Shown here: piece by piece, positions 1 through 32,797 of the stretch
Layout: each line of letters starts with the position of its first letter
Numbering within the stretch: the first letter of the stretch is position 1
Assembly (NCBI GenBank): GCA_902535275.1
Contig: CACASS010000006.1
Coordinates: forward strand, 1-32,797
Direction: 5' to 3'
From: an uncultured Pelagibacteraceae bacterium
Lineage (GTDB): Bacteria > Pseudomonadota > Alphaproteobacteria > Pelagibacterales > Pelagibacteraceae
Length of the DNA: 32,797 bases
Notes under the pieces: generated by a model
Databases searched by the model: none
What the model saw: only the letters and a program-made list of their open reading frames with translations
Told to the model about the DNA's origin: nothing
Made by a program: the position numbers and the translations under genes

Positions 1-1
1 T

Positions 2-664
2 CTTTTAAAAACTATAAAAAAAACTAATTTATATTTGATCTCTATAATATGTTTAATAAATTTATGTTTTACCTACGCACTTGTTTATAAAAATATATCT
101 TTTGATCACAATTTCTTATTTACTCAGAAAGACGAAAGATATACCCCAGGTGTAAATCATAATGTTGATTATGATAAAGGATTTAAGACTTTGGGTTATT
201 TTTTACGAAATAATATGATCAGAGTATCAAAGATTAATACACCAAAAAAAGGATTTTCAAATAGTGTTTTCAAATTAGGGGTAGTAACAAGACTCGGTGG
301 CGCAGAATATTATTTTAATGATAAATATGAAATTCAAGACTCTGATAACTTTGAAATGTTAGATAAATACGAGAATTATTTAATGTTAATAGTACCAAGC
401 TCTAAACTTACGCCAAATTATGTTGAACAACCAGAAAAACCTGAAAACTTCAACGATATTATAATGAGGCAAGTTAATAAAAGAAATTTAAATCAATTGC
501 TAATTATTTGTAAAAACAATGAAATAATAATGAGTGTATTTGGAAATCAGGATAAATATAATTTCTCAAATAAATGTATCGATGCTGATGAATATAATTT
601 TAAATTCAATAATGAATTCAAAAAGATAAATGATTTTTCCAAAAATTACCTTGGTCAATTTTAG
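2..664 (+). CDS. Hypothetical protein, C-terminal fragment, truncated by left window edge (one TM helix then soluble domain)
   Basis: Frame is open from base 2 with no stop; the track start at 35 is only an internal TTG. Hydrophobic segment LISIICLINLCFTYALV followed by a polar domain, stop at 664. Confidence 0.6.
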   Translation, partial: LLKTIKKTNLYLISIICLINLCFTYALVYKNISFDHNFLFTQKDERYTPGVNHNVDYDKGFKTLGYFLRNNMIRVSKINTPKKGFSNSVFKLGVVTRLGGAEYYFNDKYEIQDSDNFEMLDKYENYLMLIVPSSKLTPNYVEQPEKPENFNDIIMRQVNKRNLNQLLIICKNNEIIMSVFGNQDKYNFSNKCIDADEYNFKFNNEFKKINDFSKNYLGQF

Positions 665-686
665 TTTAAATATTTGATATAAAAGT

Positions 687-1832
687 TTATAAATTTTTTG
701 ATGTAATTTTTTTTTTTGGATCAAAGAAAGGTTTATCAATAACATTACACTTAAAGTTTTTATTTTCGATCGAGACATCTATTTCTGAACCAATTCTTGA
801 GTGTTTAATATCTACCATAGCTAGGGCAATATTCTTTTTTAAACGTGGGGAATATATGGCTGATGTGACTTTTCCTATTATTTTATTATTATGCTTTAAA
901 TGCCAAAATGTAGTATTTGGTCCACTTAATTTATCACATTTTATTTCCAAACCTACTTGTAACCTTTTTACTCCATTTGCCTTAATTTTTTTTAATGCTT
1001 TTTTACCAATGTAATTTACGTCACCATCTAAATTAACTAAACGATCAAGGCCTAATTCAAAAGGATTTGTGTGTATATCAGCATCAGCATGATAGGAAAG
1101 CATACCTCCTTCAATTCTTCTTATTGTAGAAGTGTGACCAGGTTTAATCCCAAAATCTTTTCCTGCATCCATAATCTTTTCGTAAAGTTCATTACCTTTA
1201 GAGCCATCTCTTAAAAATAACTCATATCCGAATTCGCTAGACCAACCTGTTCTTGATACTACTAAAGGGATTCCATCTAGATCTAATTCTTTAAACCAAT
1301 AATACTTTAAATTTTTTATAGTCTCTCCAAATAATTTTACCATAATGTTGGCAGACATTGGTCCTTGCAATTGCAAAGGTGATACATCAGGTTCAGTAAT
1401 TTTCACATTGAGTTTGGAATTTACCGCAACTCCTTGAGCCCATAATAAAATATCGCTGTCACTTAGAGATAGCCAAAAATGATTTTCACCTAATCTTAAA
1501 AGAACTGGATCATTTAGTAAACCACCCTCTGAATTTGTAATCAGAACATATTTACACTGACCAATAGATAATTTAGTTAAATCTCTTGGAGTTAATAATT
1601 GAATAAATTTAAATGCGTCAGGACCAGTTATTTCTACCTGTCTCTCTACAGCAACATCACATAAAATTGCTTTTCTAATCAAATTCCAAAAATTCTGCTC
1701 AGGATCTCCAAAGTCACGTGGTATGTACATATGATTATAAACAGAAAAACCAGTTGCCCCCCATCTTACAGTAGAGTCAAAATACGGAGATTTTCTAATT
1801 TGAGTTCCAAACCCAAAATTTTTATTAATCAT
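687..1832 (-). CDS. GcvT/DmdA-family aminomethyltransferase-like protein (dimethylsulfoniopropionate demethylase-like paralog)
   Basis: 381 aa; N-terminal YNHMYIPRDFGDPEQNF..CDVAVERQVEITG, then LTPRDL, NDPVLLRL, LQGP, SRTGWSSEFGYELFL, and a C-terminal GcvT barrel. Resembles remembered SAR11 DmdA more than canonical GcvT; substrate unknown. Confidence 0.75.
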   Translation of the reverse strand: MINKNFGFGTQIRKSPYFDSTVRWGATGFSVYNHMYIPRDFGDPEQNFWNLIRKAILCDVAVERQVEITGPDAFKFIQLLTPRDLTKLSIGQCKYVLITNSEGGLLNDPVLLRLGENHFWLSLSDSDILLWAQGVAVNSKLNVKITEPDVSPLQLQGPMSANIMVKLFGETIKNLKYYWFKELDLDGIPLVVSRTGWSSEFGYELFLRDGSKGNELYEKIMDAGKDFGIKPGHTSTIRRIEGGMLSYHADADIHTNPFELGLDRLVNLDGDVNYIGKKALKKIKANGVKRLQVGLEIKCDKLSGPNTTFWHLKHNNKIIGKVTSAIYSPRLKKNIALAMVDIKHSRIGSEIDVSIENKNFKCNVIDKPFFDPKKKITSKNL

Positions 1833-2602
1833 TAATTAGTTTCTTTTCTGATTTGTTCTATTTTTATTTTTTTTTGAAGACTCCTATTAGAGTCATAAAG
1901 AAGATTAAACTTGATTTTTTTATTTATTTTAACATAAATAAGTTTAGCATTTCTTACTTCATAATTGTCTGCTACAGCGCTAATAGGTCTTTTCTGTATA
2001 TTAAGATTTTTTATAATGATTTTAGATTTATCACTCACTACTCTTCCCTTCCATCTTCTTGGTCTGAATGCACTTATAGGTCTGATAGATAATTTTTTAG
2101 AATCTAAATTTAAAATAGGGCCATAAACTGACATATTATAAGCAGTACTTCCAGCTGGAGTAGAAACTAATATTCCATCAGAAACTAATTTTTTAATTAT
2201 TTTTTGAGACCCATTTGAAATTTCTAATGATGCAGTTTGTCTACTTTGTCTTAAAATTGAAACTTCATTTATTGCAATAGATTTTTTAATTTTGTTAAAT
2301 TTATTTTTAACTACCATCTCTAAAGGTGAAATAACGACCTGTTTTGCCCTAGACAAATTTTTAACAGTACTTTTAAAAGAAAATTTGTTCATCAAAAATC
2401 CATAGCTTCCTGCATTGATTCCATAAAAAGGTTTTTTATATTTATTGTATTTTTTTAACACAGAAAGCATAAAGCCATCACCACCAACAACAATTATTAA
2501 ATTACATTTATTTAATGATGTAGTTTTAATTTGATTATCTAGAAAATTTTTAATCATTTTAGATATTTTAGTATTATCAAAAAGGATATGTGAATTTAGC
2601 AT
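1832..2602 (-). CDS. nadK: NAD kinase
   Basis: GGDGFMLSVLKKY, NEVSILR, SDGILVSTPAGSTAYNMSVYGPIL motifs. The track start (2635) reads into the tRNA-Leu gene; ATG at 2602 (MLNSHILFD) is preferred. TAATG overlap with the downstream gene at 1832. Confidence 0.9.
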   Translation of the reverse strand: MLNSHILFDNTKISKMIKNFLDNQIKTTSLNKCNLIIVVGGDGFMLSVLKKYNKYKKPFYGINAGSYGFLMNKFSFKSTVKNLSRAKQVVISPLEMVVKNKFNKIKKSIAINEVSILRQSRQTASLEISNGSQKIIKKLVSDGILVSTPAGSTAYNMSVYGPILNLDSKKLSIRPISAFRPRRWKGRVVSDKSKIIIKNLNIQKRPISAVADNYEVRNAKLIYVKINKKIKFNLLYDSNRSLQKKIKIEQIRKETN

Positions 2603-2605
2603 TGT

Positions 2606-2691
2606 TGGTGCCCTCGGCCAGACTCGAACTGGCACTCCATAAATGGCAAGGATTTTAAGTCCTTTGTGTCTACCAATTTCACCACGAGGGC
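2606..2691 (-). tRNA. tRNA-Leu (anticodon UAA), CCA encoded
   Basis: Minus-strand GCCCTCGTGGTGAAATTGGTAGACACAAAGGACTTAAAATCCTTGCCATTTATGGAGTGCCAGTTCGAGTCTGGCCGAGGGCACCA: acceptor GCCCTCG/CGAGGGC, anticodon stem AAGGA/TCCTT with loop CTTAAAA, class II variable arm, T-loop GTTCGAGTC. Confidence 0.95.
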
Positions 2692-2766
2692 ATGAGTTAT
2701 TTTCATGAGTATTTATGCTAATATTTATAATTGAACAAGAGTAATAAGTAAAATTTTTTTAAATAG

Positions 2767-3684
2767 TTAATTCCACTTAAATATTTCAAGGTTTTTTTTC
2801 AATAAAGATTTTTTATTGTAAATCTCAAGAGACACACCTTTTATTTTTAAAAACTTTTTCCATTTTCCTATTGTTTGGATGATACCAAAATTGACAGTAT
2901 TATGCTTGTCTTTATGTGAAATACCTTTTGCTCCCATTTTAGAAAAGATAATTTTTTTTTTAAATCTGTCCCAAGTGTAAGTTGTATTAGGTGGACAAAA
3001 AAAATGCTGATTGTTATATAGATCTATGCCTACTAAAACAATTTTTTTGTAATTCATACAATATCCAAAGTTAATAGCATCTGTCAAAGTACCAGCATCA
3101 TGTACCAATCCATCTTTAATATTTTTACTTGGTAATGAGTTTCTTTTTCTAATTGTTGTGTATAAAAAAAAATTATTTCGTCTGCCAAAAAATTTATTAC
3201 CTAAAAGTTGATTTGGAAAATTGGAAACAATACCTTTTGGAAATAAAAATAAAGTTTTTTTGAAAAAATTATTATTTTTAACTTTTTTAGAAAAGAAATT
3301 ACAATAATCATTTGCATAGAATATTGCACCAGGACCCTCATGAGTGGCTCTATTTATATGATAATTAAAATTAAGTTTTTTTAAAAAAATTGTGTTATTA
3401 AACCCTATAGTATCATATTTATCTATTTTCTTCCACTCATTTTCTTTTAAATAGTTTAAAGAACCCCCTGACCCAATTACAAATAAAGTATTTGATTTTT
3501 TAAAATTTATTAAATCTTTATAACTAATCTTTTTATTTTTGTAATATCCTAGACATGTGTATTTTCTTTTTATGAATGAAATTAGAAGTATAAATAAATG
3601 ATAAGGAATTTCATTTAATTGATTATGCTTAAAAATTCCATAAAGTACCTTAATTTCATTATATAATAAATTTTTTATACCCAT
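2767..3684 (-). CDS. Putative glycosyltransferase, GT42 sialyltransferase / DUF115-like
   Basis: 305 aa; NTLFVIGSGGSLNYL near the N-terminus, DTIGFNNTIFL, GTLTDAINFGYCMNYKKIVLVGIDLYN. Pattern resembles Campylobacter CST-I/DUF115 proteins, and it lies next to a CMP-sugar synthetase. Confidence 0.5.
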   Translation of the reverse strand: MGIKNLLYNEIKVLYGIFKHNQLNEIPYHLFILLISFIKRKYTCLGYYKNKKISYKDLINFKKSNTLFVIGSGGSLNYLKENEWKKIDKYDTIGFNNTIFLKKLNFNYHINRATHEGPGAIFYANDYCNFFSKKVKNNNFFKKTLFLFPKGIVSNFPNQLLGNKFFGRRNNFFLYTTIRKRNSLPSKNIKDGLVHDAGTLTDAINFGYCMNYKKIVLVGIDLYNNQHFFCPPNTTYTWDRFKKKIIFSKMGAKGISHKDKHNTVNFGIIQTIGKWKKFLKIKGVSLEIYNKKSLLKKNLEIFKWN

Positions 3685-3708
3685 ATATCTTTACTTAAAC
3701 AAATCGGC

Positions 3709-4404
3709 TTATTTTTTTTTTAGTAAAATTTTGCAAATTTCAAAATCGAGATCATCATGAATATCATGTGTTTTTGAAACCTCAAAAGGTAAAACTTTTT
3801 TTCCCATAAAATTCCATGGAGATAAACCATCATTTTTATAGATTGACTCAGTTTTGATTACCCAAAAATTGTGACATAAGAAAAAAGATTTTTGCAGATC
3901 TTGTCTATTTGAAGATAATTTATTTTTAGATTTAAAGTAAGGAACTAAATATTTTTTATAAATTTGTTTTGCTCTGAATGGGTGTTTATCATTATCTTGG
4001 TTTACCGGAACTACAGCAGATGCGTTACTTTGTATTAAAATTTTTATACATTTTTTGATCCATTCTGCTCTAATTATTGGTGCATTAGCCAATAAAACAA
4101 CAACTATATCAGGATTTATACCTTTTTTTTTTAAATATTTAAGAGAGTGCAAAATTACATCTACATGAAGACTATTTGGTTTAGACAAATTTTTGGGTCT
4201 TTTAATTTTCTTATATCCATAATTTGAGGCTAAGCTCAATATTTTATTATCATCACTTGAAGTATAAAAATAATTTATATTTTTAACCTTATTTGCTTCA
4301 TTGCAAGGATATGAAAGTACAGGTGAACCAAATATTTTTTTTATATTTTTATCTTTATATTTACTACCGCCTCTTCCAGTTAATAGAGCTAGTATTTTTG
4401 TCAT
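3709..4404 (-). CDS. CMP-N-acetylneuraminate / nonulosonate cytidylyltransferase family protein (NeuA/PseF/LegF-like)
   Basis: 231 aa; LLTGRGGSKYKDKNIKKIFGSPVLSY (ARGGSKGxxxKN-type nucleotide-binding motif), YTSSDDNKI, RPKNLSKPNSLHVDVILHSL, VVVLLANAPI, HDIHDDLDFEIC. Confidence 0.75.
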   Translation of the reverse strand: MTKILALLTGRGGSKYKDKNIKKIFGSPVLSYPCNEANKVKNINYFYTSSDDNKILSLASNYGYKKIKRPKNLSKPNSLHVDVILHSLKYLKKKGINPDIVVVLLANAPIIRAEWIKKCIKILIQSNASAVVPVNQDNDKHPFRAKQIYKKYLVPYFKSKNKLSSNRQDLQKSFFLCHNFWVIKTESIYKNDGLSPWNFMGKKVLPFEVSKTHDIHDDLDFEICKILLKKK

Positions 4405-4508
4405 AAAATTAAAAAATAAACAAATATGTTAAATTTTTTATATATTACAATTTATATATTTTATAGTAATTTTTTTAAACTTTAATATGGTGTTTATGGT
4501 CAACAATA

Positions 4509-4760
4509 ATGAAAAAAATACAATTTATTAATTTTAATAAAATTTTAATATTTATTATAATTTTATTATCTATATTTTATTTTTTAAAGGAAAATAATTC
4601 TATGATAATGCTGAAAGCAAAGTATGAAATAAATAATATTTTAAAGATACACACTCCTTTGGAACTAACTGAGATAGAAATAGAAAAATTCATTAATAAA
4701 TTGAATTACAAAAATAGTTATAAAATACAAAAAAATAAAGAATATTGGATTAATAATTAA
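4509..4760 (+). CDS. Small hypothetical protein with one N-terminal TM helix; first gene of the GMC oxidoreductase cluster
   Basis: 83 aa, hydrophobic ILIFIIILLSIFYFL then polar helix-rich tail (LTEIEIEKFINKL). Stop 2 nt before the ATG of the next ORF. Confidence 0.55.
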   Translation: MKKIQFINFNKILIFIIILLSIFYFLKENNSMIMLKAKYEINNILKIHTPLELTEIEIEKFINKLNYKNSYKIQKNKEYWINN

Positions 4761-4762
4761 TT

Positions 4763-4918
4763 ATGATTAGAAGAAATTTCATTAAAGCACTTTTATATAT
4801 AGGATTATTTCCTCATATTATTTTTTTTAAAGATAAAAAAGACTATACAAATAAAAAAAGTAAGTTTGTTAAACTGAATAATTGGTTGGTTAAACAAAAT
4901 GATTTAAATGATTTATGA
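4763..4918 (+). CDS. 51-aa Tat-signal-like micro-protein (putative small/escort subunit of the GMC oxidoreductase)
   Basis: Not in the ORF track. Translates as MIRRNFIKALLYIGLFPHIIFFKDKKDYTNKKSKFVKLNNWLVKQNDLNDL*. RRNFIK followed by a hydrophobic stretch; 11-nt overlap with the downstream ATG at 4908. Confidence 0.55.
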   Translation: MIRRNFIKALLYIGLFPHIIFFKDKKDYTNKKSKFVKLNNWLVKQNDLNDL

Positions 4919-6314
4919 TTTTATAGTAATCGGTGCTGGTGCGGCTGGATTAACATTTATAGATAAAATAATTAAATCAAACAACGAAATTAAGATAGCT
5001 TTAGTTGAAGCGGGAAATTTAAAAAATGATTCTTTAAAAGATTATAAAGATATTTCATTTATAAAAAATAAAATTAATCCAGTAGATGAAAAAAGAGCCT
5101 TTTTATTTGGAGGTACAACAAATCTATGGGGTGGATTTTGCAGACCTCTAGATTTTGAAGATTTCATATCTAGAAGTGATATAAATAAAAATGAATGGCC
5201 ATTTGATATAAATGAACTAAATAAATATCTGGATGAAGCAAAAAAAGTATTAGAACTCAAGGAAAATTTTAAAATTAAAAATAAGCCCAAAGAAAGTAAA
5301 ACATTAACTGATTTCAATTTGGAGGAAATAGATTTTGATTATAGCAATAAACAAATTTTCTTCAAAAAATACAAGAGCCTAAATAATAAGATTGATATTT
5401 ATTTAAATAACATTGCCTACAAATTTGTAATTGATGAACAAAATAAAAGTGTCAAATCTTTGGATATTATCGAGGCTAAAACAAAATCTAAAAAAAGAAT
5501 TTATTCTAAAAACTTTATCTTATCCTTAGGTGGTTTGGAAACTACAAGATTTTTATTAAATAATAATAAATTTTATAAACAAAATTATTTTAATAACTCT
5601 AAAACATTAGGTAAGGGGTTTAATGATCACCCTCATTTTTATGTTGGTAATTATGTGAGCTTTAAGGATTTTCATAAAACAAATAAGATTAAATCTGTTA
5701 GGTATTTTAAAAATACACATAAATTTCAATTAGAAAACAAAATATTGAACTCATCAATTAGATTAACCTCAATTAAAAATCCTGTTGATACTAATTATGA
5801 TTTAATAGAAGAGTTTAAAATTTTATTCCCAAATATCACAAAAAAAATATTATATACAGGCAGAATCATGGTGGTGAGTGAACAACGATCAATTTTAGAA
5901 AATATGATGGAGCTAGATAATACAAAAAAGGATAATTTTGGTATCCCTAAAATAAATTTTAAATATGAACTGACAAAGTTTGATTTAGATAATATAAGAA
6001 AAACATCTATTAATATTTCCAAATGGTTGGCTAGCAGTGAGCACGGAAGAGCAAAATTATTGAATTGGATAATGGATGAAAATTTAATGCCTAATTCAAA
6101 CGATTACATGTGGTATGGACATCATATGAGTACAACTAGGATGGGTTTAAATGCAAATTCTAGTGTTGTAGATCATAATCTAAAAATACATTCTTTAAAT
6201 AATGCATATATTGTCAGTTCTTCGATATTTCCCTCTGGTGGTGCTTCAAATCCAACCTTTACAATAGTTCAATTAGCACTAAGACTGGCTGAGCATTTAA
6301 AAACAATTAGTTAA
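4908..6314 (+). CDS. GMC-family FAD-dependent oxidoreductase (gluconate/sugar dehydrogenase large-subunit-like)
   Basis: 468 aa; N-terminal FAD motif DFIVIGAGAAGLTFIDKI, FLFGGTTNLWGGFCRPL, LSLGGLETTRFLL, C-terminal MWYGHHMSTTRMG and NAYIVSSSIFPSGGASNPTFTIVQLALRLAEHL. No signal peptide of its own. Confidence 0.85.
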   Translation: MIYDFIVIGAGAAGLTFIDKIIKSNNEIKIALVEAGNLKNDSLKDYKDISFIKNKINPVDEKRAFLFGGTTNLWGGFCRPLDFEDFISRSDINKNEWPFDINELNKYLDEAKKVLELKENFKIKNKPKESKTLTDFNLEEIDFDYSNKQIFFKKYKSLNNKIDIYLNNIAYKFVIDEQNKSVKSLDIIEAKTKSKKRIYSKNFILSLGGLETTRFLLNNNKFYKQNYFNNSKTLGKGFNDHPHFYVGNYVSFKDFHKTNKIKSVRYFKNTHKFQLENKILNSSIRLTSIKNPVDTNYDLIEEFKILFPNITKKILYTGRIMVVSEQRSILENMMELDNTKKDNFGIPKINFKYELTKFDLDNIRKTSINISKWLASSEHGRAKLLNWIMDENLMPNSNDYMWYGHHMSTTRMGLNANSSVVDHNLKIHSLNNAYIVSSSIFPSGGASNPTFTIVQLALRLAEHLKTIS

Positions 6315-8214
6315 TCTTTTCAAAACGTATTAATTTGAAATTAGAACCTTTGTCGTTATAAAAAAGTTCGAAATTGTAGTTTTTTTTTTCATAGTCACTT
6401 AACCAAAATCTTCTCTCTAAAAATTTATTTAAATTTGTTCCCTTGGAAACATTAATATCTGCTATATAATTTAATGATGTCATAAATCTATAACCTCTCT
6501 TATAAGCTAAATCTAATAATTGACCCATTTTTTTTTGTTTGTTGGCTTCAGTGTCAAGAGCAAACCCTAGGCCTGACATCACATTAAAGTCAAGATATGA
6601 TGCTATTATTCCATCGTCATAAGAAATAATTTTTATTTTACTATCCAATGTCTTTTCTAGTTCTAATAAATCATTATTGATTTTAATACTACTATTAATA
6701 AATGGTTTATTCTTTAAGTCGTGATTTAAGAATTGTTTAGAATTGATATAAGAGTTACAGATTACAAATAAAAATAATATCAAAAAAATTTTTTTGTATA
6801 AAAAAGTAATTTTTCCATTTTGCAAATTAAAAGCTAAATAGCTGATAATAATTAGAGATATAAACATATAAAATAGAATAGAAAAAAATCTTATTTTACT
6901 TAAACCAAGAGCAAATATTTCTTTTTCTGTATTGTAATTTTTAAATGAATTAAAAACAATTAATACTACCAATAAAATTAATAAAAAAATTATAGATTTA
7001 ACAACTAATTTAAAATTTTCATTTTTAATGATGTTAAATTTTAGCTTTTTGAAATTAACATTTTTAATTAATTCATTAAGGTAAAATAAGATAATAAAAT
7101 TGAAAATTACTATATTTATTGGAAAATACCAATAACCCTGATGAAAAATCCATACAAAAACAAAGTTGTATAAAGATTTAAGTAAGACGTAAAAGGATAA
7201 ATAAAATAGTAACTTTGGAAATAATCTGTTGTTCAAATTATTTTTATTCTGCGAGTAAAAAATTATATGAAAAATAGATAATAACATTGGTGCAACTATA
7301 AATATTGCACGACCACTTGTTTTTTGCCATATAGACCAATTATTACTTGAAAAGATTTCACCTGCAGGAATTATAAGATTTAAAAAACTCATCATATTAT
7401 AGTATAGAGATGTACCAAATTTAGAAGATCCACTGCTTGGAAGTAAAGTTCCAGCATAAGCATAATTTAACAAACAATAACAAGCTATAAGAACAGAGGG
7501 TAAAACTATTAAAATAAATGTAAGCTTTTTCTGATATTTATTATTTGTTTCAAAAAAATAATATGCAAATATTACTATAATAAGAAAGATGTCATCTAAT
7601 CTTGAAAATATTATTAAGGTAACAATTACAGATAATAAAATGTATTTAAAAATATAGCTTTTATTTATATTCAAAAAATTTCTATTTAAAATAAAATACA
7701 TTAGGATTGAAAAGAAAAATATTGAGAATGAACTTTCCATACCATTGTTAAAATACCAAATGTTTCCTTGTTGAGATAAATCAGAAAATAAAATATGAAA
7801 AAAACCAGGAACTATAGATATAACAGTCAATACTTTCGAGTATCCTAAATTAATCAGTGTGTAAGATATTAAAACTGAAGATATTAAAAGTAAAAATAAA
7901 GAATTAAAGTAAATAAAGATTAATTGATTCTCAATATCATTTTGTAAAAATAAATTAGTTATAATTTTTAAGTAAATTTGAAAAAATGGGTGAAATCCAT
8001 TAGTTGGATACTCACCATCAAAACTGAAAAGAGGAGACCAACCACTATTATTAGCTATAGCAATATAATAAAAGGCATCTGATGCAAAATATTTTAATAT
8101 TGCTTCTGAATTAAAAGCAATCCAACTTAATATAAAAGGATAACAAACAAAAAAAGCACTTATTCCAATAAAAAAATAATTTTCAAAAATTTTTTTTGAT
8201 TTAATATCTATCAT
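6307..8214 (-). CDS. Polytopic GT-C/GT39-like membrane glycosyltransferase
   Basis: 635 aa with many TM helices; N-terminal loop ASDAFYYIAIANNSGWSPLFSFDGEYPTNGFHPFFQIYL typical of bacterial GT-C proteins. 1-nt (TAATG) overlap with the SDR gene upstream. Confidence 0.6.
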   Translation of the reverse strand: MIDIKSKKIFENYFFIGISAFFVCYPFILSWIAFNSEAILKYFASDAFYYIAIANNSGWSPLFSFDGEYPTNGFHPFFQIYLKIITNLFLQNDIENQLIFIYFNSLFLLLISSVLISYTLINLGYSKVLTVISIVPGFFHILFSDLSQQGNIWYFNNGMESSFSIFFFSILMYFILNRNFLNINKSYIFKYILLSVIVTLIIFSRLDDIFLIIVIFAYYFFETNNKYQKKLTFILIVLPSVLIACYCLLNYAYAGTLLPSSGSSKFGTSLYYNMMSFLNLIIPAGEIFSSNNWSIWQKTSGRAIFIVAPMLLSIFHIIFYSQNKNNLNNRLFPKLLFYLSFYVLLKSLYNFVFVWIFHQGYWYFPINIVIFNFIILFYLNELIKNVNFKKLKFNIIKNENFKLVVKSIIFLLILLVVLIVFNSFKNYNTEKEIFALGLSKIRFFSILFYMFISLIIISYLAFNLQNGKITFLYKKIFLILFLFVICNSYINSKQFLNHDLKNKPFINSSIKINNDLLELEKTLDSKIKIISYDDGIIASYLDFNVMSGLGFALDTEANKQKKMGQLLDLAYKRGYRFMTSLNYIADINVSKGTNLNKFLERRFWLSDYEKKNYNFELFYNDKGSNFKLIRFEKIN

Positions 8215-8951
8215 TATAATTTATTTTGAATTTTATTAGGTAACAGCTTTACAATTGCCATTATATATCTCCAGTAAAATGGTGTGTAAATAATTTCTAC
8301 ATGACTGTCTATTTTTGACACAATATCCTTTGCAACTTTTTGTGGATCACTCCATAAAATATTTTTTTTAAATTTTTTAGTCATTGGAGTATTAACAAAA
8401 CCAGGTTTTATATCGATCAATTTTACTTTAGATTCTCTAATGTTTGATCTCAAACCAATAATAAAATTTGATACAATAGATTTACTTGATCCATAGATAA
8501 AATTAGATTTCTTAATTACATCACCTGATACAGATGTAATTGTTGCAATAGTTCCTTTATTGGTGCTTAAAAATATTTTTGAGAATAAATAGATTAATTT
8601 GCAAGTTATTAAACCATTTAGATTAATAGTATTGTGAATATTTTTTAATTTAATTTTTTTTATATCATTATCCAATAGTTCACCAAATGCGAAAAGTACT
8701 AGATCAATTTTACTTAAATTAACAAGGTTTTTTTCTAATTTTTTCCTAATATCTTTTTTTAACAGATTTAAATCTAGTGTCTTATATTTGACGATATTTG
8801 ATCCATTTTTTTTTAATTCTAATGACAAATTTTTGAGATTATTTTTATTTCTACTTATCAAGAATAAATTATTTTTTTTATAAGCCCATAATTTTGCACA
8901 TTCAGAAGCTATTTTAGAGTTAGCACCAATGATTAATATATTTTTCATCAA
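8214..8951 (-). CDS. SDR-family oxidoreductase, DprE2-like (decaprenylphosphoryl-2-keto-ribose reductase-like)
   Basis: 245 aa; NILIIGANSKIASECAKLW Rossmann motif, SVSGDVIKKSNFIYGSSKSIVSNFI (YxxxK), PGFVNTPMT. 4-nt overlap with the DprE1-like gene. Confidence 0.75.
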   Translation of the reverse strand: MMKNILIIGANSKIASECAKLWAYKKNNLFLISRNKNNLKNLSLELKKNGSNIVKYKTLDLNLLKKDIRKKLEKNLVNLSKIDLVLFAFGELLDNDIKKIKLKNIHNTINLNGLITCKLIYLFSKIFLSTNKGTIATITSVSGDVIKKSNFIYGSSKSIVSNFIIGLRSNIRESKVKLIDIKPGFVNTPMTKKFKKNILWSDPQKVAKDIVSKIDSHVEIIYTPFYWRYIMAIVKLLPNKIQNKL

Positions 8952-10246
8952 ATATTCAATCTTAAAGATTGATTGGATTCGTAGTAATTAAATAGTTCTT
9001 CTCTTTTTCTAATTTTGTTGAATTTTGTAATCATAGGATACATTTTTTTTATATTTTCTTTTGCAAGGAAAGAATCTTTTGCAAGATAAATACGACCACC
9101 ATTTTTAATAATAAATTTATCAATCTCAACAATCATCGACTTGAGATTATTAGAATACTTAAAATCCATCGCTAAGCTATACCCTTTTTTTGGAAAACTT
9201 AAATAATTGTTATTTTTTTTACCCATAAGCTTTAGTACAGCAAGATATGGTTTATTTTTATACTTATTAAGTACTTTATTGATTATCTGCAAGTTTTTAA
9301 TGAATTTTTTTTCAGGTAATAGGATTTGATATTGTGTAAAACCTTTTTTACCATAGAATCTATTCCAATTTTTAATTCTATCTAGTGGGTAAAAATATTT
9401 AAAAAGATCAACCTCGGTTTCACCTTTTTTTGAAAAGTTGAAATAAAAATAATTAAATAATTTAATAATTGTATCGTTTAGAAAAATAATTTTATTAAGC
9501 ACAGATAAATTTAATTGTTTTTTATATCTAAATTTTAATTCTGAAGACGTTCTCTTATGATTTCCTAAATATAATATAGAATTAATTTTATTATTTTTAT
9601 TTCCAATTAAATCTAACCATGCAACACTATATTCACTATTAAAGTTAAGCTTTATTTCTTTAATCAAACTACCAAGAGTATTAAATTTTTTAGTTTTAGA
9701 AACTATTAAATGGCTTGTTATTTTTTTTAATTTAAACTTTGCAGAAAGTATGAATCCAGTCAACCCCATGCCAGAACATGTTGAACGGAATAATTGTTTA
9801 TTTTTTTTATTTACATTAAAAATTTTGTTTTTTTTAATTAATTTAAATGAAATTAAATAATCAGAGAAAGAACCTTCTATATGGTGATTTTTTCCATGCA
9901 CATCAGCAGCTATTGCTCCACCAATTGTAGCGAAACTCGATCCTGGAGTTACATGAAAAAACCAACCACTTTTAACAATTGTTTCTAAAATTTGGTTGAA
10001 AGTCACACCACTCTCACATTCTATTGTTCCCTTCTTTTTGTCAAATTTAATAATCTTGTTTAATTTTTTTGAACTACAAACATACTTTCCAAGAGCACTG
10101 TCACCATAACTTAAGCCAGAACCTCTGGCGATAACTTTTTCAATATTTAATAAATTGATATCTTTAATTTTTTTTGGATAATATATTTTTGAAAAACTTC
10201 TTTGTAATCTAGACCATCCAAAGATATTTGTATAAATAGATTTCAT
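8948..10246 (-). CDS. FAD-binding oxidase, DprE1-like (decaprenylphosphoryl-ribose 2'-oxidase family)
   Basis: 432 aa; N-terminal GWSRLQRSFSKIYYP, RGSGLSYGDSAL, VTPGSSFATIGGAIAADVHGKNHHIEGSFSDYL (VAO/PCMH fold, GGAxAxDVHGKNHH), matching DprE1 features known from Mycobacterium and homologues. Confidence 0.85.
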   Translation of the reverse strand: MKSIYTNIFGWSRLQRSFSKIYYPKKIKDINLLNIEKVIARGSGLSYGDSALGKYVCSSKKLNKIIKFDKKKGTIECESGVTFNQILETIVKSGWFFHVTPGSSFATIGGAIAADVHGKNHHIEGSFSDYLISFKLIKKNKIFNVNKKNKQLFRSTCSGMGLTGFILSAKFKLKKITSHLIVSKTKKFNTLGSLIKEIKLNFNSEYSVAWLDLIGNKNNKINSILYLGNHKRTSSELKFRYKKQLNLSVLNKIIFLNDTIIKLFNYFYFNFSKKGETEVDLFKYFYPLDRIKNWNRFYGKKGFTQYQILLPEKKFIKNLQIINKVLNKYKNKPYLAVLKLMGKKNNNYLSFPKKGYSLAMDFKYSNNLKSMIVEIDKFIIKNGGRIYLAKDSFLAKENIKKMYPMITKFNKIRKREELFNYYESNQSLRLNI

Positions 10247-11079
10247 TAGTAGCTCAAATAATAAAAGAAAATCATATTAGCCAATAGAAACCAACTTTTT
10301 TTACTTTTTATACAATAGTTAACTGGATCTATTTTTACTAACTTGTTAATTACATCTATATACAACTGAATTACCCAAATTAACAATATTAACACACACG
10401 GAAATAAGAAGTTTTTATTATTATAAATTAAAGATGGTTTATCTGAAAAAATATATAATATTAATACTGTAAAAGATACTAACAATGATACAAAAAAAAT
10501 ACTTTTAAATAATCTAAGATGTTGATTGTATCCTTCATTTGAAATTCTTTTTAAAATAGAAAGCCCTAAAAAAAATGAATAAGAAAACAAATATAGCGAA
10601 ATTGTAACATCAATATCAAATAAAATACCACCATAATAAATTCTTAAAATATAAAATGATGTCAAAACGAATACGTCTAATAAAAATAACTTTTTAAGAA
10701 AAATTGTATAACAAGATGTTAAAATAAAGTAAAAAATTAAAAAATAGATACCAAATAAATAGTTATTAAAATATAATAGAGCAAATGATGTAATCAAACA
10801 AATTACAATCAAAGCTATTACATCATAAATTTGTAATTTTTTACTTACTAATGGTCTTTTTTTCTTGTAAAAATTTTTTTTATCTTCTGCTTGATCATAT
10901 ATATCATTTAAACAATAAACTGATGAAGCAACAAATGAGAATGATAAAAATAAAATTATCGCTTTAAATGTAAATATAATTTCAATATTTCCTGAAAATA
11001 ACATTGGTAGAAATATTAAAAAATTTTTTATCCAGTGTGAAATTCTCAACTGCTCAAAAATTATATTTACTCTCATCAT
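10246..11079 (-). CDS. UbiA-family prenyltransferase, decaprenyl-phosphate phosphoribosyltransferase-like
   Basis: 277 aa polytopic; RISHWIKNFLIFLPMLFSG, YCLNDIYDQAEDKKNFYKKKRPLVSKKL (NDxxDxxxD-type motif). Stop/start overlap with the DprE1-like gene. Confidence 0.8.
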   Translation of the reverse strand: MMRVNIIFEQLRISHWIKNFLIFLPMLFSGNIEIIFTFKAIILFLSFSFVASSVYCLNDIYDQAEDKKNFYKKKRPLVSKKLQIYDVIALIVICLITSFALLYFNNYLFGIYFLIFYFILTSCYTIFLKKLFLLDVFVLTSFYILRIYYGGILFDIDVTISLYLFSYSFFLGLSILKRISNEGYNQHLRLFKSIFFVSLLVSFTVLILYIFSDKPSLIYNNKNFLFPCVLILLIWVIQLYIDVINKLVKIDPVNYCIKSKKSWFLLANMIFFYYLSY

Positions 11080-11088
11080 TTAAATAAA

Positions 11089-12102
11089 TTATCTTTTTTT
11101 TTCAGAATTGTATTGTGGATGTTTTGATTGGGGCCTATTTTTATGTTTTACAACAATTGAACCATCTACAACTTTAATATCATATCCCCAATTATCCCAG
11201 CCTTTTATTGATAATGGTTCACCAAGTTTGTCCTCGAGTGTTCGTGGGTAGACATAACACCCTTCACTTTCTCCATACTGAGATCTCGCTTCTTCCATTT
11301 TTTTTTTAACTTCCATGTGCAAATCTAATGGAACATTTAAATGTTGCCCAAGTAAGTAACTTAAATTCATATCTTTGCATGCTAAATCCATTGTAAATCC
11401 AGCTTCATATTTTTGATTAAAAATATGAGGAACAACAGTTTCCCACGCAAAGGAATTTCCAGCTGAAACTCTAATTGCATCAAAAAAACTCTCTAAATCT
11501 AATCCTGCTCTTTTAGCAATCATCATGCATTCAGATGCAGCAACCATATTAGTAAATGCAAGCATGTTTGAAACAACTTTTGCAATAGCTCCTGCCCCTA
11601 TATTTCCACAAAGAACAACAACCTCACCAATTGCATCTTGTAAAACTTCTTTCCAATTATTAAAAATTTCCTTATCTCCACCAGCTAAGCAAACCATATT
11701 ATTATTTTGTAAAGCATGAACACCTCCGGTTAGAGTAGCTTCCAACATTGAAACACCATATTTTTTTGCTTTTTCTGATAATTCTTGTGTTTGTTTAAAA
11801 TCAGTTGTGGATGTATCTATCCATGTCATTCTTGAAGAGGCATTTTGTAATAACCCATCCTCACCATTAACAACTTGTAAAACATGTTCTGGTTTAGGCA
11901 AACAAGTTAGAACTGAATTACATTTCTTTGCAAGATCTTTTATAGAATCAGCTTTAATAATTTCTTTATGAACATTATTTAGTTTGTTCTTATCAATATC
12001 AAAAGCTACAAGGTTATACTTCTTTGTTTTGAGTAAATTATTCAAGATTGGTTTACCAGCATTCCCTAAGCCAATCACCCCAATTGTTATGATATTTCTC
12101 AT
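11089..12102 (-). CDS. NAD(P)-dependent beta-hydroxyacid dehydrogenase (3-hydroxyisobutyrate dehydrogenase family)
   Basis: 337 aa; IGVIGLGNAGKPI Rossmann motif, DTSTTDF, ATLTGG, GNIGAGAIAKVVSNML, AGFTMDLACKDMNLS. Preceded by a strong SD (AAAGGAGAG) upstream of ATG 12102. Confidence 0.85.
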   Translation of the reverse strand: MRNIITIGVIGLGNAGKPILNNLLKTKKYNLVAFDIDKNKLNNVHKEIIKADSIKDLAKKCNSVLTCLPKPEHVLQVVNGEDGLLQNASSRMTWIDTSTTDFKQTQELSEKAKKYGVSMLEATLTGGVHALQNNNMVCLAGGDKEIFNNWKEVLQDAIGEVVVLCGNIGAGAIAKVVSNMLAFTNMVAASECMMIAKRAGLDLESFFDAIRVSAGNSFAWETVVPHIFNQKYEAGFTMDLACKDMNLSYLLGQHLNVPLDLHMEVKKKMEEARSQYGESEGCYVYPRTLEDKLGEPLSIKGWDNWGYDIKVVDGSIVVKHKNRPQSKHPQYNSEKKR

Positions 12103-12131
12103 AATCTCTCCTTTTGTAGATAAGTTAGTTA

Positions 12132-12521
12132 TTAAATTAACATAACTACTAAAAATAACATCTGAACAAAATTAATCATAACAGATATAAAATGTGAATA
12201 TTTGAATTTTTTATTCTGTTTATTATCTCTATATTTATTAATTAATGGCATTAATAAATAATTTGAGGCAGCAAATAAAAGAGTGATTGCTAGAATTAAG
12301 TAAAAATCTATTCCAAATTTACTTAAGAATACAAAAGTTATTAGAACAATTAAACTTAATCCTAAGTTAACATTATAGTAAAAAGGAAATATTCTTCTTA
12401 TAAATTTTCGAGCATTATCTTCATCTAAAGTAGTAAATACTACTGGAGCAATAACAAATGAAAAGAATAACATTATTCCTAAAATCATTGCTGTTAAATA
12501 AATAGTAATCTGCTCAATCAT
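12132..12521 (-). CDS. DUF4149-like small integral membrane protein
   Basis: 129 aa, 4 TM; ILGIMLFFSFVIAPVVFTTLDEDNARKFIRRIFPFYY is typical of DUF4149/TMEM205-like proteins. Confidence 0.65.
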   Translation of the reverse strand: MIEQITIYLTAMILGIMLFFSFVIAPVVFTTLDEDNARKFIRRIFPFYYNVNLGLSLIVLITFVFLSKFGIDFYLILAITLLFAASNYLLMPLINKYRDNKQNKKFKYSHFISVMINFVQMLFLVVMLI

Positions 12522-12524
12522 AAT

Positions 12525-12710
12525 TTAGTTTTCTATTGAATTTTCTTCTTTCATTAATATTGGTCTACCATCATGTGCTGTATTAAGAGGTATAATTTTA
12601 CCCTTATATTTTGCGCATAAAGTTGGAGCACTTCTTACTTCTTCACCTAATCTTACCTCTAAATCAACAATCACTAATTTTGCATCTTCTAACTCTTTTA
12701 ATATCCTCAT
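12525..12710 (-). CDS. Hypothetical 61-aa protein
   Basis: Compact ORF between membrane-protein genes, preceded by AAAGGA-like SD; no recognised family. Confidence 0.5.
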   Translation of the reverse strand: MRILKELEDAKLVIVDLEVRLGEEVRSAPTLCAKYKGKIIPLNTAHDGRPILMKEENSIEN

Positions 12711-12737
12711 TTTAATCCTTTGGTTAATTAATTTGAT

Positions 12738-13181
12738 TTAATGACAGGCCTGATTATGCTTTTTAAGTCTCCAATAATTGTATGGCCAAGGAGTAACAAA
12801 TCCAACTGCTAACATTATAGGCACCACCCACCAGGTAAGTATTGCACCTCCTGTTAAAGCATAATCGGTAATATTCATTGCTACTTCCATACTAACCATA
12901 GAAATAAAGCTCATGCCCAATGCAGTCTTCAAAGCTTTTTGAAAAGTAAAACTTTGTTTCATTAAAATAAATGTCTCTAAAATTACACTTGTAATCAAGC
13001 CATTAATTATTGCTAAAATCATAATACTTAAAACTGGGAAAGGGATTTTAGTTAATTGAAAAAATAATATAGTTCCAAAATCACCAATTGCACAACCTAA
13101 CAAGCACCAAGCTGTATTCTTGGCACTTCTTCTCCAGGTATGTTTACATTTCCAATTAAAACTTATTGCTTCAGCGCTCAT
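12738..13181 (-). CDS. DUF4396-like membrane protein
   Basis: 147 aa; KCKHTWRRSAKNTAWCLLGCAIGDFGTI and WWVVPIMLAVGFVTPWPYNYWRLKKHNQACH are typical of DUF4396. Confidence 0.7.
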   Translation of the reverse strand: MSAEAISFNWKCKHTWRRSAKNTAWCLLGCAIGDFGTILFFQLTKIPFPVLSIMILAIINGLITSVILETFILMKQSFTFQKALKTALGMSFISMVSMEVAMNITDYALTGGAILTWWVVPIMLAVGFVTPWPYNYWRLKKHNQACH

Positions 13182-13182
13182 A

Positions 13183-13359
13183 TTATTTAGCCATATTTTT
13201 TTTTATACACGTTTTATATTTAAATGTATCTCGTTCAAAACCATCAAATAAACATTTTGATCTAACTTTTTGAAATTTAACATTATAATCTGCTGTTTCC
13301 TTAGTTGTTGTACAACCAAATATGAATAATAGCACAATCACAATTAAGAATCCCCTCAT
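13183..13359 (-). CDS. Small lipoprotein (58 aa)
   Basis: Not in the ORF track. Translates as MRGFLIVIVLLFIFGCTTTKETADYNVKFQKVRSKCLFDGFERDTFKYKTCIKKNMAK*; lipobox IFGC. Stop is 1 nt before the DUF4396-like gene start. Confidence 0.65.
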   Translation of the reverse strand: MRGFLIVIVLLFIFGCTTTKETADYNVKFQKVRSKCLFDGFERDTFKYKTCIKKNMAK

Positions 13360-13413
13360 AAATACTGATATATATTAATTAATTAAAGTATTTATGTATA
13401 AAATTGACGTATC

Positions 13414-13482
13414 TTAAAGAATGTATTTATCACCAAGATACATTGCAAAAGCGATAGCAGCACCTAATAAAATATATTTCAT
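13414..13482 (-). CDS. Possible 22-aa membrane micro-protein
   Basis: Translates as MKYILLGAAIAFAMYLGDKYIL*; hydrophobic and clean, in an otherwise empty intergenic region. Too short to be certain. Confidence 0.3.
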   Translation of the reverse strand: MKYILLGAAIAFAMYLGDKYIL

Positions 13483-13591
13483 ATATTGATCTTATACCTA
13501 AAATAATCTGTGTTTAAAATGTGATATTAGTTCATATTCGCAACGAAATTAGAACCTAATTAAGACATATCAATATTCTAGAAATAGAATC

Positions 13592-14164
13592 GTGAGATTA
13601 TCATTATTCTTTTTTCTTCATTTAGTTGCTTTCGTGATCCTCTTAATTGTCCATCCACATGCACGTGCTGATGATGGGTGGGCAATTGCAGATGGTGATA
13701 AGGACTATATTTATTTAACTAAAAATGGTGAATACCTCTACGGAGACAGATTAATTTTTTCTTTAAAGTACAAAGATTGTAACAAGATTCATCAATTATT
13801 CACTTTCCTTACTACAAAAGGTGATTCCAATATCTATCAATTTGAAAATAAGAAACTTCCTATAACTCTTAACAATACGGAGTTCCATGCAGAAGTAATT
13901 CATATTGAAAAAATATTAGACCATAGAGCTCATTGGGTAGTATTTGAACTTGGTGGTTATGAAACTCAAAAGTATGCAAAATTACTAAATGGTTTTATTG
14001 AAGAAAATGATAATTATGAAATTTCATTAACAAATGGATTACATTTCGAAGTAAATAAATACTTTGATATTACTAAAAACAAATGGAATTTAACAAACTT
14101 CTCAGAAAAATTTGCTGAGTTTTATAAACGTTGTAAAGAAAAGACAATTTTTAAGGATAGTTAA
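13592..14164 (+). CDS. Hypothetical secreted/periplasmic protein
   Basis: 190 aa with N-terminal signal-like LFFFLHLVAFVILLIVHPHARA followed by a soluble domain; GTG start. Confidence 0.6.
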   Translation: MRLSLFFFLHLVAFVILLIVHPHARADDGWAIADGDKDYIYLTKNGEYLYGDRLIFSLKYKDCNKIHQLFTFLTTKGDSNIYQFENKKLPITLNNTEFHAEVIHIEKILDHRAHWVVFELGGYETQKYAKLLNGFIEENDNYEISLTNGLHFEVNKYFDITKNKWNLTNFSEKFAEFYKRCKEKTIFKDS

Positions 14165-14165
14165 T

Positions 14166-14231
14166 ATGTTTACTGGCATGGAAGCATTAATTATAATGGA
14201 GATACTAATATTAATAGCGAGTGTAATATAA
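14166..14231 (+). CDS. Possible 21-aa hydrophobic micro-protein
   Basis: MFTGMEALIIMEILILIASVI*; begins 1 nt after the 190-aa ORF stop and ends 6 nt before the next ORF. Confidence 0.3.
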   Translation: MFTGMEALIIMEILILIASVI

Positions 14232-14237
14232 TAAATT

Positions 14238-14540
14238 ATGAAAAAAGCAAAGTGCTATAAATGCCAAAAAATTTTATCATTTACAAATAATATTGGTGGT
14301 TCATCAGAATTTGTTCATGATGAAAGAGACTTTGATGGTATGGATATATTTTTGTGTGGTTGTTTTCGTGGTCACAGATTTAAGCTTGATATGAAACATT
14401 ATTTGAAAAATCGTAATCAAAATAATTTTATAGCAAAAACCTTAAGTGCTGATCTTGATTTTTCAGATGGATACGACAAAAAACCTAAAAAAATCAATAG
14501 GTCAATTGTTAAAAAAGTTAAAAATCTACTTGGATTTTGA
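14238..14540 (+). CDS. Hypothetical protein with possible zinc ribbon
   Basis: 100 aa; CYKCQ (CxxC) and FLCGC (CxC) spaced about 35 aa apart; 4-nt overlap with the next ORF. Confidence 0.5.
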   Translation: MKKAKCYKCQKILSFTNNIGGSSEFVHDERDFDGMDIFLCGCFRGHRFKLDMKHYLKNRNQNNFIAKTLSADLDFSDGYDKKPKKINRSIVKKVKNLLGF

Positions 14541-14986
14541 TGCCCTTAAAAAAAAAGACAACTCCAAAAAAAAAGAAAATAGTTTCATCAAATAAACATT
14601 TTAAAAGAATTGCAAATAGATCATACTCTGAATGGATACAAAGACTAATCAATGAATTTGACGAACAATGGTTATCAACAAATGTACAGCGTGAAATATG
14701 TTTTATGCCAAATGCTATACAAGCTTACTTTGACGAAGTATGTATGGATTTTGGAAGCTTTTTAAGAAAAAAATATGAAGAAGATAAAATAGACCTACAC
14801 ACTATAAAATGTAAAGAAATGTATTCTGTTATGATTGAATTTAGTAATACAAAATATGATGACTTCTTTCATGAAGACAATTTTGATAATTTATTTTTTG
14901 CATCGTCATATGTTATTGCGACGGTGTGTTTAAGTGAAAGACCATTCAGAAAGCTATTTGGGGTAAGAAAAGGTCTTTTTGGTTAA
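14537..14986 (+). CDS. Hypothetical protein (149 aa)
   Basis: ORF overlapping the upstream stop (ATGA-type junction), basic N-terminus then SYSEWIQRLINEFDEQW...; no recognised family. Confidence 0.5.
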   Translation: MMPLKKKTTPKKKKIVSSNKHFKRIANRSYSEWIQRLINEFDEQWLSTNVQREICFMPNAIQAYFDEVCMDFGSFLRKKYEEDKIDLHTIKCKEMYSVMIEFSNTKYDDFFHEDNFDNLFFASSYVIATVCLSERPFRKLFGVRKGLFG

Positions 14987-14994
14987 ATTTTAAA

Positions 14995-15893
14995 TTAATT
15001 ACTTTTCTGAAGTTGGTAAATTGAAACATAATGTTTCTTTTTAGGTAATGGAATAATTACAGGTACATCAGTACATCTTGGCACCATTGATTTTTTTCCA
15101 TAAATAATATTTGCATCATAATTTTCAAAATTTGTTTCTGGATGCGGATTTCCATCATTGATAATAGGCCAAGCATCACATGCTCTATAACCAAATAGTA
15201 TTAAAGGTCTTGAACCATTAGTATAATTTAAGCCTGAGCCATGAATTGTGCGACAATGAAAGAATGCAACCGAACCTGCTTTTCCAGTTAATGAAACTGA
15301 TTTTTTTAAATTAATCTTATTTTTTTAGTATTAATTTTACCTACAAAGTAATTATCATTACTATGATGGCTAAATAGTTCTTTTGTATGAGAACCTTTAA
15401 TAACCTTTAATGGACCATTTTTTTCATAACAATCCTCAAGATAAATACCTACTGTTATTAAATCATCATTTGTATGAGGATAAAAAGCAAAGTCTTGATG
15501 CCATTCTACTAAACTGCCCTTTTTCTTATTAGGTAACTTAAAGTTTAATTTGCCAAGATGAAATCTTACTGTTCCACCAATTAGCTTTTTAACAATATCA
15601 ATAATCTTTTTATTTCTTGATAAATCATAAAATAATTTATTGTTATTTTGAGGGTTATTTAATCTTAATATTTCTTTATTTTTTGAAGAGTTGCTATTGA
15701 ATACAAAGTGATAATTGTTGTAGCTTTGTGTGCCACCTTGATCTTTAACCTTTTTTCTACTGTTCTTTTCTTTGGTTACAATTTTATTAATTAAAGCATT
15801 TAACTTATTGATATCTTTCTTTGAAATAAGCTGATCTTTAACTAAGTAGCCATTCTTTTTGTAAAAGTTACTCTCAGATCTAGTGATACTCAT
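14995..15893 (-). pseudogene. Phytanoyl-CoA dioxygenase (PhyH)-family protein, frame-disrupted
   Basis: N-terminal ORF 15306..15893 has WHQDFAFYPHTND (HxD) and ends NTKKIRLI*. The downstream frame continues as KINLKKSVSLTGKAGSVAFFHCRTIHGSGLNYTNGSRPLILFGYRACDAWP...YQLQKSN*, containing the distal His and Arg. One base at the T7 run (15320-15326) restores the frame. Confidence 0.75.
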
Positions 15894-15902
15894 GTGTGAA
15901 TT

Positions 15903-16214
15903 TTATAATAAAAATATAATAATCCAATATGAAAATAATCCAGATATTATAGTAGCTATTACATTTCTTGAAAAATAACCAACTAGTATAGCCACTATTG
16001 CTCCAAAAATTTTGGGATCATTCATTTCTATAAAAGTTCCATAATCATTAATAAATATTCCAGGAAATATTATTGCTGGAAATACTGCTGATGGAACATA
16101 TGCCAATACAGCTTTTACTCGTTCACCTAATAAATCCCTATCTACTAAAGCAACCATAGTCATTCTCATAAAGTACGTAATTATTCCTGCAATTATAATT
16201 GTAAACCAAGTCAC
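15903..16214 (-). CDS. azlD: AzlD-family branched-chain amino acid transport protein
   Basis: 103 aa 4-TM: TIIIAGIITYFMRM...AVLAYVPSAVFPAIIFP; directly downstream of AzlC with 4-nt overlap. Confidence 0.8.
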   Translation of the reverse strand: MTWFTIIIAGIITYFMRMTMVALVDRDLLGERVKAVLAYVPSAVFPAIIFPGIFINDYGTFIEMNDPKIFGAIVAILVGYFSRNVIATIISGLFSYWIIIFLL

Positions 16215-16897
16215 TTTTTTAACCTCAAAACTAAGGCAGCAACAAACAATGCAATTATTGGTGAAATGATTATGTAAGATTTAAAAGGTGCATCAAAAAA
16301 TAATAAAGAACTTAATCCACAGGTAATCATAACTATTACATGATCTAATTTTTTAATATCTTGAACAACAATTGCGATAAAAGTCAAAGGAACTGCAAAT
16401 TTCAATCCTAATTCCTCAGGTACAAAAGAGCCAAGAATTATTCCAGCAAGTGTAGATATCTGCCAACAAACCCATAGAGTTCCTCCACTTCCTAATAAAT
16501 GATAGTGAAGATGTGTTTCATTTCTATTTTTTTGAAAAAACTTATTAGACTCTGCAAATCCCTGGTCTACAACCAAGTAAGATATCAAAAGCTTTTTGAT
16601 AAATGATAATTTTTCTAAATATTCAGATAAAACTGCCCCATACAATAAGTGTCTAGAATTAATTACCCCTACTGAAGTTACAGCAATTAATGCGGAAGCT
16701 CCTCCAGAAAGAAGTTGCAAAAACACAATTTGAGACGCTCCACCAAATATAATGATAGACATTGCATAAACTAATACTGGACTAAAACCTAACTCAATAC
16801 CAATTGCTCCACATACAATTCCAAACGGAATTACTGAAAACATATGCGGTGCAACAGCCAATATACCTTTAGAAAATATTTGTTTTTTAGAGAGCAT
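16211..16897 (-). CDS. azlC: AzlC-family branched-chain amino acid permease
   Basis: PFGIVCGAIGIELGFSPVLVYAMSIIIFGGASQIVFLQLL, NSRHLLYGAVLSEYL. Confidence 0.87.
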   Translation of the reverse strand: MLSKKQIFSKGILAVAPHMFSVIPFGIVCGAIGIELGFSPVLVYAMSIIIFGGASQIVFLQLLSGGASALIAVTSVGVINSRHLLYGAVLSEYLEKLSFIKKLLISYLVVDQGFAESNKFFQKNRNETHLHYHLLGSGGTLWVCWQISTLAGIILGSFVPEELGLKFAVPLTFIAIVVQDIKKLDHVIVMITCGLSSLLFFDAPFKSYIIISPIIALFVAALVLRLKK

Positions 16898-17305
16898 TTA
16901 CTTTACTGTTTGAAGAGCAACTTTTAAATATTTGGGGTCTAACTTACAGTCTTTGTAACCTCTTTTAACAACATTTAAATATCTTTCAGTTGGGTATCTA
17001 AATTCTGTTTTGTTAACCATTATGTAAGTCATCACAGTTTTATTGTAATAAGTAAAATAAAGTTTTTTATAAAGGATTGGATAATCTTCATAAACATCTA
17101 GTTTTTTTTCATCACTTTTTGATATTTCAAATAAAGCGCCGGGAACTAAAGAATTTTTACTCTTTTCTATATCGGCAGCTCTATATTTGCTTCTAAAATT
17201 TAATCTGTAGCCTTTAAGTTCGTATTTTTTTATGAAAACAGAGTCTTTACATCTCCGCTTCATTTGAAAATGATTAAGATTACTTCCGTAAGCAAAATAT
17301 AACAT
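16898..17305 (-). CDS. Gamma-glutamylcyclotransferase-like (AIG2/BtrG fold) protein
   Basis: MLYFAYGSNLNHFQMKRRC (YGSNL motif), PGALFEISKSDEKKLDVYED. Confidence 0.8.
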   Translation of the reverse strand: MLYFAYGSNLNHFQMKRRCKDSVFIKKYELKGYRLNFRSKYRAADIEKSKNSLVPGALFEISKSDEKKLDVYEDYPILYKKLYFTYYNKTVMTYIMVNKTEFRYPTERYLNVVKRGYKDCKLDPKYLKVALQTVK

Positions 17306-18057
17306 TACTCTAGTTCAACTATTTTAATATTTTTTGCTTTTACAAATTCAAGGATTAGTGAGTTGCACAGGTTAATTTTATCTTGATCTTTTGATCTTAA
17401 TACAATTGATACACCTAATTTACCTTGTCTAAAAAAAGGATAACTACCAATTTCTACATCTTTATTATTATCTTGAACTTTAGTTAATGAGCTTGCTATT
17501 TCACTTTCATAAGTCATTAAATTTATCGTCTTACTAAGAATTGGATCGCCACCGACCAATACATTACCAAGTCCCCCAATCATTGCTTTTAAAATTGATG
17601 GAACGCCTGGAAGAGAAAAAACATTTTCTACATAAAATCCTGGGGCACCACTAGTTGGATTTAAAATTAAATTAGCTGTAACTGGCATCTTTGCCATTTT
17701 TTGTCTACCATCATTAAAATTACCTGGCTCGTAATATTTTTCTAGAATTGCAAATGCCTCTTTATGAAACCCATATTCAATATTAAAAGCTTTTGAAATT
17801 GATTCTGCAGTTATATCATCGTGAGTAGGACCAATACCACCTGTTGTAAATACATAGTTGTATTTAACTCTTAACTCATGAACGGTATCTATAATGGTTT
17901 TTTCCACATCAGGAATTACTCTTACCTCTCCAACAGAAATTCCTAGAGAATTAAGCCAAGTAGCTAATGTGCTAGTATTCAAATCTTTTGTTCTACCTGA
18001 TAACACTTCATTACCTATGATGATAATTGCTGAAGATATTTCTTTTTTATTAGTCAT
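17305..18057 (-). CDS. CinA-like / molybdopterin-binding-domain protein (competence/damage-inducible protein A family)
   Basis: IIIIGNEVLSGRTKDLNT..., VFTTGGIGPTHDDITAESISKAF, LPGVPSILKAM. Start moved to ATG 18057 (MTNKKEIS), because 18111 overlaps the divergent sfsA start. Confidence 0.85.
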   Translation of the reverse strand: MTNKKEISSAIIIIGNEVLSGRTKDLNTSTLATWLNSLGISVGEVRVIPDVEKTIIDTVHELRVKYNYVFTTGGIGPTHDDITAESISKAFNIEYGFHKEAFAILEKYYEPGNFNDGRQKMAKMPVTANLILNPTSGAPGFYVENVFSLPGVPSILKAMIGGLGNVLVGGDPILSKTINLMTYESEIASSLTKVQDNNKDVEIGSYPFFRQGKLGVSIVLRSKDQDKINLCNSLILEFVKAKNIKIVELE

Positions 18058-18079
18058 TTCTAAATATAAATAAAATTCT

Positions 18080-18766
18080 ATGAAATTTACCAACACTTTA
18101 TTAAAAGGCAAATTACAACGGAGATATAAGAGATTTTTCGCAGATATAGAAGTAAATAATAAAACTGTTGTAGCGCATTGTCCAAATACGGGCTCTATGA
18201 TGGGTTTATTAGATCAAGGTAATGAGGCTTGGATTAGTGAACACAATGATCCAAAACGAAAATTAAAATTTACCCTTGAGATGATAAAAGTAAAAAAAAG
18301 AATAATTGGGGTAAATACTCATAGAGCAAATAGAATTGTCGAACATGCTTTAGAAAATAAATTAATAAAAGAATTTAGTACTGTCAAAAATATAAGAGCT
18401 GAATTTAAGTATTCTGATGATACTAGATTTGACTTTTTGTGTGATAAGAAAATATTAGAAGTAAAGAATACTACATTGATTAGAGAAGATGAAATTGCAG
18501 AATTTCCAGATGCAGTTACATCAAGGGGCACAAAACACCTTCAAAAGTTAAAGGAATCAATTAAAAAAGGATATAAGCCTTATGTCTTATTTTTAACTCA
18601 AATTCAGGGTATAAATAATTTTAGAATAGCTAAAGATATAGACTCTACTTATTATAAAGAATATTTGGATGCTAAAAAATCTGGTGTAAGCTTTCTTGCT
18701 TACAGATGTAGTTTAAATTCTAAAGAAATTAAAATTGAAAAGAAAATAAAAATTATAAATGAGTAA
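18080..18766 (+). CDS. sfsA: DNA/RNA nuclease SfsA
   Basis: LLKGKLQRRYKRFFADIEV, AHCPNTGSMMGLL, GVNTHRANRIVEHAL, RFDFLC..LEVKNTTL, FPDAVTSRGTKHLQKL. Confidence 0.9.
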   Translation: MKFTNTLLKGKLQRRYKRFFADIEVNNKTVVAHCPNTGSMMGLLDQGNEAWISEHNDPKRKLKFTLEMIKVKKRIIGVNTHRANRIVEHALENKLIKEFSTVKNIRAEFKYSDDTRFDFLCDKKILEVKNTTLIREDEIAEFPDAVTSRGTKHLQKLKESIKKGYKPYVLFLTQIQGINNFRIAKDIDSTYYKEYLDAKKSGVSFLAYRCSLNSKEIKIEKKIKIINE

Positions 18767-19529
18767 TTATTCAGAAAAATTTGAAAAAATGAGAATTGCT
18801 GGGAAACTTGCATCTAAAACATTAGACATGTTAACTAGTGAAGTTAAAGAAGGTGTTACAACAGATAGAATTGATCAACTCGGCTATGAGTTTATTAGAG
18901 ACAACGGCGGACACTCTGCTCCACTATATTACAGAGGTTTTAAAAAGTCGTTGTGCACATCTTTAAATCATGTTGTTTGCCATGGCATTCCCTCTGATAG
19001 AGTTCTAAATGATGGCGATGCAGTTAATATTGATGTAACAGCAATAGTTAATGAGTACTACGGTGATACCAGTAGAATGTTTACCATTGGAGATATTCCA
19101 GTAAAAGCTAAAAACTTAATAGAGACTACTTACGAGTCAATGATGAAAGGAATAGCAATTTTAAAACCAGGTGTAAAATTGGGTGACATTGGTTATGAAA
19201 TTCAATCCTTTGTTGAACAAAGAGGATTTTCAGTAGTAAGAGATTTTTGTGGTCACGGTATTAGCAATACTTTTCATGAGCAACCTAATATTCTTCATTA
19301 TGGTAAGAAAAATACAGGTCATGAACTAACACCTGGTATGACCTTTACAATAGAGCCTATGATAAATGTTGGTAAATTTGACGTAAAAGTACTTAATGAT
19401 GGATGGACAGCAGTTACAAAGGACAAGTCTTTATCTGCACAATTTGAGCATACTATAGGAATTACAGAAGACTCTTATGAAATTTTTACAGAATCTGTTA
19501 AAGGTTATAAGAGGCCTCCATATAATTAA
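18759..19529 (+). CDS. map: Methionine aminopeptidase type I
   Basis: YRGFKKSLCTSLNHVVCHGIP, DGDAVNIDVTAIVNEYYGDTSRMF, GHGISNTFHEQPNILHYG, GMTFTIEPMINVG, SAQFEHTIGIT. Confidence 0.95.
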   Translation: MSNYSEKFEKMRIAGKLASKTLDMLTSEVKEGVTTDRIDQLGYEFIRDNGGHSAPLYYRGFKKSLCTSLNHVVCHGIPSDRVLNDGDAVNIDVTAIVNEYYGDTSRMFTIGDIPVKAKNLIETTYESMMKGIAILKPGVKLGDIGYEIQSFVEQRGFSVVRDFCGHGISNTFHEQPNILHYGKKNTGHELTPGMTFTIEPMINVGKFDVKVLNDGWTAVTKDKSLSAQFEHTIGITEDSYEIFTESVKGYKRPPYN

Positions 19530-20821
19530 TGATAACAAGATACTCAAGAAAAGAACTCATAGATATTTGGTCCGAATATAATAAATATCAAATCTGGCTA
19601 GATGTAGAGATTGCTGCAGCCGAGGGAATGGAAAGATTAGGAACTATTCCAAAAGGTGTGGCAAGTGCTGTTAGAAAAAAAGCTAAAATTAATGTTAAAA
19701 GAATTCATACTATTGAAGCGAAAGTAAAACACGATGTTATAGCTTTCTTAACCTCTGTGACCGAAAAAGTAGGTATTAAAGCAAGATACTTACACCAAGG
19801 AATGACCTCATCAGATGTAGTAGACACAAGTTTTAATATTCAGTTAGTTCAATCTGGAAAGATTTTAATAAAGGATATTGATCAAATATTAAAAGTTTTA
19901 AAATCAAAAGCTAAAAAATATAAATTCACACCATGTATGGGTAGAAGTCATGGTATTCATGCAGAACCAATTACTTTTGGACTTAAATTAGCTTCATATT
20001 ATGAAGAATTTAAGAGAAATAAAAAAAGATTAATTAGTGCAATAGATGAAATATCAACTTGTGCAATATCTGGTGCTGTTGGAACATTTGCCAATATTAA
20101 TCCTAATGTGGAAAAACATGTTGCTAAAAAACTAGGGCTAAAAGTTGAGCCAATATCTACACAAGTTATCCCAAGAGATAGACATGCTTATTATTTTTCA
20201 GTTTTAGGAATTATAGCAGGATCAATTGAAAGAGTTTCAATTGAGATTAGACATTTACAAAGAACTGAAGTTTATGAGTTACAGGAATTTTTTTCAAAAA
20301 AACAAAAAGGTTCAAGTGCAATGCCACATAAAAAAAACCCAATATTAAGTGAAAACTTAACCGGACTTGCTAGAATGGTTAGAAGTTATACTATTCCAGC
20401 ATTAGAAAATATTGCTCTTTGGCATGAAAGAGATATTTCACATTCAAGTGTAGAAAGAAATATTGGTCCAGATGCAAATATAACTCTAGATTTTGCTTTA
20501 GTAAGATTAGCAAGCGTATTAGATAAAATGATTGTCTATCCAAAGAAAATGCTTAACAATCTTAATATCACAAAGGGAACAATTTTCTCTCAAGAATTGA
20601 TGTTAGAACTAACAAAATCAGGTTTAAGTAGAGAAATCTCTTATAAATTAGTACAGGCACATGCTAAAAAATGCATAGCAGATAATCTCAATCTTTTTGA
20701 TGTTGTGATGAATGATAAAAACATTACATCTAGAATATCTAGCAAAAAAATGAAAAAAATATTTGATTATTCCTCACACTTTAAGAATATTAATTTAATT
20801 TTTAACAGAGTTTTTAAATAA
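19529..20821 (+). CDS. purB: Adenylosuccinate lyase
   Basis: HDVIAFLTSVTE, HQGMTSSDVVDT, MGRSHGIHAEPITFGLKLA, GSSAMPHKKNPILSENLTGLAR signature. Confidence 0.95.
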   Translation: MITRYSRKELIDIWSEYNKYQIWLDVEIAAAEGMERLGTIPKGVASAVRKKAKINVKRIHTIEAKVKHDVIAFLTSVTEKVGIKARYLHQGMTSSDVVDTSFNIQLVQSGKILIKDIDQILKVLKSKAKKYKFTPCMGRSHGIHAEPITFGLKLASYYEEFKRNKKRLISAIDEISTCAISGAVGTFANINPNVEKHVAKKLGLKVEPISTQVIPRDRHAYYFSVLGIIAGSIERVSIEIRHLQRTEVYELQEFFSKKQKGSSAMPHKKNPILSENLTGLARMVRSYTIPALENIALWHERDISHSSVERNIGPDANITLDFALVRLASVLDKMIVYPKKMLNNLNITKGTIFSQELMLELTKSGLSREISYKLVQAHAKKCIADNLNLFDVVMNDKNITSRISSKKMKKIFDYSSHFKNINLIFNRVFK

Positions 20822-21606
20822 TGAAAAAAGGTAAAAAATTATACGAAGGTAAGGCTAAAATTATTTATGCAACTAGTGATAAGAATTTAGTAATTCAACA
20901 TTTTAAAGATGATGCTACAGCATTTAATAATCAAAAAAAAGACGTCATTGAAGGTAAAGGAATTTTAAATAATAGAATTTCAGAACATGTTCTTACGCAA
21001 TTGAGTAATGTTGGAATAAAAAATCATTTAGTAAAAAGACTTAATATGAGAGAACAACTTGTTAAGTTAGTAGAAATTATTCCAATTGAATTTGTTGTTA
21101 GAAATATTGCAACAGGTTCTTTGACGAAAAGATTAGGTATAGAAGATGGAACAGTGCTTGATTATCCACTAATTGAATATTGCTTAAAAAATGATGATTT
21201 AGGTGATCCTCTTGTAAGCAGAGAACATATTTTAGCGTTTAAATGGATGGATGTTTTCGAATTAGATTTTATTTACGAAGAAGTAAGAAGAATAAATGAT
21301 TTTCTTCAAGGCATGTTTAGAGGCGTTGGAATTAAATTAGTAGATTTTAAAGTTGAATTTGGAAGATTTGAAGCTGATGGTAAAAGAGAAATTATGTTAG
21401 CTGATGAAATTAGTCCAGATACATGCAGACTATGGGATATGAGAACAGATAAAAAGCTAGATAAAGATAGATTTAGAAATAACCTTGGAAACTTAGTTGA
21501 AGCTTATCAAGAAGTGGCTATTAGGCTTAATATATTGCACGAACAATCAAACATAAGACCATTAACTTATCCTAAACCTAAAGCAGTAAAAATTAAGAAA
21601 AAATGA
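20821..21606 (+). CDS. purC: Phosphoribosylaminoimidazole-succinocarboxamide synthase
   Basis: LYEGKAKIIYAT, VVRNIATGSLTKRLG, LVDFKVEFGRF, ADEISPDTCRLWD. Confidence 0.95.
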   Translation: MKKGKKLYEGKAKIIYATSDKNLVIQHFKDDATAFNNQKKDVIEGKGILNNRISEHVLTQLSNVGIKNHLVKRLNMREQLVKLVEIIPIEFVVRNIATGSLTKRLGIEDGTVLDYPLIEYCLKNDDLGDPLVSREHILAFKWMDVFELDFIYEEVRRINDFLQGMFRGVGIKLVDFKVEFGRFEADGKREIMLADEISPDTCRLWDMRTDKKLDKDRFRNNLGNLVEAYQEVAIRLNILHEQSNIRPLTYPKPKAVKIKKK

Positions 21607-21836
21607 AAGTAAAAGTAATCGTCACTTTAAAAAAAGGAGTGCTTGATCCTCAAGGTAAGGCGATACAACAAACTCTAAATGGAATGACTTTTGATAATGT
21701 TTCAGAAGTAAGACAAGGTAAATATTTTGATATTGAAGTAAATGAGAGTGATGAAAATAAAGCTAAATCACAAGTAGAGGAAATGTGCAAGAAGCTTTTA
21801 GCAAACTTAGTTATTGAGGATTATAAAATCTTGTAA
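21603..21836 (+). CDS. purS: Phosphoribosylformylglycinamidine synthase subunit PurS
   Basis: 77 aa: VKVIVTLKKGVLDPQGKAIQQTL, VRQGKYFDIEV; between purC and purQ. Confidence 0.92.
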   Translation: MKVKVIVTLKKGVLDPQGKAIQQTLNGMTFDNVSEVRQGKYFDIEVNESDENKAKSQVEEMCKKLLANLVIEDYKIL

Positions 21837-21843
21837 CTACTGA

Positions 21844-22524
21844 ATGAAATCATCTGTAATTATATTCCCTGGCTCAAATTGTGATAGAGATATGGATGTG
21901 GCTCTAAAGAAATTTGGATTTGAAAATAAAATGGTTTGGCACAATGATGCTGAAATCCCTAAAAGTGATTTAATTGTTTTGCCAGGAGGTTTCTCCTATG
22001 GTGATTACCTTAGATGCGGGAGCATTGCTGGTAAATCGAGAATTATTAATTCTGTAGTTAATTTTGCAAATTCTGGGGGATTAGTGCTTGGTATCTGCAA
22101 TGGTTTTCAAATACTAACTGAAACAGGCCTACTTCCTGGAATACTTCAACAAAATAAATACCTAAACTTTATTTGTAAAAATGTTTTTGTCAAAATTAAA
22201 AATAAAGAAAATAAATATTTTAAAAACATTAAAAAAGAAGTTTTAGAACTTCATATTGCTCATAACGAAGGAAATTACTTTTGTTCGAATGACGAATTAA
22301 AATCAATAGAAGATAATGGACAAATAGCCGTTACTTATTGTGATGATAAAGGAAATGACGACGAACCTAATAATCCTAATGGGGCTATTAAAAATATAGC
22401 TGGGATATTCAATAAAGATAAAAATATTTTAGGAATGATGCCTCATCCAGAAAGAATGATTGATCCTTTTCTTTCGGGTGAAGACGGATCACTATTTTTT
22501 GAAAATTTAATAGGTAGCTTGTAA
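21844..22524 (+). CDS. purQ: Phosphoribosylformylglycinamidine synthase subunit PurQ (glutaminase)
   Basis: [52 protein letters not shown]. Confidence 0.95.
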
Positions 22525-24719
22525 TGAGTGAAGTTAATGAACAAATAGCAATAGATCATGGACTTAAGAAAGATGAATATAAAAAAATCTGTGATCTATT
22601 AAAGAGAACTCCAAATATTACTGAATTAGGTGTTTTTTCAGCAATGTGGAATGAACATTGTTCTTATAAATCATCTAGAAGACATCTAAAAAAATTACAC
22701 ACGAAAGGTGACCAGGTTATTCAGGGTCCTGGAGAAAATGCTGGTGTTGTCGACATTGAAGATGATGATGCAATAGTATTTAAGATAGAAAGCCATAACC
22801 ATCCATCATTTATTGAGCCCTATCAAGGTGCAGCAACAGGTGTTGGTGGAATTATGCGAGATGTATTTACTATGGGAGCAAGACCTATTGCTAATTTAAA
22901 TTCAATTCACTTTGGCTCGATTGATCATGAAAAAACCAAAAATCTATTAAGAGGGGTTGTTAAAGGTATTGGAGGATATGGCAATTGTATTGGTGTTCCA
23001 ACTATTGCGGGCCAAACATGCTTTGACGAGTCTTATAATGGCAATATTCTAGTTAATGCAATGACATTAGGCTTAGTAAATAAAAATAAAATATTTTACT
23101 CTAAAGCTGCTGGAGTTGATAAGCCTGTAATATATGTAGGGTCAAAAACAGGAAGAGACGGTATTCATGGAGCAAGTATGGCATCAGCTATTTTCGATGA
23201 TAAGATAGAGGAAAAAAAACCAACAGTTCAGGTTGGTGATCCATTTACTGAAAAACTACTTTTAGAGGCTTGCTTAGAATTAATGGCAGGTAAATCAATA
23301 ATATCAATTCAGGATATGGGAGCTGCAGGACTAACTTCATCAAGTATTGAAATGGCATCAAAAGGTGATTTAGGTATTGAAATAGATTTAACAAAAGTTC
23401 CATGCAGAGAAGAAAATATGACACCTTATGAAATAATGCTTTCAGAAAGCCAAGAGCGTATGTTGATTGTGTTGGAGGCAGGAAAAGAAAATGAGGCAAA
23501 AAAAATATTTGATAAGTGGAACTTAGATTTTGCAGTTATTGGAAAGACAACCAATAGTAAAAATATAGAATTATTTTTTGAAAATAAAAAAGTCGCTGAA
23601 ATTCCGATAGATTTTTTGGCCGAAAATGCTCCTATGTACGATCGTAAATGGACAAAAGCTAAGTTACCTAAAGAGAATAAATTTTCAAAAAATAATTTTA
23701 AGTCTTTGAAACTAAGTGAATGTATAAATAAAATTTTAACTGATCCAAACATTGCAGATAAAGAATGGATATGGAACCAATATGATCATACGGTTATGGG
23801 TGATACCATTCAAAAGCCCGGTGGAAATGCTGGAGTTGTAAGAGTTCATGGTACAAACAAAGCTGTAGCTGCGGCAGTGGACTCGTCTGCAACTTATTGT
23901 CATGCTCACCCATTAACAGGAGGAAAGCAAGTGGTTTGTGAAAGTTGGAGAAATATGATTTCTGTTGGAGCTAAACCAATAGCAATAACGAATTGCCTTA
24001 ATTTTGGTAACCCAGAAAAAGAGAAAAATATGGGAGAATTTGTTGAATGTGTTGAAGGAATTACGGAAGCCTCTAAATATTTGAATTATCCTGTAGTTTC
24101 AGGAAATGTCTCTTTCTATAATGAGACAAAAGACAAAGGAATTAAACCAACCCCATCTATTGGAGGCATTGGTCTATTATCTGATTATAAAAAGATGGTT
24201 ACAATGGAATTAAAAAATGATGGAAACTATCTACTAGTAATTGGTAAGACAGAAGGTCATTTAGATCAGTCTATATTTGCAAAAAATATTTTATCTACTC
24301 ATGGTGGACCTCCTCCAGAAATTAACTTATTCAATGAAAAACAAAATGGGTTGAGTATTTTAAATTTAAAAAATAAGAATTTAATTGAGACTTGTCATGA
24401 TGTATCTTTAGGAGGAATTTTAACAGCTGTTTCAAAAATGAGTATAAAAGGAAATAAAGGAGTAAAATTATTCCCAATTGAAGGTTTGGTAAATAAATTT
24501 GAATATTTTTTTGGAGAGGACCAAGGAAGGTATATAATAGAAATAAAGCCTGAAAATTTAGAAAATGTTGAAAAGATGCTTAAAAAAGATTCAATCCATT
24601 TTGATAAATTAGGTATAGTAGAAAGCAATCAGATTACTTATGGAAGTGATCTAAAAATATCAATTAACGATATAAAAGAAGGCTATAAAAATTGGCTGAA
24701 GGAATATATGGTTAATTAA
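22524..24719 (+). CDS. purL: Phosphoribosylformylglycinamidine synthase subunit PurL
   Basis: 731 aa; [63 protein letters not shown]. Confidence 0.97.
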
Positions 24720-24949
24720 TGGCAATGGATTTAAAAGAAATTGAAAGCTTAATTAAAGAAGCCCTTCCTGATGCTAAAATAGAAATTCAAGATCTCGCCG
24801 GTGACGGTAATCATTACTCGGCTACAGTAATTTCGTCGCAATTTGCAGGAAAAAGTAAAATTCAGCAGCACAAAATGGTATACAGTTCTCTTAAGGGAAA
24901 GATGGGAAATGAATTACATGCATTAGCCGTTAAAACAAAGGAGAAGTAA
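24719..24949 (+). CDS. BolA-family protein
   Basis: 76 aa; DLAGDGNHYSATVISSQFAGKSKIQQHKMVYSSLKGKMGNELHALAVKT. Confidence 0.9.
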   Translation: MAMDLKEIESLIKEALPDAKIEIQDLAGDGNHYSATVISSQFAGKSKIQQHKMVYSSLKGKMGNELHALAVKTKEK

Positions 24950-25288
24950 ATGGATAGTCAAACAAATGAATTAATTAACAATGAAATTAAAAGCAACGAA
25001 GTATGTTTGTTTATGAAGGGAACACCTGATGCTCCTCAGTGTGGGTTTTCTATGGCTGTAACCAACATTTTAAAAATGCTTGAAGTTAATTTTAAGGGCA
25101 TAAATGTTTTAGCGGACCAAAACCTTAGAGAAGGAATTAAAGTTTTTAGTGATTGGCCAACTATTCCACAATTATATGTTAAAAATGAATTCATTGGTGG
25201 TTGTGATATAGTTAAGGAAATGTACGAAAGTGGTGAATTAGCGAAACTTTTTGAAGATAATGGAATTGAATTTAAAAAGAAAAGCTAA
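24950..25288 (+). CDS. grxD: Monothiol glutaredoxin (Grx4 family)
   Basis: LFMKGTPDAPQCGFSMAV (CGFS active site), WPTIPQLYVKNEFIGGCDIVKEMYESGEL. Confidence 0.93.
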   Translation: MDSQTNELINNEIKSNEVCLFMKGTPDAPQCGFSMAVTNILKMLEVNFKGINVLADQNLREGIKVFSDWPTIPQLYVKNEFIGGCDIVKEMYESGELAKLFEDNGIEFKKKS

Positions 25289-25290
25289 TC

Positions 25291-25902
25291 TTATTTAATT
25301 ATCAACCTAATTTTTTTTGAAAAATACTTTTTTAACAAGTTTAAAGTAGATATTTTAAATGGAGCTTTAAAATTACCTTCATCTATTTTAAATTTAATAC
25401 TATCTTCCCAACTTAACTCGATTACTAAACTTTCACGAAAATATTCATTTAATTTTTTTATTGTTCCTACAGTTAAAACTGGTTCTAAGTATTGTTGTTT
25501 TTTTGAAATATTAATTTGATTATTAACATCATCAAATACTAAGTGCCAAATATGAGCTTTTTTATTTTCAAAAACCAAATTATCTTCAAGTCTTGTGGGC
25601 ACTTCAATATATCCACTTTTTCCTACTCTAGATAATTCATTTAAAAAATAGGAAATATCCTCAACATGTTCAACTACATGGGAGGCAATAACAAAGTCAA
25701 ACTCTTTGTCTTTAAAGGGTAATTTTTTTTCAGTAATCTTTACAAATGATTTATTTCTATAATGATTTGATAAATCTAGTATATCACTAACTGTTGTTGC
25801 ATATTTATTTGCACCATATCCACAACCAATATCTAAAATTTTCCATTCTGGATTTTCTGAAAGAGTTTTTTCTATGTAGGTTTTTGATGTTCTTTTAATC
25901 AG
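25291..25902 (-). CDS. Class I SAM-dependent methyltransferase; start unresolved
   Basis: Track lists only the C-terminal part from a GTG at 25602. The same frame extends upstream: LIKRTSKTYIEKTLSENPEWKILDIGCGYGANKYATTVSDILDL...LPFKDKEFDFVIASHVVEHVEDISYFLNELSRVGKSGYIEVPTRL. Open back to TGA at 25924-25926 with no ATG/GTG/TTG; 25902 is a CTG placeholder. Confidence 0.65.
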   Translation of the reverse strand: MIKRTSKTYIEKTLSENPEWKILDIGCGYGANKYATTVSDILDLSNHYRNKSFVKITEKKLPFKDKEFDFVIASHVVEHVEDISYFLNELSRVGKSGYIEVPTRLEDNLVFENKKAHIWHLVFDDVNNQINISKKQQYLEPVLTVGTIKKLNEYFRESLVIELSWEDSIKFKIDEGNFKAPFKISTLNLLKKYFSKKIRLIIK

Positions 25903-25907
25903 AAAAC

Positions 25908-26525
25908 TTATCTTGAATAATATTCAATTACTAAATTTGGTTCCATTACAACTGGATATGGAACTTCTTCAAATTTTGGAATTCTTACGAATTTTACTTT
26001 TTTATTTTTTTCATCTAATTGTAAATACTCAGGGACTTCTCTTTCTTTATTAGCAAGAGCAATATCGATCAATGCTAATTGTTTAGATTTATCTCTAATT
26101 TCAATGCTATCCTCTTCCTTAACTTGGTAACTTGATATATTAACTTTTTTTCCATTTACTCTAACATGACCATGATTAATCAATTGTCTTGATGAAAAAA
26201 TAGTATTTGATAATTTTGATCTATAGATAACTGCGTCTAATCTTCTTTCTAATAGTCCAATTAAATTTTCCGCAGTATCCCCTTTTTTCATTATAGCTCT
26301 TTTGTACATGTTTCTAAACTGTCTTTCATTCATGTTGCCGTAGTAACACTTTAATTTTTGTTTAGCTTGAAGCTGAATTCCATAATCAGATGGTTTTGAT
26401 GATTTTGTTTGGCCATGTTGACCTGGTGGATATGCTCTAGTATTAAATGGACTTTTAGGTCTACCCCATAAATTTACCTTAAGTCTTCTATCGACTTTAT
26501 GTTTTGAGTTTAATCGTTTTGTCAT
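25908..26525 (-). CDS. rpsD: 30S ribosomal protein S4
   Basis: MTKRLNSKHKVDRRLKVNLWGRPKSPFNTRAYPPGQHG, S4 domain LERRLDAVIYRSKLSNTIFSSRQLINHGHVRVNGKKVNISSYQV. Start moved from 26573 to ATG 26525. Confidence 0.96.
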   Translation of the reverse strand: MTKRLNSKHKVDRRLKVNLWGRPKSPFNTRAYPPGQHGQTKSSKPSDYGIQLQAKQKLKCYYGNMNERQFRNMYKRAIMKKGDTAENLIGLLERRLDAVIYRSKLSNTIFSSRQLINHGHVRVNGKKVNISSYQVKEEDSIEIRDKSKQLALIDIALANKEREVPEYLQLDEKNKKVKFVRIPKFEEVPYPVVMEPNLVIEYYSR

Positions 26526-26569
26526 ATTAAAGTTATTGGGTTTATAGACATCAATATATTTTTTGTCAA

Positions 26570-27285
26570 TCAAGGTTTTTTAATTAAACCAGCAAATACG
26601 CTTGATAAAATGCGTGTTTCTTTCTGAGAAAGTTCCATTTTATAAAAAATACTTCTCAAATTTTCAAGCATTATGGGTTTTTTTGCTTTTTGTTTAAAAA
26701 AATTTTTATTTTCTAGGTTCGTTAAACAAAAATTTAACATTACAGATATTTCTTTCTTAGTTGCTTTTTGTATTTTTTTTGATTTTTGAAAATGAAATTT
26801 TTCTTTTGAAATTAAGTTTGAAACAGTTTGAGCTACGATTACTAGACTATGTGATAGATTTAAAGACCTGAATTTAGGATTACTTGGGATCTGTAAAGTA
26901 TAGTCAGCATAACTCACTTCATTATTTGTTAAACCTGAAGCTTCAGAACCAAACAAAAAACTTACCTTTTTTGAAAAATCAATTTTTTTTTTAATTCTTG
27001 TAACGAAATATGTTTAATATTTTTATTTCTAAATCTTGCTGATGTTGCAATAAGAATGTCAGTTTTGTTTAAAGATTTTTCTAAATTAGGATAAATATTT
27101 GCTTTTTCTATTATATCTTTAGCTCCAACTGAAGTTGCTTTGATTTTGTCATTTGGGAATATTGGCTTTGGTTCTATCAATGATAAATTTTTAAAGCCAA
27201 AGTTCTTCATTCCTCTTGCACATAATCCTATATTTTCAGATAGCTGAGGTTTATGTAAAATAAATGATATATTATTAAAATTCAT
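26570..27285 (-). pseudogene. TrmJ-like tRNA/rRNA methyltransferase (SpoU/TrmH superfamily), frame-disrupted into two ORFs
   Basis: 27285..26962 encodes SFILHKPQLSENIGLCARGMKNFGFKNLSLIEP...; 26956..26570 encodes FGSEASGLTNNEVSYADYTLQIPSNPKFRSLNLSHSLVIVAQ. One extra A in either the A6 (26967-26972) or A10 (26983-26992) run joins them (e.g. ...KKLIFQKKVSFLFGSEASGL). Confidence 0.8.
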
Positions 27286-28884
27286 TAAGCACTTGCTGGT
27301 GCATTATCTTTGAATAATTTATAATCAAGACTATCTATTAATGCTTTAAAAGATGCATCTATAATGTTTGGAGAAACTCCAATTGTAAACCAGTTTTTTT
27401 CCTTTAGAGTCTGTGCTTTCAATGGAAACTCTGGTTACAGCCTCTGTTCCTGTGTTTAATATTCGTACTTTATAATCAACTAACCTTAGATCCTTAAGAT
27501 AATCAGAGTATTTTGAAATTTTTTTAATATTATTCCTAATTGCATTATCCAAGGCATTAACTGGTCCATTCCCCTCACCTTCACAGATAATTGTTTCTCC
27601 ATCTACTTCTAACTCTGCTTTAGCAGATGAAATAATTTCTCCTGAGGAATTTTTTTTAACTGACACATCGTATGCCTTAATAATTAAGTATCTAGGTATT
27701 TCACCAACTATTCTTCTTGCTAATAATTCAAACGATGCATCTGCACCATCATAACTATAACCAATAAATTCTCTTCCTTTTACTTCATCCAAAAGTTCTT
27801 TAATTTTAGGGTCATTTTTTTTGATATTAATCCCAATGGTTCCTAATCTTGATAATATATTTGATTGACCAGCCTGATCTGAGACAACTATATTTCTTAC
27901 ATTGCCAACTTCTTTTGGATCAATATGTTCATAAGTTTTTGGGTCTTTTTGGACTGCTGAAACATGCATTCCACCTTTATGCGAAAAAGCTGCTGCACCA
28001 ACGTAAGGTAAATGTTTGTTCGGTTTTCTGTTCAAAATTTCATCTAATAATCTAGAGCATTGCGTTAGATGCTTAATATTCTCGTCTTTTATATTTATTT
28101 CATAATTATTAGAAAACTCAGGTTTCAAATATAATGATGGAATAAGAGACATTAAATTGGCATTACCACATCTTTCACCTAAACCATTAATCGTTCCCTG
28201 CACCTGTCTTACACCTGCTTGGATTGCAACTAAAGAATTTGCGACTGCATTTTCTGTATCATTGTGAGCATGAATTCCTAAATTTTTACCTGGTATATGT
28301 TTTGATACATCTGAAACTATTTTTGAAATTTCGTGAGGCAAGGTGCCGCCATTGGTATCACATAATATAATCCACCTAGCACCTTGATCATATGCAGACT
28401 TAATACAACTTAAAGCGTATTCTTTATTTGATTTATAACCATCAAAAAAGTGCTCAGCATCAAACATGAATTCTTTTCCAGAATTTATTATATGTTTTGC
28501 ACTTTCACTAATATTTTTTAAATTTTGATCTTTGGATATGCCTAAAGCAACATCCACATGAAAATCCCAAGACTTTCCAAATAAACAAATTGAATTTGCC
28601 TTAGAATTTATTAAAGATGAAATCATTGGATCATTCTCAGCGCTATGATCAGATTTTTTTGTCATACCAAAAGCTGTTAATATTGAATGATTAAAAGGAT
28701 GTTTCTTGTTAAAAAACTCTGTATCCGTTGGATTAGCTCCAGGCCATCCTCCTTCAATGTAATCAACACCAAGATTATCTAATGCTACAGAGATTTTTTC
28801 TTTGTCATCTAAAGAAAAATCTACTCCTTGTGTTTGTGCTCCATCACGTAAAGTTGTATCAAAAATGTATATTTTGTCTGACAT
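27285..28884 (-). pseudogene. cimA: (R)-citramalate synthase, 3' frame disruption
   Basis: IFDTTLRDGAQTQGVDFSLDDKEKISVALDNLGVDYIEGGWPGANPTD, HAHNDTENAVANSLVAIQAGVRQVQGTINGLGERCGNANL. Track frame ends KKLVYNWSFSKHYRCIF*; removing one A from the A7 run at 27394-27400 gives KNWFTIGVSPNIIDASFKALIDSLDYKLFKDNAPASA*, stop at 27285-27287. Confidence 0.88.
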
Positions 28885-30245
28885 TATTTAAATTTCCACG
28901 AGGTTTTACCATCTTTATCCTCTATTTGAACTCCTTTTTCTAAAAGCTCATTACGAATTTTATCAGCTAATTCGTAATTTTTATCATCTCTTGCCTGATT
29001 TCGTTCTTTAATTTTTATTTCAATCATCTCATCGGTTAAATCAGATTTATTTTTTTTAAATTTATCCCATTCATCTTTGGTTTCTGTTAACAATCCTACA
29101 AAATTACATGCAGATACAAATTCTTGTTTATCATCCATATTTCCTGATTGAGATTTTTCATATAGTTTATGAAGGTTGGCTATATATTTTGGTGTATTTA
29201 AATCGTCATACAAAGGATAAAGGTCATCATCAGAGATAAGTTTGGGCTTATCTAGTTCTACATAGCTTTTATACCATTTATCGATTGTTTTTTGACTTTC
29301 CTCTAAAAGTTTATCATTCCAATCTAAAGGCTGTCTATACTGTGCACTAATTAAAGCTAGTCTTAGAGCTTGACCATTCACATTGTTTTTAAAATCACTT
29401 ATCTTTAAAATATTACCCTGTGATTTTGCCATTTTTTCATTAGATAAGGTTATAAATCCATTATGTACCCAATAATTTGAAAAAACTTTAGTATCATTAG
29501 CACAACATGATTGTGCAATTTCATTTTCATGATGTGGAAATATTAAATCTCTGCCTCCACCGTGAATATCAAACTTATCACCAAGATATTTTTTTGACAT
29601 TACTGAACACTCTAAATGCCAGCCTGGTCTTCCCTTTCCCCACGGTGATTGCCAGCTAGGCTCATCTTCACTTGAGGGTTTCCATAATACAAAGTCCTCA
29701 GCATTTTTCTTATTACTTGATACTTCTACTCTGGACCCAGATATTAAATCTTCTATTTTTTTATTTGATAATTTTCCATAATCCTTAAATTTTTTAACCT
29801 CAAAATAAATATGCTTCTTGCTCTCATAAGCAAAACCTTTCTCAATTAAACTACTGATCATATCGATCATCTCTTTAATATTTTCTGTTGCTTTAGGCTG
29901 AAAGTTAGGTTCCTCACAATTAAGATAATTACAATCTTGTTGGAAATTTATATTTATCTTATTGGTTAATTCAGAAATTGTGATTTTTTTATCTTTAGCA
30001 GATTGAATTATTTTATCGTCAATATCTGTAATATTTCGTACATACGTAACATTGTCTTTACCGTATTTACATTTTAAAACTTTAAAAAGAATATCAAATA
30101 CAACTAGTGGTCTTGCATTGCCTATATGTGGATCATCATAAACTGTAGGACCACAAACATACATTTTAACATTATTTTTATCTATTGGCTGAAACTTTTC
30201 TTTTTTTCCACCATAGCTATTTGTTAAAAAAATATCTTTATTCAT
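28884..30245 (-). CDS. cysS: Cysteinyl-tRNA synthetase
   Basis: MYVCGPTVYDDPHIGNARPLVVFD, GKGRPGWHLECSVMSKKYLG, DIHGGGRDLIFPHHENEIAQ, EKMAKSQGN. Confidence 0.96.
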   Translation of the reverse strand: MNKDIFLTNSYGGKKEKFQPIDKNNVKMYVCGPTVYDDPHIGNARPLVVFDILFKVLKCKYGKDNVTYVRNITDIDDKIIQSAKDKKITISELTNKININFQQDCNYLNCEEPNFQPKATENIKEMIDMISSLIEKGFAYESKKHIYFEVKKFKDYGKLSNKKIEDLISGSRVEVSSNKKNAEDFVLWKPSSEDEPSWQSPWGKGRPGWHLECSVMSKKYLGDKFDIHGGGRDLIFPHHENEIAQSCCANDTKVFSNYWVHNGFITLSNEKMAKSQGNILKISDFKNNVNGQALRLALISAQYRQPLDWNDKLLEESQKTIDKWYKSYVELDKPKLISDDDLYPLYDDLNTPKYIANLHKLYEKSQSGNMDDKQEFVSACNFVGLLTETKDEWDKFKKNKSDLTDEMIEIKIKERNQARDDKNYELADKIRNELLEKGVQIEDKDGKTSWKFK

Positions 30246-30290
30246 TATTCAAGGAATATACTTTAATTATAGATTTGTGAATCTATTTGA

Positions 30291-31028
30291 TTAGCTAGGA
30301 ATCTTGCAAACTGGAATTGGATCCATTTTATGCAAATTTGCGTTTCTTATTTGGATATATTTTTCTCTGTTTTTAGAATTTTCATTTTCCATAGCTTCTT
30401 CTAGTTCTTTATAACTTAAACCAAGCTGACCTTCATCAGTTCGTCCATCGTCCCATAAACCATCTGTTGGAGGTGCATCTATAATCTCTTGTAAAATTTT
30501 TAATTCTTTTCCTAATTCCCAAACCTCTGTTTTATTGCAATCAGCTATTGGTGAAATATCAACTCCGCCATCTCCGTACTTTGTATAAAAGCCAACTCCA
30601 AAATCTTCAACTTTATTTCCAGTCCCAACTACTATTCCATTATTAGCTGCTGCTACTTGATACAAAGTTGTCATTCTTAATCTGGCTCTAGAGTTAGCCA
30701 TACCATGCAAACTATTAAAATCTTTTAAAGTATTTTCAAATGTGGAAAAAAGACTATCTAACTCAACAGTAATTCCTTCAACATTTTTAAAATTTTGTTT
30801 TAACCATTCCTGATGCTTTAAACTTAAATCGTGTTGTGCACTTTTTTGTTTTATAGGCATAGACAAAACAATAGTTTTAAGACCAGTCATTGCACTTAAT
30901 GTACTTGAAACCGATGAGTCTATTCCTCCTGAAATTCCAATTACCAGAGACTGAGCTCTTTTTGGCATTGAATTAACATAATTCAATATCCAATCCTTTA
31001 TAAATTTAACTTTTTGGTTTGGCTTCAT
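30291..31028 (-). CDS. nadE: NAD synthetase (NH3-dependent type)
   Basis: LVIGISGGIDSSVSSTL, ARLRMTTLYQVAAANNGIVVGTGNKVEDFGVGFYTKYGDGGVDISPIADCNKTEVW. Confidence 0.92.
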   Translation of the reverse strand: MKPNQKVKFIKDWILNYVNSMPKRAQSLVIGISGGIDSSVSSTLSAMTGLKTIVLSMPIKQKSAQHDLSLKHQEWLKQNFKNVEGITVELDSLFSTFENTLKDFNSLHGMANSRARLRMTTLYQVAAANNGIVVGTGNKVEDFGVGFYTKYGDGGVDISPIADCNKTEVWELGKELKILQEIIDAPPTDGLWDDGRTDEGQLGLSYKELEEAMENENSKNREKYIQIRNANLHKMDPIPVCKIPS

Positions 31029-31066
31029 ATTTTGAAATATAATAATTAATTTAAAAAATTAAATGA

Positions 31067-32452
31067 TTAAGATGCCGCTCTAATACCGTTTTTGGCATAC
31101 AAGGTATTCTTTTTAATCTCATCTGAAATTAAAAAAGCCAATTCTAGAGCTTGATTAGCATTAAGTCTTGGATCACATTGTGTGTGATACCTGCTTGATA
31201 AATCTGTATCTGATATTTTTTGCGCTCCACCAGTACATTCTGTCACATTTTGACCAGTCATTTCAATATGAAGTCCTCCAGCGTATGATCCTTCGCTTTG
31301 ATGTACGCCAAATACATTTTTAACTTCATTTAAAACATTATTGAAAGGTCTTGTTTTTAATCCTGTAGTTGATTTAATTGTATTTCCGTGCATAGGGTCA
31401 CATGACCAGATAACATTAAGTCCTTCTTTTTTAATTCCTCTTATAAGTTTTGGTAAATATTTTTCTACTTGATCGTGACCGAATCTGGAAATTAAAGTAA
31501 TTTTACCTTTATCATTTTTAGGGTTTATCAGCTCACAAATTTTTGCTATCTCTTCAGGTTTAGATGTTGGGCCACATTTAATTCCAATTGGATTTTCAAT
31601 ACCTCTGCAAAACTCGACATGCCCACCATCAATTTGTCTTGTTCTATCTCCTATCCACACAAAGTGTGCTGAGGTATCATGGTATTCTCCAGTTGTAGAA
31701 TCGATTCTAGTCATTGCTTCCTCAAAAGGTAAATGCAATGCTTCGTGGGATGTCCAAAAATTAACAGTATATAACCTTCTATTAAAATCAGATGTAATTC
31801 CACAAGCTTCCATAAATGCAAGAGCATCAGCAATTTTGTCTTCTAGCTCTTTAAATTTTTTGGCTTGAGCTGCGGATTTTATATATCCTAAATTCCATAA
31901 GTGAACCTTTTTTAAATCAGCAAATCCACCATTAGAAAATGCTCTGATTAAATTTAATGTAGAGGCCGATTGAGAATATGCTCTAAATAACCTCTTTGGA
32001 TCTGGGACTCTAGCTGCCTCAGTAAATTCCATACCATTAATATTATCTCCAAGGTAACTCGGCAATTCTACATCTCCTTGTTTTTCTGTAGGTGCACTTC
32101 TAGGTTTTGAAAACTGCCCAGCTATTCTACCTAATTTAACCACTGGCAAAGAAGCTGAATAAGTTAAAACTAAAGACATTTGAAGCATTAGTTTAAAGTA
32201 ATCTCTAATATTATCTGGATTGAATTCTGCAAAGCTCTCAGCACAATCTCCACCTTGTAATAAAAAAGCTTTACCATCTACAACATTTGCCAATTGATCT
32301 TTTAGATGTCTCGTTTCACCAGCAAATACTAAGGGAGGAAAATTTTTTAATTTTCCTAAAACTAAGTTTAACTCATCCTCATCTTGATATTTTGGGATGT
32401 GTTTAACTGCGTAATTTCTCCAACTATTAGCTTTCCATTTTTTCATATTCAA
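31067..32452 (-). CDS. Class II 3-deoxy-7-phosphoheptulonate (DAHP) synthase
   Basis: LLQGGDCAESFAEF, GRIAGQFSKPRS, NFWTSHEALHLPFEEAMTR, CDPMHGNTI, GLHIEMTGQNVTECTGG. Confidence 0.95.
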   Translation of the reverse strand: MNMKKWKANSWRNYAVKHIPKYQDEDELNLVLGKLKNFPPLVFAGETRHLKDQLANVVDGKAFLLQGGDCAESFAEFNPDNIRDYFKLMLQMSLVLTYSASLPVVKLGRIAGQFSKPRSAPTEKQGDVELPSYLGDNINGMEFTEAARVPDPKRLFRAYSQSASTLNLIRAFSNGGFADLKKVHLWNLGYIKSAAQAKKFKELEDKIADALAFMEACGITSDFNRRLYTVNFWTSHEALHLPFEEAMTRIDSTTGEYHDTSAHFVWIGDRTRQIDGGHVEFCRGIENPIGIKCGPTSKPEEIAKICELINPKNDKGKITLISRFGHDQVEKYLPKLIRGIKKEGLNVIWSCDPMHGNTIKSTTGLKTRPFNNVLNEVKNVFGVHQSEGSYAGGLHIEMTGQNVTECTGGAQKISDTDLSSRYHTQCDPRLNANQALELAFLISDEIKKNTLYAKNGIRAAS

Positions 32453-32564
32453 CCTATGAGTGTTTTAGCAGAGTTTAGATATTATTCAACTGTTATAGAA
32501 TAAATTTATATCAATGTTTAGTTTTTAATAGTTAAGTTAGTAAAATTTATAATTATGAAAAAAT

Positions 32565-32797
32565 TTAATTATAACTTGTTATCTTAAATGCAATTATTCC
32601 AAGGATTTCTCTAAAAAAAAGATTAAATTTGCTTAAATTAGAGGCTGCATCAAAAGCTTGATATTTATTCAATAAAGATCTTTGAGAAGAATACTTAAAA
32701 TCTGAAGCATATGGTTTAGGATTAAGTTTCAATTTTTTAGCAATCATCATAGATCTTTTCATATGATAAGCAGATGTTATTAAAACGGTTTCTGAAT
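32565..32797 (-). CDS. YdcF/SanA/ElyC (DUF218)-family protein, C-terminal part, truncated by right window edge
   Basis: Reading the minus frame from the edge gives SETVLITSAYHMKRSMMIAKKLKLNPKPYASDFKYSS...KITSYN*; the TSAYHMKRS pattern is typical of DUF218. Confidence 0.6.
   Translation of the reverse strand, partial: SETVLITSAYHMKRSMMIAKKLKLNPKPYASDFKYSSQRSLLNKYQAFDAASNLSKFNLFFREILGIIAFKITSYN

Follow-up and report, generated by a model that had tools for sequence, protein, structure and literature searches.

A probable lipid-linked arabinofuranose cassette in a variable genomic island of SAR11 bacteria

Introduction

The arabinofuranose donor pathway is best known as a drug target in tuberculosis. 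A group of four adjacent genes from an uncultured member of the Pelagibacteraceae raises the question of what such a pathway might be doing in SAR11, and whether its product is indeed arabinofuranose. The genes lie in a stretch of 32,797 nucleotides, the whole of which is here termed the window, and whose SAR11-like origin had been correctly recognized in a first-pass annotation made from the sequence alone. We consider it likely that they constitute a lipid-linked arabinofuranose cassette, the products of which would make polyprenyl-phosphate-D-arabinofuranose and place the sugar on an envelope glycan or protein.

A translationally coupled operon in a variable island

The cassette occupies positions 11079-6307 and comprises four minus-strand genes, respectively coding for a polyprenyl-phosphate phosphoribosyltransferase of the UbiA family (277 aa; 10246..11079), a DprE1-type FAD oxidase (432 aa; 8948..10246), a DprE2-type short-chain reductase (8214..8951; 245 aa from a TTG start or 244 aa from the ATG at 8948) and an AftB-related polytopic GT-C protein, a likely arabinofuranosyltransferase (635 aa; 6307..8214). 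The reading frames sit exactly where the first-pass annotation had placed four genes with small overlaps. They are coupled by 1-nt stop/start overlaps, the junctions from UbiA to GT-C being TAATG, TGATG and TAATG, the second of which holds for a DprE2 translated from the ATG at 8948, not from the TTG at 8951.

This four-gene cassette is rare among SAR11, with a matching gene also present on the AG-892-L05 contig of Pelagibacteraceae, and behaves as variable cargo: it is bordered by nadK/tRNA-Leu(TAA) on one side, the tRNA gene (2606..2691, minus strand) marking the island's edge, and by DUF4149...azlDC on the other. Two further minus-strand genes of the island code for a PseF-like CMP-sugar synthetase (3709..4404; TIGR03584, 2e-24, below cut-off) and an MptE-like protein that is a possible transferase (2767..3684; PF01973, 1.8e-4, below cut-off). 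On the plus strand, the gene for a GMC-family flavin oxidoreductase (468 aa; 4908..6314; GMC_oxred_C, 4.2e-18), a possible accessory enzyme, is convergent with the GT-C gene, their 3' ends sharing 8 nt. Both this neighbor and the island setting were missing from the first-pass annotation. Upstream of UbiA, a HIBADH gene (11089-12102) lies at a distance of 9 nt and may be co-transcribed with the operon; it was rejected as a cassette member given its GC content (0.325 versus 0.20-0.24 in the operon) and its absence beside UbiA in another locus, L018.

The predicted donor-forming enzymes

The UbiA-family protein is of the Rv3806c/ORF15-C type, devoid of the HAD phosphatase domain seen in PRK08238 members. 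Among the NCBI profiles, it matches PRK08238 (5.8e-50; 170 bits) and the decaprenyl-phosphate phosphoribosyltransferase model PRK12324 (1.7e-25; 90 bits), as against 46 bits for heme o synthase and 28 bits for ubiA_proteo; a PDB search recovers 8j8j (E 2.4e-11). This family-level match to the UbiA-fold phosphoribosyltransferases is accompanied by the NDxxDxxxD motif, with N58/D59/D62/D66 aligning with N247/D248/D251/D255 of Citrobacter youngae ORF15 (residues from PMC11127046), and N58, D62, D66, R146, K177 and R178 are unchanged across 13 relatives. The DprE1 protein likewise matches NF053785 (E 4.5e-93) and PDB 4aut (E 2.1e-50), scoring 313 bits with the DprE1 model versus 46 bits with the sugar-lactone oxidases. 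On these scores, both proteins go with the decaprenylphosphoryl-arabinose (DPA) families, and a quinone-enzyme reading of UbiA and a lactone-oxidase reading of DprE1 were rejected.

At the residue level, the catalytic/FAD-site and substrate-site positions H132, K134, W230, Q336, K367 and K418 of the DprE1 reference are retained as H117, K119, W210, Q307, K339 and K390; Cys387 is replaced by Ala359, and R58, Y314 and N385 by L, F and S. The DprE2 protein scores higher with PRK07102 (1.4e-58) than with the NCBIfam DprE2 model NF053786 (7.7e-34), and its best PDB match is DprE2 itself (21gq_C, 2.1e-18; runner-up 3e-9). As the scores fall under the curated NCBIfam equivalog cut-offs (313 versus 500 bits for DprE1), the window proteins are divergent members of their families. 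The first-pass annotation had named a UbiA-like prenyltransferase, a DprE1-like oxidase and a DprE2-like SDR, and had staked this reading on the absence of unrelated clades among the best matches and on the catalytic and FAD-contact residues of DprE1; profiles, structures and residues bear it out on each count.

The GT-C transferase is related to AftB

The GT-C protein, encoded together with the synthase gene in the cassette, belongs to no Pfam family. Direct PDB and Pfam searches with it alone yielded nothing usable (DUF3377 fell under the cut-off), and a single-sequence search recovered no homologues in 297 SAR11 and 289 class-level genomes, plasmids and viral contigs. Comparison by hhalign with the membrane proteins of the fetched loci uncovered the first homologue (hhalign 94%), namely the GT-C protein that follows DprE2 in locus L125. 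A profile of 11 homologues then gave a sole significant match in the PDB, the mycobacterial arabinosyltransferase AftB (9dlf, E 7.1e-8), thereby placing a polytopic protein whose family the first-pass annotation could not assign. The homology is detected through the profile alone, at low identity. In the alignment, the catalytic D62 and R221 of AftB correspond to D46 and R205, and AftB R372, as we read the alignment, is replaced by a tyrosine; hence, we term the protein AftB-related rather than an AftB. An AlphaFold model from the single sequence (pLDDT 42) was left out of the interpretation.

Homologues of this GT-C adjoin UbiA-DprE1-DprE2 in L125, L190, L199 and L204, which derive from a methanotroph, a cyanobacterium and two other Pseudomonadota. 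Other homologues (L200-L203 and L205) have no DprE1 within the fetched flank; thus, the GT-C fold by itself cannot fix the donor. The family, found with DPA operons in several phyla, offers a useful marker of arabinosylated envelopes.

A predicted route to surface arabinose

Judging from the sequences, the reactions, the sugar with its stereochemistry and the acceptor would be as follows. Once a phosphatase has removed the 5-phosphate, DprE1 would oxidize C2 using FAD, and DprE2 would reduce the keto intermediate with inversion using NAD(P)H, giving polyprenyl-phosphate-D-arabinofuranose. A flippase would export this donor, and at the outer face of the inner membrane the AftB-related GT-C would attach the arabinofuranose to a glycan or protein of the envelope. 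The families, the residues and the AftB link lend support to the corresponding proposal of the first-pass annotation, a lipid-linked D-Araf-like sugar destined for the envelope. Being of the same kind as the enzymes by which tuberculosis bacteria make and transfer arabinose, the set suggests that the surface of this SAR11 bacterium probably bears this rare sugar.

As for the phosphatase and flippase, neither a PAP2 or HAD-PRP 5-phosphatase nor a GtrA flippase was matched in the 62%-complete genome. HAD-PRP is also absent from eight further genomes of the genus; in another SAR11 family, two genomes have it as a fusion with UbiA. The want of candidates for these two steps, the loss of AftB R372 and the replacement of DprE1 R58, Y314 and N385 were counted against the cassette reading, as was the adjacent GMC oxidoreductase, which may alter the final sugar.

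Alternative products

This last enzyme is at the center of an unlikely alternative, wherein the pentofuranose made by the cassette differs from plain arabinofuranose, with the GMC enzyme either oxidizing the lipid-linked sugar further or inverting a second carbon together with a reductase. Its nearest solved relatives are sugar dehydrogenases (glucose dehydrogenase 8hdd, E 1.1e-12), and each of the six genomes of the genus that carry UbiA has a GMC-type gene no more than a few kb away from it. Further, GMC relatives adjoin UbiA/DprE1 in L018, L020 and L065; in L066-L068, the genes for UbiA, a GMC enzyme and an extended SDR are direct neighbors; and L203, from outside SAR11, has a UbiA-SDR-GMC set. 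However, the GMC gene of the window lies on the opposite strand and its product belongs to a subfamily unlike that of L066-L068, and no convincing GMC accompanies any of the best 80 DprE1 loci from elsewhere. Moreover, many SAR11 islands carry GMC genes without UbiA, such that the association could reflect common residence in a glycan hotspot. On plasmids, three GMC regions, two of them annotated, offered no glycan context.

An improbable reading gives the GT-C lipid-linked ribose, or some other isomer, as the sugar to transfer, with DprE1/DprE2 being inactive or acting on a different substrate. In its favor, Citrobacter GT136 is not limited to a single pentofuranose, there are systems that use ribose only (PMC11127046), and divergent DprE1-like pairs accompany GT2 genes in place of UbiA. 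Against this, the window pair keeps the catalytic residues tested, translational coupling ties it to UbiA, and the GT-C has an arabinosyltransferase among its relatives. That unrelated pathways of quinone prenylation and lactone oxidation came together by chance is scarcely credible: all three superfamilies are broad, but profile ranking and PDB matches widely favor the DPA families and the gene order recurs across phyla.

Relationship to known systems

The arabinofuranose cassette is of a pathway type known before now in many other bacteria. Among the best 80 DprE1 loci of other genomes, UbiA is found in 67 and DprE2 in 75 within the fetched flank, and the UbiA-DprE1-DprE2 order reappears in other phyla; a DprE1 search of phages found none. 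The cassette belongs with the three-component extracytoplasmic pentofuranose systems described in 2024 from C. youngae O1/O2 and DprE1/E2-containing relatives (Kelly et al. 2024, PMC11127046). Shared with these are a UbiA-family PPPRS, a GT-C using polyprenyl-phosphate-pentofuranose and DprE1/E2 homologues, which that study assigned to Araf-containing glycans. Unlike them, the SAR11 set has neither a fused HAD phosphatase nor an adjacent MATE or GtrA flippase gene, its GT-C is related to AftB, and a GMC oxidoreductase adjoins it.

Relative to the mycobacterial DPA pathway (Rv3806c, Rv3807c, DprE1, DprE2 and AftB), the phosphoribosyltransferase, DprE1 and DprE2 are homologous and the transferase is AftB-related, with D62 and R221 kept. 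In contrast, all four SAR11 genes form a single operon, DprE1 Cys387 is Ala, the Rv3807c-type PAP2 phosphatase was not found in the incomplete genome, and the acceptor cannot be arabinogalactan or LAM. Closer to home, alphaproteobacterial plasmid operons such as those of Cereibacter, Ruegeria, Salipiger and Tateyamaria, of the form UbiA(HAD)-GtrA-DprE1-DprE2 and located in or near polysaccharide loci, share the core genes and their order (DprE1 identity about 31-33%), whereas the HAD fusion and GtrA that they carry are both lacking in the SAR11 cassette.

A possible wider redox editing of lipid-linked sugars

The cassette extends the arabinofuranose donor pathway to the streamlined SAR11 bacteria as a swappable surface-glycan unit; selection exerted by phages or grazers would be compatible with this setting. 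Two patterns reach past the systems known before: GMC flavoenzymes turn up repeatedly next to UbiA within SAR11, and operons with a GT2 polyprenyl-phosphate-sugar synthase contain a further DprE1/DprE2-like pair. Together, these hint at a wider redox editing of lipid-linked sugars. Tentatively, and with more doubt than confidence, we suggest that a modular redox toolkit housed in the glycan islands of SAR11 edits sugars attached to polyprenyl phosphate: UbiA-DprE1-DprE2 for arabinofuranose; UbiA-GMC-SDR as an alternative with a non-homologous oxidase and reductase; and GT2-DprE1-like-DprE2-like for DprE-type epimerization of lipid-linked hexoses. The window would then combine the first of these with a GMC editor, and the GMC and GT2 variants would take DprE-type chemistry beyond pentofuranoses.

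Evidence for a DPA-type operon in SAR11

The four minus-strand ORFs, encoding a UbiA-family polyprenyl-phosphate phosphoribosyltransferase (10246-11079), DprE1 (8948-10246), DprE2 (8214-8951) and a polytopic GT-C glycosyltransferase (6307-8214), lie exactly where the first-pass annotation placed them and are joined by 1-nt stop/start overlaps. With a GC content of 0.20-0.24, as against 0.29-0.32 in PurB, PurL, LeuA and CysS, they are AT-rich even by the standard of their own genome (873 kb, 62% complete), one entire contig of which (32,797 bases) makes up the window. In profile searches, UbiA matches PRK08238 (5.8e-50) and the decaprenyl-phosphate phosphoribosyltransferase model (1.7e-25), with the quinone and heme o families scoring far below both; this ranking, together with PDB matches to Rv3806c structures only, places it in the family of the decaprenylphosphoryl-arabinose (DPA) pathway and not in the quinone clade. 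N247, D248, D251 and D255, which matter for the activity of C. youngae ORF15 (PMC11127046), correspond to its N58, D59, D62 and D66; N58, D62, D66, R146, K177 and R178 are invariant among 13 relatives. The match spans only positions 192-476 of PRK08238, so the N-terminal part of that model, a HAD domain in the relatives whose loci were examined, is missing from the window protein.

The FAD oxidase is of the DprE1 type rather than a lactone oxidase, scoring 313 bits to NF053785 versus 46 to sugar-lactone oxidases and retaining the catalytic residues. Counted along the PDB alignment in M. tuberculosis numbering, H132, K134, W230, Q334, Q336, K367 and K418 are conserved, while R58, Y314, N385 and C387 are replaced by L45, F285, S357 and A359. 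Covalent benzothiazinones attack DprE1 at C387. The SDR is likewise of the DprE2 type, its top PDB match being M. tuberculosis DprE2 (2e-18; runner-up 3e-9).

Searched singly, the GT-C protein received no family assignment and no PDB match; a hydropathy scan predicts about 12-13 membrane segments, with the motif SDAFYY in the loop following the first. Among 297 SAR11 genomes the gene occurs only in the window's own, with no further homologue there or in 289 class-level genomes. When aligned by hhalign against 150 large membrane proteins from the examined loci, it found one partner at 94% probability (the next at 5%). The gene of this partner follows DprE2 directly in an uncultured Methylococcaceae whose operon reads UbiA-GtrA-DprE1-DprE2 (GtrA being a flippase type). 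Starting from the latter protein, a homologue was recovered in the cyanobacterium Kovacikia minuta, divergently oriented from UbiA-DprE1-DprE2, and 249 Pseudomonadota genomes yielded another seven, two of them adjoining full UbiA-DprE1-DprE2 sets. The only PDB entry that a profile of the 11 proteins matched significantly is 9dlf (7.1e-8), the arabinosyltransferase AftB of mycobacteria. D46 aligns with the catalytic D62 of AftB and R205 with R221, and AftB loses its activity without D62 or without R221 (PMC12041299); AftB R372 has no conserved counterpart in the window protein. The fourth gene therefore encodes an AftB-related transferase, one that recurs alongside the DPA set. The arabinosyl step is better supported than from sequence alone, and the first-pass reading of the operon as DPA-type proves right on profiles, PDB matches, residues and the AftB link.

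Occurrence elsewhere and the phosphatase

The pathway type is already known, since Kelly et al. 2024 (PMC11127046) described the class and attributed its DprE1/E2 members to glycans that contain Araf; the present case is a further member in a notable host. Our literature search returned no paper placing it in SAR11, which is not proof of absence. A DprE1 pattern scan of the genome collection gave at least 590 relatives; around the best 80 loci, UbiA occurs at 67, DprE2 at 75, GtrA at 27 and a HAD domain (>25 bits) at 20. Alphaproteobacterial plasmids carry UbiA(HAD)-GtrA-DprE1-DprE2, in one case with an inserted acyltransferase; these operons have GtrA and a HAD-fused UbiA, whereas the window UbiA lacks the HAD part.

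As the first-pass annotation noted, the phospho-DPPR phosphatase is not in the window. PAP2, HAD-PRP and GtrA have no match in its genome, which at 62% completeness carries little weight alone; eight further members of the genus, among them the 92% complete G132, lack HAD-PRP as well. The same search did detect a UbiA-fused HAD-PRP in two genomes from a different SAR11 family. The phosphatase of these cells is probably unrelated, housekeeping or of a type not yet recognised.

A variable surface-glycan island

Within the order, 14 of 297 genomes have DprE1-like genes and 8 have UbiA of the window type. The cassette is flanked by nadK/tRNA-Leu(TAA) on one side and DUF4149...azlDC on the other. 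In relatives with about 90% identical NadK (loci L172, L173, L175) other genes fill this interval, the tRNA being conserved. In G132 (locus L018) the same interval holds GMC, DprE2, DprE1 and UbiA with a different GT-C (GT87), and the tRNA-Leu is on the azlDC side; UbiA or GMC genes also lie near nadK in G024, G223, G287 and G202. The nadK-azlDC interval is a variable surface-glycan site. Across window 2606-12521, L018, L067, L078, L080, L172, L173 and L175 it forms a hotspot with different cargo in each SAR11 genome examined, several versions having UbiA or GMC genes. At 2767-4404 the island also encodes an MptE-like protein and a CMP-sugar synthetase resembling PseF, which suggests that this surface bears a sugar of the nonulosonic-acid type too.

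A GMC flavoenzyme gene (4908-6314) is convergent with GT-C. That its product edits the lipid-linked sugar of the cassette seems rather unlikely, even though each of the six genomes of the genus that carry UbiA has a GMC-type gene within a few kb of it and a UbiA-SDR-GMC set lies near a GT-C homologue in a non-SAR11 genome: no convincing GMC turns up at the best 80 of at least 590 DprE1 loci elsewhere, and other SAR11 islands have GMC genes without UbiA, several adjoining a GT2 gene. The window's subfamily occurs in G000, G132 and G110. In G289, G024 and G223 a second subfamily (recognised as GMC by Pfam for G024, by sequence similarity for the others) abuts UbiA together with an extended SDR. 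Sets of UbiA, a GMC gene and an extended SDR lie at L066:8340-11450, L067:8068-10739 and L068:9370-13057 (SAR11, abutting or overlapping) and L203:1450-6613 (non-SAR11); UbiA-GMC-SDR is possibly a non-homologous counterpart of UbiA-DprE1-DprE2. A family of proteins of about 240 aa with one N-terminal membrane segment and the motif YGFC..E.IGYLR (L065:8810-9523, L075:8017-8757, L078:11329-12048) follows a GMC gene and precedes a polytopic membrane protein. Radical SAM proteins adjoin DprE1 (L019:10507-11892) and the UbiA-GMC-GT-C set (L203:7238-8938, B12-binding), and may serve to add methyl groups to the sugar or lipid, or to rearrange either.

A second DprE-like pair

Half of the SAR11 DprE1-like genes (7/14) form a divergent class at 26-33% identity. 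In G094, G142 and G090 (L026:8946-11707, L027:8259-11019, L028:9094-11854) such a gene forms a three-gene operon with a GT2 of 232-234 aa and a DprE2-like SDR (order GT2, DprE1-like, DprE2-like), with no UbiA. Among named relatives of these GT2s, ArnC ranks first, ahead of AglJ, DolP-hexose transferase and the like. This suggests DprE-type editing of a nucleotide-sugar-derived lipid-linked sugar outside the pentofuranose pathway, and the set might be a DprE-type epimerase for lipid-linked hexoses.
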